From Polaromonas sp. (GTDB lineage: Bacteria > Pseudomonadota > Gammaproteobacteria > Burkholderiales > Burkholderiaceae_C): 64,000 nt of DNA. Location: positions 16,305-80,304 of the forward strand of contig NZ_JAUYEY010000052.1 in NCBI RefSeq assembly GCF_030689685.1, written 5' to 3'. The translations under genes and the position numbers were made by a program. Below are positions 1-64,000 of the stretch, in pieces (within the stretch, counting starts at the first letter, position 1; the number at the start of each line of letters is the position of its first letter). Under the pieces are notes generated by a model that saw only the letters and a program-made list of their open reading frames with translations, was not told the origin of the DNA and did no database searches.

Positions 1-37
1 TCCGCGGCCCCTGCTTGAAAGGGAGAAGAAAGAGTGT

Positions 38-55
38 TGCCGCCCAGGCTCCTAG
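38..55. repeat. Partial end of 169-bp MITE-like repeat (family A)
   Basis: These 18 bases match the terminal inverted repeat of the full-length copies at 16069-16238 and 44780-44948, including the outer CTAG at 52-55. Only this end is recognisable here; bases 1-37 do not match the element's interior. The CTAG supplies the TAG stop codon of the cfa gene on the minus strand. Confidence 0.6.
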
Positions 56-1332
56 CTGCGTGGGGCGTTCGGGTACATATAGTCGCGGCGGAAGGGGTAG
101 TGGGCTCGGGCACCCCTGTTTTTTTCGTCCTGCACCGTGTTGCACGGTCGGCTTGCAAGAATCTGATGCAGCGACAGCCACCCCTGTTCAAAACTCATGG
201 CACTACCGGCCAGGTACAGGCGGTAGGCGCGCAAGGTTTTTTCGGCCCGTTCGCTGTTGCCATCTGCGGCCAGCACCTGCCGTGCTTCGTCAAGCCGGGC
301 CTCCAGCGCATCTGACCAGTCCCACAAAGTGCGGGCGTAGTGCGGACGCAGGTTTTCGGTATCGAGCATTTCCAGCCCGCTGCGTGCCATGTGGGTCAGT
401 ACCTCGCCCGCATGCAGCAATTGCCCGCCCGGAAAAATGTACTTTTCGATGAAATCACCCATGCCGGCGCCCAACTGATCAGTGTCTGGCCCGCCCGCCG
501 TGATGCCGTGGTTCATGACCAGCCCGCCCGGCACCAGCAGCCGCATGATCTTGCTGAAATACGCCGGCATCTGGGCTCGGCCCACATGTTCAAACATGCC
601 GACCGAGGAAATCTTGTCGAAGGGTTGGTCTTCATCCAGATGGCGGTAGTCACGCAACTCCACGCGCACCCGGCCCTGCAGGCCTTTGGCGGCAATCAGC
701 GCCTGCACATGGGCATGCTGGTTTTTTGACAGCGTGATGCCGGTGGCGTCCACGCCGTAATGTTCGGCGGCCCACAGCAGCAGCCCGCCCCAGCCCGCGC
801 CTATGTCAAGGAATCGCTCGCCCGGCTGCAGCATCAGCTTGCGGCAGATGTGGTCGAGCTTGGCTTGCTGCGCCAGCGCCAGCGTCATGGACTCATCGCG
901 GTAATAGGCGCAGGAGTAGACGCGGTGCGGGTCCAACCACAGCGCATAAAAATCATCGGACACGTCGTAGTGGAACTGAATCTGCTCAGCATCTTTTTCG
1001 GGCGTGTGCATCCTGAGTGATCGCATCTGGCGCTGCAAACCGGTCCACCAGCCGACGTCGCTGTGTACCGGGTTGGCTGGCAGCAGGCTGGCCGCCACCG
1101 CCATCACGTCGCGCATGCGGCCTTCGATGTGCAGCTTGCCTTCGACAAATTCTTCGGCGAGTGCGCCGATTTGGCCGGCGCGCATGCGGGTCAGGCTGGA
1201 CCAGTGTGAAAACGACATTTTCACCGGCGCATCTGGCGCGCCCAGCAACGGGCCTTCAGGCAACTGCAGGGACGCCAGCGCTGGCAGGTCTACAAGCAGG
1301 GACTCAAGCTGTGGAACGAGATGCCGGATCAT
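52..1332 (-). CDS. cfa: Cyclopropane-fatty-acyl-phospholipid synthase
   Basis: SAM-dependent enzyme that adds a methylene bridge to unsaturated acyl chains of membrane phospholipids at the cytoplasmic face. At 426 residues it has normal family length. The substrate-side motif QFHYDVSDDFYALWLD lies at about residues 119-134, YSCAYY at 139-144, and the SAM-binding motif FLDIGAGWGG at about 174-183. The N-terminal ~110 residues form the usual lipid-binding region. The start at 1332 is the first ATG of the frame and agrees with family length. The gene stands alone on the minus strand. Its last codons and TAG stop run into a family A repeat end, so the extreme C-terminus (after about residue 415) may differ from relatives. 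Assignment is secure; the exact C-terminus is not. Confidence 0.95.
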   Translation of the reverse strand: MIRHLVPQLESLLVDLPALASLQLPEGPLLGAPDAPVKMSFSHWSSLTRMRAGQIGALAEEFVEGKLHIEGRMRDVMAVAASLLPANPVHSDVGWWTGLQRQMRSLRMHTPEKDAEQIQFHYDVSDDFYALWLDPHRVYSCAYYRDESMTLALAQQAKLDHICRKLMLQPGERFLDIGAGWGGLLLWAAEHYGVDATGITLSKNQHAHVQALIAAKGLQGRVRVELRDYRHLDEDQPFDKISSVGMFEHVGRAQMPAYFSKIMRLLVPGGLVMNHGITAGGPDTDQLGAGMGDFIEKYIFPGGQLLHAGEVLTHMARSGLEMLDTENLRPHYARTLWDWSDALEARLDEARQVLAADGNSERAEKTLRAYRLYLAGSAMSFEQGWLSLHQILASRPCNTVQDEKNRGARAHYPFRRDYMYPNAPRS

Positions 1333-1466
1333 GGGCTAACTCCTGTTCAATGTTTTGGTCGGTATCGCCTTGAAAGTCTAGTCCTTACGCGCTAATTTGT
1401 CAGGCCACCCGTCGGTTGCCAGGTGTCACCGGTCCAGCTTCCGGCGGCGCCGCGCCGGTCGGGTTT

Positions 1467-2282
1467 TCAAATGCCAAGCAGCGCCAGCTCGGCCTCGTCA
1501 AACCCTGCCGCCCGGCGCGCGTCCAGGTTAAACGGCCCCTTGAGCCGGGGTGCGCCGTAGGCTGCGGCCAGTTTGGAATACGTACGGATCGGGTCTAGCC
1601 CGCGTTCGCTGCACAGGTGGCGGTACCAATGGTTGCCGATGGCGACATGGCCGATTTCATCGCGCAGGATGATGTCGAGGATGCCGACTGCCGCCAGCGC
1701 ATCGGGCGTTGCTACCTTGCGCAGCTTGGCCTGCATGGCCGGCGTGGCGTCCAGGCCGCGCGCCTCCAGCGTGCGCGGTACCAGCGCCATGCGCGCCAGC
1801 ACGTCGCCAGCGGTTTTGTGGGTCATGTCCCAGAGGCCGGTGTGCGCAGGAAAGTCGCCGTAGTCATAACCCATGGCCTGCAATTGCGTGCGCAGCAGGC
1901 TGAAGTGTTGCGCCTCTTCGGTCGCCACGCGCAGCCAGTCCAGGTAGTAGTCCCGCGGCATGCCGTCAAAACGCCAGGCCGCGTCCAGCGCGAGGTTGAT
2001 CGCGTTGAACTCGATGTGGGTCACCGCATGTATCAGGGCGGCCAGACCCGCCGGGGTGTACGCAGAGCGTTTGGGCACGTCCAGGTGGGAGCGCAGTTCC
2101 GGCCGCGCTGGGCAACCGGGCAGGCCAGCAGGCGCAGCGATATGAAGCTGATTTGCTATCGAAAGCGTAGCTGCGTGCGCATACAGGGTATGGGCTAGCA
2201 GCACTTTTTGCTGTGGATCCGGTTGCAGCAGTGCCGCCAGGGCCTGCTGGCGCAGTTCGGGTGATGGACTGGGCAGGGTCAT
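1467..2282 (-). CDS. DUF455 family ferritin-like protein
   Basis: A 271-residue protein of the DUF455 (ferritin-like) family; no enzymatic function is established. The expected acidic/histidine iron-type ligands appear in the helices as HIEFNAINLALD, EEAQHFSLL and DEIGHVAIGNHWY. The upstream frame is open to 2333, but the ATG at 2282 (MTLPSPSPEL) matches family starts better and avoids overlapping the gamma carbonic anhydrase promoter. A copy of interspersed repeat C (2150-2203) lies in frame near residues 27-45, giving a peptide (LAHTLYAHAATLSIANQL) that is partly repeat-derived. It is divergent from the carbonic anhydrase-like gene, with about 77 bp between starts. Confidence 0.85.
   Translation of the reverse strand: MTLPSPSPELRQQALAALLQPDPQQKVLLAHTLYAHAATLSIANQLHIAAPAGLPGCPARPELRSHLDVPKRSAYTPAGLAALIHAVTHIEFNAINLALDAAWRFDGMPRDYYLDWLRVATEEAQHFSLLRTQLQAMGYDYGDFPAHTGLWDMTHKTAGDVLARMALVPRTLEARGLDATPAMQAKLRKVATPDALAAVGILDIILRDEIGHVAIGNHWYRHLCSERGLDPIRTYSKLAAAYGAPRLKGPFNLDARRAAGFDEAELALLGI
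2150..2203. repeat. Interspersed repeat family C, copy inside DUF455 gene
   Basis: Carries the family hallmarks: a TTTGCTATC-AAA-GTAGCTG type inner palindrome followed by CATACAGGGTATGGGCTAG. The same pattern occurs at 4576-4630, 35201-35263, 52626-52688 and 57646-57702. Shorter partial copies with only the GCTAT...ATAGC half occur inside coaBC (near 10262-10284) and inside the FAD oxidoreductase (near 27811-27831), and another near 41231-41266. Confidence 0.6.
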
Positions 2283-2359
2283 GTCTGGATTGTCCGCCAA
2301 AGACGGGGGCCTCTTTACAATGGACCGATCCAAAGATAAGGCAACACAGAGGAAATACG

Positions 2360-2884
2360 ATGGCGATTTACCAACTCGATGAACTGGCCCCGAAGATGCA
2401 TGAGACGGCCTGGGTGGCCGACAGCGCGCAGGTGATTGGCGATGTGGAACTGGCCGAAGGTGTGAGCGTCTGGTTCGGAACCGTGATACGCGGCGACTCC
2501 GGGACCCTGCGCATTGGCCGTGGCTCCAATATTCAGGACGCTTGCGTGCTGCATGCCGACCTCGGTGTGCCTCTGACGATTGGCGAAAACGTCTCTGTCG
2601 GCCACCAGGTCATGCTGCACGGCTGCACCATCGGCGACGGCTCGCTGATCGGTATTGGTGCAGTGGTGCTCAACAACGCGAAGATCGGCAAAAACTGTTT
2701 GGTCGGTGCGGGCTCGCTGGTGACCGAGGGCAAGGAGTTCCCCGACGGCTCCATGATCCTGGGCAGCCCGGCCAAGGTGGTGCGCCAGTTGTCCCCGGAG
2801 CAGATCGAGGGTTTAAAAATGATCGCCCATCACTATCTGGAGAATGCCAGCCGCTACAAGGCGGGATTCAAGAAGATCGCCTGA
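2360..2884 (+). CDS. Gamma carbonic anhydrase-family protein (YrdA-like)
   Basis: 174-residue left-handed beta-helix protein of the gamma carbonic anhydrase / hexapeptide-repeat family. Hexapeptide turns run from about residue 25 to 140 (for example IGDVELAEGVSVW, IGIGAVVLNNAKIG, LVGAGSLV). The three histidines expected to bind zinc are present in CVLHAD and VGHQVMLHGC. Members may act as carbonic anhydrases, but many YrdA-type proteins show little activity, so the reaction is not certain. The ATG at 2360 is preceded by AGAGGA about 7 bases upstream. The frame is open further upstream to 2213, but that stretch overlaps the divergent DUF455 gene and is unlike the family. Confidence 0.9.
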   Translation: MAIYQLDELAPKMHETAWVADSAQVIGDVELAEGVSVWFGTVIRGDSGTLRIGRGSNIQDACVLHADLGVPLTIGENVSVGHQVMLHGCTIGDGSLIGIGAVVLNNAKIGKNCLVGAGSLVTEGKEFPDGSMILGSPAKVVRQLSPEQIEGLKMIAHHYLENASRYKAGFKKIA

Positions 2885-2935
2885 GCACCCACATGACCAC
2901 TCCCAACACCCGACCGTCGCAAACCACCTACAAGC

Positions 2936-3113
2936 CAGCCGGGGCCGCGGGTCCGGCTTTGCCGGCCCGCAGGCGCAGCGCCCCCGAGGAGCTGGAGCCT
3001 GCGGCTCCAAACCTGGCTGCCCAGGTTTGGACGGGCGACAGAAGCGAAGCCTCTGGCGAGCGGCGGCCTGCAAGGCCTCGCGCAGTACACGAAGTGACAA
3101 GCGTGGGGGCCTA
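2936..3113. repeat. Interspersed repeat family D, copy 1
   Basis: A ~180-bp GC-rich repeat filling the gap between the carbonic anhydrase-like gene and hslO. Diagnostic words are CTGCGGCTCCAAACC, GACAGAAGCGAAGCCTCTGG and, at the end nearest hslO, ACGAAGTGACAAGCGTGGGG. Reverse-oriented relatives lie at 34962-35125 and 35722-35850 and a shorter direct one at 4973-5049. The hslO start codon follows the repeat's GGGGGCC end by two bases, so the repeat's purine tract may serve as its ribosome binding site. Confidence 0.65.
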
Positions 3114-4085
3114 ATGTCCTCTGAATTGCATAAATTTATTTTCGACGGCCTGCCGGTGCGCGGCATGCTGGTGCGCCTGACCGACGCCTGGCAGGAAATC
3201 CTCAAGCGCCGCGAGGCCGGCGGCGGCTACCCGCCCGCAGTCCTGCAACTGCTGGGCGAAATGACAGCGGCCGGCGCGCTGATGCAGAGCAGTATCAGCT
3301 TCAATGGCGCGCTGGTGCTGCAGATCTTTGGCGACGGGCCGGTCAAGCTGGCCGTGGTCGAGGTGCAGCCCGACCTGAGCCTGCGCGCGACCGCAACGGT
3401 GACCGGCGAGGTACTGCCCGGCGACACCTTGAGCCGTCTCGTCAACGTCAACAACCAGGGGCGCTGTGCCATCACGCTGGACCCGAAAGACAAGCTGCCG
3501 GGCCGCCAGCCCTACCAGGGCGTGGTGCCGCTGTTCGGCGATCAGCACGAAAAGATCGAAAATCTGGCCGAGGTGCTGGAGCACTACATGCTGCAAAGCG
3601 AGCAGCTCGACACCAAACTGATCCTGGCCGCCGACGGCCAGGTGGCGGCGGGCCTGCTGATCCAGCGCCTGCCGGTCAAGGGCGAGGGCAACCTGGAAAG
3701 CCAGCGCGACCGCGACGCCGACGAGGACCAGATTGGCCGCAACGAGGACTACAAGCGCATTGCCATGCTGGCCGGCACACTCAAGCGCGAGGAGTTGCTG
3801 GCCCTGGACGCCGACACGCTGCTGCATCGCCTGTTCTGGGAAGAAAAAGTCACGCGCTTTGTGCCCAGCACGCCGGTCTTTGCCTGCAGTTGTTCGCAGG
3901 AGCGCGTCAGCAGCATGCTGCGCAGCCTGGGCACGGACGAGGTCGAGGGCATCATCGCCGAGCAGGGACGCATCGATGTGGGTTGCGAGTTCTGCGGCGC
4001 ACAGTACGGCTTTGACCCGGTCGATGCCGCGCAGATCTTCACCAACCCGGCAGGGCAGTTGCCACCGGCGCCGACGGTGCAGTGA
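3114..4085 (+). CDS. hslO: Hsp33 redox-regulated chaperone
   Basis: Holdase chaperone activated by oxidation in the cytoplasm. The 323-residue protein has the N-terminal substrate-binding domain (LHKFIFDGLPVRGMLVRL) and the C-terminal zinc redox switch: CSC within FACSCSQERV and CEFC within VGCEFCGAQYGF, i.e. the CxC...CxxC set of four cysteines. The frame is open far upstream, but that part is translated repeat D; the ATG at 3114 gives the family N-terminus. The stop TGA at 4083-4085 abuts the convergent stop of the next gene with no spacer. Confidence 0.95.
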   Translation: MSSELHKFIFDGLPVRGMLVRLTDAWQEILKRREAGGGYPPAVLQLLGEMTAAGALMQSSISFNGALVLQIFGDGPVKLAVVEVQPDLSLRATATVTGEVLPGDTLSRLVNVNNQGRCAITLDPKDKLPGRQPYQGVVPLFGDQHEKIENLAEVLEHYMLQSEQLDTKLILAADGQVAAGLLIQRLPVKGEGNLESQRDRDADEDQIGRNEDYKRIAMLAGTLKREELLALDADTLLHRLFWEEKVTRFVPSTPVFACSCSQERVSSMLRSLGTDEVEGIIAEQGRIDVGCEFCGAQYGFDPVDAAQIFTNPAGQLPPAPTVQ

Positions 4086-4598
4086 TCAGGGCGTCACAGT
4101 CCGCGCGGCCAGCAGGTCACTGAGCAGGCGGCGCTCGCATTGCGGGTCGCTGCAGTTGTCGCAGGCCCAGATCCAGCGCGCACGGCTGGCATTTCCCTCC
4201 GCCGCCATGCCGGCGCCGGGCAGCCAGGCCGGCAGCGCAGACAAAGCGCTGCGCAGCCGCTCAGCGCCTTGGCCGTACACCACTTGGTAGTTGACACCGG
4301 ATTCCGCCAATGTGTCGCGCAGCGCGCGGTCAACGGCTTGCTGCACGTCCGCTGAAGCGGGAGGCACCGGAAGATCCAGACCCATCAGCAGCGTCGTGCG
4401 CGCAGACGGGTGTTGACGGTGAAGGGGCAGCGCCGGGTTGTCGTCAATGGTGAACAAAGGGGAGGGGTGTTCGCCACCCGACAAAGCTTTTGCCAGCTCT
4501 ACGGTCAGTTGTGTCTTGCCGGTGCCTGGCGCGCCCAGCAGGCGGATGCGTACCGGCGTGGCTGCCCCATTTTTCAATGAAATAGGCCTCCAGCCCAT
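4086..4598 (-). CDS. Small P-loop ATPase of unknown role
   Basis: 170 residues with a clear Walker A motif, LLGAPGTGKTQ, at about residues 21-30, followed by a nucleotide-kinase/AAA-like fold pattern (LFTIDDNPAL, TTLLMGLDLP). Near the C-terminus WIWACDNCSDPQCERR suggests a small cysteine cluster. I do not recognise a named family. It is the last gene of the pyrG-kdsA-DUF1330-eno-ftsB strand run, 73 bp after ftsB. The ATG at 4598 (MGWRPISLKN) lies inside a family C repeat, so the first ~8 codons are repeat-derived. A TTG at codon 8 is an alternative start. Confidence 0.75.
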   Translation of the reverse strand: MGWRPISLKNGAATPVRIRLLGAPGTGKTQLTVELAKALSGGEHPSPLFTIDDNPALPLHRQHPSARTTLLMGLDLPVPPASADVQQAVDRALRDTLAESGVNYQVVYGQGAERLRSALSALPAWLPGAGMAAEGNASRARWIWACDNCSDPQCERRLLSDLLAARTVTP

Positions 4599-4630
4599 AG
4601 CAGGTGGACGTAAACAGCTATCAAAACCAT
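4576..4630. repeat. Interspersed repeat family C, copy overlapping a start codon
   Basis: Shows AATAGGCCTCCAGCCCATAG followed by the AGCTATCAAAACCATAG half of the family. It lies between ftsB and the P-loop ATPase gene and contributes the ATG used by the latter (CAT at 4596-4598 on the plus strand). Confidence 0.7.
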
Positions 4631-4671
4631 AGTGAGGTCAACTGCATCCAAAGGGCGCAGCCGGCGCGGGA

Positions 4672-4947
4672 TCAGGGGGTGATCTGCACAAAAATTTCAT
4701 TGGGCTTGACCATGCCCAGCTCCTCGCGCGCTTTTTCCTCGACCATCTCCAGGCCTTCGCGCAGGTCCTTGACCTCGGCCGAGAGACGCGCATTGGCGGC
4801 TTCGGCCTTGGCGTTCAAGGCCGCCTGCTCGCTGAGCCGGCGCTGCATCTCGTTGACGCTGGGAAGGCTGCCCCGGCCTATCCAGAGTTGTGCATGCACG
4901 ATGACGAGCAGCACAATCAGGAGGACGGGGACGACGCGCGAGCCCAT
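4672..4947 (-). CDS. ftsB: Cell division protein FtsB (septum formation initiator)
   Basis: Small bitopic divisome protein that with FtsL and FtsQ couples septal peptidoglycan synthesis to division. The 91-residue sequence has a short cytoplasmic start, a transmembrane helix at about residues 5-22 (VVPVLLIVLLVIVHAQLWIG) and a coiled coil at about 30-75. It ends in the family-typical short periplasmic segment (REELGMVKPNEIFVQI). Position directly downstream of eno is the usual proteobacterial arrangement. The gap between them (4948-5049) is filled by a family D repeat. Confidence 0.93.
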   Translation of the reverse strand: MGSRVVPVLLIVLLVIVHAQLWIGRGSLPSVNEMQRRLSEQAALNAKAEAANARLSAEVKDLREGLEMVEEKAREELGMVKPNEIFVQITP

Positions 4948-4972
4948 TGCCTATGCTTGTGGATGTTTCGCC

Positions 4973-5049
4973 GCCGGGCCGTCCCAAGGCGAAACGCGGC
5001 CTCCTCGGGGGGCAGCGAACGACACGAAGTGCGCGAGCGTGGGGGTCAT
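4973..5049. repeat. Interspersed repeat family D, short copy 2
   Basis: A ~77-bp copy ending in CGAACGACACGAAGTGCGCG and AGCGTGGGGG, sharing the ACGAAGTG...GTGGGGG end with the copy before hslO. It occupies the space between ftsB and eno and abuts the eno stop codon. Confidence 0.6.
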
Positions 5050-6336
<1,287 letters not shown>

Positions 6337-6370
6337 TTATGTGATCTCTCTTTAATTTGAATCTTCTTTT

Positions 6371-6428
6371 CACTCCCTCCCCGAGCGGGGAGGGACGGGG
6401 AGGGGCGAATTTGGCCACCCCAAAGGGA
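6371..6428. repeat. Palindromic repeat family B, copy 1
   Basis: CCCTCCCC at 6375-6382 and GGGGAGGG at 6387-6394 form a perfect 8-bp stem with a 4-base loop, followed by GACGGGGAGGGGCG. Located between the DUF1330 gene and eno. Relatives with the CCCTCTCCC/GGGAGAGGG core are at 35142-35176, 37848-37975 and 52734-52770. Confidence 0.65.
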
Positions 6429-6433
6429 GGGCG

Positions 6434-6730
6434 TCAGCCCATCCCTTCGACCAGCACCATATTGAAAAACTCGGTGGTGCCTGCACGTTTGGCGCGCGCG
6501 GCACGGTACATCTCGTCGTCGTAGAAGGTCTTGGCCTTGTCATAGCTGGGAAAGCGCAGCATCGCAACCCGCGCTGGCTGCCAGTTACCTTCCAGCGCCT
6601 CAAACTTGCCGCCACGCACAAGGTATTCACCGCCGGCGGCCGCCACTGCAGCGGGCGCAGCCGCCATGTACTGCTTGTACTGCTCGGGGTCGGTGATCTT
6701 CATGTCGACGATGATGTAGGCGGGTGTCAT
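6434..6730 (-). CDS. DUF1330 family protein
   Basis: 98-residue protein of the DUF1330 (dimeric alpha/beta barrel) family; function unknown. It reads MTPAYIIVDMKITDPEQYKQ and then LRFPSYDKAKTFYDDEMYRA, both typical. The ATG at 6730 is preferred over the ATG at 6745 because AGGGA lies about 8 bases upstream of it and the family starts there. It sits between kdsA and eno in the same orientation, so it is likely co-transcribed with pyrG-kdsA. Confidence 0.88.
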   Translation of the reverse strand: MTPAYIIVDMKITDPEQYKQYMAAAPAAVAAAGGEYLVRGGKFEALEGNWQPARVAMLRFPSYDKAKTFYDDEMYRAARAKRAGTTEFFNMVLVEGMG

Positions 6731-6766
6731 GGGTCGTCCCTGCATGTTGGTGGTTGCAGGCCGGGT

Positions 6767-7623
6767 TCAGGCCTGGAAGTTGTCTTCGAGGTAGCCGTTT
6801 TTCTTGGTCACGCGGTCGAGCTCGAGCAGCGTTTCCAGCAAGGCCTTCATGTGTTTGAGCGGCACGGCGTTGGGGCCGTCGCTCATGGCATTGGCCGGGT
6901 CCGGATGGGTCTCCATGAAGAGGCCGGCAATGCCGACCGCGACCGCCGCGCGGGCCAGCACCGGTACCATCTCGCGCATGCCGCCGCTGCTGGTACCGTT
7001 GCCGCCTGGCAACTGCACAGAATGCGTGGCGTCAAACACCACCGGTGCGCCGGTCTCGCGCATGATGGCCAGGCTGCGCATGTCGGAGACCAGGTTGTTG
7101 TAGCCAAAACTCGCGCCGCGTTCGCAGGCCATGAAGCTGTCTTCATCGAGGCCTTTTTCACGCGCGGCGGCACGCGCTTTGGCTATGACGTTTTTCATGT
7201 CGCCCGGCGCGAGGAACTGGCCCTTCTTGATGTTGACCGGCTTGCCCGATTGCGCCACCGCATGGATGAAGTCGGTCTGGCGGCACAAAAAGGCCGGTGT
7301 CTGCAACACGTCCACCACCGAGGCTACCGTGGTGATCTCGGCCTCGGAATGCACATCGGTCAGGATGGGCAGGCCCAGCTCGCGCTTGACCTTGGCCAGG
7401 ATTTCCAGCCCCTTGTCCATGCCAGGGCCCCGAAAACTGGTGCCGCTCGAGCGATTGGCCTTGTCGTAGCTTGACTTGAAGATGAAAGGGATGCCCAGCG
7501 AGGCCGTGATTTCCTTGAGTGCGCCGGCGGTGTCCATCTGCAATTGCTCGGACTCGACGACGCAAGGGCCCGCAATCAGGAAGAAGGGCTGGTCTAGCCC
7601 GATTGTGAAATTGCAAAGTTTCA

Positions 7624-7624
<1 letters not shown>
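6767..7624 (-). CDS. kdsA: 3-deoxy-8-phosphooctulonate synthase (KDO-8-P synthase)
   Basis: Condenses arabinose-5-phosphate with phosphoenolpyruvate in the first committed step of KDO synthesis for lipopolysaccharide. 285 residues, with [14 protein letters not shown] near the start, [19 protein letters not shown] (PEP/A5P binding) and the C-terminal [20 protein letters not shown]. The start ATG at 7624 overlaps the pyrG TGA by one base (TGATG), so the two are translationally coupled. The frame is open upstream into pyrG but that is a shadow. Confidence 0.97.
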
Positions 7625-9333
<1,709 letters not shown>

Positions 9334-9407
9334 TTATACGGGTGAGTCTGCGGCTGTCCCTGTCTTGCCGGCAAAGTCAGGGAAGAAACTGGGATACATT
9401 GCGGAGC

Positions 9408-10667
9408 ATGACGAAGCAAGCAAACCATCAGGCCACAGTCGATGGCGGTGATCTGGCTGGCAAACACATTGTGCTGGGCCTGTCCGGAGGCATCGCCTGC
9501 TACAAGGCGGCCGAGTTGTGCCGCGCGTTGATCAAGGCCGAAGCCAGCGTGCAGGTGGTGATGACCCAAGCGGCCGAACAATTCATCACCGCTGTGACCC
9601 TGCAGGCGCTCAGCGGCCGGCCGGTGTTCACCAGCCAGTGGGACAGCCGCCCGGCCGCTGGCATCGACAACAGCATGGCGCACATCAACCTGAGCCGCGA
9701 AGCCGATGCCATCCTGATCGCACCCTGCAGCGCCGACTTCATGGCCAAGCTGCTGCATGGCCGCGCCGACGATCTGCTGAGCCTGATGTGCCTGGCGCGA
9801 CCGCTGGCCACGGTGCCGCTGCTGATTGCCCCGGCCATGAACCGCGAGATGTGGGCGCACCCGGCGACGCAGCGCAACATGGCGCAACTGTCGGCTGATG
9901 GTGCAACCATCCTGGGTGTGGGCTCGGGCTTTCAGGCCTGCGGTGAAACCGGCGACGGCCGCATGCTGGAGCCGCCCGAGCTGCTGGATGACATCATCGC
10001 TTTCTTCCAGCCCAAGCTGCTGGTTGGCCAGAAGCTGCTGGTGACGGCCGGGCCGACCTACGAAGCGCTGGACCCGGTACGCGGTATCACCAACCTGTCG
10101 AGCGGAAAGATGGGCTTTGCCATCGCCCGCGCTGCCCACGAGGCGGGTGCAGAGGTCACGCTGGTCGCTGGGCCGGTGAGCCTGCCAACACCGCGCGGTG
10201 TCACGCGCATCGACGTGCGTTCAGCACAAAACATGCTTGAAGCCGTTATGCAGCAGGCGCCAGCAGCTACTGTTTTCATAGCAACGGCGGCTGTGGCCGA
10301 CTGGCGCCCGGCCAGCAGCTCCGAGCGCAAGATCAAGAAAGACGGCTCGGGCCAGCCGCCGCAGCTGGCGTTTACCGAGAACACCGACATTCTGGCGACG
10401 GTGGCGCAATCGCCGCGTGCCCGGTCGGGCGAGTTGTTCTGCGTCGGTTTTGCCGCCGAAAGCCACGACCTGGAAGACAACGCGCAGGCCAAGCGCAAGC
10501 GCAAGGGCGTGCCGCTGCTGGTGGGCAATATCGGCCCAGCCACGTTTGGCCGTGACGACAATGCCCTGCTGCTGGTCGATGCCCAGGGCAGCCGCGAGCT
10601 GGCGCATGCTTCCAAGCTGTCGCTGGCCCGTCAATTGGTGGCGGATATTGCCGCCCGTTTGCCCTGA
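9408..10667 (+). CDS. coaBC: Bifunctional phosphopantothenoylcysteine decarboxylase / synthetase
   Basis: Performs two coenzyme A steps: joining cysteine to 4'-phosphopantothenate (CoaB, C-terminal) and decarboxylating the product (CoaC, N-terminal, FMN). 419 residues. CoaC features are GLSGGIACYKAAEL, the active-site histidine in MAHINLSREAD, and APAMNREMWAHPATQRN. CoaB features are LVTAGPTYEALDPVRGI, LSSGKMGFAIA and KIKKDG. The ATG at 9408 follows GCGGAG. A partial family C repeat sits in frame near 10262-10284 (APAATVFIATAAV), at a place where relatives vary. Confidence 0.96.
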   Translation: MTKQANHQATVDGGDLAGKHIVLGLSGGIACYKAAELCRALIKAEASVQVVMTQAAEQFITAVTLQALSGRPVFTSQWDSRPAAGIDNSMAHINLSREADAILIAPCSADFMAKLLHGRADDLLSLMCLARPLATVPLLIAPAMNREMWAHPATQRNMAQLSADGATILGVGSGFQACGETGDGRMLEPPELLDDIIAFFQPKLLVGQKLLVTAGPTYEALDPVRGITNLSSGKMGFAIARAAHEAGAEVTLVAGPVSLPTPRGVTRIDVRSAQNMLEAVMQQAPAATVFIATAAVADWRPASSSERKIKKDGSGQPPQLAFTENTDILATVAQSPRARSGELFCVGFAAESHDLEDNAQAKRKRKGVPLLVGNIGPATFGRDDNALLLVDAQGSRELAHASKLSLARQLVADIAARLP

Positions 10668-10680
10668 AGCCCCATCCTCA

Positions 10681-11089
10681 ATGAACCGGATACCTGACAC
10701 CCCGCCGGACGGCGACTTCGCACGCTACGTCGAGCAACGGGGTTCCAAATCTGCTGCTGCGGCCCTGGCGCGCGAGTCCGGTGCGGTGGTCCCGTCTGGC
10801 AAGCTTGAGGGCAACGCGGCTGCGAGCGCCCCGCTTTCCCCCGGAGTCTGCGGAGATACCCAAGGGTCTGTCGGTCTGGTCCGTGGTGCGATGGGCGCTG
10901 CTGGCCTGGATCGCCCTTCACATCCTCGAAGTATTTTTCCTGCGCGCCGGCATGTTGAGCTTGCCCCTGTTCCTGCTGGTGGCTGGCTGGGTGCTGTACC
11001 GGTTCAAACAGCCCTCGCGCGGTGCGGCGGGCGATACCCTGCGCCGCCTGGCCGAGCGCGTCGTCAAAGAATTTAATCAACGGAAGTGA
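10681..11089 (+). pseudogene. Frameshifted small membrane-protein gene between coaBC and dut
   Basis: Frame 1 starts at ATG 10681 (MNRIPDTPPDGDFARYVEQR) and gives a plausible soluble N-terminus to about codon 50. The sensible continuation is in frame 2: RFPPESAEIPKGLSVW, then two hydrophobic segments (VVRWALLAWIALHILEVFFL and [17 protein letters not shown]) and a basic tail ending at 11089, immediately before dut. The frame must switch near 10828-10845, around the homopolymer-rich CCCCGCTTTCCCCCGG. This is either a real mutation or a sequencing error. As an intact gene it would be ~135 residues, in an apparent coaBC-X-dut operon. I do not recognise the family. Confidence 0.55.
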
Positions 11090-11090
11090 C

Positions 11091-11537
11091 ATGAAAATCG
11101 ACGTCAGGATTCTCGACGACAGGCTGCGGGACAACTTGCCCGCCTATGCAACACCGGGAAGTGCCGGGCTCGACCTGCGCGCGTGCCTGGACGCACCCCT
11201 GACCCTGCAGCCCAACGCCTGGCAACTGGTCCCGACAGGCATTGCCATCTATCTTCAGGACCCCGGCTATGCCGCCCTGATCCTGCCGCGCTCTGGCCTG
11301 GGGCACAAACACGGCATCGTGCTGGGCAACCTGGTCGGGCTGATTGACAGCGATTACCAGGGGCAGCTGATGGTGAGCGCCTGGAACCGCAGCGATGTTG
11401 CCTTCACCATCGAACCGATGGAACGTATCGCGCAACTGGTGATTGTTCCGGTGATGCAAGCCGAGTTTAATGTGGTGGAAGCTTTTGCTGCCAGTGAGCG
11501 CGGCGAAGGCGGCTACGGCTCCACCGGCAAGGCCTGA
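11091..11537 (+). CDS. dut: Deoxyuridine 5'-triphosphate nucleotidohydrolase (dUTPase)
   Basis: Hydrolyses dUTP to dUMP, keeping uracil out of DNA. 148 residues with all five trimeric dUTPase motifs in order: [46 protein letters not shown] and [10 protein letters not shown] at the C-terminus. The ATG at 11091 follows GGAAGTGAC and lies just after the upstream frameshifted gene, consistent with an operon with coaBC. Confidence 0.97.
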
Positions 11538-11727
11538 GCGGCAGCCAGCGTCGGCGTTTTCCTACATCGTTGAAGAGCGGCTTCCCACGCCCGGACAGCT
11601 TGGGTCCCCACCGCTACGCTTGGGCAACGGGCCTGTAATAAGACATGTCCTGAGCAAAGGGGGTGCTGTCCGTAGACAGACTTCCTTCAGCGGCTCTGGC
11701 AGTTTTTAATTTACAGGAGATTTTCTC

Positions 11728-12231
11728 ATGAACACATCCCGTTTCTTCACGATCACTTCCGCTGTGGTGCTGGTCGCCGGTTTGGCCGCTTGCGCTGCGC
11801 CTATGAGCCAGCAGCCCGTCGCGACTTATCCCCAGCAGACGCAGACTTACCCGACCCAGGCGCCGCAGGGCAACTATGTCGAGTATGGCCGTGTCAACAA
11901 CGTTGAGGTCCTCCGTACCCAAGAACAGGCCAGGACCGGCGGTTTGGGCGCAGTGATCGGTGGCGTGGCCGGTGCGGTCGTGGGCCGCCAGATCGGCGGC
12001 GGCAGCGGACGGGATATTGCCACGGTGGCCGGTGCCGTCGGTGGTGCGGTTGCCGGTAATGCTATCGAGAAAAACCGCAACGCTGCCAACGCCCCGGTCA
12101 ATCAAACTTACCGCGTTTCGGTGCAGATGGACAATGGCACCATGCGTGCCTATGACGTTCCTTCATACGGCGAATTGCGGATCGGCGATCGCGTGAAGGT
12201 CGAGAACAACCAGCTTTTTCGCATCATGTAA
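11728..12231 (+). CDS. Glycine-zipper (2TM, SlyB-like) outer membrane lipoprotein
   Basis: 167 residues. A lipoprotein signal peptide ends in the lipobox LAAC (Cys about residue 22), followed by a Pro/Gln/Thr-rich linker (QQPVATYPQQTQTYPTQAP). The glycine-zipper 2TM region follows at about 72-115 (GGLGAVIGGVAGAVVGRQIG, then AGAVGGAVAGNAIEK) and a C-terminal beta region last (YRVSVQMDNGTMRAYDV). This is the architecture of SlyB/17-kDa surface antigen proteins. A good AGGAGA site precedes the ATG. It is followed by a strong intrinsic terminator at 12248 and is probably monocistronic. Confidence 0.93.
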   Translation: MNTSRFFTITSAVVLVAGLAACAAPMSQQPVATYPQQTQTYPTQAPQGNYVEYGRVNNVEVLRTQEQARTGGLGAVIGGVAGAVVGRQIGGGSGRDIATVAGAVGGAVAGNAIEKNRNAANAPVNQTYRVSVQMDNGTMRAYDVPSYGELRIGDRVKVENNQLFRIM

Positions 12232-12247
12232 TGTCGGGGCGTACATG

Positions 12248-12283
12248 AAAAAACCGGCAGCCGCGAGGCCTGCCGGTTTTTTT
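12248..12283. terminator. Bidirectional intrinsic terminator
   Basis: AAAAAACCGGCAG (12248-12260) and CTGCCGGTTTTTT (12270-12282) form a perfect 13-bp arm pair with A and T tracts on either side. It can end transcription of the lipoprotein gene (plus) and of the convergent SlyD-like gene (minus). Confidence 0.9.
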
Positions 12284-12297
12284 AGGCCTGACGTTTT

Positions 12298-12831
12298 TCA
12301 GTGCAAGGTGTTGCCGCCCGGACCAGCGGACGCCATCGACTCCAACTTGAAGAAGCCGGTCCCCATCGAGCCCTGTCCGATTTCCTCCTCGGTGGCTTCA
12401 CGCACGGATTCGACCTTCAGACTCAGGCGGATCGCAATGCCGGCCAGTGGGTGGTTGCCGTCGAGCACCACATGTTCGGGATAAATCTCGGTGACCGTGT
12501 AGATCAGCTCGGGTTTGATGTCGGGGCTGCAGCCGACAGGCAGGGCGGCACCGTCAAATGTCATGCCTTCTTCCAGTTCTGCGGGAAACAGCTTGCGCGG
12601 CTCCAGGAAAACGCGGTTTTCGTCGTAGTCGCCAAAAGCGTCCTCGGGCTCCAGGTGCAGATCCAGCGCGTCTCCTGCGTCATGGCCCTGCAGGCGCTCT
12701 TCAACTTTTACCAGCAGGTCGTCGCCACCCAGCAGAAACTCCACCGGCTCATCGAGTTCGTCAAGTACTTCGCCCAATGTATCTTTCAGCGTCCAGGTCA
12801 GGGCAACAACGCATTGCGGGGTGATTTTCAT
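12298..12831 (-). CDS. FKBP-type peptidyl-prolyl isomerase, SlyD-like
   Basis: Proline isomerase/chaperone of 177 residues with the SlyD layout: FKBP half (MKITPQCVVALTWTLKDTLG), inserted flap domain (EPEDAFGDYDENRVFLEPRK...VLDGNHPLAG), then the FKBP C-terminal strand (LSLKVESVREATEEEI). DGNHPLAG is the conserved return from the flap. Unlike E. coli SlyD it lacks a His/Cys-rich metal-binding tail and ends in a short Gly/Ser segment. It faces the cupin gene, with 14 bp between the two start codons. Confidence 0.9.
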   Translation of the reverse strand: MKITPQCVVALTWTLKDTLGEVLDELDEPVEFLLGGDDLLVKVEERLQGHDAGDALDLHLEPEDAFGDYDENRVFLEPRKLFPAELEEGMTFDGAALPVGCSPDIKPELIYTVTEIYPEHVVLDGNHPLAGIAIRLSLKVESVREATEEEIGQGSMGTGFFKLESMASAGPGGNTLH

Positions 12832-12845
12832 CCGACAATTGTCCC

Positions 12846-14030
12846 ATGGATGTCACTTTAGCCCTTCCCCTGCTCGGCGGTCTCACGCCGCAGCAATTCA
12901 TGCGCCGCCACTGGCAAAAAAAGCCGTTACTGGTGCGTCAGGCCATCCCCGGATTCAGGCCGTTGCTCGACCGCGCATCGCTTTTCCGACTGGCCGGACA
13001 GGCGCAGGTAGAGTCGCGTTTGGTGCAGCAGCAGACCAAAGGCTGGCGCATGAAACAGGGACCGTTCGGGCCGCGCGGCCTGCCAGCCCTGTCGGCACCC
13101 GCCTGGACGCTGTTGGTTCAGGGTGTGGACCTGCATGATGCGCGCGCACATGCATTGCTGCAAAACTTCCGTTTTATCCCCGATGCCCGGCTCGATGACT
13201 TGATGATCTCCTTTGCCACGCCAGGCGGGGGCGTGGGTCCGCACTTCGATAGCTACGACGTTTTTTTGCTGCAGGCCAGTGGTCGGCGCCGCTGGAAGAT
13301 CGGCAAGCAGAAAGACCTGAGCCTGCAGGAAGGGGCGCCTCTGAAAATCCTGCAGAACTTCGAACCGGAACAGGAGTTCGTGCTGGAGGCCGGTGACATG
13401 CTGTACCTGCCGCCGCGCTACGCGCACGATGGTCTGGCCGAACCCTGTGTCGGCGCAGATGGCAAGGCGCAGGACTGCATGACCTACTCCATTGGGTTTC
13501 GCGCGCCAGGCCGCAGCGAACTGGCGGGCGAACTTCTGCAACGGCTGGCTGATTTTGACGGCGATGCTCATACCGGCGCTGCCCCGCATCTGTACACGGA
13601 CCGCGCCCAGGCGGCAACCGCCACACCGGCGGCCTTGCCGTCCGGCCTGCTTGAATTTGCGCAGCAGGCTTTGCACCATGCACTGAAAGATCCGCTGGCG
13701 CTGGCCTGTGTGTTGGGCGAGTACCTGACCGAGCCCAAGGCTTCGGTGTGGTTTGACGAGCCGGTCGGCCCTTGGGACACGGGTCATCCAGGCGGGCTCA
13801 GCCTGGATCCGCGCAGCCGCATGATGTACGACACCCACCATGTGTTCCTCAACGGTGAGAGTTATCAGGCAGGGGGCGCAGATGCCGCGCTGATGCGCCG
13901 CCTCGCGGACCAGCGCAGTCTGTCGGCCGCCGACTTGCGCAAAGCCAGCGAGTCTGCGCTGGCCTTGCTGGCGGACTGGTATGAGGCTGGCTGGCTCAGG
14001 CGCCGGCCTGAGAGCGACCGTTGCATGTAA
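12846..14030 (+). CDS. JmjC-type cupin, ribosomal oxygenase family (YcfD/RoxA-like)
   Basis: Fe(II)/2-oxoglutarate-dependent hydroxylase; E. coli YcfD hydroxylates an arginine of ribosomal protein L16. 394 residues with the N-terminal LTPQQFMRRHWQKKPLLVRQ. The metal triad is His133-x-Asp135 in GPHFDSYDVFLLQ and His194 in LPPRYAHDG, and the 2-oxoglutarate-binding region is WKIGKQKD. The C-terminal ~150 residues match the dimerisation/winged-helix part of the family. Substrate is inferred from the family, not visible here. Divergent from the SlyD-like gene. Confidence 0.9.
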   Translation: MDVTLALPLLGGLTPQQFMRRHWQKKPLLVRQAIPGFRPLLDRASLFRLAGQAQVESRLVQQQTKGWRMKQGPFGPRGLPALSAPAWTLLVQGVDLHDARAHALLQNFRFIPDARLDDLMISFATPGGGVGPHFDSYDVFLLQASGRRRWKIGKQKDLSLQEGAPLKILQNFEPEQEFVLEAGDMLYLPPRYAHDGLAEPCVGADGKAQDCMTYSIGFRAPGRSELAGELLQRLADFDGDAHTGAAPHLYTDRAQAATATPAALPSGLLEFAQQALHHALKDPLALACVLGEYLTEPKASVWFDEPVGPWDTGHPGGLSLDPRSRMMYDTHHVFLNGESYQAGGADAALMRRLADQRSLSAADLRKASESALALLADWYEAGWLRRRPESDRCM

Positions 14031-14059
14031 AAATGTCAACAACAAACGGGGGCCAAGCC

Positions 14060-14563
14060 ATGGGCAGCGATCAATTTCCTGTGCCGCCTTCGCCGCTTTT
14101 ACAAGGGCGCTTCGAAGGCCGTTCCGAGTTCGCTGAATTGGTTCGTCATGCCTTTGTGGTCGCGGCCGAGCAGGGTTGGCGTGAAATCATTGTGTGCGAC
14201 GCTAATTTCGAAGACTGGCCACTCGGCGAGCGTGTTGTGGCGAAGGCGCTCAACGACTGGTCGGCATCGGGCCGCAAGTTGACCATGCTGGCCCAGAACT
14301 ACGATGAGGTCATCCGGCGGCATGCGCGTTTTGTCACCTGGCGGCGCACCTGGTCGCACATCGTTGACTGCCGTGGCCATGCGTCAGGCGAACTGCCCAG
14401 CGTTTTCTGGAGCCCCGGCTGGGCGTTTGAGCGGCTGGACCTGGCCCACAGCACCGGTGTTGCCGGCTCCGAAGCGGGCCGGCGGATTGCATTGAAGGAG
14501 CGCCTGGCCGAGAAACTTCTACGGAGTAGCCCAACTTTTGCGGCGACCACGCTGGGCATTTAA
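14060..14563 (+). CDS. Conserved protein of unknown function
   Basis: 167 residues (MGSDQFPVPPSPLLQGRFEG...). The body (ALNDWSASGRKLTMLAQNYD, RHARFVTWRRTWSHIVDCRG) resembles small betaproteobacterial proteins with a phospholipase D-like fold pattern, but no HKD motif is present, so catalysis is unlikely. I do not assign a function. ATG 14060 follows ACGGGGGCC; ATG 14033 and TTG 14021 are alternative starts without a good ribosome binding site. It follows the cupin gene by about 30 bp and is probably co-transcribed. The IS element begins 33 bp after its stop. Confidence 0.8.
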   Translation: MGSDQFPVPPSPLLQGRFEGRSEFAELVRHAFVVAAEQGWREIIVCDANFEDWPLGERVVAKALNDWSASGRKLTMLAQNYDEVIRRHARFVTWRRTWSHIVDCRGHASGELPSVFWSPGWAFERLDLAHSTGVAGSEAGRRIALKERLAEKLLRSSPTFAATTLGI

Positions 14564-14596
14564 ACGGCTTTTTTTTTGCATCCGGCTTGTTGCTAG

Positions 14597-16068
14597 TATT
14601 ACTGCGTCATAAATTTAATTTTCAACTTACCCACTTGCAATGAGGGCAGTGCCCCAGAGCGCTTGCGAGTGCGGCGCTCAAGTGCAGGCGCAGCGTCGTG
14701 ATCGAGTCCGCTACGTGACGCTGCGTGCGCTGGACTTCCCCGAGGGATGTAATCTTCGGGAACGGCAGGCACTTGGCGTTGGGCGAAGTTTTTTTTACTG
14801 CTGACAGCTGTGCCAGCTCTGAGTCGCTCGGCCATCAGGAACCCGTAGGCCGCGATGCTCAGCGTGGCGTGATGGTGAAACCCGCGCCAGCCCCTTCCCT
14901 CATAGTGGCCCAGCCCGAACTCTTGCTTCAAGTCTTGGTAGTCGCGCTCGATGCGCCAGCGCATCTTGGCAACGAACACCATTTGCTCCAGGGTGGCCCC
15001 ACTTGGCGCGGTGGTCAGGAAGTACTTTGTTGGCTCGGCCTCGCCATCGGGCCACTCGATCAGCAGCCACTCTTCGCCTCGCATCTGCGTGCCTTGATAG
15101 TCCCGATGCGCAGGACGAACCCGCACCCCGGCGAAACGCGAAGACAGCTCGCTATTGCTGCCCTCGCGCCAAGTGACGGTGCGCCAGGCTTGCGCTGGCA
15201 AGGCCATGGCCAGTGCCTTCACTGCCACCGGCTTATTGCCGGGCTCCCGGCGCAGCCGTGTAGGTTTTGCGCCGCGCCCAACCCAGGCTTTGGGCGGCAG
15301 CGGCGCAGTCCCCGGCGCCCACACCGTGGTGGCCGGGGCGGATGCCGACCGCGTAGAGTAGCCCCAACTCCGTGATGCCATCGCGAAAGGCGGTTTCATC
15401 GCCATAACCCGCGTCTGCCAGCACCACGCCCATGGGGACGCCCGCAGCGACTGCCTGGCGCATCTGGGCCTGGGCGATCTCGGGCTTGGTGGCGAACGCT
15501 TGTGTCTCGGGAATCCCGCCTGCCTTGCGCCGCACCGGATCAGCGGCCCAGTCTTTGGGAAGGTAGAGCTGGTAGGCTATTGGGATGCTGCCTTGCGCGC
15601 TTGCCAATGACAGGCTGACGGCCACCTGGCAATTGTCTTGCTTGCCCAGTTGACCGCAATACTGGCGGGCCACGCCCACAGAGTGTTTACCCTTCTTGGG
15701 AAAGCCCGTGTCGTCGATGATCCAGTAGCAGCCGCTATCGAGCCCCAGCGTCGGCATGACCCAATCGCGCACGCCGGCCAGCACGGCCCGGTCCGACCAG
15801 TCGGACTTGGCAACAAAATGATGCAGCGCTTGGTGCCGTGCGCTGGCGTGCAGGGGATCAATGCGCGCGGCCATGGGCTCTACGCTTTTGCGTGACAAGG
15901 GCAGCATCAGGCCAGTGCAATACCCACTGAGTCCCGCGTGTCGGTCAGCATGACCGAGTCCTTGGGACAAATGAGCAATGTACTGACTGAACTCTTTGGA
16001 GATGTCCATCATGCCTCCAGCTAGGATTTCTGATGGCAATAGTATACTGATTCTATGACACAGTAAGA
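14597..16068 (-). mobile_element. IS701-family insertion sequence with frameshifted transposase
   Basis: About 1472 bp. The left end (from 14597) reads TATTACTGCGTCATAAA; the right end read inward from 16068 is TCTTACTGTGTCATAGA, an imperfect terminal inverted repeat. CTAG flanks both sides (14593-14596 and 16069-16072), a 4-bp target duplication as expected for the family (YTAR targets). The right-hand CTAG is the outer CTAG of a family A repeat, so the IS jumped into that repeat's end. Confidence 0.85.
14599..16012 (-). pseudogene. IS701-family DDE transposase, single-base frameshift
   Basis: The N-terminal part starts at ATG 16012 (MMDISKEFSQYIAH, SD GGAGG). It carries the first DDE aspartate in WIIDDTGFPKKGKHSVGVAR and the second in VVLADAGYGDETAFR. 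It reads on to LLYAVGIRP near 15340, then leaves frame. The correct continuation (ATTVWAPGTAPLPPKAWVG ... MRWRIERDYQDLKQEFGLGH with the catalytic Glu region) is in the next frame and ends at 14599. Removing one base from the four-base G/C run at 15335-15338 restores a continuous ~470-residue transposase. It is probably inactive unless the extra base is a sequencing error. Confidence 0.85.
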
Positions 16069-16238
16069 CTAGAAGCCTGGGCGGCAGAAGGAACGTCGGC
16101 TGCAAAGCGGCCGCAGCGGTCCATTTTTCACCGGCTTTTTGCCCCATAGCTACGGCTATGAGGCTGCAAACCCGGCAAAAACTGTCCTCGCCGGGGCCGA
16201 TTTTCGCTCTCGACGCCCCAAGCCCGACAGGCTCCTAG
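16069..16238. repeat. MITE-like repeat family A, full copy (170 bp)
   Basis: Begins CTAGAAGCCTGGGCGGCAG and ends ACAGGCTCCTAG; CTAG at both outer ends. The interior (CTTTTTGCCCCATAGCTACG region) matches the copy at 44780-44948 in inverse orientation over nearly its whole length. The end near 16210-16238 is more diverged. There is no coding capacity. Together with the hairpin at 16277-16306 it accounts for the 334-bp gap between the IS and fadH. Confidence 0.75.
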
Positions 16239-18482
<2,244 letters not shown>

Positions 18483-18583
18483 AGATGCTACCCATTTAGC
18501 AGTTGCTCAAGCACGCACAAGCTCGGCAGTGTGCCCTCGCCGTGACAGCGGGCGACATCAGGTTCGCGAAGTACCCGAACCGG

Positions 18584-21500
18584 CTACCACCGAAATCTGA
18601 ACGGACGGTATTCATCGTTTCCAAGATAAGCATTCTTCAGACTCGTTACCTGCAATTCAAGGATGTCGAACGGTGCGCGCATCTTGTCACGCCAACGCAC
18701 CGCACGATGCCATTGCTTGTGAAAAACCTGAACCAGCTTATGGCGCGAAGCGGCGCGTAAACGCCCCTCCTTATCAAGCTCGATGGCGAAGCCTCTGCCC
18801 AGCATGCCCAGTACCACCCGATCACCGAATGGCGCTCGATACTCTTCGATCAGGTCGAAAACAAGGCTCCCCTGATCCCGCTCTGTACCGTGAATGATTC
18901 CGAAGTAAGGGTCCAGGCCGGCACGTATGACAGCTCGCCAGACTTCACCGTACAGCATGCCGTAGATATAGTTGACCGAGCTGTTAACGGCATCTGTCGC
19001 ATGGCGTGTGTGGCGCCCGGGAAACGACAACGCAGCAGGAATGAGGGCAGCAAACGAAGACCAATACTTTGCCGCAGCACGGCCTTCGTGCCCCATGCCA
19101 GAGGCGCGTGCGGCCAGGGTAGCTGGATCAAGGCCATCAAGCGTATCGGCGATGCCGCGAATATCGTCGGCGCATCCTGTCAGTTTTTTATACATCGCGT
19201 CATCGGTGCGTTTGCGATAGCGGGCGAAATACTTCAATACGGAAGCCTGGTTAGCAACTTTGGCGGCAAGCATGCTCAGCCCCACTTTAAGAATGTCCGG
19301 GTCGTTCCTGCGCAAGACCTGCAACCTCCTCAGATTCGAGCGAGTGCCCTGGACCGGTTGGGCAATCGCCGCAGGTATACCCACCAAGGGGTTAAAGACC
19401 AGCGGAATACCGTTGTCGCACAGACGCATCGTCAGGTCGGCAGAAAGGCCAATCCCCTTACCCTCAAGGTAGGCCATCGTCAGCTCGGAAATCGCCAGGC
19501 GAAAGATCTCGTTCTTGCGCCGTCGCACCACCAGGTCATCGCCATTGACCGTGACGAAACAACCGCTCGTCATCACGTGCAATCTCCCGTCGATGACCAG
19601 GACATCCGGGTCACTTGCCTGATCGGCGTTCTCGCCGTTTGAACCGGGCAATGATGCAAGGGCCAAGGGCGCGGCGTCTGGCTGGCCCGAAGTCTGCCCC
19701 GTCTGAGCTGAAGTGAACTCGACGACAACACGCGACGTACGCTCTATCGGGTAAGCACCCGTCAAGACAGCGACTTCTGCAGCGGTTCGGAATTGACGCG
19801 CAGCAGCATCAGCCATATCAGGCAGAAATTTTTCGCGCGACGCCCACGCTGTGGCAATGCTGGAATCAACTGCAAACCGCTCGCCAACCAGGACATCGAC
19901 AGCGGCATCCAGCTCCTGTAGCTGGGTCAGAATGCCTGGCGCGTTGTCGATCAGAAAATAATTTCGAAAACCTCGAACCCGCGAATTCATGCCCATGATG
20001 GCCTGGTATTGCCCCATCGACGTTGACTTGAGAGAGGCAATTTCTTCAACAATCTTGCTGACAGCCTGGATGGTCCCCGCCATCTTTTGTGGCGGTATGC
20101 AAACGTCCGTCAATCCAATCTCAAAGCCAAGAAACACAATGCCCTCTTCAACAGGGCAGTAGTGAGTCTTGGCCGGTTTGAGGGCCAGCCGCAGGACATC
20201 CTGGAGGAATTCAGTCATCATGCGCAGCGCAGCCTGCGCCTCTGCCTCGGAGTTGCAGAGCACGACATAGTCGTCGGCATACCGTACAAACGTTATCGCT
20301 GCTTGCTCAAACTCCTTGTCCAATTGGTCGAGATAAATATTGGCCAAGAGCGGCGAAATCGAATCGCCTTGAGAGATACCCAACTCGGAAGGAAGAATGT
20401 CCATGAAGTCAATGACATCTGCCAACAGCCATTGCCGGATCAATTGAATCAGGTCGCGATCACCAACCACGTCACCCACCAATCTCAGAAGGATGTCATG
20501 GTCAATGCTGTCGAAGCATTTACGGATGTCCGCCGTCACCGCCCACCGCTTTCCCGCACTGATTGCAGAGCGCGCCATTGCAACGGCGTGATGGGCACCA
20601 CGACCGGGCCGGTAAGCAAAGCTGAACGGGCTGAATCGCGCCTCAAACAGCGGCTCGATGAGCTGCAGGCAAGCGGCCTGCACCACGCGGTCACGAACGC
20701 AAGCGATTTTTATGACCCGAAAGTCGCCGTCAGGCTTGGGCAGGCGTGCGGTTCGCAAGGGGCGGCTGCGGTAGCGTCCTTGATCCAGCTCCAGCGCCAG
20801 TTGCTGGAGTTCGACATCCAGCGTAACCCCGAACTGCTCAATGGTGATCTGGTCACAACCCTGAGAGTGACGTTTGTGTGCCTTGACTCGAAACCAGCCG
20901 GCGTAGAGCGTTTCCTTCATGCATAGCTTGCGGTACAGGTCGGTATTTTTCGGAGCCTGTGACTCGTTAGCCGCGAGGGCAGACGAGAACTGTTTTACCG
21001 GCGTCAAACGCAGTTGCTTTAGCGCCTGCCGACGAAAGCCCTGAGCCAAAGAGTCATTGGTTTCACGGGGCCGCACAAGCGCTGTGACGGCTTTATGACT
21101 GGCGCCGGAGCGCACCCAGACTTGCCCGGGTTTCAAGTCCCGAATGCGCTTGCGCTCAGTTTCGTCAAGCCACGCCGTCTTGGTATCGTCCGGCAAGTCA
21201 CCGATGGGGCCGGCTACCCAGCAATCGGCGTCGGCTGCAAGCCAGCTTCGCGCAGCGGCAGGCAGCGGCTGCGCGGCGGAAAATGCGAACAGCCCGACCT
21301 GTTTCGCATCCACCTCACCAGTCGCCAGCGACAGGGGGCAGGCCGTCGGGAAACCATACAGAAGAATGGGCGAATGCCGCATCGCTTCGCCCTGTGGTTT
21401 GTCACTGTTAGCGGAAAGCAGCGCATCTATAAGCATCGCATCAACCATCCACGAGACGATTTGATGCTCCAGCCGCTCAAAATGAGAACCAGGCAACTCA

Positions 21501-22090
21501 ATCCAGACGGTTGCACCGTGCGTCAGCGCGTGGCTCAAGTCGCTGCAATTGTTGCCTTCTGACAGCGCCCAGACGGCCGGGAAACGCAAGGCCCACTCCA
21601 GTAATTCGACAAGGCGATCAATTTCTTCGGCCATGGTTTGATTGCGGCGTAGCAGGTGCGATGTCTCTGGGCGTCTAAGGCTGCGAACCAAAGCTGCCAG
21701 TCCAACACTGCCCTGGTCCGCCAGGCGATACGCCATCTCGACAACGGTGTCGATGGTCGCCCCCGAAACAGGTGCCACCACCAGGTTGACGGAACTTTCA
21801 AGAAAACCGCGCAAGGCGGGTTTCATACCCGTCGAACGCTTGAAGCGAAACAATGCCGTGGGCCGTCGCCGGTTGGCAAGGTCGCACCAAAGCATCGACC
21901 CCTTGTGCAGATTACCCTTGTTTTTTTCCATCAATAACGATGCGAGATTGCCTTGATAGTCCACTATGACCAGCGCCTGATCACGCTGCCTGGCGTGCAG
22001 AATGCGGCGCAATGCGAGGTCGGCCGCGTTCTGCACGCGGCCGAGTATCAGAAGAGGCCGTGGGCGCTCACGGTTGGAATTTTTTCTCAT
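18584..22090 (-). CDS. HerA/VirD4-like domain - reverse transcriptase - Cas1 fusion protein
   Basis: 1168 residues in three parts. (1) About 10-345: a HerA/VirD4-type ATPase pattern without its active site. The Walker A position reads LLILGRVQNAADL (no GxGKT), the strand after it VIVDYQGNLA, and the usual DE Walker B reads ILLYGFP. The tail matches late motifs of the fold (GLFAFSAAQPLP, LKPGQVWVRSG). (2) About 385-690: a group II intron-like reverse transcriptase with catalytic Asp521 (AVTADIRKCFDSID), QGDSISPLLANIYL and YADD at 604-607, then a maturase-like thumb to ~760. (3) About 833-1160: Cas1 with metal ligands Glu1002 (GHEGRAAAKYW), His1067 (GIIHG) and Glu1082 (FDLIEEYRAP). No Cas6 domain is seen. 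RT-Cas1 proteins in type III CRISPR loci acquire spacers, including from RNA; here no array, effector or cas2 adjoins. ATG 22090 has GGCGAG upstream and overlaps the preceding gene by 23 bp; ATG 22126 is the alternative. Confidence 0.92.
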   Translation of the reverse strand: MRKNSNRERPRPLLILGRVQNAADLALRRILHARQRDQALVIVDYQGNLASLLMEKNKGNLHKGSMLWCDLANRRRPTALFRFKRSTGMKPALRGFLESSVNLVVAPVSGATIDTVVEMAYRLADQGSVGLAALVRSLRRPETSHLLRRNQTMAEEIDRLVELLEWALRFPAVWALSEGNNCSDLSHALTHGATVWIELPGSHFERLEHQIVSWMVDAMLIDALLSANSDKPQGEAMRHSPILLYGFPTACPLSLATGEVDAKQVGLFAFSAAQPLPAAARSWLAADADCWVAGPIGDLPDDTKTAWLDETERKRIRDLKPGQVWVRSGASHKAVTALVRPRETNDSLAQGFRRQALKQLRLTPVKQFSSALAANESQAPKNTDLYRKLCMKETLYAGWFRVKAHKRHSQGCDQITIEQFGVTLDVELQQLALELDQGRYRSRPLRTARLPKPDGDFRVIKIACVRDRVVQAACLQLIEPLFEARFSPFSFAYRPGRGAHHAVAMARSAISAGKRWAVTADIRKCFDSIDHDILLRLVGDVVGDRDLIQLIRQWLLADVIDFMDILPSELGISQGDSISPLLANIYLDQLDKEFEQAAITFVRYADDYVVLCNSEAEAQAALRMMTEFLQDVLRLALKPAKTHYCPVEEGIVFLGFEIGLTDVCIPPQKMAGTIQAVSKIVEEIASLKSTSMGQYQAIMGMNSRVRGFRNYFLIDNAPGILTQLQELDAAVDVLVGERFAVDSSIATAWASREKFLPDMADAAARQFRTAAEVAVLTGAYPIERTSRVVVEFTSAQTGQTSGQPDAAPLALASLPGSNGENADQASDPDVLVIDGRLHVMTSGCFVTVNGDDLVVRRRKNEIFRLAISELTMAYLEGKGIGLSADLTMRLCDNGIPLVFNPLVGIPAAIAQPVQGTRSNLRRLQVLRRNDPDILKVGLSMLAAKVANQASVLKYFARYRKRTDDAMYKKLTGCADDIRGIADTLDGLDPATLAARASGMGHEGRAAAKYWSSFAALIPAALSFPGRHTRHATDAVNSSVNYIYGMLYGEVWRAVIRAGLDPYFGIIHGTERDQGSLVFDLIEEYRAPFGDRVVLGMLGRGFAIELDKEGRLRAASRHKLVQVFHKQWHRAVRWRDKMRAPFDILELQVTSLKNAYLGNDEYRPFRFRW

Positions 22091-22490
22091 GATTCTCGCC
22101 AACATCTGGCATCGTAGGCGTGGCATCCAGACCAGCAGGGCTTGCTACCACAGCGTTTGGCCTGCCGCGCATCGCCTCAAGGCGCTGGCGACTATACAAA
22201 TAGTAATCCGGCCAACTGAGAAACAACTCGATTTCCTGGAAGCCAAGCATGAGCCCGTCAGCCATTGCCTTGCACACAAGACGATGTTTTTTGGGGGCGA
22301 AATCAGGCACCCGCCAGTGGGTAGCCCCCCTTTTTTCTTCAAAATCCAGCGGTGAAAGCTGATCAATGATGTGCTGTAGGCTGGCGACTCGATTTTTGAG
22401 CGTATTGAGCAAGTCATGCGCCGCCCGTCGGTTAAGGACGAAGCCTTCTTCCAATTGAAATTGGACACCGGTCATAAAACAATGTGCCAT
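22068..22490 (-). CDS. Small protein coupled to the RT-Cas1 gene, unknown function
   Basis: 140 residues, mostly helical: CFMTGVQFQLEEGFVLNRRA followed by an amphipathic helix (AHDLLNTLKNRVASLQHIID) and a polar, disordered tail. An early Cys-x3-Gly and a basic segment (APKKHRLVCKAMADGL) suggest a nucleic-acid or protein partner, but I recognise no family. AAGGAG lies about 10 bases before the ATG at 22490. Its end overlaps the start of the RT-Cas1 gene by 23 bp, so the two are translationally coupled and probably act together. Confidence 0.75.
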   Translation of the reverse strand: MAHCFMTGVQFQLEEGFVLNRRAAHDLLNTLKNRVASLQHIIDQLSPLDFEEKRGATHWRVPDFAPKKHRLVCKAMADGLMLGFQEIELFLSWPDYYLYSRQRLEAMRGRPNAVVASPAGLDATPTMPDVGENHEKKFQP

Positions 22491-22507
22491 GGTGTTTGCT
22501 CCTTAAA

Positions 22508-22521
22508 AATTGCTAGCAATT
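22508..22521. promoter_or_regulatory. Perfect 14-bp palindrome in divergent promoter region
   Basis: AATTGCTAGCAATT is its own reverse complement. It lies 18 bp upstream of the small gene that leads the RT-Cas1 operon and 178 bp upstream of the divergent ATPase start. The whole intergenic region is 22491-22698. Its position and symmetry suggest an operator for a dimeric repressor controlling one or both units. The binding protein is unknown; the H-NS-like protein is not an obvious candidate. Confidence 0.5.
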
Positions 22522-22698
22522 AACTACTTGGAACTAAAAGAATTGCACCATCAAACCCTAGCGCTCCACAACGGCTGCGTTTCACAGATTTGGTGCTCTC
22601 ACATGGCCAAAAGGGTGCTGTCATGGTGCCGCCCACCACTGCAAAAACAGGTGGCAGCAATCACCGAATATCTGCACAATCAGAGCCGGGGGACAACC

Positions 22699-24816
22699 AT
22701 GGGTATAGAGAATCCATTCAACGTTGATGCGGCCTTGGTATCTGAGCATGAGCTTGCACAATTGACTCCGCACGGGGGCGCCGCCATACGGGCGTTCTGC
22801 GGGCTTGACGGTTCGGCAACGGATTGGGAGGAGCGCGGCGTTTGCGTGCTCAAAGCCCGAAAGGGCTTTGGCAAAACTCATCTGCTCGCGGCCCGCAGCC
22901 GGAACCACAGAAGCAGCAGCACTGCAACCCACACCATTTTTTATCCCCAAGGCGGACGCCAACGCATTTTGTTTGATGCTCTGAGCAGCCTGCACGTCGT
23001 CGTTCCACGGTGGCTGCAAGGACGGGAAGCTGCATCGGCCTGGATTTATATTTGGCAGTTATCTGTCTTGGGTCTTTTGGTCTGGATAACCGAATCACGT
23101 TCGGCCACGCTACGCGGGTACGCAGACTGGTTCGGCAGTCTTGAGTCGTTGGACCAAATTCAAAAGCTAAATAACTCCGGTACCGCAGCAGGTGGGCAAC
23201 CCAGCGTCATGCTGACATGGTTCATGGGTCGCATACTTGAACGCATGCCGGTCGATGACTACACGCTTGGGATGGACCAGTTAAAGCAAGGCCTCTACCA
23301 CGGCAACAGCGATTGGGCGATTGCGATCACCGCAAGCATTGCGAGCCGCGACAAGACCCGGATTGTGATGTATCTGGACGCACCTGATGAACTCGTTGAG
23401 CTCAACCCACCCAACCTGTGGAGAAACGTCCAGCAAGGCCTTCTTTTGGCGGTGTGGAAATTTTCCAAGAGTAGTATCTGGAGCCATGTGCTCAATATCT
23501 ATGCGTCGGTACGCAGCGAGGCCTTCGGCTCCGGCCAGGACCACCCTGACATAGCGCTTGCGATGGGACTTGTGATGCCGCTCGCCTACAGCCGTGACGA
23601 CCTGGAGGCCATGCTTAACGACAGGATTAAACAAGCCGACGCTTCACAATTGACGCTTCCGCTGCAAGAAGGGCAAAAGCCCGTATACGCGCTGTGTGGC
23701 TTCAGTGATGTGACACATGACAACCGGGACGCGCACGATGGTGGGCGCTACACCGAAGACGTGTTTGACTCCATCTTGCGGCACACCCGGTTCGTACCAC
23801 GGGAGGTGATCGGCATAGGCGGAGCCATTTACGCAATCCTTGGCGTGCGAAGTTTCGAAACCGTAAGAGACGCCGTCAACACCAAAGCCAGCAGCGACAT
23901 CGCCTACGCAATCACCCATTCATTTTTAGGGTGGATCGATGCACAGCACGGACGCTTCGCCGCGTCGCTGCCCAAAGAAGTCATAGACCGGAAAACAATG
24001 GGCGAACTGGCCGCAAAGTTCGGCCAGGACGGCCCCAGGATGATCAAATTTTTTGTCCAGCATGGTCTTGTCGGTATTGCAGAGCCTTTACCGCACAGAC
24101 ATCGCCATTACTATCTACAGCGCTTTGCATTTGACGAAGTGCATGGAAATGAAGACGCCAGCTCGGTTAACAAAGATTACTTCTTTCTGCACCCGGCCTT
24201 CAAACAGTGGATTTTGTCCTTGCCAGAACAGTTGACGCAATCGTTTGAGCGCCTTCAGATTGGCGTCATTGGCAACCTAAAACCTTATGAGGCCAAACCT
24301 CCGCATGTGCGGCTTGGCGTGGTGCGAGAGCAAATCACGCTCAAGCTACGAACAAGCCGAAGAATGTCGACCACCGAAAAAGGTGCCGATTCAGATCCGC
24401 TCAAGTTTCTTTATGTTGTGCTGTGGGCCTGCCGCGAGCTGAAGCAAACGCGCATCAACCTCAGCGAACTGCGGGAAGTATGGGCCAAACTTCGTGGGAT
24501 TGAACGAATCAAAGCGGCGCTGGATGTCTCCTTGCCGAGTCGAGTCGATTCGCTAGCCTTGAAGGTTCGTGATTGGGCAAAGAAAATCAACCAGGACAAA
24601 GATATTCGCAAGCTACAGCAGATATTACGTGGTACTCGCAGCACACCCACTGGCAATAAAAAACAAAGGCCCGGCACACCGATACATCCGTTTATTTCAG
24701 TCACCGCACGCAGCAACATGGGCGCACAAGTTGAAGTGTGGCTTCCTCATCTTCCGCTCAATGAACTGGATTGGGATGAAGCCATGTACTCACTGGCTGG
24801 CTTCGGAAACAAATGA
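22699..24816 (+). CDS. P-loop ATPase (ORC/CDC6- or STAND-like) of the RT-Cas1 island
   Basis: 705 residues. Begins MGIENPFNVDAALVSEHELA, the NPF...E opening seen in ORC/CDC6-like bacterial ATPases. Walker A is KARKGFGKT at about 52-60 and Walker B is RIVMYLDAPDE at about 221-231. A long helical and winged-helix-like C-terminal half follows (MGELAAKFGQDGPRMIKFFV, LHPAFKQWILSLPEQL) with a basic region near 615-640. No membrane segment or nuclease motif is visible. The ATG at 22699 has an excellent ribosome binding site (GGGGGAC, 6 bases upstream); the frame is open to 22510 but that part lacks features. It is divergent from the RT-Cas1 operon. A role as a sensor or loader for the RT-Cas1 protein is inference from position only. 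Confidence 0.8.
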   Translation: MGIENPFNVDAALVSEHELAQLTPHGGAAIRAFCGLDGSATDWEERGVCVLKARKGFGKTHLLAARSRNHRSSSTATHTIFYPQGGRQRILFDALSSLHVVVPRWLQGREAASAWIYIWQLSVLGLLVWITESRSATLRGYADWFGSLESLDQIQKLNNSGTAAGGQPSVMLTWFMGRILERMPVDDYTLGMDQLKQGLYHGNSDWAIAITASIASRDKTRIVMYLDAPDELVELNPPNLWRNVQQGLLLAVWKFSKSSIWSHVLNIYASVRSEAFGSGQDHPDIALAMGLVMPLAYSRDDLEAMLNDRIKQADASQLTLPLQEGQKPVYALCGFSDVTHDNRDAHDGGRYTEDVFDSILRHTRFVPREVIGIGGAIYAILGVRSFETVRDAVNTKASSDIAYAITHSFLGWIDAQHGRFAASLPKEVIDRKTMGELAAKFGQDGPRMIKFFVQHGLVGIAEPLPHRHRHYYLQRFAFDEVHGNEDASSVNKDYFFLHPAFKQWILSLPEQLTQSFERLQIGVIGNLKPYEAKPPHVRLGVVREQITLKLRTSRRMSTTEKGADSDPLKFLYVVLWACRELKQTRINLSELREVWAKLRGIERIKAALDVSLPSRVDSLALKVRDWAKKINQDKDIRKLQQILRGTRSTPTGNKKQRPGTPIHPFISVTARSNMGAQVEVWLPHLPLNELDWDEAMYSLAGFGNK

Positions 24817-24924
24817 TAAAAAAGAATGTGGATTGAACATAAAGTGTTTGCCCTCCAACCTCTAGAAAATAGAAGAATTTAATATTCAAGAAAAATTTTT
24901 AGCACTTATTTCGCACTTATCTAC

Positions 24925-24953
24925 TTGCATACAAATTAGATTAGCAATACACT
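24925..24953 (+). promoter_or_regulatory. Candidate sigma-70 promoter for the H-NS-like gene
   Basis: TTGCAT (24925-24930) and TACACT (24948-24953) are separated by 17 bp in an AT-rich 186-bp gap, about 50 bp before the start codon. A direct repeat GCACTTAT occurs just upstream (24902 and 24913). Confidence 0.4.
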
Positions 24954-25002
24954 TTCGTACATCTTATTTTCTGAAAAATATTACATCGGAAATTATTAAT
25001 TT

Positions 25003-25359
25003 ATGCCTACCACCATTGAGCTGCAACAACAAATCAATCAAGCTGAAGCCAAGGTCAATGAGTTACGCGAAAAACTAACTCAGCAGCAAAATGTCGAACG
25101 TGTACAAGCTATTGCATCAGCGAAAGAGCTTATTAAAACGTACCAACTTTCTGCAACCGATTTGGGATTTGCTGCAAAAAAACCCACGCCCAGCGTGAAA
25201 CGCGCAAGGATTGACAAGGGCGTGGCCATAGCGCCGAAATATGCAGACCCTTCTACGGGAAAAACCTGGTCCGGTCGCGGCAAAGCCCCAGCATGGCTAA
25301 TAACCTATTTATCTGCTGGTCACAGCAAACAAGATTATTTAATTTCAAATAAGCAATAA
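25003..25359 (+). CDS. H-NS family nucleoid-associated protein
   Basis: 118 residues with an N-terminal coiled-coil oligomerisation region (ELQQQINQAEAKVNELREKL) and the C-terminal H-NS DNA-binding motif KYADPSTGKTWSGRGKAPAWL at about residues 79-99. H-NS proteins silence AT-rich, horizontally acquired DNA. Codon use and the flanking DNA are clearly more AT-rich than the core genome, supporting a foreign origin. It may silence the island that carries it. It lies between the ATPase and vapD, same strand, with its own probable promoter. Confidence 0.88.
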   Translation: MPTTIELQQQINQAEAKVNELREKLTQQQNVERVQAIASAKELIKTYQLSATDLGFAAKKPTPSVKRARIDKGVAIAPKYADPSTGKTWSGRGKAPAWLITYLSAGHSKQDYLISNKQ

Positions 25360-25442
25360 CGCCTACTTACTGCTGGCATTACATTGAGTGATGTGTATTA
25401 TATAATCTACATATATACATAAACAGCCTGAAAGAAAAAATC

Positions 25443-25904
25443 ATGGCTCGCTGCCTTATTGTTTTTGACCTTGACACTGAATTGCTGAAAGTCAACTACC
25501 ACAACAATAGTTGGAATAATGGTTACGGTGATATCCGGAAAGTTCTCAACAAACACCGCTTCAACAATATTCAGGGAACCGTGTACTTGAGCGAACGTGG
25601 TGTTCGCCAAGCTCACGGAACGATTGCACTTCAAGAAATTGCCATCAGGTTTTCTTGGTTCGATAAGTGCGTGTCGAATGTCCAGTTCTATGATTTAGCT
25701 GATGACTTCAATGCGCAGTTCATCATTGATGGAATCACACAGGCAAGATTGGCTTTTGATCGCCGGATTACTGAATTGCGGCAGCAATTGATCAGTGTGG
25801 GTTTGCCATTGGACAAGGTGGATGAGATCATCGGCAAACAAACCTTCTCCTTGGAAAATTCCACCCAAGGCAATCCGCATCCCGCCATTGGTGGGCAGTC
25901 GTAA
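25443..25904 (+). CDS. vapD: VapD-family endoribonuclease (Cas2-like fold)
   Basis: 153 residues. The N-terminal ~95 are a close VapD match: CLIVFDLDTELLKVNYHNNS, DIRKVLNKHRF, QGTVYLSERG, ALQEIAIRFSWFDKCVSNVQ. The Asp in the first strand (Asp9) is at the catalytic position. VapD is a small RNase whose ferredoxin-like fold is homologous to Cas2. This one has a C-terminal extension of ~60 residues (helical, AFDRRITELRQQLISVGLPL) absent from most VapDs. It is preceded by an AT-rich promoter with TATAAT at 25401-25406 and a weak ribosome binding site. It lies 3.4 kb from the start of the RT-Cas1 gene. A Cas2-like partnership with that protein is possible but unproven; a toxin or persistence role is the default. 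Confidence 0.87.
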   Translation: MARCLIVFDLDTELLKVNYHNNSWNNGYGDIRKVLNKHRFNNIQGTVYLSERGVRQAHGTIALQEIAIRFSWFDKCVSNVQFYDLADDFNAQFIIDGITQARLAFDRRITELRQQLISVGLPLDKVDEIIGKQTFSLENSTQGNPHPAIGGQS

Positions 25905-26420
25905 GTTTACATTGCATTTACGATCAAGATTATGTAAACCGTTGATTTTATTGGTGATTTTGTTTTGTCAAAATTCAACTATTGCCTGAAACTCTTTATA
26001 TTTCAAGGCACTGCTGAATGATTGGAATGGTGTCGAAAACCCCGGATTCGACAGCCTTCTGCCTCCCGCATTCGACACGCTTGCAAGTCGTTGAAAACAA
26101 AGCGGTTTTATACCCGGCAAAACCGTCATTCAGGCCAGTTGTCGAAAATCGACGTACGCATTGCCCGCCAGCCAACGCCGGTGACCTGAGTTCAGGGTGA
26201 TCTCATGCCACTTTGTCGATTGCGCACAGGGTTTTGAGCCTGGAAATGGTGTTTTGACGGGCTGTGGCCGCAATCCGTCCGCCAAAAGCGTGACCCGACT
26301 GAGAACAAAGGCCCTTCAAGGGCCTTTGTTCTTGCATCACCAAGAATATTTCACTAGAAAGCATTGCGTTTCTTATAAAGAATATTCACAATCTATTAAA
26401 ACTTTGACTAATCAAACGCT
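25905..26420. other. 516-bp gene-free, hairpin-rich region after vapD
   Basis: No convincing ORF. Inverted repeats in order: GTTTACAT 25905-25912 / ATGTAAAC 25932-25939; TGCCTGAAA 25983-25991 / TTTCAAGGCA 26001-26010; TGTCGAA 26031-26037 / TTCGACA 26047-26053; CGGTTTT 26103-26109 / AAAACCG 26119-26125; GTCGA-AAA-TCGAC 26141-26153; CCTGA-GT-TCAGG 26185-26196; and the terminator at 26303-26331. The heptamer TGTCGAA or its complement occurs four times (26031, 26047, 26071, 26140). It could be a structured RNA, a set of binding sites, or decayed DNA. It is not a CRISPR array. Confidence 0.5.
26303..26331 (+). terminator. Perfect 14-bp-arm hairpin, probable terminator
   Basis: GAACAAAGGCCCTT pairs perfectly with AAGGGCCTTTGTTC around a single central base (effective loop TTCAA), followed by TTGC rather than a long T tract. 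It lies between the hairpin region and the toxin-antitoxin genes. It may end a transcript from vapD or from a non-coding RNA in 25905-26302. Confidence 0.6.
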
Positions 26421-26894
26421 ATGAACACCCCCACCATAGACACTTCGATGGCCAGACGCTTGGTCGAGGCCTCTGCGATCCGCAGCGCATCCATCATTGG
26501 CCAGCCTGGCGGCTGGTCCGTGGTCTTGAAGATGGGCTCGCAAGAGCGGCCTCTTGGGGCGCAGCGCAGTGACAAACCGCGCACCTGGCGCAGCCTGGAC
26601 CGCGCCGTGGCCTACCTCAAGGACGAGCTGCACATTGCCCGCTTTGACCTTCTGGATGCCACCAACCACTCCAAGGCGACGCTTTTAGTGGGCAAGTCTC
26701 GCGTAGATGCCTCCGAGCGGCTGCGTCAGGCACATGAGGCGGCCGGACACGACAAGTGGTTTCGTGGGCAAGTGGAACTAGCGATCAAGGACGCAGACGC
26801 ACCGGATGTGCAGTGGGTGTCGGCGGCTGACGCCAAAGCCAGCTGGAAACAAAAACGGGCTGAGTTGGTCAGGCGCGCAGGGAGCGCCGCTTGA
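26421..26894 (+). CDS. Antitoxin of ParE-type module (plasmid-stability determinant family)
   Basis: 157 residues. An N-terminal domain (MNTPTIDTSMARRLVEASAI ... LDRAVAYLKDELHIARFDLL) is probably unrelated to the toxin-binding part. The C-terminal ~60 residues (HEAAGHDKWFRGQVELAIKD, VQWVSAADAKASWKQKRAEL) match the stability-determinant/PaaA-like antitoxins that pair with ParE toxins. The stop overlaps the toxin start (TTGA). The exact antitoxin class is inferred from the short C-terminal match and the partner. Confidence 0.75.
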   Translation: MNTPTIDTSMARRLVEASAIRSASIIGQPGGWSVVLKMGSQERPLGAQRSDKPRTWRSLDRAVAYLKDELHIARFDLLDATNHSKATLLVGKSRVDASERLRQAHEAAGHDKWFRGQVELAIKDADAPDVQWVSAADAKASWKQKRAELVRRAGSAA

Positions 26895-27166
26895 CGCTGG
26901 TGTGGTTGAAGCGAGCCATCAACGACCGCGACGCCCAGCTCGACTACATCGCGCAGGACAATCCGCTAGCCGCTATCACCCAGGGTGACCGGATTGCTGA
27001 ACAGGTTGACACCCTTCTGCAACACCCCCAAATGGGACGCCCAGGGCGCAAGCAAGGCACCCGTGAGCTGGTCATCAGCCGCACGCCGTTCATTGTGGTG
27101 TACCGCCTCAAAAGTAAACGCATTGAGCTTCTGCGTCTGCTGCATGGCGCACAACAGTGGCCGTGA
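26891..27166 (+). CDS. ParE/RelE-superfamily toxin
   Basis: 91 residues. Typical ParE/RelE order: VWLKRAINDRDAQLDYIAQD, AEQVDTLLQHPQMGRPGRKQ, GTRELVISRTPFIVVYRLK, then IELLRLLHGAQQWP at the end. ParE toxins poison gyrase; RelE toxins cleave mRNA. The sequence resembles ParE more. Start is TTG at 26891, overlapping the antitoxin stop by three bases, giving tight coupling. A core-genome gene and shared terminator follow, so this pair probably marks the right edge of the accessory island. Confidence 0.88.
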   Translation: MTLVWLKRAINDRDAQLDYIAQDNPLAAITQGDRIAEQVDTLLQHPQMGRPGRKQGTRELVISRTPFIVVYRLKSKRIELLRLLHGAQQWP

Positions 27167-27239
27167 GCGACTATGCATGAGGGCGTTTTCAGCGCTTTCT
27201 TAACTCGCAGCTTAATATTTTGCCCGCAAGCCAGTGCTT

Positions 27240-27264
27240 AGGGCCCGAACGGGCCCTTATTTTT
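27240..27264. terminator. Intrinsic terminator between toxin and FAD oxidoreductase
   Basis: AGGGCCCG (27240-27247) and CGGGCCCT (27250-27257) form a perfect 8-bp stem followed by TATTTTT on the plus strand. It overlaps the TAA stop of the convergent oxidoreductase gene. Confidence 0.7.
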
Positions 27265-28378
27265 GCAGCATCTCACTGACGCATTGCGCCACCGCCAGTG
27301 AACTGGTCAGGCCTGGCGATTCGATGCCGAACAGGTTGACCAGCCCGCGGATGCCATGCGTTTGCTGTCCCTGGATCACAAAGTCGCTGGCCGGCGCACC
27401 GGGTGGCTGGATCTTGGGCCGTATGCCGGCATAACCTGGCGCCAATGCGCCGTCGGCCAGGCCCGGCCAGTACTTGCGAACTTCGGCATAAAATGCGTCG
27501 CCGCGCGCTGCATCGACCCGCAGGTCGTCGGGGGAATCGACCCACTGCACGTCGGGGCCAAATTTGGCCTGACCACCGAGGTCAAGGGTCAGGTGCACAC
27601 CCAGGCCGGCCAGGTGCGAAGCTGGTTCGGGCACTGGGTAAATCAAGCGGCTGAAGGGCGAGCGGCCGGACAGGGTGAAGTAGTTGCCCTTGGCGTAAAA
27701 AGCCGGCGGCACAAAAGACGCATTCAGCCCGGCGAAACGCGCGGCGAGTGCCGGTGCCAGCAGCCCGGCCGCATTGACGACAGTCTTGGCTTGCAGCTCG
27801 GTGCCATCTTTTGCTATCAAAGTAATAGCTGCCCGCGCACAACTGGCATGGGCCAGGGTCGAATTCAATACCACAACACCGCCTGCGTTCTCAAGGTCGC
27901 CCTGCAGCGACAATATCAGCGCGTGGCTGTCGACGATGCCGGTGCTGGGCGAGTAAACGGCGGCCACGCAGGCCAGTTGCGGTTCCATCGCCTGCGCCTG
28001 TGCTTGTGTGAGTAGCACCAGGTCGTTGACGCCATTGGCGGCAGCCTTGGCGATGATGCCGGGCAACTCAGCGGCCTGCGCATCGCTGGTAGCGACGATC
28101 AGCTTGCCGCAGCGCTGGTGGCCGATGCCGCGTTCGGCGCAGTAGTCGTAGAGCATTTGTTTGCCCTGTACACAAAGCCGCGCCTTCAGCGAACCCTGCG
28201 CGTAATAGATACCGGCGTGAATGACCTCGCTGTTGCGCGAGCTGGTGCCGGTGCCGATGGCGTTGGCAGCCTCCAGCACCATCACCTCCCGGCCCTGCAG
28301 CGCCAACGCGCGCGCCACCGCCAGGCCGACCACTCCGGCGCCAATAACGACGCAATCGACGCAATCGACCTGGTCCAC
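27257..28378 (-). CDS. FAD-dependent oxidoreductase (LhgO / DAO family)
   Basis: 373 residues of the D-amino-acid oxidase-like fold. The N-terminal dinucleotide-binding motif is [20 protein letters not shown] and the FAD signature is [20 protein letters not shown]. The C-terminal part ([40 protein letters not shown]) is close to L-2-hydroxyglutarate dehydrogenases/oxidases of the LhgO type. The substrate is not certain from sequence. A partial family C repeat lies in frame near 27811-27831. It follows the N-formylglutamate amidohydrolase gene by three bases and is co-transcribed with it. Confidence 0.88.
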
Positions 28379-28381
28379 GGC

Positions 28382-29236
28382 TCAGGTGCGCAGGCTGCGC
28401 GGATCGGTCGCCAACAGCAGTTGCACCAGCGACTGCAGACTGCTTTTCAAAGGCGCAAAACCGTCGTTTATTTCCAGCGTCTCCTCGCTCATATAAAGCT
28501 TGCGGTTGATCTCAAGCTGGATGCTGTGGCGCTGCTGCTGCGGCGCGCCGTAGCGGCGCACCAGTTCCACACCCTTGTACGGGTGGTTGTAGGCGACGCT
28601 GTAGCCCAGGCCGCGCAGGTGCTCACAGACCAGGCGCGACAGCGGCGCGGCGGCGGTGGAACCATCGCGGTCGCCGACCACGAAGTCGGCATGCGCCTCA
28701 CCCGGAAAATCCGTGGCGTTGCTGGAGGCGATGGCCGGCATCGAGTGGCAGTTGATGTGAATGCTGTAGCCGTGCCGCGCATGCGCGTCGGCAATGGCTT
28801 GCGCCACCGCCGCGTGGTAGGGCTGCCAGCAGTTGGCGATACGCGCCTGCACCTCGGCCACGCCGAGCTTGCGCTGGTAGATCGAAAGGCCGTCATCCGT
28901 GGTGCGCCAGATCAAGCCCTTGCCCAGGCGCACCTTGCCAAGCACCTTCTCGTCGCTGGAGACGGGGCCGGGCCAGTCTTCATCAAGCAAGCTGACATCG
29001 ACTTCAGTGGTGTCGCGGTTGGCGTCCAGGTAGCTGCGCGGAAAAAACGCCTCGACCCAGCCCACGCCCAGCGCCGGCGCAAAGTCGTAGAGCTTGTCGA
29101 CATGGGTGTCTTCGGCGCGCCGCAGAACCGGCAGATCACAGGCGTAGGCAAAGTCCTTGGGATAGGCCGTGCCACTGTGCGGGGAGTCAAGCACCAGCGC
29201 CGTAGCGCCGGGCAGGTAACGAACAGATGAAGTCAT
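28382..29236 (-). CDS. N-formylglutamate amidohydrolase
   Basis: Hydrolyses N-formyl-L-glutamate to glutamate and formate, the last step of one histidine-degradation route (HutG type). 284 residues: ALVLDSPHSGTAYPKDFAYA, VEAFFPRSYLDANRDTTEVD, then INCHSMP (zinc/active-site histidine) and VGDRDGSTA. No other hut genes are in the window, so the physiological route is uncertain. ATG 29236 (MTSSVRYLPG) fits the family; the frame is open to 29329 without similarity. First gene of a two-gene unit with the FAD oxidoreductase. Confidence 0.9.
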   Translation of the reverse strand: MTSSVRYLPGATALVLDSPHSGTAYPKDFAYACDLPVLRRAEDTHVDKLYDFAPALGVGWVEAFFPRSYLDANRDTTEVDVSLLDEDWPGPVSSDEKVLGKVRLGKGLIWRTTDDGLSIYQRKLGVAEVQARIANCWQPYHAAVAQAIADAHARHGYSIHINCHSMPAIASSNATDFPGEAHADFVVGDRDGSTAAAPLSRLVCEHLRGLGYSVAYNHPYKGVELVRRYGAPQQQRHSIQLEINRKLYMSEETLEINDGFAPLKSSLQSLVQLLLATDPRSLRT

Positions 29237-29394
29237 AACTTTGATTGTGCCCCCGCAGCCTCGGCAAAGGCAGTCAGGGCTTCGGGAGAGTGGCGCATGG
29301 TATCTATCTATTTTTAAGATGATTATCAAATTTAATGTATTGGAAATTACGATAAAAATACAACCATCGACATTTCCAACACCCCCATTCAGTC

Positions 29395-29847
29395 ATGAGC
29401 CTCCAGAAGTCCGTCAAAGAACGCTTTTTTCACGCCCTCGGTTTCGAGGTGCTCGCCATTGCCATTTGCGCGCCCCTGGGCGCCTGGCTACTCGGTTATT
29501 CGCTGGCCCACATGGGCCTGCTGACCCTGATGATTTCGTTGATCGCCATGCTCTGGAACATGGTGTTCAACGCCGTGTTTGACGGCGCCCAGCGCCGCAT
29601 GGGTTTCCGGCGCACCCTGGCGGCGCGCGCCGTTCATTCGGTGATTTTCGAGCTTGGCCTGCTCCTGGTCGTGGTGCCGCTAGCCGCCTGGTGGCTGGAC
29701 ATCGGACTGTGGGAAGCCTTTGTGCTGGACATTGGCATCGTGCTGTTTTTCCTGCCCTACACCTTTGCCTTCAATTGGAGCTACGACCACCTGCGCGCCA
29801 TCGTTGTGGCCAGGTCTGTGCGCAAGAAAGCGCTGGCCGCCGCCTGA
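29395..29847 (+). CDS. PACE-family efflux protein
   Basis: 150-residue inner-membrane protein with four transmembrane helices arranged as two bacterial transmembrane-pair repeats: KERFFHALGFEVLAIAICAP ... LWNMVFNAVFDGAQRR and RAVHSVIFELGLLLVVVPLA ... PYTFAFNWSYDHLRA. These internal repeats and the conserved Glu (FE) and Asn/Asp (NxxFD, NWxYD) are signatures of the proteobacterial antimicrobial compound efflux (PACE) family, named for AceI chlorhexidine export. The natural substrate is unknown. The upstream gap (29237-29394) is AT-rich and divergent from the amidohydrolase gene. Confidence 0.92.
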   Translation: MSLQKSVKERFFHALGFEVLAIAICAPLGAWLLGYSLAHMGLLTLMISLIAMLWNMVFNAVFDGAQRRMGFRRTLAARAVHSVIFELGLLLVVVPLAAWWLDIGLWEAFVLDIGIVLFFLPYTFAFNWSYDHLRAIVVARSVRKKALAAA

Positions 29848-29854
29848 AGCGGGT

Positions 29855-30670
29855 TCAGCCGGCCGGGCTGCGGTCCAGCATCAGCTCGCTGGAGTGCGCG
29901 AGTTCAAAACGCCCGCTGACGGCCGCATGGTCCCAGCGCTCGACCCAGCATGAGGGCTGGCCCGGTTCATGGCGCAACAGGTTGACCGAGTTGGGCGCCT
30001 CTTGCCGCACCCGCGATGACAGCGCCGTGCCGGCCTGCACACACCAGATGCGCCGGTCCAGACCCGCAAGCCGGGACGACATCTCGCAAACATAGGGCAG
30101 GTGGATGTGGCCGCCCATCACGATGTCGGCCCCGGCAGCGGCCCACGCGCGCACTGCCGGCTCCCAGCCGCGCAGGCGGTCATGTTCGTCTTCGGCGCGC
30201 AGCACCATCACCGGCTGGTGCACCACCACCACGCGCAACTGGGCGGGCCCGGCTTGCTGCAACTCGGCCGCCACGCGCTCCACCTGGGCGGCGGACACCT
30301 CGCCGTTTTTATGCCGCCAGCGCCGCGTGGTCTTGACACCGATCACGCGCATGGCTGACGTCTGCAGGCCGGTCTCGATCAACGGGCCGAAGGCGCGCAG
30401 GTAGGCCGCATACGGGCTGACGGCGCGCTGCCAGAGATTGAACAAGGGGATGTCATGGTTACCCGGCAGCGACAGCATGGCCGGTATGGCTAACCGGTCG
30501 CAAAACGCCCGCGCAGCATCAAACTGTTCGGGCCGCGCGCGCTGCGTGATGTCGCCCGACAACACCAGCAGGTCGGGCTGCGCGGCATGCGCGAGTTGCA
30601 CCAGGGCCTCGGCCACGGTCGGCTGTACTGTCCCGAAATGCGGGTCGGAAATCTGCAGCAAAACGCTCAT
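29855..30670 (-). CDS. Calcineurin-like metallophosphoesterase
   Basis: 271 residues with all five metal-binding motifs: QISDPHFG, LVLSGDITQRA, LSLPGNHDIP, VVVHQPV and MGGHIHLPYV. The order and spacing resemble class III cyclic nucleotide phosphodiesterases (CpdA-like), but the substrate cannot be fixed. ATG 30670 (MSVLLQISDPHFG) is the family start; upstream in-frame sequence is a shadow of the lipid kinase region. It lies 55 bp after the lipid kinase, same strand. Confidence 0.9.
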   Translation of the reverse strand: MSVLLQISDPHFGTVQPTVAEALVQLAHAAQPDLLVLSGDITQRARPEQFDAARAFCDRLAIPAMLSLPGNHDIPLFNLWQRAVSPYAAYLRAFGPLIETGLQTSAMRVIGVKTTRRWRHKNGEVSAAQVERVAAELQQAGPAQLRVVVVHQPVMVLRAEDEHDRLRGWEPAVRAWAAAGADIVMGGHIHLPYVCEMSSRLAGLDRRIWCVQAGTALSSRVRQEAPNSVNLLRHEPGQPSCWVERWDHAAVSGRFELAHSSELMLDRSPAG

Positions 30671-30725
30671 CAGAAAACCTCCGCGCTGCGCGCTGCGGTA
30701 TTCGCCTTGGGAACGGCCTGGCGGC

Positions 30726-31697
30726 TCATGCCACCTCCACCCGGTCTGCCGGCGCGGGCACCAGCAGTAGCAAAGGCTGGGCTGCGATCTCGAACACCAG
30801 GGGCGGGCGCATCCAGGCGATCTCGCCATCGGTCGCCACCTTGATGCGCTTGAGGCCGCGTGGCGTGACGGTCAGGCGGCGGAAAGAAAAGCTGTCGATG
30901 TTCTCGGCCTCCCCGAGCTGCCCCAGCAAACCGCGCATCAGCAAGCCGAACAAGGCCAGCGTGCCAATGGGCCGCACCACGATGGCGGCCAGTTGGCCTT
31001 GCTCCACCGCCTGGGTTTGCTCCGCGTCAATACCGACCCGCGAAAGTTGCAAATGGTTGTTACCGACAAACAGCGTGGGCGTGCGCAGGGCCACGGCCTT
31101 TCCGCCGGATTCGATCTGCAGGTGCAATTGCTTGCGGCTTTGCAGCACGGTGGCGATGCCGGATAGGAAAGCTACCAGACGGCTGCGTCCGAGTTGAGCC
31201 TTCCAGGCCTCCCTGTCCTCCAGCAACTGCGGGTACAGGCCCAGGCTGGCGTTGACCAGGAACAGCCGGCCATTGACCTGGCCAGCCTGCACAGCTTCCA
31301 TGCTGGCGCCCAGCAGGGCACGCGTGGCGGCGGCCGTGTCCTGCGGAATCCCGTGCACCCGGCCGAAATAGTTGAAGGTTCCCTGGGGCAAGACGCCAAA
31401 GGGGCAGCCGCTGGGCAGCACCACACTGGCCACCGCATTGATGGTGCCGTCGCCGCCGGCCGCCACCACCACGCCCTGGCGTGACTGCGCAAGCTCGACG
31501 GCGCGGCGTGCCACCGCGTTGATGCGCGCCGGATCGTCGATCAGCAAAAATTCGAACTCGCGCCCGCCCTCCGCAAACACCCTGGCGATCAGCGCCTGCT
31601 GCTCGTCGCTGTTGTGCCGGCCGGAGCCCGCATTAAGAACAACAAAAAAAGGGCCGCAGCGTGCGGCGTTGTCGGGGGAGGCATCAGGCAGGGACAT
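30726..31697 (-). CDS. Diacylglycerol kinase-family lipid kinase
   Basis: 323 residues of the DAGK catalytic family (YegS/BmrU-like). The start of the nucleotide site reads FFVVLNAGSGRHNSDEQQAL, the glycine-rich signature VVAAGGDGTINAVASVVL, then FGVLPQGTFNYFGRVHGIP. A C-terminal beta-sandwich domain follows (LTVTPRGLKRIKVATDGEIA). Phosphorylates a lipid or sphingoid-like substrate; which one is unknown. ATG 31697 (MSLPDASPDN) preferred over 31739. Probably co-transcribed with the phosphoesterase. Confidence 0.88.
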   Translation of the reverse strand: MSLPDASPDNAARCGPFFVVLNAGSGRHNSDEQQALIARVFAEGGREFEFLLIDDPARINAVARRAVELAQSRQGVVVAAGGDGTINAVASVVLPSGCPFGVLPQGTFNYFGRVHGIPQDTAAATRALLGASMEAVQAGQVNGRLFLVNASLGLYPQLLEDREAWKAQLGRSRLVAFLSGIATVLQSRKQLHLQIESGGKAVALRTPTLFVGNNHLQLSRVGIDAEQTQAVEQGQLAAIVVRPIGTLALFGLLMRGLLGQLGEAENIDSFSFRRLTVTPRGLKRIKVATDGEIAWMRPPLVFEIAAQPLLLLVPAPADRVEVA

Positions 31698-31791
31698 GCC
31701 CAAAGCATAGCGCCGCAGGCCGCCGGGTCTGTCAGCCAACAGCCCTTTCCGTCCTGCGGTGCCGCGCGTCGCAATGCTTGGACGCAGGCGC

Positions 31792-32493
31792 CTATTTCAT
31801 CTGCACCGAGCCGGAGACATTGACCAGCACCATGCTTTTGCCGGCTTCAACCGGGATTGGCGACGAGTCGGCGGCCTTGGCTTCCATCGCCATCATGCGC
31901 GGACGGATCGGCCCCTGGTCGTTGGCATTGATCGCGACTTCACGCAGGGTGAAGCTGCTGAAACCAAAACTGCGCGAAACCTCGGTGGCTTTGGCCTTGA
32001 AGCTTTCAATCGCCTGCGCCTGGGCCTGGCCTTCCACCTGCGCGCGCTGCTCACGGCTCAGCGCAAAGCCGACATTGCCCAGTGTCAGGGTCTGGATTTT
32101 TCCGGCCGTGGACGTGATGCGCTGGAAGTCCTTGCCTTCGAGCACCAGCTCGGTCCGGCCCTGCCAGCCGCTGATCTTGCCGTCCTTGTTGTAACGCGGG
32201 TAGAGGCTGAAGTTGCCGGTGCGCACGTCCATCAGCCCGGGTTGGGCTGACTTTTTGGCTTCAAGCAGCGCGGCATCGAGTGCTGCCTTCAATTGGTTCT
32301 GGACGGTGGCGGCGTCGCTGCCGTCGCGCGAAGTGCTCATCATGATAGACAGCAGGTCCTGCTGCACCTCGACGGAACCGCTGGCCGAGAGCTGAGCCAC
32401 GTTCTGCAGCGGCGGCTGGATGGCCTGGGCCCAGAGGCCCGTGTTGCCCATCGCCAGAAGACAGGCGGCCATGATTTGCTTGTTATTTTTCAA
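31792..32493 (-). CDS. SIMPL-domain (DUF541) periplasmic protein
   Basis: 233 residues with an N-terminal signal peptide (cleavage near LWAQA, residue 23) and one SIMPL/DUF541 domain: LSASGSVEVQQDLLSIMMST, RTGNFSLYPRYNKDGKISGW, QGRTELVLEGKDFQRITSTA and SFGFSSFTLREVAIN. Family function is unclear; relatives are linked to oxidative-stress tolerance and kinase signalling. Monocistronic and divergent from the OmpR-type regulator, with 268 bp between starts. Confidence 0.9.
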   Translation of the reverse strand: MKNNKQIMAACLLAMGNTGLWAQAIQPPLQNVAQLSASGSVEVQQDLLSIMMSTSRDGSDAATVQNQLKAALDAALLEAKKSAQPGLMDVRTGNFSLYPRYNKDGKISGWQGRTELVLEGKDFQRITSTAGKIQTLTLGNVGFALSREQRAQVEGQAQAQAIESFKAKATEVSRSFGFSSFTLREVAINANDQGPIRPRMMAMEAKAADSSPIPVEAGKSMVLVNVSGSVQMK

Positions 32494-32674
32494 TGTATTC
32501 TTTCAAAGTTGAATAGACGCCCTGCAGGCAGGAGCCCGGAGCGGAAGCGGGACGATAACCGGCATTTTCCGACGCCTTTGTCAGCATCGGCCTCTATCTG
32601 CAGTCATCCTGCAGTGCATTCATGCTCTGGCGTCCCTATCTGCCTGTTGTCGGGCATGATTGCAGTCGAAAGTT

Positions 32675-32746
32675 CTGTAACAGTGTGTCAAAGTGGCGGG
32701 AATTTGAAGATTCGACGTTTTTAACCGACAAAATGGCTCTGTTACA
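32675..32746 (+). promoter_or_regulatory. Candidate OmpR-type binding sites upstream of the regulator gene
   Basis: CTGTAACAG (32675-32683) and CTGTTACA (32739-32746) are near-inverted copies with GTAAC/GTTAC cores, resembling OmpR half-sites. The second lies 16 bp before the regulator's start codon. Suggests autoregulation; no direct evidence. Confidence 0.35.
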
Positions 32747-32761
32747 AATTACGATGACACC

Positions 32762-33499
32762 ATGACACAAGCAAGCAACACTCCCCGCGCTGACAAGATC
32801 CTGATTCTTGACGACGATGTCCGCATCCGCGACCTGCTGCGCCGCTACTTGACGCAAGAAGGCTTTGAAGTGATTTTGGCGGAAGACAGCAAGGCCCTGA
32901 ACCGCATCATGATGCGGGACGCCGTGGACCTGATCGTGCTGGACCTGATGATGCCCGGCGAAGACGGCCTGTCAATCTGCCGGCGCCTGCGCGCTGCCAA
33001 TGACCGCACCCCCATCATCATGCTGACCGCCAAGGGGGAAGACGTGGACCGCATCGTTGGCCTGGAAGTCGGTGCCGACGATTACCTGTCCAAGCCCTTC
33101 AATCCGCGCGAACTGCTGGCGCGCATCCACGCCGTGCTGCGCCGCCGTCCGGCCATCGAGGTGCCTGGCGCGCCGTCGAGCGAGCAGGAGGTCGTCAGCT
33201 TCGGGGCCTTTGTTTTCGACATGGGCTTGCGCACGCTGCAGAAAAATGGCGAAGAACTGCCGCTGACCACCGGTGAATTCGCCATGCTGAAAACCCTGGT
33301 GCGCCATCCGCGCCAGCCCCTGTCTCGCGAAAAGCTGGCCCAGCTGGCGCGCGGCCGCGAGTTCGAACCTTTCGACCGCAGCCTGGACGTGCAGGTCTCG
33401 CGCCTGCGCAAGCTGATCGAAACCGATGCCGCCGTGCCGCGTTATATCCAGACGGTCTGGGGCATTGGTTATGTGTTTGTGCCGGACGGCACCAACTGA
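32762..33499 (+). CDS. ompR: OmpR-family response regulator
   Basis: 245 residues. Receiver domain with acidic pocket (ILILDDDVRIRDLL), phospho-acceptor Asp61 in LIVLDLMMPGEDG and Lys in YLSKPFNPRELLARI. The C-terminal winged helix of OmpR/PhoB type has LTTGEFAMLKTLVRHPRQPL and the wing region QTVWGIGYVFVP. Close to OmpR proper in betaproteobacteria, hence the symbol. The partner sensor kinase follows 83 bp downstream. Likely responds to envelope or osmotic signals; the regulon is not visible. Confidence 0.93.
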   Translation: MTQASNTPRADKILILDDDVRIRDLLRRYLTQEGFEVILAEDSKALNRIMMRDAVDLIVLDLMMPGEDGLSICRRLRAANDRTPIIMLTAKGEDVDRIVGLEVGADDYLSKPFNPRELLARIHAVLRRRPAIEVPGAPSSEQEVVSFGAFVFDMGLRTLQKNGEELPLTTGEFAMLKTLVRHPRQPLSREKLAQLARGREFEPFDRSLDVQVSRLRKLIETDAAVPRYIQTVWGIGYVFVPDGTN

Positions 33500-33582
33500 C
33501 AGGCCCGCGCCCTGACCACCCGTCCACGGCTCCTTCAGCTTCGCTGACGCCGCGTCTCCTGCCAGACTTCCCCTCCATTCCC

Positions 33583-34959
33583 ATGCAAGGCACCAGTCCC
33601 GCGATTCTGGAAACTGCCCCGGCCCCCCTGGAGATGCGCCCACGCGTCGGCCTGAGCTTGTTCTGGCGCACTTTTTTCTTTCTGGCGCTGCTGCTGATCG
33701 GCTGCATCGTGGCCTGGCTGCAGACTTTCCGGGCGCTGGAGTTCGAGCCACGCGCCGTACAAAGTGCACAGCAACTCGCCTCGCTGGTCAACCTGAGCCG
33801 CGCGGCGCTTAAATACTCGGACTCCATCACGCGTGTCTGGCTGATCAAAACCCTGGCGGACGAAGAAGGCGTGCGTATCTCGCCGCGCGAGCCCCGCGAC
33901 AAATACGAGCTGTTTGTCAACGACCCTTTCGGCGAGCGTATCGGCGATGAACTCACCACCCGCATGGGCCCTGGCACGGTGGTGGCCAAATCCGTTAATG
34001 GCGTGGCAGGCCTTTGGGTCGGCTTTACCATCGACGGCGACTCCTACTGGCTGCTGACCGACCCTTCTCGCCTGGGCCCCATGCAGGGTGGCACCTGGCT
34101 GATCTGGCTTGTCACAGCGGCCATTTTGTCGCTGGTCGGCGCGGCGCTGATCGCACGGCTGATCAACCGGCCACTCAAGCAACTGTCGTTTGCGGCAAGC
34201 CGCATGCGTGATGGCGACTTTGATGCCAGCCTGCTCGACGAGCAAGTGGCGACCAGCGAGATCCGCGAGGTCAACATTGGCTTCAACCGCATGGCCGAGC
34301 AGCTCTCCAAGATCGAGGAAGACCGGGTCATCATGCTGGCCGGTATTTCACACGACTTGCGCACGCCGCTGGCACGCCTGCGCCTGGAAACAGAAATGAG
34401 CGTGGCAGACCCCGAGGCGCGCGCCCACATGGCGGCCGACATCTCCCAGCTCGACGCCATCATCGACAAGTTTCTGGACTACGCCCGGCCCGATCCGCCG
34501 CAACTGACGCCGCTCTCGCTCAACGCCATCATTGATGCGGCGGTGTATGCGGTGGCCGAATACACCGACATGCGCGTCAGCGTCACCTTGTCCGGTCCCA
34601 TCACGGTGCTGGCCGACGAGGTGGAGTTGTCGCGCGTGATCGCCAACCTGCTGGAAAACGCCAGGCGCTACGGCAAAACACCGGAAACCGGCATCGCGAT
34701 GGTGGACATCGCCGCCAAAGAACGCGACCAGTGGGTGCTGATCAAGGTGCGCGACCACGGCACCGGGGTGGCGCCGCATGCGCTGAACAACCTGACCAAA
34801 CCGTTTTTTCGCGGGGACGCCGCCCGTACCGCCGCCACCGGCGCCGGCCTGGGTCTGGCAATTGTCGAGAAAACCCTGCACCGCATGGGCGGCGTGTTTG
34901 CGCTGGCGAACACCGGCTCGGGCGGGCTGGCGGCGCATATCAAACTCCGGCGAGGTTGA
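33583..34959 (+). CDS. envZ: EnvZ-type sensor histidine kinase
   Basis: 458-residue inner-membrane kinase, partner of the OmpR regulator just upstream. First membrane helix at about 27-47 (LFWRTFFFLALLLIGCIVAW), a periplasmic sensor of ~110 residues, second helix about 167-187 (WLIWLVTAAILSLVGAALIA), then HAMP. The H-box is GISHDLRTPLARLRLETE with His257, followed by N box (LLENARRYG), G1 (VRDHGTGV), F (KPFF) and G2 (GAGLGLAIVEK). The end runs close to a family D repeat beginning at 34962. Confidence 0.92.
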   Translation: MQGTSPAILETAPAPLEMRPRVGLSLFWRTFFFLALLLIGCIVAWLQTFRALEFEPRAVQSAQQLASLVNLSRAALKYSDSITRVWLIKTLADEEGVRISPREPRDKYELFVNDPFGERIGDELTTRMGPGTVVAKSVNGVAGLWVGFTIDGDSYWLLTDPSRLGPMQGGTWLIWLVTAAILSLVGAALIARLINRPLKQLSFAASRMRDGDFDASLLDEQVATSEIREVNIGFNRMAEQLSKIEEDRVIMLAGISHDLRTPLARLRLETEMSVADPEARAHMAADISQLDAIIDKFLDYARPDPPQLTPLSLNAIIDAAVYAVAEYTDMRVSVTLSGPITVLADEVELSRVIANLLENARRYGKTPETGIAMVDIAAKERDQWVLIKVRDHGTGVAPHALNNLTKPFFRGDAARTAATGAGLGLAIVEKTLHRMGGVFALANTGSGGLAAHIKLRRG

Positions 34960-34961
34960 CC

Positions 34962-35125
34962 CCCACGGTCGCTCACTGCGTGTAGCTGCGTGCACCTTGC
35001 ACGCCGCCGCTCGCCAGAGGCTTCGCTTCTGTTGCCTGTCCAAACCTGCTCAAGCAGGTTCGGAGCCGCAGGCACCAGCCCCGAGGGGGCCGCTGCGCCT
35101 GCGGCCCCGGCTGGTGAGGAGGCAC
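34962..35125. repeat. Interspersed repeat family D, copy 3 (reverse orientation)
   Basis: Begins just after the envZ-like stop. Contains CGCCAGAGGCTTCGCTTCTG, a CCAAACCTGCTCAAGCAGGT hairpin and CTGCGCCTGCGGCCCCGGCT, matching the copy at 2936-3113 in reverse orientation. With the family B and C copies that follow it fills the whole 291-bp gap between envZ and ispF. Confidence 0.65.
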
Positions 35126-35141
35126 AGCCCACTCTATCTTG

Positions 35142-35176
35142 CCCCCTCTCCCTCTGGGAGAGGGTTGGGGTGAGGG
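35142..35176. repeat. Palindromic repeat family B, copy 2
   Basis: CCCTCTCCC (35144-35152) and GGGAGAGGG (35156-35164) form a perfect 9-bp stem with loop TCT, followed by TTGGGGTGAGGGC. Confidence 0.75.
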
Positions 35177-35200
35177 CCGGCAGTCCGGCGCAGCGCCTGA

Positions 35201-35263
35201 TTCATGATGAAATCGGCCTCCAGCCCATACCCAGAAAGGGCGAGAAGCTATTAAAATAATAGC
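35201..35263. repeat. Interspersed repeat family C, intergenic copy
   Basis: GAAATCGGCCTCCAGCCCAT followed by GCTATTAAAATAATAGCG, the fullest form of the family. Its end overlaps the ispF stop codon, so the last ispF residues (ALLF) are encoded in the repeat's inner palindrome. Confidence 0.7.
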
Positions 35264-35886
35264 GCCACAGCCCGCGCCTCCATGCTCAGGCCCTGCCCCA
35301 CCGGGCCGAGTTTCTCGGCGGTTTTGGCTTTCACGTTGACACGCGACAGGTCCAGGCCCAGCGCGTCGGCCAGGCACTGGCGCATCGCCGGGATGTAGGC
35401 GGCCAGTTTGGGCGCCTGCGCAATCACGGTGCTGTCGATGTTGCCTATGCGCAGCCCGCGTTCGGTCAGCAGGCGGCTGGTTTCGCGCAGCAGGGCTACC
35501 GAATCTGCGCCCTTGAAGCGCGCATCGGTGTCCGGGAAATGGCTGCCGATGTCACCCAGGCCGGCCGCGCCCAGCAGTGCGTCGATGACGGCGTGGATCA
35601 GCAGGTCAGCATCCGAGTGGCCGAGCAAGCCGGTGCTGTGCGGCACCGTCACGCCGCCGATGATCAGCTTGCGGCCGGGCACCAGCGCATGGGTGTCCCA
35701 GCCTTCGCCGATCCGAAATGGTGCCCCCACGCTCCCCACTTCGTGTGCCTCCGGCGTTTCGCTGCCCCCTGCACGAGGAAGAGAGGCGCTGCGCCTGCGG
35801 CCCGGCCCTTCGACCGGCTCAGGATAGACCAAGGCTGGCTCTGCGGCCCCGGTTGGTGAAGAGTCAGAGGGATTCGCGGCTGTCAT
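35251..35886 (-). CDS. ispF: 2-C-methyl-D-erythritol 2,4-cyclodiphosphate synthase
   Basis: MEP-pathway enzyme of isoprenoid synthesis. The conserved body begins [20 protein letters not shown] (metal ligands Asp-x-His) and includes [29 protein letters not shown] and [20 protein letters not shown]. The protein has 211 residues against ~160 for the family. The extra ~45 residues (about 13-56, [20 protein letters not shown]...) are an in-frame family D repeat between the first 12 codons ([13 protein letters not shown]) and the domain. ATG 35886 lies inside the end of ispD (23-bp overlap), so translation is coupled. No start codon exists right before FRIGEG, so the repeat is probably translated. 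Confidence 0.93.
35722..35850. repeat. Interspersed repeat family D, copy inside ispF
   Basis: Begins GTGCCCCCACGCTCCCCACT, continues TTCGTGTGCCTCCGGCGTTT and ends in CTGCGGCCCCGGTTGGTGA; it also contains TTCGACCGGCTCAGG, a common dispersed word that encodes the PEPVEG peptide on the opposite strand. Entirely within the ispF reading frame. Confidence 0.65.
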
Positions 35887-36676
35887 CAGATAAAACTTTC
35901 TGCGGAGTTTTGGTCGCAACAGGTTTGCGGGCCCGTGTTTTCGGCGCAGTCCGGCTTTTGATCAGCGCTTCAGCGAGCACAAAGTCTTCCGGGTAGGTCA
36001 CCTTGAAGTTGTGCGCACTGCCGCGCACCAGTTTTGGCGCCAGACCAGCGGCTTCCATCGCGCTGGCTTCGTCGGTGACGGCTTCGCCCAGGGTGACGGC
36101 CATCTTCAGTGCCTGCGTCAGCGCGCCCAGGCGGAACATCTGCGGCGTTTGCGCCAGCCATTTCTCCTCACGCGAAACTGTCGCCACCACTCTGCCGTCC
36201 CGGCCAAGCTTGAGCGTGTCGGGAACCGGCTGCGCCAGCAGGCCGCCGACCGGATCGCTGTGGCAGGCATCCATGAGCTGGTCAATCTGTGCGGCGGTGA
36301 CCAGGCAACGCGCGGCATCGTGCACCAGCACCCAGTCATCGGCTGCAGCCCCGCGTATCGCCAGTTGTGCGAGTCCACCCAGCACGCTGGCGGCGCGGTT
36401 GTCACCGCCACAGGGCGCGACCTCCACGCCGGCAGGCGCCTGCCCTTCCAGAAACGAATCACCGGGCGCCACCACCACCAGGCAGGACGCGATGCGCGGC
36501 ACGTCGGCAAAGGCCTTCAGCGTATGCATCACCATGGGCATCCCGGCAAGCGGCTGGTACTGTTTCGGCAACGACGCGTTCTGCGCGCCATCCCCGACAG
36601 CCCGCGTGCCCTGCCCCGCACACGGGATCAGCGCAAAAAAACGCGGAATCAGGGATTTCGGAGCTTGAAGCGTCAT
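35864..36676 (-). CDS. ispD: 2-C-methyl-D-erythritol 4-phosphate cytidylyltransferase
   Basis: Transfers CMP from CTP to methylerythritol phosphate, the step two before IspF in the MEP pathway. 270 residues; nucleotide-binding start [20 protein letters not shown] with a few extra residues before [10 protein letters not shown]. Then [56 protein letters not shown] and [16 protein letters not shown] follow. It has a ~25-residue basic C-terminal tail ([20 protein letters not shown]) beyond the domain. Overlaps ispF. Divergent from mfd, 126 bp between starts. Confidence 0.95.
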
Positions 36677-36802
36677 GGGCTGATCATAGATTCTAAAATC
36701 AGGCCATCAAAGCGCGTCACACCCCATTCCAGCCGGTTTGGGGTGTTTCGCTTTTGTCCGGCCTTTTTGCACGGTCTTTTTGTCACCTTTTGCGACTGTT
36801 TC

Positions 36803-39800
36803 ATGGATTTACCCAAACTGCTTCCCGGCAAACGCTACACGCTGCCCCAGCCCACCGGCTCGGCGGACGCCCTGCTGCTGGCACAGCTAGGACTGAAGGA
36901 AAAAACTGCCGGCCGGCTGACCGCCATCGTCACTTCGGACGCGATCACGGCTCAGCGTTTGATCGATGAGATGGCATTTTTTGCGCCTGAGCTGCGCTGC
37001 GCCTTGTTCCCCGACTGGGAAACCCTGCCCTACGACACCTTCTCGCCGCACCAGGACCTGATCAGCGAGCGGCTGGCCACGCTGTGGCGCCTGCATGCCT
37101 CTGGTGGCCAGCGCGACAGGGACAGCGGCGTCGATCTGGTGATCGTGCCGGCCACCACCGCGCTGTACCGGCTGGCGCCGCCGGCTTTCCTGGCCGGGTA
37201 CACCTTTCATTTCAAGGTCAAGCAAAAGCTCGACGAGGCAAAACTCAAAAGCCAACTGACCCTGGCCGGCTACAGCCACGTGACCCAGGTGGTGAGCCCC
37301 GGCGAATACGCGGTGCGGGGCGGGCTGATCGATCTGTTCCCCATGGGCTCGCCCGTGCCCTACCGGGTGGACCTGTTCGACGACGAGATCGACTCGATAC
37401 GCACCTTTGACCCGGACAGCCAGCGCAGCCTCTACCCGGTGCCCGAGGTGCGGCTGCTGCCAGGGCGCGAGTTTCCGATGGATGACGCTGCCCGCGCCCG
37501 GTTCAGAAACCGCTGGCGCGAACTGCTGGAAGGCGACCCGACCAAGAGCCGCATCTACAAGGACATCGGCAACGGCGTGGCCACCGCCGGCATCGAGTAC
37601 TACCTGCCGCTGTTTTTCGAGGACACCGCGACGGTGTTCGACTACCTGGGCACTGAAGCCACGGTGGTGCTGCACGGCGACCTGGAGCCGGCCTTCCAGC
37701 GTTTCTGGCAGGATACCAAAGACCGTTACCGGCTGGTGAAAGACGCGCCGGATCGCCCGGCGCTGCCGCCGGAGGCGCTGTTCCTGAGTACCGAGCAGTT
37801 TTATGCGCGCGCTAACGACTATGCGCAACTGGCGTTGAAAGCGGGTCGCCCTCACCCTAGCCCTCTCCCAAAGGGAGAGGGGATTAACGGGGAGCTACCC
37901 CCTCCGCAAGCGGAAGTGGGGATCAAAGCGGAGTTACTCCCTCTCCCGCTGGGAGAGGGCGGGGGTGAGGGCTCCCCCTACGCCGAGTTCAACTCACTAC
38001 CTCCCCTATCCGTGGTGCGCGGCGCCGAAGACCCGCTGGCCCGACTCAAGGCGCACATCCGTAACACGCCGCAGCGTGTGCTGCTGCTGGCCGAGAGCGA
38101 TGGCCGGCGCGAAAGCCTTCTCGATTTCCTGCGCGCCAGCAGCCTGAGCCCGCCGGCCTTCGATTCACTGGAGGACTTCCAGACCAGCCCGGAAAAACTC
38201 GGCATCGCGACAGCGGCGCTGAACATCGGCTTTAGCTGGCTGGCCGGCGACATCAACTTCGTCACCGAGACCGAGCTGTTTGCGGCCGGCACGGTGACCA
38301 GGCGGCGCAACAGGATGCAGGAGCAGGTCAGCGATGTCGAAGCGCTGATCAAGGACCTGTCAGAGCTCAATGTCGGCGACCCGGTGGTGCACAGCGCGCA
38401 CGGTATTGGCCGCTACAAAGGCCTGGTCAACATGAACCTGGGCCAGGGCATCACCGAGTTTTTGCACCTGCAGTACGCCGACGACGCCACCCTTTATGTG
38501 CCGGTCAGCCAGTTGCAGCAGATCAGCCGCTACACCGGCGTCAGCGCGGATGAAGCGCCGCTGCACCGACTGGGCAGCGGCCAGTGGGAGAAAGCCAAAC
38601 GCAAGGCCGCCGAACAGGTGCGCGACTCGGCCGCCGAGCTGCTGAACATTTACGCACGCCGCGCCGCGCGTGAAGGCCACGCCTTTCGTTATTCGCCCGA
38701 CGACTACGAAAGTTTTGCCAACGATTTCGGCTTTGAAGAAACCGCCGACCAGCGCGCTGCCATCCACGCCGTGATCCAAGACATGATCAGCCCGCGCCCG
38801 ATGGACCGGCTGGTCTGCGGCGATGTCGGCTTCGGCAAGACCGAAGTCGCGCTGCGTGCCGCCTTCATCGCCATCACCGGCGGCAAGCAGGTGGCCCTGC
38901 TGGCGCCCACCACCTTGCTGGCCGAGCAGCACTACCAGACGCTGGTGGACCGTTTTGCCAAATGGCCGGTCAAGGTGGCCGAGATGAGCCGCTTCCGCTC
39001 CGGCAAAGAGATCACCGCCGCCATCAAGGGCCTTGCCGACGGCAGCATAGACATCGTCGTCGGCACCCACAAGCTGCTGAGCCAGGACGTGAAGTTCCAG
39101 CGCCTGGGCCTGCTCATCATTGATGAGGAACACCGTTTTGGCGTGCGCCACAAAGAGGCCATGAAGGCGATGCGCGCCGAGGTGGATGTGCTCACGCTGA
39201 CCGCCACACCGATCCCGCGCACCCTGGGCATGGCCCTCGAAGGTCTGCGCGATCTGAGCGTGATTGCCACCGCGCCGCAGCGGCGCCTGGCCATCAAGAC
39301 CTTTGTGCGCAGCGAAAGCAATGGCGTGATCCGCGAAGCCGTGCTGCGCGAGCTCAAACGTGGCGGTCAGGTGTACTTTCTGCACAACGAGGTCGAGACC
39401 ATACAGAACCGACGCGAAAAACTTGAAGCCCTGCTGCCGGAAGCCCGTATTGCCGTGGCGCACGGCCAGATGCCGGAGCGCGAGCTGGAAAAAGTCATGA
39501 AAGACTTTGTCGCCCAGCGCTACAACCTGCTGCTGTGCTCGACCATCATCGAAACCGGTATTGATGTGCCCACAGCCAACACCATTGTCATGAGCCGTGC
39601 CGACAAGTTCGGCCTGGCCCAGTTGCACCAGCTTCGTGGCCGGGTCGGCCGCAGCCACCACCAGGCCTATGCCTACCTGATGGTGCCCGACATTGAAGGC
39701 CTGACCAAACAGGCCAGCCAGCGGCTCGAAGCCATCCAGCAGATGGAAGAACTCGGTTCGGGCTTTTACCTGGCCATGCACGACCTGGAAATTCGCGGCA

Positions 39801-40408
39801 CCGGCGAAGTGCTGGGTGAAAACCAGAGCGGCAACATGATGGAGATCGGTTTTCAGCTCTACAACGAGATGCTCAACGAGGCCGTGGCTTCGCTCAAAGC
39901 CGGGCGCGAGCCGGATCTGCTGGCGCCGCTCAATGTCAGCACCGAGATTAACCTGCACGCCCCCGCTTTGCTGCCCAGCGACTACTGCGGCGATGTGCAC
40001 CTGCGCCTGTCCTTCTACAAAAAACTGGCCACGGCCAAAACCACAGCCCAGATCGATGCCCTGCTGGAAGAAATTGTGGACCGTTTCGGTAAGCTGCCAA
40101 CGCAGGCGCAAACCCTGGTTGACGTGCACCGGCTGCGGGTGATCGCCAAGCCTTACGGCGTGGTCAAGGTGGATGCCGCGCCCACGCTGATCAACATCAC
40201 CTTCAAAAAGGACCCGCCCATCGACCCGATGGCCATCATGCATTTGATTCAGAAGAACAAACACATCAAGCTGGCCGGCAACGACAAGCTGCGCATCGAA
40301 CGCGAACTCAAGGAACCCAAGGACCGGGCGCAGATGGTGCGCGATGTCTTGAAGAGTTTGGGAACGCCAAATAATTCAGACACCAAGGCAACAACGCTTG
40401 AAATATAG
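36803..40408 (+). CDS. mfd: Transcription-repair coupling factor
   Basis: Removes RNA polymerase stalled at DNA lesions and recruits UvrA. 1201 residues versus ~1150 in E. coli. Order: UvrB-homology region (FPDWETLPYDTFSPHQDLIS), RNA polymerase-interaction domain (LNVGDPVVHSAHGIGRYKGL), helicase with Walker A CGDVGFGKTEVALRA, DEEHRF box, TATPIPRTLGMAL, STIIETGIDVPTANT, then the TRCF C-terminal domain. Residues ~349-391 (HPSPLPKGEGINGELPPPQA...LPLPLGEGGGEG) are a translated family B double palindrome in the linker after the UvrB-like part, where length is tolerated. ATG 36803 gives the family N-terminus; the long frame upstream is antisense to ispD. Confidence 0.96.
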   Translation: MDLPKLLPGKRYTLPQPTGSADALLLAQLGLKEKTAGRLTAIVTSDAITAQRLIDEMAFFAPELRCALFPDWETLPYDTFSPHQDLISERLATLWRLHASGGQRDRDSGVDLVIVPATTALYRLAPPAFLAGYTFHFKVKQKLDEAKLKSQLTLAGYSHVTQVVSPGEYAVRGGLIDLFPMGSPVPYRVDLFDDEIDSIRTFDPDSQRSLYPVPEVRLLPGREFPMDDAARARFRNRWRELLEGDPTKSRIYKDIGNGVATAGIEYYLPLFFEDTATVFDYLGTEATVVLHGDLEPAFQRFWQDTKDRYRLVKDAPDRPALPPEALFLSTEQFYARANDYAQLALKAGRPHPSPLPKGEGINGELPPPQAEVGIKAELLPLPLGEGGGEGSPYAEFNSLPPLSVVRGAEDPLARLKAHIRNTPQRVLLLAESDGRRESLLDFLRASSLSPPAFDSLEDFQTSPEKLGIATAALNIGFSWLAGDINFVTETELFAAGTVTRRRNRMQEQVSDVEALIKDLSELNVGDPVVHSAHGIGRYKGLVNMNLGQGITEFLHLQYADDATLYVPVSQLQQISRYTGVSADEAPLHRLGSGQWEKAKRKAAEQVRDSAAELLNIYARRAAREGHAFRYSPDDYESFANDFGFEETADQRAAIHAVIQDMISPRPMDRLVCGDVGFGKTEVALRAAFIAITGGKQVALLAPTTLLAEQHYQTLVDRFAKWPVKVAEMSRFRSGKEITAAIKGLADGSIDIVVGTHKLLSQDVKFQRLGLLIIDEEHRFGVRHKEAMKAMRAEVDVLTLTATPIPRTLGMALEGLRDLSVIATAPQRRLAIKTFVRSESNGVIREAVLRELKRGGQVYFLHNEVETIQNRREKLEALLPEARIAVAHGQMPERELEKVMKDFVAQRYNLLLCSTIIETGIDVPTANTIVMSRADKFGLAQLHQLRGRVGRSHHQAYAYLMVPDIEGLTKQASQRLEAIQQMEELGSGFYLAMHDLEIRGTGEVLGENQSGNMMEIGFQLYNEMLNEAVASLKAGREPDLLAPLNVSTEINLHAPALLPSDYCGDVHLRLSFYKKLATAKTTAQIDALLEEIVDRFGKLPTQAQTLVDVHRLRVIAKPYGVVKVDAAPTLINITFKKDPPIDPMAIMHLIQKNKHIKLAGNDKLRIERELKEPKDRAQMVRDVLKSLGTPNNSDTKATTLEI
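37848..37975. repeat. Palindromic repeat family B, double copy inside mfd
   Basis: Two palindromes: CCCTCTCCC 37861-37869 / GGGAGAGGG 37873-37881 and CCCTCTCCC 37939-37947 / GGGAGAGGG 37951-37959, with flanking CACCCTAGCC and GGGGTGAGGGC. In frame with mfd, encoding PLPKGEG and PLPLGEGGGEG peptides. Confidence 0.85.
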
Positions 40409-40455
40409 GTTTTAAAAACTTATAATTGCCTATGTAATTTTTTGGGGGTAGATTC

Positions 40456-40719
40456 ATGGCACAAGTCACAATTTACGTCAAGGAAAGCGCCTTGGAGGCT
40501 GCAAAAATCGCCGCATCAAGGGCAAAAATCTCCGTTAGCCAGTGGTTTGCGCAGTTTGCTGAAGCGCAAGAGCAAAAACAAAAACAAAGTTGGCCTGAGT
40601 TTTTTGCCGAGGTTGATCAGCTTCTACTTCGGGAGCCTGAGGCTTTGGATGGCTGGAACGAGCTTTTGAAAGACCGCTACACCGGGCTTGGTGTTGATGC
40701 GCCTCGGGAATCGTTTTGA
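40456..40719 (+). CDS. Antitoxin of VapBC-type module
   Basis: 87 residues; the short N-terminus reads MAQVTIYVKESALEAAKIAA, a ribbon-helix-helix DNA-binding pattern, and the C-terminus (WPEFFAEVDQLLLREPEALD) is the toxin-binding part. Stop overlaps the toxin start (TTGA). The AT-rich leader (40409-40455) with TATAATTGCC probably holds an autoregulated promoter. Confidence 0.8.
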   Translation: MAQVTIYVKESALEAAKIAASRAKISVSQWFAQFAEAQEQKQKQSWPEFFAEVDQLLLREPEALDGWNELLKDRYTGLGVDAPRESF

Positions 40720-41114
40720 AATACCTGCTCGACACCGACACATTGATCTACGTGTTCAAGCGTGCGGGCAATTGCCTTGAGCGCCTGGAGAACGAGCATG
40801 ACAGCGATATAGCCACCAGCACGATCAATTTATTTGAACTTGAATTTGGCATGGCAAAGTCGTCAAACCAAACACTGATGGCACGTTATGTATCCGCCAT
40901 CAGCGGCCGCTATGCCGTGCTTGGCTTTGATCTTGCAGCCAGCCAGCAAGCAGGCAGGGTCCGCGCGCATCTTCAAGCCAGCGGTTCACCAATAGGTCCC
41001 TATGACGTGCTGATCGCGGGCATCGCATTAACCAATAACCTGACGGTGGTGACTCGCAACGTGCGCGAGTTCTCAAGGGTGCCCCAACTGAAAGTCGAGA
41101 ACTGGTATGACTGA
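40716..41114 (+). CDS. vapC: VapC-family PIN-domain ribonuclease toxin
   Basis: 132 residues. PIN motif acids: Asp6 and Asp8 in MKYLLDTDTLIYVFKR, Glu in STINLFELEFGMA, and Asp in GSPIGPYDVLIAGIAL with VTRNVREFSRVPQLKVENW at the end. VapC toxins cleave specific tRNAs or rRNA. Start is TTG at 40716, overlapping the antitoxin stop. The pair sits between mfd and serB as a small insertion in core genes. Confidence 0.92.
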   Translation: MKYLLDTDTLIYVFKRAGNCLERLENEHDSDIATSTINLFELEFGMAKSSNQTLMARYVSAISGRYAVLGFDLAASQQAGRVRAHLQASGSPIGPYDVLIAGIALTNNLTVVTRNVREFSRVPQLKVENWYD

Positions 41115-41217
41115 CAACGCCCCTGCATTGCATGACGCGCCAGCAGATGGACACATCGCCATCAAACTCCAGCGCGACAAGCATGGCCAGTTTTTCCCCA
41201 AAAGATCAGTCAAATAG
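41107..41217 (+). CDS. 36-residue ORF overlapping the vapC stop
   Basis: ATG at 41107 within the last codons of vapC and TAG at 41215-41217; encodes MTDNAPALHDAPADGHIAIK and a basic end. Its overlap with vapC would allow coupling, but there is no similarity I recognise and it may be chance. A weak hairpin AGGGC/GCCCT follows at its end. Confidence 0.25.
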   Translation: MTDNAPALHDAPADGHIAIKLQRDKHGQFFPKRSVK

Positions 41218-41271
41218 GGCTCTGGCCCTTTCTGCTACTGCGTTAGCAGCTCAAAACCATAGTACCCAAGC

Positions 41272-41982
41272 ATGACTCCGACTGAAACTTCCCCCGGCCT
41301 CGTTGCCAACCTCGCCACGCCTGACCTCAAGCTCAGCGACTTCAAGCTGATTGCCTTCGACATGGACTCGACGCTGATCAACATCGAGTGTGTCGACGAA
41401 ATTGCCGATGCCGCCGGCCGCAAGGCCGAGGTGTCGGCCATCACCGAAGCAGCCATGCGCGGTGAAATTTCCGACTACAAGGAAAGCTTGCGCCGGCGCG
41501 TGGCGCTGCTCAAGGGCGTCAGCGTCGACAGCATGGACGAGGTCTACCACCAGCGGCTCAAGCTCAACCCCGGCGCCGCCGAGCTCGTACATGCCTGCAA
41601 GGCGGCGGGCCTGAAGGTGCTGCTGGTCAGCGGGGGCTTCACCTTTTTCACCGACCGTGTGCGTGACGAACTTGGCATCGACTACACGCGTTCGAACGTG
41701 CTGGAAGTCGAGGACGGCCTGCTGACCGGCCGCATGGTGGGCCAGTCCTGGGGCGACATCTGCGACGGCGAGGAAAAGAAAAAGATGCTGCTGGAAACCT
41801 GCGCCATGCTGGGCATCACGCCGGCACAGGCGATTGCCATGGGCGACGGCGCCAACGACTTGCCAATGATGAGCGTGGCTGGCCTGTCGGTGGCCTACCA
41901 CGCCAAGCCGGCCGTGCGCGCGCAGGCCATGGTCGCCATCAACGAAGGCGGGCTGGACCGGCTGCTGGAAGTGCTCGCCTAA
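41272..41982 (+). CDS. serB: Phosphoserine phosphatase
   Basis: Final step of serine synthesis. 236 residues of the HAD superfamily: motif I LIAFDMDSTLINIECVDEIA (nucleophile Asp in DMDST), motif II LLVSGGFTFFTDRV, motif III/IV IAMGDGANDLPMMSVAGLSV. No ACT domain, as usual for the short form. ATG 41272 follows a partial family C repeat. The ABC exporter begins 3 bp after its stop, so they are probably co-transcribed. Confidence 0.95.
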   Translation: MTPTETSPGLVANLATPDLKLSDFKLIAFDMDSTLINIECVDEIADAAGRKAEVSAITEAAMRGEISDYKESLRRRVALLKGVSVDSMDEVYHQRLKLNPGAAELVHACKAAGLKVLLVSGGFTFFTDRVRDELGIDYTRSNVLEVEDGLLTGRMVGQSWGDICDGEEKKKMLLETCAMLGITPAQAIAMGDGANDLPMMSVAGLSVAYHAKPAVRAQAMVAINEGGLDRLLEVLA

Positions 41983-41985
41983 GCA

Positions 41986-43842
41986 ATGATCCTGCTCAAG
42001 CGTTTCGAGAAACTGCTGCACGCCTATCCCGACGCGGAGCCGGTGTTGCCGCCCAAGGGCTTCATCGCCTTCATCTGGGCCGCCTCGCAAGGCGCGCGCG
42101 GCTACATCCTGCTGCTGGCCGGCCTGTCGGCGACCATGGCGATCTTCGACGCCCTGCTGTTCGCCATGCTGGGGCGCATCGTGGACTGGCTGACCGTCAC
42201 CCCGCCTGCAAACTTCTGGCAGGAGCGCGGCCCCGTGCTGGCGTTGCTGCTGGTCATCGTGCTGGCCAGCGTGGTCGTGGTGGCGCTGCAGACCATCGTC
42301 AAGCACCAGACCCTGGCCATCAACTTCCCGATGCGCCTGCGCTGGAACTTTCACCGGCTGATGCTGGGCCAGAGCCTGTCTTTCTACCAAGACGAATTTG
42401 CCGGGCGCCTGACCACCAAGGTCATGCAGACCGCGCTGGCCGTGCGCGACACGCTGTTTGTCATGGCCGACGTGCTGGTGACCATGGGCGCCTATGTGGT
42501 GACCATGACGCTGCTGGCCGGCTCCTTCGACATGAAGCTGGTGCTGCCCTTCATGGTCTGGCTGGCGCTCTACATGCTGTCGCTGGCCTACTTCGTGCCG
42601 CGCCTGGGCAAGATCGGCAAGCAGCAAGCCGATGCACGTTCGTTGATGACGGGCCGCATCACCGATGCCTACACCAACATCGCCACCGTCAAGCTGTTCT
42701 CGCACACGCATCGCGAGGCCGGTTTTGCACGCGCCGCCATGCTGGACTTCATGAAGACCGGGCATCGGCAGATGCGGCTGGTCAGCCTGTTCGAGATCGT
42801 CAATCACGCGCTGAGCATGGGCCTGATCATCGGCATGGCCGGCACCTCACTGTGGCTGTGGTCCCAAGGCTCGGTCGGCGCAGGGGCGGTGGCGGCGGCC
42901 ACGGCGATGGCACTGCGCCTGCAGGGCATGTCGCACTGGATCATGTGGGAAACCACCAGCTTGTTCGAAAGCGTGGGCACGGTGCAGGACGGCATCAACA
43001 CGCTGTCGCGCGCACGCACCGTCGTCGATGCGCCAAACGCCCGAACGCTCGACGTGCCGCGCGGCGAGATTTGTTTCGAGCAGGTGGAATTCAACTACAG
43101 CGCCAGCGGCCCGCGCGTGATAGCCGGCTTGACGCTGACGGTGCGGCCCGGTGAGAAGATTGGCCTGATCGGGCGCTCCGGCGCCGGCAAGTCCACGCTG
43201 GTCAATCTGCTGCTGCGCTTTCATGACCTCTGCGGAGGCCGCATCCTGATCGACGGCCAGGACATCGCCACAGTCACGCAGGACAGCCTGCGCAGCCACA
43301 TCGGCATGGTCACGCAAGACACCTCGCTGCTGCACCGCTCGGTGCGCGACAACATTGCTTACAGCCGGCCCGGCGCGACCGACGACGATGTGCGGCAGGC
43401 GGCATGCCGCGCCGAAGCCGACGCTTTCATCGCCCACCTGAGCGACCCACACGGCCGCACCGGCTACGACGCGCATGTGGGCGAACGGGGCGTCAAGCTC
43501 TCAGGCGGGCAGCGCCAGCGCATCGCAATTGCGCGCGTGATGCTCAAGGACGCGCCGATTTTGTTGCTTGACGAAGCCACCAGCGCGCTCGACTCCGAGG
43601 TCGAGGTCGCCATCCAGAGCAGCCTGGACACGCTGATGCAGGGCAAGACCGTGATCGCGATTGCGCACCGCCTCTCGACCATTGCCGCGATGGACCGCCT
43701 GATCGTGCTGGACCAGGGCCGTATCGTGGAAGAGGGAGACCACCGCAGCCTGCTGGCCAGCGGCGGCCTGTACGCACGGCTGTGGGCGCACCAGAGCGGC
43801 GGCTTCCTGGCAGAAAGTGTTGAGGAAAAGGAAGCGGTCTGA
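41986..43842 (+). CDS. ABC transporter, fused permease and ATP-binding protein
   Basis: 618 residues: six transmembrane helices in the first ~330 residues (GARGYILLLAGLSATMAIFD, LALLLVIVLASVVVVALQTI, LVTMGAYVVTMTLLAGSF), then an ABC ATPase. Walker A IGRSGAGKSTLVNLLLRF, Q-loop VTQDTSLLHRSV, signature LSGGQRQRIAIAR, Walker B ILLLDEATSALDSE, H-loop IAHRLST. A half-size exporter of the MsbA/multidrug type acting as a homodimer. The substrate cannot be told; coupling to serB is common in Comamonadaceae but unexplained. Confidence 0.93.
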   Translation: MILLKRFEKLLHAYPDAEPVLPPKGFIAFIWAASQGARGYILLLAGLSATMAIFDALLFAMLGRIVDWLTVTPPANFWQERGPVLALLLVIVLASVVVVALQTIVKHQTLAINFPMRLRWNFHRLMLGQSLSFYQDEFAGRLTTKVMQTALAVRDTLFVMADVLVTMGAYVVTMTLLAGSFDMKLVLPFMVWLALYMLSLAYFVPRLGKIGKQQADARSLMTGRITDAYTNIATVKLFSHTHREAGFARAAMLDFMKTGHRQMRLVSLFEIVNHALSMGLIIGMAGTSLWLWSQGSVGAGAVAAATAMALRLQGMSHWIMWETTSLFESVGTVQDGINTLSRARTVVDAPNARTLDVPRGEICFEQVEFNYSASGPRVIAGLTLTVRPGEKIGLIGRSGAGKSTLVNLLLRFHDLCGGRILIDGQDIATVTQDSLRSHIGMVTQDTSLLHRSVRDNIAYSRPGATDDDVRQAACRAEADAFIAHLSDPHGRTGYDAHVGERGVKLSGGQRQRIAIARVMLKDAPILLLDEATSALDSEVEVAIQSSLDTLMQGKTVIAIAHRLSTIAAMDRLIVLDQGRIVEEGDHRSLLASGGLYARLWAHQSGGFLAESVEEKEAV

Positions 43843-43870
43843 GCCAGTTGCCACCAGTGATTTGGATGGC

Positions 43871-43918
43871 TCTCACCCGCGCCCTTGGGGAGACGGGTGG
43901 GGTGGGGTGGGGTGAGGG
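43871..43918. repeat. Degenerate family B-like repeat after ABC exporter
   Basis: TCTCACCCGCGCCCTTGGGG is followed by a GGGTG run (GGGTGGGGTGGGGTGGGGTG) and AGGGA. It has the flanks of family B but lacks a clean stem; the GGGGT iterations may form a G-rich structure on the plus strand. Confidence 0.45.
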
Positions 43919-44004
43919 ATTAGAGCGTTCCGACTGTCATGAGTTTTGAAATGCTCAATAAAGTCAATTTTCTTATCGATTTCTGAGTCAAAAGAGCCAG
44001 AGGC

Positions 44005-44400
44005 TCAGATCTGCCGTTCAGGTTGATTTTTGCTGGTTTCTGCAATGCAGTAGGCAAAAAATTCGTCGAGCTCGTTGGACTTGTCGAACACCGCGTCGGC
44101 GCCCAGCGCCAGACTGCGTTCCCGAATAGCGGCGGTTGCGTAGTTTGTCAGCACCACCACTTTTTGGTACGGTTCACGCTGCTGGCAACCCGCCAGCACA
44201 CCCATGCCGCTGCCTTCCTGAAGAAACATGTCCACAACCGCCAATTGCCACTGCCCATCGTGCACGGTCAGCCAGCGCGTGGCATCGGCCTCGGTCGCAG
44301 CGTGGCCAACCACCTTGACCATGGCGATTTCCGTCAGCGTCTCGATCAGATTCTCAAGAATTGTCTGGTTGTCTTCGACAAGGTAAGTGATGAGTGCCAT
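44005..44400 (-). CDS. Stand-alone response regulator receiver protein
   Basis: 131 residues, receiver domain only. Acid pocket ITYLVEDNQTILENL, phospho-acceptor Asp57 in LAVVDMFLQEGSGMG, Thr/Lys switch in VVVLTNYATAAIRERS and ADAVFDKSNELDEF. No output domain, so it probably acts by protein contact. No kinase gene is nearby. A ~55-bp gap separates it from the small gene upstream on the same strand. Confidence 0.9.
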   Translation of the reverse strand: MALITYLVEDNQTILENLIETLTEIAMVKVVGHAATEADATRWLTVHDGQWQLAVVDMFLQEGSGMGVLAGCQQREPYQKVVVLTNYATAAIRERSLALGADAVFDKSNELDEFFAYCIAETSKNQPERQI

Positions 44401-44454
44401 GAGGTATCCAATCTTTTTTTATCAACACATTGCTTGCCGAATTGACAGGCTTTT

Positions 44455-44658
44455 TTAATTGGGGAGCGCCGCGCACTGCTCGAAGTGAGCAGCCTTCAAT
44501 CTCGCATGGGCTGCATCCAGCGCCTCAAACGCCGCGTCAATCGCCGCCTGGTTGCGAACCGGTGCGCGCAGCAGCATGTCGTAAGTGGCACGCAGAAAGT
44601 CGTAGTCAGCCAGCGCAACCGTGGGCCGTAGAGTGGATGTGATGACGTGTGCCTGCAT
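44455..44658 (-). CDS. Small protein, paralogue of 44988-45188 product
   Basis: 67 residues, helical: VALADYDFLRATYDMLLRAP, AAIDAAFEALDAAHARLKAA. It shares with the neighbour at 44988-45188 the pattern ALADYD-x2-RA-x-Y-x3-L followed by A-x-D-x-AH-x-R-x-K-x-A, so the two arose by duplication. Function unknown. The family A repeat lies between the two copies. Confidence 0.65.
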   Translation of the reverse strand: MQAHVITSTLRPTVALADYDFLRATYDMLLRAPVRNQAAIDAAFEALDAAHARLKAAHFEQCAALPN

Positions 44659-44779
44659 GTGCGTCTCCGGTTAATCTCCTGAAGGGCGAGCATTGCGCCA
44701 CCCAACATATTTTTAGTTTGCGAACGCTTGTTTGCTGGCGCCATAGGCCAACTCAAGCTATGCGTGTCGGAGATTGCCT

Positions 44780-44948
44780 CTAGGAGCCTGGGCGGCAGAA
44801 GGCGTCGAAGCGAGAAGTGGCCCCGGCGAAGACAGTTTTTGCCGGGTTTGCAGCCTCATAGCCGTAGCTATGGGGCAAAAAGCCCGTGAAAAATGGACCG
44901 TCGCGGCCGCTTTGCAGCCGACGTTCCTTCTGCCGCCCAGGCTCCTAG
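44780..44948. repeat. MITE-like repeat family A, intact copy (169 bp)
   Basis: Perfect 23-bp terminal inverted repeats (44780-44802 and 44926-44948), each starting CTAGGAGCCTGGGCGG, enclose a 123-bp interior that can fold further (GCAGCCTCATAGC / GCTATGGGG region). No coding capacity. It matches 16069-16238 in inverse orientation. It explains most of the 329-bp gap 44659-44987; the rest shows nothing notable. Confidence 0.88.
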
Positions 44949-44987
44949 CAGCCTGAAAAACCATGCAAGCGGCGCCGGCAAGACCGC

Positions 44988-45188
44988 TTACAAGGGCCGC
45001 AGATGAGTGGGGGCGTCATGGTCGCCCATGGCCTGCTTGAAGCGGGTATGGGCTTCGTCCATGGCCACCATGGCAGCGTTGACGGCTTTGTCATCCGGCG
45101 GGGCCATGCTTAAAAACTTCATGTAGTCGGCGCGCGCCTCGTCATAGTCGGCCAGCGCTTGTTGGGCATCGGGCATGTTGGCGCGCAT
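44988..45188 (-). CDS. Small protein, paralogue of 44455-44658 product
   Basis: 66 residues, helical: QQALADYDEARADYMKFLSM, AVNAAMVAMDEAHTRFKQAM. Same pattern as the 44455-44658 product. It follows the 56-codon ORF by 15 bp on the same strand, suggesting a small operon 45588-44988. Function unknown. Confidence 0.65.
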   Translation of the reverse strand: MRANMPDAQQALADYDEARADYMKFLSMAPPDDKAVNAAMVAMDEAHTRFKQAMGDHDAPTHLRPL

Positions 45189-45203
45189 GGCGGCAGTACA
45201 GTA

Positions 45204-45374
45204 CTAGAGCGCAGGTTGAACCATGCCAGGGTCTTCCGGTCGCGCCAGAGGCGGCACCGGGCCCAGGTCGGGCTCGACCGGCAGTTCAGCCGGGTTGTGA
45301 GCTGGCTTGCCGCCAGGCGGAGCAGAGAGACCGTCGCCGGGCTCAGTGAAGCGGGTGGGCAGGGCGGCGCTCAT
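45204..45374 (-). CDS. Proline-rich 56-residue protein
   Basis: MSAALPTRFTEPGDGLSAPP and a similarly Pro/Glu-rich remainder ending in GMVQPAL; probably disordered. ATG at 45374 is 4 bp after the stop of the preceding small membrane-protein ORF and its TAG is 15 bp before the next gene. This tight spacing on one strand is the main support. No family recognised. Confidence 0.5.
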   Translation of the reverse strand: MSAALPTRFTEPGDGLSAPPGGKPAHNPAELPVEPDLGPVPPLARPEDPGMVQPAL

Positions 45375-45378
45375 GGAC

Positions 45379-45588
45379 TCAAATCACCGCGATCAAGGCC
45401 GGGGTCGGCAGATCTGCGGTCACCAGCGCCGCAGCCGCAGCCACGCTGACCGATACCGCAGACGCATAGGCAAGCACGGCCGGCACCCAGGGGTGAAGTC
45501 GCTGCCGCAACGAATGCCGCGAAGGCGCAGACAGCGCGCTGTCAACAGTTGTTGAGGAAATACCGAGATCGGATGCGGGTATGGTCAT
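45379..45588 (-). CDS. Small membrane protein, unknown
   Basis: 69 residues from ATG 45588 (MTIPASDLGISSTTVDSALS): a polar first half, then a hydrophobic stretch of ~30 residues (VPAVLAYASAVSVSVAAAAA and onward) that can form one transmembrane helix, possibly two. An upstream in-frame start at 45675 would extend it to 98 residues. First gene of a probable operon of three or four very small genes. No family recognised. Confidence 0.5.
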   Translation of the reverse strand: MTIPASDLGISSTTVDSALSAPSRHSLRQRLHPWVPAVLAYASAVSVSVAAAAALVTADLPTPALIAVI

Positions 45589-45730
45589 GAACAAAGCCTC
45601 TGAAGATAACCTCATGGTGCCTTGCAAGGCGTCAAACAGCCATAGGCCAAGGCGAGTTGCTGATGTCGGCGACAACCGACAAGCGCTCTACCTTTAACCC
45701 TGACACGCCGGTTGCAGCCGTCGTTGCGCG

Positions 45731-46354
45731 CTAAAACTTGGGGATACGCAGGGTTTTGCTCAGCATCAGCGTGCCGGACAGGACAAACAGCAGGGCTAAG
45801 GGATGCAGCATCCACGGCCCCAGTTGCCACACGCCGCCATAAAGCTGCTCACCGAGGTTACCTTGCCAGGCGGCAAAGGCCAATATCGCCGTCAGCAACA
45901 CACTGGTGGGGATGGGTGTTCCCTCGAAATAGGCCACCTTGGCAGCGCCCTGCGAGAGTGTCTCGGCGGTGACGTTGTAGCGCGCCAGCCGGCTAACGCC
46001 GCAGCACACAAAATAAATCAACGCGATCCAGTCCCAGCCGCCGCGCATGCCGGCCGCAAAGGCCAGCGCTGCAGGCGCCACGCCGAAGGAGATGATATCG
46101 GCCAGCGAGTCAAGCTCGCGCCCGAGTGCCGAATGCTGGTTGCGCCAGCGCGCCACGCGGCCGTCGAGCACATCAAAAATAAAGGCGGCAGGCGCCATGA
46201 TGGCCGCAGCATAGAAAAAGAACTTCAGCCCTTCCACGGCATACAACATGGCCAGAAAAACGCCTGCAACGCCGCAAGCGGCGTTGCAAAGCGTCAAGAA
46301 GTCCGCCAGGTGAAAACCCCGCAGCATGGAAAAGTGTTTGGGCTGTTCGGTCAC
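45731..46354 (-). CDS. pssA: CDP-diacylglycerol-serine O-phosphatidyltransferase
   Basis: Integral membrane enzyme making phosphatidylserine, precursor of phosphatidylethanolamine. The CDP-alcohol phosphatidyltransferase signature is intact: DVLDGRVARWRNQHSALGRE followed by LDSLADIISFG, i.e. D-x2-DG-x2-AR-x8-G-x3-D-x3-D. Four to six further hydrophobic segments follow. The start is uncertain: GTG 46354 (MTEQPKHFSMLRGFHLADFL) fits the family N-terminus but has no clear ribosome binding site. ATG 46456 would add 34 Arg/Cys-rich residues and overlap the upstream gene by 53 bp; ATG 46327 would shorten it by nine. Confidence 0.9.
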   Translation of the reverse strand: MTEQPKHFSMLRGFHLADFLTLCNAACGVAGVFLAMLYAVEGLKFFFYAAAIMAPAAFIFDVLDGRVARWRNQHSALGRELDSLADIISFGVAPAALAFAAGMRGGWDWIALIYFVCCGVSRLARYNVTAETLSQGAAKVAYFEGTPIPTSVLLTAILAFAAWQGNLGEQLYGGVWQLGPWMLHPLALLFVLSGTLMLSKTLRIPKF

Positions 46355-46403
46355 AGGTGCGGGATTTGGTTGAAGCTGCTCAACGGCAATCCGTCGTGGG
46401 CGA

Positions 46404-46883
46404 TTATTTCGCCGGCGCCGGCATGATGAGCACCGGGGCATTGGTCTTGGGCTCAATGCGCACCGACGTGGCGCCCGCCGGGACCACCACGGTCTCTACC
46501 TCGCGAATCACACCGCCGCCAGCCACACTGCCTTGCGTGTTGCCATAACCCATGACGCGCGCCTCACAGGCGGTGCGGTCTTCGCCGGTCAACACTTCAC
46601 AGCGCTGGCGGGCATTGGCTTCAAACTGCGAGCCGCTGTTGTTGAGCTTGCCACTGCGTTTTTCAGCGGCAGCGTTGTTGGTCTCGCGCAGGCATGTCGC
46701 CTGGTCCTGTTGGGTACGCCCGGTCATGCAGGCCTCACGCTCCTTCTGGGCATTGCCGGAAGCGTCGATGCCGGTGGTTCCGGTGGCGGTAATCGGCACC
46801 TGCGCCACCGCGACGCCGGAAACCATCAACAGGGACAGGCCCATGCCGGCTAATACGCGGGGGAATTTTGAAAAGGTGTTCAT
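46404..46883 (-). CDS. Secreted protein of unknown function
   Basis: 159 residues from ATG 46883 with AAGGAG about 8 bases upstream. Signal peptide MNTFSKFPRVLAGMGLSLLM...GVAVAQ, cleavage near residue 28. Mature part has four cysteines in a patterned region (KEREACMTGRTQQDQATCLR, NARQRCEVLTGEDRTACEAR) that probably form two disulfides, then a Val-rich end. This cysteine pattern occurs in small periplasmic proteins of Burkholderiales; no function known. Confidence 0.8.
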   Translation of the reverse strand: MNTFSKFPRVLAGMGLSLLMVSGVAVAQVPITATGTTGIDASGNAQKEREACMTGRTQQDQATCLRETNNAAAEKRSGKLNNSGSQFEANARQRCEVLTGEDRTACEARVMGYGNTQGSVAGGGVIREVETVVVPAGATSVRIEPKTNAPVLIMPAPAK

Positions 46884-47035
46884 GCTCAAGCTCCTTGGCC
46901 ATTTAAAGATGCTTGAGTCTAGGAAGGCAGCGCAGCCGGGCATTGAGAGCATTCATCGCCGCTGCGGGGGTTCAGGCACCCGACCCCCTGTAGGACAGGT
47001 CTTTCACAGGCAAAGCGGCGCCGTGCCGGAGAGAT

Positions 47036-47830
47036 TCAGGACAGTTTGGCGGGCCGGCTTTCGCCGGGCATGGTGAAGGAGTCCTCCCACTTGACGGCAA
47101 ACCGGTCCGGCTTTTCCCGTATCATGAAGGAGCTGGTGCCGTCAGGGCTGAAGCTGGCGCTCTGGCTTGTCCCCCGCGTCTCGGTTGCGGCGGCCTGCTT
47201 GTCCTTGATCTCCGCCATGGCCGCCGCCTTGGCGGCTCGGACTTTTTCACTGGTGAAATCGTCCAGCGCCGCATGAAAGCTGCTGTCACCGCCGCGGGTT
47301 TCTACATGATCACGCTCAATGATCTCGGCCTCGCCGAGGAAGGCTGTGCGCATCGCGCCACCCGAAGGCAAGCTGCTGCTGCGCACCGTGGTGTAGCCAA
47401 TGCCGCATTCCAGCAGCAGGCCTTCCTTCATGTCACGCTGGACCTTGGTCAGACCGCGTTTGCCCGGCACATCCACGCAGCCAACCACCTTGCCGTCCAG
47501 CGTGCTCACCACAAAAGTGCAATAGACGCCATCGAGCAGCTCATGCCAGTGCTGGTCCTTGTTTTCGGGTCGGTCCTTGGTGCTTGGAATGGTAAAGCGC
47601 ATCACCGGCACCTTGACCATCACGGCGTGGTCGGGAAAAGCCGTGCGCAGCCATTTCCACACGTCCAGCTCTTCGCTGGTCACCAGTCCCCTGGCATTGA
47701 GCAGCCAGCGCGAGGGCAGGCGAAGTTTTTCGGTGCGCTGGCGCCGCGTCCAGGCCCAATGCGCCAGACCACCCAGCAACGCGCCCACCACACCACCCAG
47801 CCCGATCATCAGCCATGTCAATGCGTTCAC
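47036..47830 (-). CDS. DUF2726 family membrane-anchored protein
   Basis: 264 residues. Start GTG at 47830 with a very strong ribosome binding site (AGGAGGAGAT) beats the ATG at 47887, which has none. One N-terminal transmembrane helix (LTWLMIGLGGVVGALLGGLA), then the DUF2726 domain (LDVWKWLRTAFPDHAVMVKV, LDGVYCTFVVSTLDGKVVGC, MKEGLLLECGIGYTTVRSSS). The C-terminal extension is charged. The domain is distantly nuclease/topoisomerase-associated in other proteins; role here unknown. Confidence 0.8.
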   Translation of the reverse strand: MNALTWLMIGLGGVVGALLGGLAHWAWTRRQRTEKLRLPSRWLLNARGLVTSEELDVWKWLRTAFPDHAVMVKVPVMRFTIPSTKDRPENKDQHWHELLDGVYCTFVVSTLDGKVVGCVDVPGKRGLTKVQRDMKEGLLLECGIGYTTVRSSSLPSGGAMRTAFLGEAEIIERDHVETRGGDSSFHAALDDFTSEKVRAAKAAAMAEIKDKQAAATETRGTSQSASFSPDGTSSFMIREKPDRFAVKWEDSFTMPGESRPAKLS

Positions 47831-47976
47831 GGTATCTCCTCCTCGGCTCAGTAACAATTTGAAGCAGCTTAAATCACAAAGCCGCATTGCGGCAGAAAAT
47901 GATGTATGCGTGCGTTAACAAAGATACGGCGCGTCAACACGGCCACAACAGCACGTGGCTGGCCACGGACAAAGGC

Positions 47977-48609
47977 CTACCCGTCTTTGAGTAAAAACTG
48001 CATGCTGGTTCCAGCCAGTTCCAGCACATCGTTGTGTGCCAGTGGCACAGCTTCGGCGCCAATCGCAAGTCCGTTGAGCGTGGGCTGAACGGCGCCCGTC
48101 ATGTGAGCCACGTAGAAGCCATAACGCCGGTGGGAAACTGCCACCACGCTGACATCCGGCTGGCCAAAAGTGGTGACGGCCTTGACCACCGGCATCTCCA
48201 GCCCGGCCGACGACCCGGACAACACCTTGAAGCTGGCGTGCAACGCACCTGACGCGCCCGGCGCCGCCTGCACGTCGAGCTTCATCGCTGCGGTTTCGTG
48301 ATAACCCGACTCTTCCGACGCCGCGAGGTACTGAATCCTGAAATTGCCGATCGCGATGGCGTCGTTGTCGTGCAGCAGTTCACGGGACTTGATCATGTGC
48401 CCGTTGAGGTAGGTGCCATTGGTGCTGCCCAGGTCCTCGACATAGACATCGGCCAGTCCGTGCAGCTCGAACACACAGTGCTCGCCGCTGACCAGCGGGT
48501 TGTTGAGCACAATGTCGTTGTACGGCCGCCGGCCCAGCGTGGTGCGGTCCTTGCGCAGGTACACATGCTTGATCTCGACGCCCTCGACCGATGCAATGAG
48601 TTGCGGCAT
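47977..48609 (-). CDS. FHA-domain protein with two FHA-like domains
   Basis: 210 residues. The first FHA domain (about 10-95) has the phosphothreonine-binding residues: TLGRRPYNDIVL (Gly-Arg), LVSGEHCVF (Ser, His) and LGSTNGTYLNG (Asn-Gly). The second, more degenerate one (about 125-210) reads TFGQPDVSVVAVSHRRYGFY...TLNGLAI. Likely an adaptor reading Ser/Thr phosphorylation; no Ser/Thr kinase is in the window. ATG 48609 follows GGGAG; ATG 48627 is an alternative. Confidence 0.88.
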   Translation of the reverse strand: MPQLIASVEGVEIKHVYLRKDRTTLGRRPYNDIVLNNPLVSGEHCVFELHGLADVYVEDLGSTNGTYLNGHMIKSRELLHDNDAIAIGNFRIQYLAASEESGYHETAAMKLDVQAAPGASGALHASFKVLSGSSAGLEMPVVKAVTTFGQPDVSVVAVSHRRYGFYVAHMTGAVQPTLNGLAIGAEAVPLAHNDVLELAGTSMQFLLKDG

Positions 48610-48730
48610 AAAACTCCCCAAATTCACCCACCGGCGCCTGTCGCGCGGCGGTTCACCATGGTAGTCCTCGGGTTCTCCTGAAACAAGAGGGCTGGCTCAC
48701 CGGCAGGCAACAGTCTGTGAGCGCAGACTC

Positions 48731-48946
48731 CTAGCGTTGTTTGCGCAGCGGCTGCAGCAGCGCCGACAGGCCATTGTGGTCGATCTCTAGTGCCAATGCG
48801 AGCAATCGGCCAAGTTCGCCTTTGGGGAAACCCTCGCGCGCGAACCAGGCTAAATAATTGCCAGGCAGGTCTGCGATCAGGCGACCCTTGTACTTGCCAA
48901 ATGGCATCTCGCGTGTGACCAGCATCTGCAGGTCTTCAGGCTTCAT
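48731..48946 (-). CDS. DUF3820 family protein
   Basis: 71 residues: REMPFGKYKGRLIADLPGNY, LAWFAREGFPKGELGRLLAL. This short family (also called putative quorum-sensing-regulated virulence factor) has a known fold but no assigned activity. It lies 6 bp after the SUI1-family gene, same strand, so the two are an operon. Confidence 0.9.
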   Translation of the reverse strand: MKPEDLQMLVTREMPFGKYKGRLIADLPGNYLAWFAREGFPKGELGRLLALALEIDHNGLSALLQPLRKQR

Positions 48947-48952
48947 GCGCCC

Positions 48953-49315
48953 TCACCCGCCGGCCTGCTTGACGGTAAAGCCCTGCTTTTTGAGCAGCTC
49001 AATCAGGCTCGCCAGGTGGTCGCCCTGCACCTCGATCACGCCGTCCTTAACGGTGCCGCCCGAGCCGCAGGCCGCCTTGAGCTGTTTGCCGAGCTGGACC
49101 AGCGCCGGCTCCGCCAGCGGCACGCCCTTGACGACGGTCACGCTTTTACCGCCGCGCCCCTTGGTTTCGCGCGAGACCCGGACAATGCCGTCGGACGGGG
49201 GAAGCGGTCGCGTCTCGCGGCACAAGCACTGGGCCAGCGCCTTGCGACAAGCCGGACACATGCGCCCCGCGTCGGTCGAATAAACGAGTCCGCCCGGGGT
49301 TGAATGACTTTTCAT
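48953..49315 (-). CDS. SUI1/YciH-family translation factor
   Basis: 120 residues. A cysteine pair region near the N-terminus (MCPACRKALAQCLC) and the SUI1 domain: RVSRETKGRGGKSVTVVKGV, LGKQLKAACGSGGTVKDGVI, LLKKQGFTVKQAGG. YciH proteins are eIF1 homologues affecting start-codon fidelity, non-essential in E. coli. ATG 49315 chosen; ATG 49324 adds three residues. Confidence 0.92.
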   Translation of the reverse strand: MKSHSTPGGLVYSTDAGRMCPACRKALAQCLCRETRPLPPSDGIVRVSRETKGRGGKSVTVVKGVPLAEPALVQLGKQLKAACGSGGTVKDGVIEVQGDHLASLIELLKKQGFTVKQAGG

Positions 49316-49448
49316 GGAATGCACCGATGGAGAAAATCTGCCTCAGAGCCCATCGCCCCGAGCGCTAGCAACTATCGTACAGCGATGCAGGCAGGATTCC
49401 CCGACACAATGGCGCTGCATCGGTTGTAGCCCGGTGCCCGGCGCAGGC

Positions 49449-50000
49449 TCAGATGTAGCCGACAGGCGGCGGAGTGTGCCGCAGGTGAAGCGACAGACCC
49501 AGCGCCTCCATATGATTGCCGTCGCGGCCGAGAATTGTTTCGGCCAGGGGCAGGAAATGTTCCTCTTCGAAACGGGCGTGTGAGGAATAAGCGTGAACCA
49601 GTTTCTCCACGGCATCCAGATCCAGATCGACAGACTGGGACTTGGCCACGGCCTTGACAACCGGCTCCAGCTTTTTCCACATCGCCTCGATCTGGCGATG
49701 CTCTGCAGTCAGGCGTTGCGCCATGGCCTGAACCTCCTCGGCCTCCCGGCCCCGGCCGGCACTGCGTAACACGGCGGGAAACAACTCGCGCTCCTCGTCC
49801 GCATGGTGCTCGTACACCGCGTCGTGGAACAGGGCCAGCGTGTCGGTGGCGATGATTCGCGCCTGGGCCGCAGTCGCCTGGAGCGCAGGCAATTTCTCGA
49901 AGGCCTGTAGCTTGGACAGAATGCTCAGATGGCACTGAGAAAAACCGACCAGCGGCTCGCTGGAATGGCCCGTGTCGTGCGCGGTAGGATGGGTTGTCAT
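49449..50000 (-). CDS. Hemerythrin-domain protein
   Basis: 183 residues, four-helix bundle with di-iron ligands: FSQCHLSILSKL (His), LFHDAVYEHHADEERELFPA (His-x3-His-x3-Glu), LTAEHRQIEAMWKKL (His, Glu), HARFEEEHFLPLAE (His-x4-His-type with Glu). Binds oxygen or senses redox/NO; which is not visible. ATG 50000 is preferred over 50066. Confidence 0.9.
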   Translation of the reverse strand: MTTHPTAHDTGHSSEPLVGFSQCHLSILSKLQAFEKLPALQATAAQARIIATDTLALFHDAVYEHHADEERELFPAVLRSAGRGREAEEVQAMAQRLTAEHRQIEAMWKKLEPVVKAVAKSQSVDLDLDAVEKLVHAYSSHARFEEEHFLPLAETILGRDGNHMEALGLSLHLRHTPPPVGYI

Positions 50001-50125
50001 GCTGCCAATATAGGGCGCGCCTGTGCGGCTGGCTTGATGCACATCAATAAAGCGGCCACCCACCACCGGGACATACCAGGCCGCCGGACGTTCGGCCCTT
50101 CATGGCGGGCGGCACTGGAGGCTGA

Positions 50126-50341
50126 TACGACCCCAAACAAATCTCGTACGGCAAACTGCTGGAGATTTACTTTTCGGTCGCGCACGACCCCACCCAACTC
50201 AACCGCCAGGGGCCAGACACGGGCACCCAATACCGCTCCGCAATTTTTTACAAGGATTCCCGTCAAAAGCAGGTGGCGGAGCGCTCCATGGCACAACTGG
50301 ACGGTGCCAAGGTTTATGCCGGCAAGATCCGAAAACCGTGA
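50126..50341 (+). pseudogene. msrA: Decayed msrA fragment (peptide methionine sulfoxide reductase)
   Basis: Translation from 50126 gives YDPKQISYGKLLEIYFSVAH, DPTQLNRQGPDTGTQYRSAI and FYKDSRQKQVAERSMAQLDG, then stops at 50339-50341. This is an unmistakable piece of the MsrA C-terminal half. A TGA stands immediately before codon 50126 and no start or catalytic Cys (GCFW) region is found upstream. The C-terminal end is also cut short compared with intact MsrA. The real gene was lost or moved. Confidence 0.85.
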
Positions 50342-50428
50342 TGCCCGAGGTCTACCGGGCAACGCCAGTGCTGGTGTCGTCTGCCCGATAACACCTATTG
50401 AGCGTTTCGCGCCAGGTTGGCGCCGGGC

Positions 50429-51082
50429 TCAGACCTTGGTCTGCGCGGCCTTGCGGTCGGCCACCACCTTCTGCGCCGATGGGCGCTCGCCGATGAATTT
50501 GATGTAGGGCTTGTAGTCGATGCCGCCGGCGATCAACAGGTCTTCGCCGAAGGCCGCCTTGCTGGCCATGCCGATCAGCGGCAAATTGGCAAAAGCGGCG
50601 CAGTCGGCCTGGGTAAAGTCCTTGCCCGCCACACAGGGCGAAAACTTCGCCAGCTTTTTGAAGGCGGCGATGTTGGTCTCCAGCTGCTTGCGGATGCGCA
50701 CCAGGTTGCCCTCGCTGAGCGGTGCGGCGCCGAAGAAGGTCGAGGCGTACAACTGGCGCGCGACGATTTCCAGGTGCCAGTCGATGAAGGTGGTGAGCTC
50801 GCGCACCTTGGCCGCCTCGAAGGGGTCGGCCGGCAGCAGCGCGGGCTGCGGCGCGGTCGCCTCGAGGTAGTCGAGGATGGCCTGGCTTTCGCACAGGCCA
50901 CCGCGCTCGGTGCGGATGAAGGGGATCTTGCCCAGCGGCGAGGCGCTGAGGATGGCTTGGTCGCTGCTGTGCGTGGCCGCGACTTCTTCGGTGAAGGGCA
51001 GGCCTTTTTCAAGCAGCGCCAGCTTGACCTTGTTGTAGTAGTTGGAAATCGGCGATCCGCAAAGGGTCAGCATGGTGGTCAT
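50429..51082 (-). CDS. Glutathione S-transferase
   Basis: 217 residues: N-terminal thioredoxin-like domain (MLTLCGSPISNYYNKVKLAL, LGKIPFIRTERGGLCESQAI with the ES glutathione contact) and helical C-terminal domain (LTTFIDWHLEIVARQLYAST, FTQADCAAFANLPLIG). Class and substrate are not clear. Single gene, divergent from the peptidoglycan-binding protein gene. Confidence 0.92.
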   Translation of the reverse strand: MTTMLTLCGSPISNYYNKVKLALLEKGLPFTEEVAATHSSDQAILSASPLGKIPFIRTERGGLCESQAILDYLEATAPQPALLPADPFEAAKVRELTTFIDWHLEIVARQLYASTFFGAAPLSEGNLVRIRKQLETNIAAFKKLAKFSPCVAGKDFTQADCAAFANLPLIGMASKAAFGEDLLIAGGIDYKPYIKFIGERPSAQKVVADRKAAQTKV

Positions 51083-51245
51083 GATGGTGTCTCCTGATGG
51101 TGAGGCGACAGTTTACGGGGGCCGCTTTGTCCCGCATGCAACCGGCGCGACAAGCGCCTCCTACAAACGGGGGATGACAAAGCCCCCGGTGCGCGCCAAC
51201 ACTTGCCCGGTCCAAGCGAAACCGCCAACCCGAACCGGAGCAAAC

Positions 51246-52169
51246 ATGTCCACTTCCTGTTTTTCCAGAGGCTGCAAGGGCATGATTGCCAAACGCATTC
51301 AGGCCGGCCTGCAGCGCCAGGGCTTTGCCGTCGGCGACCTGCTGAAGTTTGCCGATGGCGACTTCGGCGGCAAGACCCACGCTGCGGTGCAGGCGCTGCA
51401 GGGCGCGCGCGGCCTGCCTGCCACAGGCATCGTGGACGCCCCGACCTGGCAGCAGCTTACGCCAGAGCCCATGCCCAGCCTGTTCGAACGCTGCCTGCAG
51501 GTCACCGCCGCCTTTGAAGGCCACGGTTTCGGGCTGGCCAAAGGCAACTTTGACGGCGCCGGCATCACCTGGGGCGTGATCGGCTTCACCCTGTCCAACC
51601 GCGAAATCCAGGTGCTGCTGGCGACGGCGGAGGTGCAGTCGCCCGGCATCCTGGCGCGCTGTATGGGGGCGCTGACCGCCGAATGGCGAGCCGTCACCGT
51701 GCTGACGCTGACGCAGCAGGTCGCCTGGGCTCATGCCATGTCGTCGGGGTCATCCAGGCAAAGCCTGCCCGCCGTCTGGCTGCTGGCCTTTGAAAAGCTC
51801 GGCAATGAGGAGGTGGTCAAACGCTTCCAGATGCAGCGCGCCTACGGCCGTTACTTTGTGCCCAGCGCCGCCTCGGCCGCCACGCTCGGCCTCGCCAGCG
51901 AGCTGGGCATTGCGCTGGCGTTTGACGTGCACGTCCAAAATGGCGGCTTCAAGCCGGACGCCTTCACGCTGGCTGCAGCCCTGCCGGCAGCCACGCCAGA
52001 AGCGGTGCGGCGCCAGAAGCTCGCCGCCTGCGCGGCCGGCAGCGCGCGGCCACAATACCGCGCCGACGTGCTGAGCCGCAAAAACACACTTGCTACCGGG
52101 CAAGGCGGGGTGCATGGGGGAAGCTACACCTTGTCGGCCTGGGGGCTGGGGGAAGACGCAGCGGCCTAG
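51246..52169 (+). CDS. Peptidoglycan-binding-domain protein, chitosanase/lysozyme-like
   Basis: 307 residues from ATG 51246. An N-terminal PG_binding_1 repeat (IQAGLQRQGF, FGGKTHAAVQALQGARGLPA, TGIVDAPTWQQL) at about 17-77. Then a domain with ERCLQVTAAFEGHGFGLAKG and NFDGAGITWGVIGFTLSNRE, a pattern like the Glu-containing start of GH46 chitosanases and related lysozyme-fold enzymes. Glu at FEGHG could be catalytic. No signal peptide. Could be a phage-derived lysin or cell-wall enzyme; not firmly assigned. Confidence 0.75.
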   Translation: MSTSCFSRGCKGMIAKRIQAGLQRQGFAVGDLLKFADGDFGGKTHAAVQALQGARGLPATGIVDAPTWQQLTPEPMPSLFERCLQVTAAFEGHGFGLAKGNFDGAGITWGVIGFTLSNREIQVLLATAEVQSPGILARCMGALTAEWRAVTVLTLTQQVAWAHAMSSGSSRQSLPAVWLLAFEKLGNEEVVKRFQMQRAYGRYFVPSAASAATLGLASELGIALAFDVHVQNGGFKPDAFTLAAALPAATPEAVRRQKLAACAAGSARPQYRADVLSRKNTLATGQGGVHGGSYTLSAWGLGEDAAA

Positions 52170-52174
52170 TATCG

Positions 52175-52588
52175 TTAGGCTTGCCAGACCCCGTAACCCT
52201 GCTCACGCAGCGCGATGCCGAGCTCAACCTCCATGTCGCGCGCGCCTTCGTAAGGCATGGGGTTGTACATGGTGTAGAGCTGCGGCAGCAGGCGCAGGCC
52301 CCACTTCTGGACATACACATTGGCCTGGATGCCGGCCTTGTGTTTGTCGAAACGCAGGTCCGGGTCCAGCCCGGTCATACCGACATAGACAAAGGGTTTG
52401 CCGAGCTGCCAGTCCGGATTCGCGCGGCGAAAGCGCCTGACGTTCCAGACCTCGTCGGACAGCTCGATCACATAGACGTGGTAGTGGTGGCTGCGCGGCG
52501 TATGCGGCTTTTTACCGCGCGGCACGGCTTTCGCAGCCGCCTTGCCTTCGGCGGCCTTCTTCGGTGTTTTGCGTGACGCTGTGGCCAT
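52175..52588 (-). CDS. GIY-YIG-like protein
   Basis: 137 residues. A basic Ala/Lys-rich N-terminus (~30 residues), then HHYHVYVIELSDEVW and FVYVGMTGLDPDLRFDKHKA, which follow the VYVI...YVGMT...RF..H spacing of GIY-YIG nucleases. A Glu near the C-terminus (DMEVELGIALREQG) could be the metal ligand. Nuclease activity is inference. Convergent with the peptidoglycan-binding gene, 5 bp between stops. Confidence 0.65.
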   Translation of the reverse strand: MATASRKTPKKAAEGKAAAKAVPRGKKPHTPRSHHYHVYVIELSDEVWNVRRFRRANPDWQLGKPFVYVGMTGLDPDLRFDKHKAGIQANVYVQKWGLRLLPQLYTMYNPMPYEGARDMEVELGIALREQGYGVWQA

Positions 52589-52625
52589 GATGAGGCCCAG
52601 TATGCGTCAGCGGGCAGGCCTGCAG

Positions 52626-52688
52626 CTTGCTACTAATTTAATAGCTGCTTACGCCCACTGGGTATGGGCTGGAGGTCGATTTTATGCC
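52626..52688. repeat. Interspersed repeat family C, intergenic copy
   Basis: TTGCTACTAATTTAATAGCT followed by CCACTGGGTATGGGCTGGAG and GTCGATTTTATG. With the family B copy at 52734-52770 it fills most of the 196-bp gap 52589-52784. Confidence 0.75.
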
Positions 52689-52733
52689 TATTTTATTGAG
52701 CGTTTCAAAACTCACGCCGGTCGGAACGCTCAA

Positions 52734-52770
52734 TCCCTCACCCCACCCCTCTCCCAAAGGGCGAGGGTGA
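52734..52770. repeat. Palindromic repeat family B, copy 5
   Basis: CCCTCTCCC (52747-52755), loop AAA, GGGCGAGGG (52759-52767) with one mismatch, flanked by CCCTCACCCCA and GTGAGATC. Confidence 0.7.
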
Positions 52771-52784
52771 GATCAGGCCGCAAC

Positions 52785-53042
52785 TCAGTCCGGCACAAAC
52801 CTCGCCTTGAACTTGGTTTCGTCGCCCGGCAGCTCCAGCGTCACCAACTGCCCCATCTTGCTGTCGCTGAGGCGGCAGGCCGCAAACAGGCTGAACTTGC
52901 CCTGCAGGTGGTAGCTCTCCATGTCGATCAGCATGTAAGGGTAAGGCACAAACACCTGGTGCGGGAAGATGAGCCGGTGCCGGTTGCGCGGCGACGGGAA
53001 CAGCTTGTAGTCGTCGGTGGTGATGCCCTGTGCAGATGCCAT
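52785..53042 (-). CDS. Small conserved protein, unknown
   Basis: 85 residues: MASAQGITTDDYKLFPSPRN, HQVFVPYPYMLIDMESYHLQ, GQLVTLELPGDETKFKARFV. No membrane segment; beta-rich. It reads like a genuine conserved short protein but I cannot name a family. The frame antisense to it is a shadow. Confidence 0.55.
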   Translation of the reverse strand: MASAQGITTDDYKLFPSPRNRHRLIFPHQVFVPYPYMLIDMESYHLQGKFSLFAACRLSDSKMGQLVTLELPGDETKFKARFVPD

Positions 53043-53118
53043 GGTGAGGTACTTTTTGCGCGGTGAGTGGAAAGGGGTGGGATGGTGGAAGGGTTCGATT
53101 GCAGCACTGGCCTGAAAA

Positions 53119-54342
53119 TCAGGCTGCCTGCATCATTGCATCGCGCCCGCGCAGGGCCCGCGCGAAAATGACGCCAAGCGCCACCAACACGCCGCCACTC
53201 AGTGCGATCACGGCGCCGGCGCCCAGACGCGCGGCCAGACTGGCGGCCAGCAGCACACCGACCGATTGCCCGAGAAACAGTGCTGAAGCAAACAGCGACA
53301 CGCCGGTGCCGCGCGCGCTGGGGGCCATTTGTGTGGCGTTGGTCTGCAAGGTGTTGTGCAGCATGAAAAATCCGAAACCCGCCAGCAGGCTGGCCGGAAG
53401 CGCGAGCGCCCACCAGGGCGTCAGGCCCAGCACGATGGCGGCCAACCCGGCCAGGGCGCCGCCCACCATGGCCAGGCCGCGCTCGCCAAGGCGGCGTATC
53501 AGGTGCCGCGCCACCACCATGTAGAGCATGCCGCCCAGCCCGAACAGCGCCACGATGGCGCCGGATGCCGTGAGCGACAGGCCCAGGGCACCGTGCAAGT
53601 GCGAGGCCCAGATCGCCAACACGCCAAAACCCGCCGCGCCTTCGGCAAAAGACACCGCCAGCACCACGCGCGACCACGGGCCGGTGATGATGAGCAGGGC
53701 TTGCGCAATAAAACCCGGCCGCAACACCAGCTCCACAGAGGCTTGCGCGGCGATGGATGCGGCCTGCTGGCGGCGCCAGTCGGCATACAGCAGCGTGCCC
53801 ACCGCGCCAAACAGCGCGGCGGTGATGCCAAAAGCCCAGCGCCATCCGAGCGCGTCGGTCACCAGCCCCCCGACCAGTTGCCCGCTGACCAGGCCCAGCG
53901 TGGTGCCCAGGCCCACGCGGGCCAGCGTTTCCTGGCGCAGCTCATACGCGATGGTGTCGCCCACCCAGGCCATGGAGATCGGAATGATGGCAGCCGCCCC
54001 CAGCGCCACCAGCACGCGGGCCAGCACCAGCACATCCAGGTTGGCGGCAAACACCGCCAGCAGGCTACCGACGCAACACGCCAGCGTGGCGAAAGTGACA
54101 ATGCCGAACTTGTTGAAGCGGTCGCCCAGCGGACCGTAAACCAGTTGCGCCAGGCCGTAAGTGACGGCAAATACCGACACCACCTGCGCGGCCTGTGCCA
54201 GGCTCACGGCAAAAGCGCGCGACAGCTCGGGCAGCATGGCATCACAAATGCGCTGCACCGCCATGCTCGAAAACGTGGCCAGAGACAGCAGGAAAATGGA
54301 TCGACGTGTGGCCGCAGGAAGCGTGGCGGAGCCGGAGGTCAT
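53119..54342 (-). CDS. MFS transporter
   Basis: 407 residues with twelve hydrophobic helices. The conserved loop 2-3 motif reads GPLGDRFNKFGIVTFATL; helix 4-5 region has ARVLVALGAAAIIPISMAWV; and VSGQLVGGLVTDALGWRWAF marks loop 4-5. Resembles the drug:H+ antiporter/AraJ-type group. Substrate unknown. Stands alone between the small 85-residue gene and the PBP1A gene. Confidence 0.9.
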   Translation of the reverse strand: MTSGSATLPAATRRSIFLLSLATFSSMAVQRICDAMLPELSRAFAVSLAQAAQVVSVFAVTYGLAQLVYGPLGDRFNKFGIVTFATLACCVGSLLAVFAANLDVLVLARVLVALGAAAIIPISMAWVGDTIAYELRQETLARVGLGTTLGLVSGQLVGGLVTDALGWRWAFGITAALFGAVGTLLYADWRRQQAASIAAQASVELVLRPGFIAQALLIITGPWSRVVLAVSFAEGAAGFGVLAIWASHLHGALGLSLTASGAIVALFGLGGMLYMVVARHLIRRLGERGLAMVGGALAGLAAIVLGLTPWWALALPASLLAGFGFFMLHNTLQTNATQMAPSARGTGVSLFASALFLGQSVGVLLAASLAARLGAGAVIALSGGVLVALGVIFARALRGRDAMMQAA

Positions 54343-54432
54343 GAAGAAGGATCAGTGAGGATGCGTCGCCGGCGCAAGCGGCCAGCGACTGCCGATTGTA
54401 GGCAAAGCTACCCCTGCCTGCCTGCTTGCCGC

Positions 54433-56889
54433 TCAGGGCCGGCTGGCGCCTTCAGGCACGCTGTACTCGCGCAGGATGGGAATGCCACCGCCACTGCCAC
54501 CGCCACGCTCCTGCGGTGTCATCGGCCGGCCCGGCACCACCACAAACTGGGGGGGCGCCGCACCTGGCGCTGGCGAAGACGGGATCACCACACCGGGTGA
54601 CTGCGGCACCAGCGGCGGCGCCTGCACCTGCGGCGGCGGCTGGTAGCCGGGGATGGGACTGCCGTCGGGCGTGGTCATGGGCTGCGACGGCGGCACCACC
54701 TGCCCGGCCGGCGGGAACAGGCTGTTAAACCAGTCGTTGACCGAGCTGGATGGCGCAGGCTCGGGCGCTGTGGAATTTTTCGGCACGTCAAAACGCGCCT
54801 GCGCATCGACCACCCTGCCGCGCAGCGAGGCCGCAAAAAAGTCGCCGACGATGGGCAGCGCGCTGTGGGCGCCCTGGCCCCAATAGTCACTGAGCGTGAT
54901 GCGGTTGTCGTTGAAGCCGACCCAGGCGCCTGCCACCAGTTGCGGGTGCATCAATATGAACCAGCCGTCGGTGTTGTCTTGCGTGGTGCCAGTCTTGCCG
55001 GCCACGTCGGCCTGGATGCCGTAGCGGCTGCGGATGCCGACGCCGGTGCCCTGATCGATCACGCCGCGCATCACATCGACCAGCGTCTGCGCGGTGGACA
55101 CCTGCATCGCCTGCTCGGGCGCTTTTGCTTGCCAGGTCTCCAGCACCTTGCCGTTGCGGTCTTCCAAGCTGGTGACGATGAAGGGCTCGATGTAACTGCC
55201 CTTGTTGGCGATGGTGGCGTAGCCGGCGACCATTTCCTTGAGCGTCACCGGGCTGGTGCCCAGCGCCAGCGACATCACCTGCTCCAGCTTGCTCTGGCGC
55301 ACACCGGCGGCCTGGGCCAAGGCGGCGACCCTGGCCGGGCCCACGCTCTGCATCACCTGCGCGGTGATGGTGTTCTTCGAATACATCAGGCCTTCGCGCA
55401 GCGTCATGGGCACGTAGCTGGGGCCGCCGCCGTCGGTCGGCCGCCAGACCTGGTTGCCGCCCAGCGAAATCTCCACTGCGTCGTCCATGTAGGTGTCGGT
55501 CGGGCGCGCGCCGTTTTCAAAGGCTGCGCCATACACAAAAGGCTTGAAGGTCGAACCGGCCTGGCGCCGCGCCTGCTGCACATGGTCGAAGGGGTCCTTG
55601 GCAAAGTCGCGGCTGCCGACCCAGGCTTTCACATGGCCGTTGGACGGGTCCAGCGCGAGGAAACCGGCCTGCAGCCGCGTCTTGTCCTGGCGCAGTGCCT
55701 GCACAAAGGCGGTGTCGGCCAACAGGCGCTTGAGCAGGGCCTCGTCGGCCTCGCCCTGCTCCTTCGCAACCTTGTACTCGGGCGTTTCACGCACCAGCGC
55801 GCGCACCAGCTCTTTTTTGCCGGCCCAGGCACGCGGGCCCCACTCGTTGTTGGCCACACCCTGCAACCGGTCGGCCTGGCGCTTGACCGCCTCGTTGGCC
55901 AGCTTCTGCAGCCGTGAATCAATCGTGGTGCGCACCACCAGTCCGTCGGCATAGATGTTGTAGTCGTTGCGGTCGGCCCAGTCGATCAGCCAGCGGCGCA
56001 GGAACTGCGTCAGGTGCGGCGCGGCGCCCAGCGGCTCGGTCTGGCGCTCGAAGTCCACCTTGAGCGGGCGCTTCTTGAGCGTCTCATAGCGCTTGGCGTC
56101 GAGCTTGTTGTGCCTGACCATCTGGCCGAGCACGAGGTTGCGCCGCTCTTTGGCGCGCTCGGGGTTCATCACCGGGTTGTAATAACTGGTGCCCTTGAGC
56201 ATGCCAACCAGCGTGGCGCTTTCAAGCACGTCGAGTTTGTCGGCCGACTTGTCGAAATAGGTGCGCGCCGCCATCTCGATGCCGAAGGCGTTGTAGAGGA
56301 AAGGCACGGTGTTCAGGTAGGTTTCAAGAATCTCGTCCTTGCTGTAGATCGCCTCGATCTTCAATGCGGTGATGATCTCCTTGAACTTGCGCGTCAGGCT
56401 GCGTGAGCGGCCCACCTCTTCCGGGTAGAGGTTGCGCGCCAGTTGCTGGGTGAGGGTCGAGCCGCCCTGCAGGTCACCGCCGAAAGTACGCAGCACCGCG
56501 CCGCCTATGCGCGTGAAGTCCAGCCCATGGTGTTCGTAGAAACGGTGGTCCTCGGTGGAAATCAGCGCCGCCACCACATTGGGCGAAATGTCAGCCAGCT
56601 TGATCCGGTCACGGTTGGCGCCCTTGAACGCCGCCAGTTCCTGGCCGTCGGCCGACATCACTCTGGCGGGCTGCTGGGTTCTGGACTTCTGGATGTCGCG
56701 GATGCTGGGCGTGAACGGAATCAGCAGTATGAAGTATAGCAACACCAGCGTCGGCAAGGCCGCCAGCGACAAAGCTACGCCACGCCATGTCGGGTGGCGC
56801 AGGTGGTAGAGCGCTTGCGCGCCAAATGTCGTGACCCTTGTCATGACAGCGGGCCGGAGGCGGTCGTAAAGGGCGTAAAGCTTGTTCAT
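54433..56889 (-). CDS. Penicillin-binding protein 1A-type, copy 1
   Basis: Bifunctional peptidoglycan glycosyltransferase/transpeptidase, 818 residues. TM helix about 37-57 (VALSLAALPTLVLLYFILLI). The GT51 domain has STEDHRFYEHHGLDFTRIGG, GGSTLTQQLARNLYPEEVGR and SKDEILETYLNTVPF. The transpeptidase has Ser-x2-Lys in GSTFKPFVYGAAF, Ser-x-Asn in YSKNT and Lys-Thr-Gly in AGKTGTTQDNTDGWF. A ~110-residue Pro/Gly/Gln-rich periplasmic tail ends the protein. It is a close paralogue of the 57799-60174 product. Confidence 0.94.
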   Translation of the reverse strand: MNKLYALYDRLRPAVMTRVTTFGAQALYHLRHPTWRGVALSLAALPTLVLLYFILLIPFTPSIRDIQKSRTQQPARVMSADGQELAAFKGANRDRIKLADISPNVVAALISTEDHRFYEHHGLDFTRIGGAVLRTFGGDLQGGSTLTQQLARNLYPEEVGRSRSLTRKFKEIITALKIEAIYSKDEILETYLNTVPFLYNAFGIEMAARTYFDKSADKLDVLESATLVGMLKGTSYYNPVMNPERAKERRNLVLGQMVRHNKLDAKRYETLKKRPLKVDFERQTEPLGAAPHLTQFLRRWLIDWADRNDYNIYADGLVVRTTIDSRLQKLANEAVKRQADRLQGVANNEWGPRAWAGKKELVRALVRETPEYKVAKEQGEADEALLKRLLADTAFVQALRQDKTRLQAGFLALDPSNGHVKAWVGSRDFAKDPFDHVQQARRQAGSTFKPFVYGAAFENGARPTDTYMDDAVEISLGGNQVWRPTDGGGPSYVPMTLREGLMYSKNTITAQVMQSVGPARVAALAQAAGVRQSKLEQVMSLALGTSPVTLKEMVAGYATIANKGSYIEPFIVTSLEDRNGKVLETWQAKAPEQAMQVSTAQTLVDVMRGVIDQGTGVGIRSRYGIQADVAGKTGTTQDNTDGWFILMHPQLVAGAWVGFNDNRITLSDYWGQGAHSALPIVGDFFAASLRGRVVDAQARFDVPKNSTAPEPAPSSSVNDWFNSLFPPAGQVVPPSQPMTTPDGSPIPGYQPPPQVQAPPLVPQSPGVVIPSSPAPGAAPPQFVVVPGRPMTPQERGGGSGGGIPILREYSVPEGASRP

Positions 56890-56978
56890 CGGCTGCCAGT
56901 GTAGGCGCTTGGGCCAGCCCGGCGTTACCTGCAGTTACGGGCTGTGACAGGGGCGCGGCGACGACGATCAGAGAGCAC

Positions 56979-57557
56979 TCACACTTTTTTCAGGGGCTGC
57001 CAGCCGACAAACTTCGGGTAGTGGCGCTGCACCACCGCACCCTTGAAGTCCCAGGCCAGGCATTTGCCCAGGTGGTAAGGCGGAGCGGCGTTGTCAGCCT
57101 CGGGCACACCCGACTGGCGGCGCAGACGCTCGCGGTAGACCGGCACGGTCTGGTAAGCAGCCGTCGCCATGTTGAACAGCAGCTCGCGCAAATGGGTGCA
57201 GCCCTTGATGCCGCCCAGCGCTTTTTCAATCGCCTGGCGCCAGCCCGGTCCCATGGTGACGCCCACCATCTGCTGCATCGGGTCCACGCTGGCCCGGCAT
57301 TCGTCAAACGGCGTGCGGTCCATGGCGGTGCTGATCTCGCGGATGGTCATCTGGTCGTCCACCGTCGCGCGTATCGCCATGCCGTGGATCGGTGTGCCCG
57401 GCGGCATCTCGCCGCGCTCGGAGCGCTCCAGCGTATAGGTTTTGGTGTCGGTCATTTCCGCTTCGATGTCCCACAGGCCGTCCTCGCGGCGGTAGCCACG
57501 GTAAACAACGGCGCGGGTGTGCAACTGGGAGCGGGCTTGGGGGGCAGGCAAGGGCAT
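56979..57557 (-). CDS. DUF2889 family protein
   Basis: 192 residues: QLHTRAVVYRGYRREDGLWD, IEAEMTDTKTYTLERSERGE, IHGMAIRATVDDQMTIREIS, then GCTHLRELLFNMATAAYQTV. These are the conserved blocks of DUF2889, function unknown; Cys-x2-His (GCTHL) near residue 119 is family-wide. It sits between the two PBP1A-type genes on the same strand. Confidence 0.85.
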   Translation of the reverse strand: MPLPAPQARSQLHTRAVVYRGYRREDGLWDIEAEMTDTKTYTLERSERGEMPPGTPIHGMAIRATVDDQMTIREISTAMDRTPFDECRASVDPMQQMVGVTMGPGWRQAIEKALGGIKGCTHLRELLFNMATAAYQTVPVYRERLRRQSGVPEADNAAPPYHLGKCLAWDFKGAVVQRHYPKFVGWQPLKKV

Positions 57558-57645
57558 GGTGTGGTCGTCGGGCTGAAAGCACCATTTTCCTCCGCAAGGC
57601 AGCTTGCGAGCTGCGCCAGCGGCGACACGCCGCCCATTGAGGCAT

Positions 57646-57702
57646 CAAATCGGCATCCAGCCCATACAGGACATGGGCTAACAGCTATGCATTTGATAGC
57701 AA
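57646..57702. repeat. Interspersed repeat family C, intergenic copy
   Basis: CAAATCGGCATCCAGCCCAT, ACATGGGCTAACAGCTATGC, TTGATAGCAATTT: the full family layout. It lies in the 241-bp gap between the DUF2889 gene and the second PBP1A gene; nothing else is seen in that gap. Confidence 0.75.
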
Positions 57703-57798
57703 TTTCGGACCCGAATCGCAGCAACGCTGAGGGGGCAGGCTGGCGCTGATCGCCTGGCTGGCCTTGCGGCCGGCCGCGACGTCACGCCGGTAAAACCA

Positions 57799-60174
57799 TC
57801 AAGGCTCTGAGACGACGCGCGGCGCGGGCATCTCCATCACGGGCAGTTCTGCAACCGGCGCCGGGGCGGCCGGAAGGATCTGGATGGTCACGTATTTGAT
57901 CGGTGGTGGCGACAACATGCCCGCCGGCGCGCCACTCTGTGGCCCCTGCACCGTCACTGCGCTCCCCAGCGGCGGCTCAACCGGGGTGGTCTCGGCCCAC
58001 GGCGCGCCGGGCAGCAGCAGCGGGTCCAGCCCAGGCGGCGCCTGTTTGCTCAGGCCATCGGGGGCCGAGAACTTGGCGCGCGCATCCACCACCTTGGCCT
58101 TGATCGCCTGCTGGAAAAATTCGCCCACCATGGGCAGCGCACTTTGCGCGCCCTGGCCCCAGCGGTTTCCCATGGTCACGCGGTTGTCGTTGAAGCCGAC
58201 CCAGGCACCCGCTACCAATTGCGGATGCATCAAGATGAACCAGCCATCGGTATTGTCTTGCGTGGTGCCGGTCTTGCCGGCCACGTCGGCGCGTATGCCG
58301 TAGCGGCTGCGGATGCCGGCGCCGGTGCCCTGATCGACCACGCCGCGCATCACGTCCAGCAGCATGTTGGCGGCGGCGATGGACATCGCGGTTTCGGCCA
58401 CCGCGCTTTGGAACGCTTCCACCACCTGCCCCTTGCGGTCTTCCACCCGCGTGACCACCATGGGCGGCACATACCGGCCGTCGTTGACCAGCGTGCCGTA
58501 GCTGGCAACCATCTCCCTGAGCGTCACCGGGCTGGTGCCCAGCGCCAGCGACATGACTTCGTCGAGCTTGCTCTGGCGCACCCCCATGCTGCGTGCCAGG
58601 CCGGCCACGCGCGCGGGGCCGACAATCTGCATCACCTGCGCGGTGATGGTGTTCTTTGAATAAACCAGGCCTTCGCGCAGCGTCATAGGCGTGCCGCTGG
58701 GGCCGCCGCCGTCGCTGGGCCGCCAGAAGCTGCCGTCGCCCATGGCGATATCCACCGCCTGGTCCATGAAGCCGTCGTAAGGCCGCGAACCGTTTTCAAA
58801 CGCGGCACCATATACAAAAGGCTTGAAGGTCGAGCCCGGCTGCCGGCGCGCCTGCGCCACATGGTCGAACTGGTCAATGGCAAAGTCGCGGCTGCCGACC
58901 CAGGCCATCACATGGCCGCTGGACGGGTTCAGCGCGAGGAAGCCGGCCTGGAGCCGCGTCTTGTCCTCACGCAGCTTTTGCATGAAAGTCGCATCGCCGG
59001 CCAGCACCTTGAAAGCCTGCTCGTCACTCTGCCCAGCAGCAATCGCAGCCTTGTACTCGGCTGAATCGCGCACAAAGGTCAGCATCAGCTCGCGTTTGGC
59101 GCCTTTGGCGGTCCAGCCGGATTTTTGCGCCCAGTCCGCGTCCGAGAGCGCCTGCAGTTTGTCCGCCTGCCGCGTCACCGCCTCGTTGGCCATGGCCTGC
59201 AGCCGCGAATCGATCGTGGTGTGGACCACCAGGCCATCGGCATACATGTTGTAGCTGTTGCGATCGGCCCATTCGATCAGCCAGCGGCGCAACTGCTGGG
59301 TGAAGTGCGGCGCCGGTCCGAGCTCGGGCTCCTGGCGCTCGAAGTCCACGTTCAAAGGCATCTGTTTCAGCGCGGTCAGTTGTTCGGCCGGCAGCTTCTG
59401 GTGCCGCACCATGCGGCCCAGCACGGTGTTGCGGCGCTGCAGCGCGCGCTCGGGGTTGAGCACCGGGTTGTAGTAACTGGTGCCCTTGAGCATGCCGATC
59501 AGGGTGGCGCTTTCCAGCACGTCCAGCGTGTCGGCCGTCTTGTCAAAATAGGTGCGCGCCGCCATCTCGATGCCGTGGGCGTTGTACAGAAAAGGCACGG
59601 TGTTCAGGTAGGTCTCAAGAATTTCATCCTTGGAATACACCGCCTCGATCTTCAGCGAGGTGATGGCCTCCTTGATCTTGCGCGTTATGGTGCGCGAGCG
59701 GCCGATCTCCTCGGGGTAGAGGTTGCGCGCAAGTTGCTGTGTGATGGTCGAGCCACCCTCCACCTTGCCCTGCACGGTGTTCATGGCAGCGGACGCAGTA
59801 CGCCGCAGGTCCATGCCGCGGTGTTGGTAAAAGCGGGCGTCCTCGGTGCTGATCAGCGCGTTCACCACATGCGGCGAGATGTCGGCCAGCGGCACCCAAT
59901 CGCGGTTGGCGCGGCTGAACACCGTCAGTTCCTGTCCGTCGGCCGACAACACCACCGAGGGTTTGGCCGCCTTGACCTTGCGCAAGTCGTTGATGCTGGG
60001 CGTGAAGGGAATCAACGCCAGCACGTAGATCAGCAACGCCACCGGCACCGCCGCCAGCCCCCAGGCCATGCCGCGCAGCGTCGGGTGCCGCAGGCCATGC
60101 GCGATGGAAGCGGCGATCTGCCGCAGGCGGGACGGAGAAGGCTCGGTGAGGTCGATGTCGGGCGGTGTAATCAT
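57799..60174 (-). CDS. Penicillin-binding protein 1A-type, copy 2
   Basis: 791 residues from ATG 60174 (MITPPDIDLTEPSPSRLRQI). Same layout as copy 1: TM helix about 40-60, GT51 motifs STEDARFYQHRGMDLRRTAS and GGSTITQQLARNLYPEEIGR, transpeptidase motifs GSTFKPFVYGAAF, YSKNT and AGKTGTTQDNTDGWF, and a shorter Pro-rich tail. The two differ mostly in the tail and the inter-domain region. The frame upstream of 60174 (to 60315) lacks similarity. Confidence 0.94.
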   Translation of the reverse strand: MITPPDIDLTEPSPSRLRQIAASIAHGLRHPTLRGMAWGLAAVPVALLIYVLALIPFTPSINDLRKVKAAKPSVVLSADGQELTVFSRANRDWVPLADISPHVVNALISTEDARFYQHRGMDLRRTASAAMNTVQGKVEGGSTITQQLARNLYPEEIGRSRTITRKIKEAITSLKIEAVYSKDEILETYLNTVPFLYNAHGIEMAARTYFDKTADTLDVLESATLIGMLKGTSYYNPVLNPERALQRRNTVLGRMVRHQKLPAEQLTALKQMPLNVDFERQEPELGPAPHFTQQLRRWLIEWADRNSYNMYADGLVVHTTIDSRLQAMANEAVTRQADKLQALSDADWAQKSGWTAKGAKRELMLTFVRDSAEYKAAIAAGQSDEQAFKVLAGDATFMQKLREDKTRLQAGFLALNPSSGHVMAWVGSRDFAIDQFDHVAQARRQPGSTFKPFVYGAAFENGSRPYDGFMDQAVDIAMGDGSFWRPSDGGGPSGTPMTLREGLVYSKNTITAQVMQIVGPARVAGLARSMGVRQSKLDEVMSLALGTSPVTLREMVASYGTLVNDGRYVPPMVVTRVEDRKGQVVEAFQSAVAETAMSIAAANMLLDVMRGVVDQGTGAGIRSRYGIRADVAGKTGTTQDNTDGWFILMHPQLVAGAWVGFNDNRVTMGNRWGQGAQSALPMVGEFFQQAIKAKVVDARAKFSAPDGLSKQAPPGLDPLLLPGAPWAETTPVEPPLGSAVTVQGPQSGAPAGMLSPPPIKYVTIQILPAAPAPVAELPVMEMPAPRVVSEP

Positions 60175-60370
60175 GTGCGAGCAGCGTAGAGGGTGCGGCA
60201 ACAGCAGCCTGTAGGACGCCAGGCACAGAAGCCATCGGCTGCCGCAGCCAAGCAGTCCAGAGCCGGACTCGCCCGACGCGGGCAACGCGCTGCGGCAATG
60301 GCCTACAGCCTGCAAGCGCCAGCGGCTGTACCCTCCACATACCCACCTTCCTTCCTCTCAGGAGACAGTC

Positions 60371-60442
60371 ATGGCCCAGCCCGGCGTAGAACCCGACCGC
60401 ATTGATTTCACCGACCGGGTTCGCGAACTCGGCGGATCGTGA
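60371..60442 (+). CDS. 23-codon leader ORF overlapping the phospholipase D gene
   Basis: ATG 60371 is preceded by CAGGAGACAGTC, a good ribosome binding site. It encodes MAQPGVEPDRIDFTDRVREL then GGS and stops at TGA 60440-60442, overlapping the GTG start of the next gene (GTGA). The downstream GTG has no clear site of its own, so translation of this mini-ORF probably drives it. It may be the remnant of a longer gene. Confidence 0.5.
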   Translation: MAQPGVEPDRIDFTDRVRELGGS

Positions 60443-61719
60443 ACTCCTTTCTCGGCAGTGCCATGCACGGCGCGCTGGCGCTGTCCCTGGGCATCATCAC
60501 GCTGCTGGGCCTGGTCATCTGGTCCATCAAACGCCACCGCAGTCCCAAACTGAAAATCGAATACGGCGCGTCCATAGACACGCTGATGCCCTCGCTGGCG
60601 GGTTTGTCTCTGGGCAGCGTGAGCTCCGGCAACTCGGTCGAGCTATTGGAAAACGGCGCGTTCTTCGACGTGTTGGTAGAACGCATAGGCGCGGCACAGC
60701 AGACCGTGCACTTCGAGACCTTTCTCTGGAAGGAAGGCTTGCTTGGCCAGCGCATGGCCGACGCGCTGTCCGAACGTGCGCGCGCCGGCCTCAAGGTGCG
60801 CGTGCTGCTCGACGCCACCGGTTCCAAGAAAATCGGCAAGGGCGAGCGCAAACAGATGGAAGACGCCGGCTGCAAGCTCGTGATGTTCCATGAGCGCTCG
60901 ATCTACACCATCGGCGTGATGAACGAACGCGACCACCGCAAGCTCGCAGTGATCGACGGCAAAGAAGCATTTGTCGGCGGCCACTGCGTCGTCGACAACT
61001 GGCTGGGCAATGCCGAAGACGGCAAACACTTCGCCGACCTCAGCGTGCATCTACACGGGCCCATCGTCCACAGCGTGCAGGCCGCCTTCAGCGAGAACTG
61101 GGGCGGACAGACCGGCGAACTGTTTGTTGGCGACAATGTCTTCCCCGAATTGGAACCGACCGGCAAAGTCAGCATTCACGCCGCCTACGCCAAGCCCGAA
61201 GGCTCGGCCCCGGCCGTGAAGATTCTTCACCACACCGCGATCTGCCTGGCACAAAAGCGCATCTGGATTCAGAACCCCTACTTCATCCCCAAGCCTGAAG
61301 CCATCGACGCCTTCGGTGAAGCCGTCAAGCGCGGTGTCGACGTGCGCGTGATGATGCCGTCCACCAGCGGCTCCGACAACCCCATGGTGCAGCACGCCGG
61401 CCACCGCAATTTTGAAAAGCTGCTCAAGTGCGGTGTGCGCCTGTTCGAGTACCCGCACACCCTGCTGCACCAGAAGGTGATGACCATCGACGGCGTCTGG
61501 AGCGCCATCGGCTCCAGCAACTTCGACGACCGTTCCTTCGACACCAACGACGAGATCACGCTGGGCATCCGGGACGAAGCGCTGGCAACGCAGCTCGACG
61601 CCGTGTTTGAGAAATACGTGGCGCGCTGCCAGGAGATCGAGCTCAAAGTCTGGCAGCAACGCGGCCTGTGGCACAAATTCAAGGACAACCTGTTTTATGT
61701 GTTCAATGAGGTGTTGTGA
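60439..61719 (+). CDS. Phospholipase D-family protein (cardiolipin synthase-like)
   Basis: 426 residues. N-terminal transmembrane helix (LALSLGIITLLGLVIWSIK, about 14-32), then two PLD domains with HKD motifs: DHRKLAVIDGKEAFVGGHC and HQKVMTIDGVWSAIGSSNFD. The PLDc pair and the single TM anchor resemble ClsB/ClsC-type cardiolipin synthases; the precise lipid reaction is inferred. Start GTG 60439, coupled to the 23-codon ORF. Divergent from PBP1A copy 2. Confidence 0.9.
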   Translation: MNSFLGSAMHGALALSLGIITLLGLVIWSIKRHRSPKLKIEYGASIDTLMPSLAGLSLGSVSSGNSVELLENGAFFDVLVERIGAAQQTVHFETFLWKEGLLGQRMADALSERARAGLKVRVLLDATGSKKIGKGERKQMEDAGCKLVMFHERSIYTIGVMNERDHRKLAVIDGKEAFVGGHCVVDNWLGNAEDGKHFADLSVHLHGPIVHSVQAAFSENWGGQTGELFVGDNVFPELEPTGKVSIHAAYAKPEGSAPAVKILHHTAICLAQKRIWIQNPYFIPKPEAIDAFGEAVKRGVDVRVMMPSTSGSDNPMVQHAGHRNFEKLLKCGVRLFEYPHTLLHQKVMTIDGVWSAIGSSNFDDRSFDTNDEITLGIRDEALATQLDAVFEKYVARCQEIELKVWQQRGLWHKFKDNLFYVFNEVL

Positions 61720-61769
61720 GCAGCGTGCTCAAATCATCCCATCTTTGCCCTGCCTCCAAACACAAAAAC

Positions 61770-61789
61770 GTATTACAATTACGTCATAC
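61770..61789 (+). promoter_or_regulatory. Candidate operator of the MazEF-like module
   Basis: GTATTAC-AATTAC-GTCATAC is an imperfect inverted repeat (6 of 7 arm bases) located 16 bp before the antitoxin start, where toxin-antitoxin modules usually bind their own promoter. Confidence 0.4.
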
Positions 61790-61805
61790 AAAATGGAGAT
61801 GCACC

Positions 61806-62036
61806 ATGAGCACCGCGACTCTCTCTTTTCGGGCCCCGACTGAGTTTGCCGAGCAAACCAAGGCTCTGGCCAACGCCTTCAATATGTCCAGCTCGGACTA
61901 CGTGCGTGAGGCCGTGCGCGAAAAAAACGAGCGCTTGCTCAAAGAGCGCATGATCTTTCTTTCGAAGCAATTGTCGGCTCGCCATCTGGCGGAAAACGAG
62001 GCAATAGACGCCACCGTCGGAGACGGCCTTGCATAA
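61806..62036 (+). CDS. Antitoxin of MazEF-type module (ribbon-helix-helix)
   Basis: 76 residues: TATLSFRAPTEFAEQTKALA is a ribbon-helix-helix DNA-binding start and the helical C-terminus (MIFLSKQLSARHLAENEAID) should bind the toxin. ATG 61806 has GGAG upstream; GTG 61716 upstream is unlikely because it starts inside the PLD stop region. Ends 8 bp inside the toxin gene. Confidence 0.82.
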   Translation: MSTATLSFRAPTEFAEQTKALANAFNMSSSDYVREAVREKNERLLKERMIFLSKQLSARHLAENEAIDATVGDGLA

Positions 62037-62397
62037 ACTCAAGCGCGGCCAGGTGTGGGAGGTGGACTTCGAGCCACAAACCCACAAAGAAGAACCAGGC
62101 AAGCGTGGCCGACCCGCGCTGGTGATCCAGACCAATGTTCTCAACGCGGCAGGTCATGCCACCACCATCGTCATACCCGGAACGACAAATACCTATCGCG
62201 ATGCCCAGGGAGACGGTTACCCCTTGCGCGTGGCACTTGGCAAGTTGGGCAAGATGAAGGAAGAAACCGATTTGCTGATAGACCAGGTTCGCACCATCTC
62301 CAATCGGCGCTTGATGGGGGACAAAGCCATCACCGAGCTACCACGCACACACATGAAACGGGTGGAAGAAGCGCTTCGAATTTTGGTGGGTGAATGA
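62029..62397 (+). CDS. MazF/PemK-family endoribonuclease toxin
   Basis: 122 residues: KLKRGQVWEVDFEPQTHKEE, GKRGRPALVIQTNVLNAAGH, TTIVIPGTTNT, LLIDQVRTISNRRLMG. These are the RNA-binding loop, conserved Arg (GRPALV) and the D-Q-x-RT strand of MazF toxins, sequence-specific mRNA interferases. Start TTG 62029 overlaps the antitoxin stop by 8 bp. The 170 bp after it (62398-62567) show nothing recognisable. Confidence 0.9.
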   Translation: MHKLKRGQVWEVDFEPQTHKEEPGKRGRPALVIQTNVLNAAGHATTIVIPGTTNTYRDAQGDGYPLRVALGKLGKMKEETDLLIDQVRTISNRRLMGDKAITELPRTHMKRVEEALRILVGE

Positions 62398-62567
62398 GCA
62401 GCCAGTAAGCATACGGCTGACCAGTCTTAGCCACCCGCGATGTAGCTGGTTCTCGGATTGGACCAAGATCACCTGCACGGCGCCGACGAGGCCTTGAGCG
62501 TCAGGCTATGCCCTGCGCAGGCTACACCGCCGCAATCAGGCGCCAAGCTCGGACCGGGGCGTCCCCG

Positions 62568-63554
62568 TCACTCAGGCGCCACCAGGTCGCCGCCCGCGCG
62601 GCGCGGCAGCACGGCAGAGGTCACATACTGGTTGAAAGCAAGTAGATCCAGCTTGATGTCATTGGCCCGCAGTTCCACCATGCCGTGGTTGCGCAGTTCG
62701 GGGCCGGGCAACACGGGGTTCAAGTTGGCCACGCTGGCTGCCCCCGAGGCCGTGAGCTCCACCAGGCGGCCGGCACCCGACACCTTGTGGGTCAGCAGGC
62801 CGGTGAGATGCACATCGCCGCTGAGCATCAGCCACGTCTTGGAGCCAATGCTTTCCTTGAGCCACTTGAAGTCGTCCTTGTACTTCGCCCAACAGTCCTG
62901 CTGGCTGAAAGTGCCGCCACTGGCAATAATGTGCAAGGCGTCTGGATGTGCCGCGAACTGCTGCGTCAATAGGGCGCGCTGTGCACTGCCCAGCAGGGTT
63001 TGCCCCTTGCGCTGCGTACGGCCGTCCGTGAGGTGCAGCCACGACCGGCCATCCGACTCGAGCTTGATGGAGGTGGCGCCTATCGGCGTGAACACCGGCG
63101 CCGCAACGTCCAGCCAGAAAGCTGCGTCACCGGCGGAAGACGGGAACAGCGTGAGGTCTTTTGCCGCCAGCACCCGGCGGAACTCGCGCATGAAACTGGT
63201 GGACACCTTCACCTTGTCGGCATGCACCGGCTGCCCCAGCATCACGCCGCCTTCTGCGTCGTTCCAGGCAAAGTCGTGATCGTCCCAGATCGCGTGGACC
63301 TGGATGCCGGGCGCAGCCACCATGGCGCGAAACCGCAGGTTGGCCAATTGCTGCGCGTAGCGCACATACAGATGCTCGGCAAACTCGTGCGCGTTCATCG
63401 CCTGCAGGACAGACATACCCGGTGACGGCACGTCGTTGTAAATGTTGTCGCCGAGAAGAACGACATGGTCGGGCTGCGCCAGGCGGATGGAATCCCACAC
63501 CGGCTGGTTGCGGATAAAGCCTGCACAGGTGCAGGACGTGAAGGCAATTTTCAT
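62568..63554 (-). CDS. PhoD-like metallophosphatase
   Basis: 328 residues. Metal-site motifs: FTSCTCAGFIRNQPVWDSI at the start, HVVLLGDNIYNDV, IWDDHDFAWNDAEGG, LMLSGDVHLTGLL. This is the alkaline phosphatase D (PhoD) fold. No signal peptide is present, so unlike secreted PhoD it is probably cytoplasmic. Substrate unknown. Confidence 0.88.
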   Translation of the reverse strand: MKIAFTSCTCAGFIRNQPVWDSIRLAQPDHVVLLGDNIYNDVPSPGMSVLQAMNAHEFAEHLYVRYAQQLANLRFRAMVAAPGIQVHAIWDDHDFAWNDAEGGVMLGQPVHADKVKVSTSFMREFRRVLAAKDLTLFPSSAGDAAFWLDVAAPVFTPIGATSIKLESDGRSWLHLTDGRTQRKGQTLLGSAQRALLTQQFAAHPDALHIIASGGTFSQQDCWAKYKDDFKWLKESIGSKTWLMLSGDVHLTGLLTHKVSGAGRLVELTASGAASVANLNPVLPGPELRNHGMVELRANDIKLDLLAFNQYVTSAVLPRRAGGDLVAPE

Positions 63555-63641
63555 CGTGGCTCCGGGTAGTGGTGGGCCAATCTAGCACCGGGCCTACCGG
63601 CTCACATCCCCCAATTGGAGGGCAGCACGCGAACCGCTCCT

Positions 63642-64000
<359 letters not shown>

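Follow-up and report, generated by a model that had tools for sequence, protein, structure and literature searches.

A reverse transcriptase-Cas1 fusion family with a predicted HerA/VirD4-type N-terminal fold, accompanied by a small partner gene and a conserved non-coding element but by no CRISPR array

We describe a 1168-aa protein of Polaromonas sp. in which a predicted HerA/VirD4-type fold, a reverse transcriptase (RT) and a Cas1 domain are joined in one frame (18584..22090, minus strand, of the 64,000-nucleotide stretch analysed here, referred to as the window), and whose occurrence without a CRISPR array likely marks a system that has so far not been described. The three-part organization had been proposed in the initial annotation and is borne out by our results, the catalytic residues being conserved. 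A sequence database search yielded 83 near-full-length matches, which rules out a chance fusion, and the family that they form keeps the domain order. Purifying selection acts on the N-terminal, RT and Cas1 parts alike, and the copy of genome G095 has a frame break within the RT. The fusion is patchily distributed, being present in 2 of 87 genomes of the genus and in 3 of 399 of the family; an order-wide search added a single weak match, in G769 (18.2 bits, 31% identity over 124 residues), which was left out of these counts. A phage or plasmid gene was rejected as an explanation, as neither the 143 phage records with matches nor the best 5000 plasmid records include one that covers 80% of the query. 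Similarly, no family member appeared among the best 80 matches of a profile scan of IMG/VR, nor in two single-protein scans.

The N-terminal domain (residues 1-365; 20996..22090, minus strand) was modelled by AlphaFold with a pLDDT of 88.5 and a pTM of 0.90, and PDB matches place the predicted fold, over residues 6-360, with HerA, VirD4-TrwB and DndH-type ATPases. The domain had been called ATPase-like: the predicted fold supports this, but the nucleotide-binding motif does not, as Walker A was found in 0 of 59 aligned members and in 0 of 105 family proteins or pieces. Because it is missing from all 59 aligned members, the domain is more likely to be a scaffold than a motor. The further idea of a conjugation- or packaging-type scaffold agrees with the predicted fold, which is its one basis, and no conjugative gene was present among the annotated neighbours. 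We also considered that the domain might exist on its own. The 12 matches recovered are all 49-69% identical and are probably pieces of family members, two of them also carrying the RT; this search is blind to relatives that share no short words with the query.

The RT is of group II type with a thumb-like extension (residues 380-745; 19856..20953, minus strand), and the Cas1 domain (residues 829-1168; 18584..19606, minus strand) has E1002, H1067 and E1082 as catalytic residues. The RT active-site residues and the Cas1 metal ligands are conserved in 59 of 59 aligned members. Among curated models, group II scored best for the RT (287 bits, cut-off 300). Its scores of 51.5 against retron_St85 (cut-off 235) and 53.3 against Drt2 (cut-off 390) are far below these cut-offs, and we therefore reject its placement in a retron clade. 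A group II intron was rejected too, since Rfam searches of the window and of seven loci, at gathering score, revealed no intron RNA around the RT gene nor any other match. The phylogeny that the initial annotation had proposed as a check gave a result in two parts: the family is monophyletic in the RT tree (support 99/98) and in the Cas1 tree (99/100), outside the 14 RT-Cas1-type references sampled, while in the Cas1 tree, with the same 14 references, it lies weakly (88/72) beside one RT-Cas1 group. Six of these references are annotated with an adjoining cas2, and eight were taken as CRISPR-type from their architecture.

The fusion gene lies in an island (18483..27257) between two convergent core genes, at a site that is empty or filled differently in the eight relatives of the genus examined. 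A small gene encoding a 140-aa protein (22068..22490, minus strand) overlaps the start of the fusion with its end; 8 of 8 loci have such a gene, even the distant L028, and C4 and C73 are invariant in all of them. Its database search gave 21 matches, the window gene included, eight of which are on contigs equal in size to an RT-Cas1 contig, and a PDB profile search returned nothing useful. This partner gene had gone unnoticed in the initial annotation. On the other strand follow a divergent P-loop ATPase, weakly Sll1717-like below the cut-off and with an uncertain exact start (22510..24816, plus strand), an H-NS-like protein (25003..25359, plus strand), which also adjoins the L004 and L288 loci, and a VapD-like, Cas2-related protein (25443..25904, plus strand) located 3 kb from the fusion and found in 1 of 10 loci, that of the window. 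Copies of the ATPase about 69-70% identical occur in L192 and L289, and a 299-aa protein takes its place elsewhere. When four neighbours were scanned with PADLOC, VapD alone was named, as Cas2-like; a family search assigned neither the 299-aa protein nor most other neighbours.

As a positive control for the detection of CRISPR-like repeats we used the type I-C array carried by this genome, which was detected in L005. None were found in 8 of 8 family loci, nor in L288 and L289, ruling out a local array in these 10 loci. No cas2 lies beside the fusion either, PF09827 matches being on other contigs or absent. That the locus has neither array nor cas2 had not been remarked upon in the initial annotation.

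A second part that had escaped notice is a conserved non-coding element (25905..26275, plus strand). It contains repeated inverted TGTCGAA/TTCGACA motifs, has a conserved fold for which support is partial, and is a candidate RNA or DNA site. Among the family loci, all six with sufficient upstream sequence carry it, always oriented against the operon, and it is considered non-coding because close copies differ by frame-breaking indels. In a scan of 65 genomes, with stricter filters under which weak matches were lost, strong matches were restricted to family genomes (6/7) and one relative (1/58), which carries a decayed copy of the locus. No element was detected in G383 (12.4 bits), a genome in which the family contig is truncated. 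A search of 268 sequences recovered family loci only. The model built without L028, whose protein is only 41% identical, retrieved that element at E 4e-11, and a second model built without G456 and G991 retrieved them at 3.9e-17 and 1.6e-57. That it is a common repeat was rejected, since neither plasmids nor phages yielded a match, and neither did viral contigs when searched with one exact pattern. Against Rfam there was no match at gathering score, and the two obtained at a permissive threshold were both far under theirs.

Evidence on the nature of the element is mixed. In three held-out sequences, one of which (L288) is 81% identical to the window element and hence a weak test, helix 1 kept 6/6, 5/6 and 4/6 pairs, helix 3 kept 13/13, 12/13 and 9/12, and helix 5 kept 9/10, 7/10 and 9/10; the first model's inner helices were poorly kept. 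Most of the conserved pairs fall within the repeated TGTCGAA motif, which is compatible with a protein-binding site too. Among eight sequences, eight pairs had changed on both sides, the same number as when the structure was slid by -1. The covariation term of the consensus was -0.59, compared with an unfavourable +4.4 on the reverse strand, and the single-sequence z-score was lower on the reverse strand (-3.16 versus -2.35). We consider that the element is probably transcribed, though it may be a DNA site instead of an RNA.

The reading that we prefer, and to which we give an even chance, is a system independent of CRISPR arrays, composed of the fusion, the small partner and the element, that likely copies RNA into DNA for cutting or insertion by Cas1 and is perhaps used in defence. 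The element, located behind the divergent gene or genes, would be transcribed and its RNA bound by the fusion, as are the ncRNAs of retrons and DRT systems. With its conserved active-site residues, the RT would then copy this RNA, or RNAs recruited by it. The resulting cDNA would be processed or integrated, with no need of Cas2, by the Cas1 domain, whose metal ligands are likewise conserved. The 140-aa partner and the HerA-like domain, which has no Walker A, could act as a platform and an oligomerising scaffold. The interchangeable genes that lie between the operon and the element, encoding the ATPase or the 299-aa protein, VapD, H-NS and secreted proteins, may have effector or regulatory roles in what would be a defence-type island. 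The activity suggested in the initial annotation, copying RNA or DNA and inserting the product, is what the conserved active sites lead us to infer.

Three other readings were weighed against this one. That the fusion acts in trans, supplying arrays at other genomic sites with spacers derived from RNA, is quite unlikely in our judgement. Type III arrays are indeed served by known RT-Cas1 proteins, and roughly half of the RT-cas loci are described as having no effector genes yet often an array (PMC5513706). Furthermore, four of the seven family genomes (G000, G035, G095 and G458) have an ordinary Cas1/Cas2/Cas5 set elsewhere, the Cas1 being of type I-C (NCBIfam), and G000 an array on C2; in these four the fusion may act in trans on their arrays. 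But the draft genomes G383, G456 and G457, in which genes may have been missed, keep the fusion with no Cas2, Cas5 or Cas10 above cut-off; G456 and G457 have no second Cas1, yet carry both fusion and element, and G383 has a weak stand-alone Cas1 (41.6 bits). Moreover, known partners are mostly type III, whereas Cas10 exceeds the cut-off in only one of the seven. We hold it highly improbable that the fusion is a self-mobile retroelement with Cas1 as integrase, a 'retro-casposon'. The patchy occurrence at a variable intergenic spot, the two copies in G000 and a 127-bp inverted pair in L026 (5.4 kb and 1.1 kb beyond the unit) would fit it. Nevertheless, a core gene too lies within that pair, which is absent from the nine other family loci, no terminal repeats or target duplications are common to the loci, whose borders could be placed only within tens of bases, and the G000 copies are only 74% identical to each other. 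Apart from the operon, the element and certain accessory genes, the loci are dissimilar, and strong element matches pair one to one with fusion copies (two in G000; one each in G035, G095, G456, G457 and G458).

That the element is a DNA target for integration of cDNA or DNA, making the locus an integron-like platform for gene capture, we regard as unlikely. Its repeated inverted motifs recall multi-site recombination regions, and the genes between operon and element vary while all pointing in the direction of the element (with genes picked by eye, 9 of 9 in five single-contig loci and 14 of 14 once L288 and L289 are included). Besides, a cytochrome c-like gene of L026 is truncated at the element edge, and that of L028 bears a perfect direct repeat of 38 bp. 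This L028 repeat spans a gene end, however, and may derive from a duplicated gene; it is the exception among six loci, the other five having no significant edge repeat. The first gene of the interval is one of two recurring kinds, or ParB-like in L028, rather than random cargo, and some compensatory changes in element pairs favour RNA. A bolder proposal, in which the fusion would convert cellular or phage RNAs into DNA and write them directionally into the edge of its own element as co-directional cassettes, an integron- or CRISPR-like memory that does without both CRISPR repeats and Cas2, we judge very improbable.

Some bacteria use RT-Cas1 enzymes to write RNA into DNA, and the papers searched in open-access PubMed Central tie these enzymes to CRISPR arrays. 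An array-less family with both active sites strongly selected, a Walker-less domain of translocase fold, a dedicated partner and an element of its own would show a second career for this chemistry. It makes RT-Cas1 action without CRISPR testable, and would be a new source of RNA-writing enzymes.

Among known systems, casposons encode a family B polymerase beside Cas1. The fusion resembles casposases (Cas1-solo transposases) in having Cas1 without a CRISPR array, 6opm being among the matches of its Cas1 part, but an RT replaces the polymerase and no terminal inverted repeats common to the loci were found. Retrons and ncRNA-bearing DRT systems combine an RT with a structured RNA element and exchangeable accessory genes nearby. 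By analogy, the RT of this family is accompanied by such genes and by a conserved element whose structure is RNA-like; unlike in those systems, it scores far below the curated retron and DRT cut-offs, Cas1 is fused to it and the element has no Rfam match at gathering score. With HerA, VirD4-TrwB and DndH-type ATPases it shares the fold predicted over residues 6-360, but not Walker A, missing in 59 of 59, and in the fusion the fold is joined to RT-Cas1. A VirD4 gene adjoining a group II RT is reported in a paper on RTs and differs from the fusion. The CRISPR-RT architectures listed in the open-access literature searched are stand-alone, -Cas1, Cas6-RT-Cas1 and -CAPP (PMC10415136); the present one is absent from these kinds, in line with the initial annotation, which knew of no RT-Cas1 with an ATPase-like N-terminal domain. 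With the RT-Cas1 and Cas6-RT-Cas1 proteins of type III and some VI-A CRISPR systems, the fusion has in common an RT N-terminal to Cas1, conserved active sites and a group II-type RT. It differs in having a HerA/VirD4-like domain where those have nothing or Cas6, in forming a clade separate from the 14 references sampled in both trees, and in its loci, which are without array, cas2 and effector genes and have a small protein and a non-coding element of their own.

The fusion gene (18584-22090, minus strand) had been read in the initial annotation as a HerA/VirD4-like, reverse transcriptase (RT) and Cas1 protein, and Pfam and NCBIfam profiles recovered both enzyme domains, Cas1 at 6.6e-54 and an RT of the group II type at 3.6e-39; on the latter TIGR04416 scored 287 bits, slightly missing its cut-off of 300. 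Residues 1-365 matched neither profile collection, and the fold of this N-terminal domain is a prediction. Among 5.8 billion proteins the fusion found 96 matches, 83 of which cover at least 96% of it at 34-78% identity, including a second copy in the window's own genome (74% identical), so that homologues keeping the whole architecture do exist; 10 are shorter pieces and three (P0094-P0096) cover only 22%. The RT motifs YADD and QG..SP and the Cas1 E/H/E ligands, all singled out initially, proved invariant across the family alignment. All three parts are under strong selection, with dN/dS of ~0.16, 0.18 and 0.09 against the related locus L026. One copy (L191 9169-12604, genome G095) is frame-broken inside the RT and conserved otherwise.

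The family forms a single clade (99/98) in an RT tree alongside 28 non-CRISPR RTs and 14 references of RT-Cas1 type, six of these annotated beside cas2 and eight called CRISPR-type from architecture, and again (99/100) in a Cas1 tree with 25 other Cas1 sequences. The proposed comparison with known RT-Cas1 clades gave both domains clades of their own, and in the Cas1 tree a place, weakly supported (88/72), beside one RT-Cas1 group, that of Bacteroidota, Chlorobiota and Arcobacter; descent from a CRISPR RT-Cas1 is plausible. The family is rare: it occurs in 2/87 genomes of the genus and 3/399 of the taxonomic family, and no further clear member was found among 399 genomes of the order (window's genome counted each time). 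Named relatives carrying the fusion are MAGs of Polaromonas, Rhodoferax, a beta proteobacterium and an unclassified bacterium.

A small gene (22068-22490) overlaps the fusion start. It holds the same position in L004, L026, L027, L030, L191 and L192 (35-52% identity) and lies at 9610-9996 in the distant L028 (27.5% identity, E 4e-8). C4, G8 and C73 are invariant in all eight proteins and H69 in seven. A database search returned 21 matches, its own sequence included, none with a name except hypothetical protein; eight sit on contigs equal in size to an RT-Cas1 contig.

Repeat scanning revealed no CRISPR-like array in the window, L004, L026, L027, L028, L030, L191 or L192, nor in L288 and L289, two further loci. 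As a positive control, the same scan did detect the regular array at L005 10388-11637, which lies on a different contig of the window's genome together with a type I-C Cas1. Cas2 and Cas5 are found in the same four of seven family genomes, on contigs other than the fusion's, and Cas10 exceeds its cut-off in one. The drafts G383, G456 and G457, which can miss genes, have no above-cut-off match to any of the three, G456 showing a sub-threshold palm match; G456 and G457 have no Cas1 besides the fusion, and G383 has a separate one (41.6 bits). At 3 kb from the fusion lies a VapD-like gene of a Cas2-related kind (25443-25904, + strand; NCBIfam VapD 1.7e-13, below cut-off; PADLOC Cas2 3.5e-7), not found in nine other loci, whose product could conceivably substitute for Cas2.

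At the DNA level the window resembles L026 across the fusion and small gene (18579-22512) and then again only at a non-coding element, where window 25917-26258 and L026 14171-14512 share 72% identity over 345 columns. The element was then also recognised in L004, L030 and L191. Its length, counted from the ATGTAAA box through the final motif, is 327 bp in three loci, ~328 in L030 and 297 in L191, with slightly different end placement in the latter two. An HMM built from the five loci and run on 268 sequences (the window plus 267 loci, among them the 12 of the RT-Cas1-type references; 2.8 Mb in total) exceeded its inclusion threshold in family loci only, finding L028, outside the model, at 4e-11. 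Among family loci whose upstream sequence extends for 1 kb or more and is not cut early by a contig end, all six have the element (window, L004, L026, L030, L191, L028), in each case upstream of the operon and opposite to it in strand; left out of this count were L027, with 0.4 kb of upstream sequence, and L192, whose contig stops 2.9 kb upstream and gave no match. A covariance model of the six elements matched strongly in 6/7 family genomes and 1/58 others, the next-best match scoring 20.4 bits; five of these genomes had fed the model, and G456 (65 bits) and G991 (197 bits) had not. The G456 element sits on a contig other than the operon's, following an ATPase gene that is cut by the contig end; such an arrangement would result if, as we infer, the two contigs are joined. 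In G991 the element follows a 299-aa gene with a broken frame and an H-NS gene, with neither fusion nor small gene within the 20 kb examined, which on this gene content makes it a decayed locus.

Several features adjoin the element. In L028 a 38-bp perfect direct repeat (7883-7920 and 8570-8607), one copy at the element edge, flanks a lipoprotein-like gene; gene duplication may explain it, since each copy holds an apparent gene end. In L026 a gene for a cytochrome c-like protein that has a signal peptide (13988-14191; weak Pfam match, E 0.019) is truncated where the element starts. Just behind the window's element stands a near-perfect hairpin (26302-26332), terminator-like in shape and without a clear T run.

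The element could act as an RNA or purely as a DNA site. Its five-sequence consensus structure (+ strand) pairs 87% of cells, with covariation of 0.393 against 0.218 when shuffled (0/500) and at most 0.153 when slid, scored on the sequences from which it was derived. Three held-out sequences kept 41/55 pairs (L288, whose element is 81% identical to that of the window), 37/55 (L289) and 29/52 (L028), where slid versions kept no more than 25, 30 and 21, respectively; helices 1, 3 and 5 were kept and the inner helices mostly lost. On eight sequences these three helices are 88.6% paired, with covariation of 0.220 (0.121 shuffled, at most 0.142 slid) and eight two-sided pair changes, none of them in helix 5; shuffling gives 3.1 such changes and the -1 slide likewise eight. 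The repeated motif TGTCGAA/TTCGACA accounts for much of the conservation. Overall, an RNA is moderately favoured over a pure DNA site. A conserved protein encoded by the element is excluded, as indels not divisible by three separate close copies.

The locus lies in an 8.8-kb island (18483-27257) between two convergent genes. In four genus relatives (G461, G481, G460, G015) the matches to these genes are separated by 45-84 bp, and in G017, G479, G466 and G025 they enclose other sequence of 0.6-1.3 kb, so the island occupies a variable spot; the comparison concerns these eight relatives and is not a tally of all 61. Outside the island, at a distance of one gene, lies a DDE_5 transposase in two overlapping frames (14599-16147, minus strand). 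The L026 locus and a core gene are enclosed by a 127-bp inverted pair (3274-3400 and 15619-15745; 98% complementary, itself imperfectly palindromic), probably an unrelated small repeat since it is absent from nine other family loci examined.

Divergent to the operon stands either a P-loop ATPase gene (window; L192 70%, L289 69% identical) or one for a 299-aa protein (L004; L026 81%, L030 45%, and L288 47%, frame-broken); L028 has a ParB-like gene there and L191 no gene. Genes between operon and element, picked by eye with opposite-strand overlapping ORFs omitted (for example L026 13748-14260 and L028 9650-9877), all point in the element's direction: 9/9 (window 3, L004 1, L026 2, L030 1, L028 2), or 14/14 with L288 (3) and L289 (2). 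The window's H-NS-like gene (25003-25359) has counterparts of 68-77% identity in L004 (15143-15499) and L288 (7869-8222); in these three loci such genes stand on either side of the element. Immediately behind the window's element, a ParE toxin gene and an upstream 157-aa gene (26421-27166, + strand) are probably a toxin-antitoxin pair. Immediately downstream of the fusion, L027 (4357-5103) and L030 (9615-10283) carry secreted HELAHAE/HELGHAE metallopeptidase-like genes, 36% identical.

We propose that the element would be transcribed, its RNA serving as template or recruiter, and that the Cas1 part would integrate without Cas2, the HerA-like domain acting as a scaffold; the system's role may be defence. 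The open-access literature searched held neither an RT-Cas1 with a HerA/VirD4-like domain nor one with its own non-coding element, and HerA does not occur in the main text of PMC12669027; an earlier description may exist in subscription papers or preprints. Among known systems, RT-Cas1/Cas2 of Marinomonas tails RNA with DNA and integrates it into arrays (PMC11014452), and Silas et al. did not anticipate that RT-using modules would spread as retroelements (PMC5513706).
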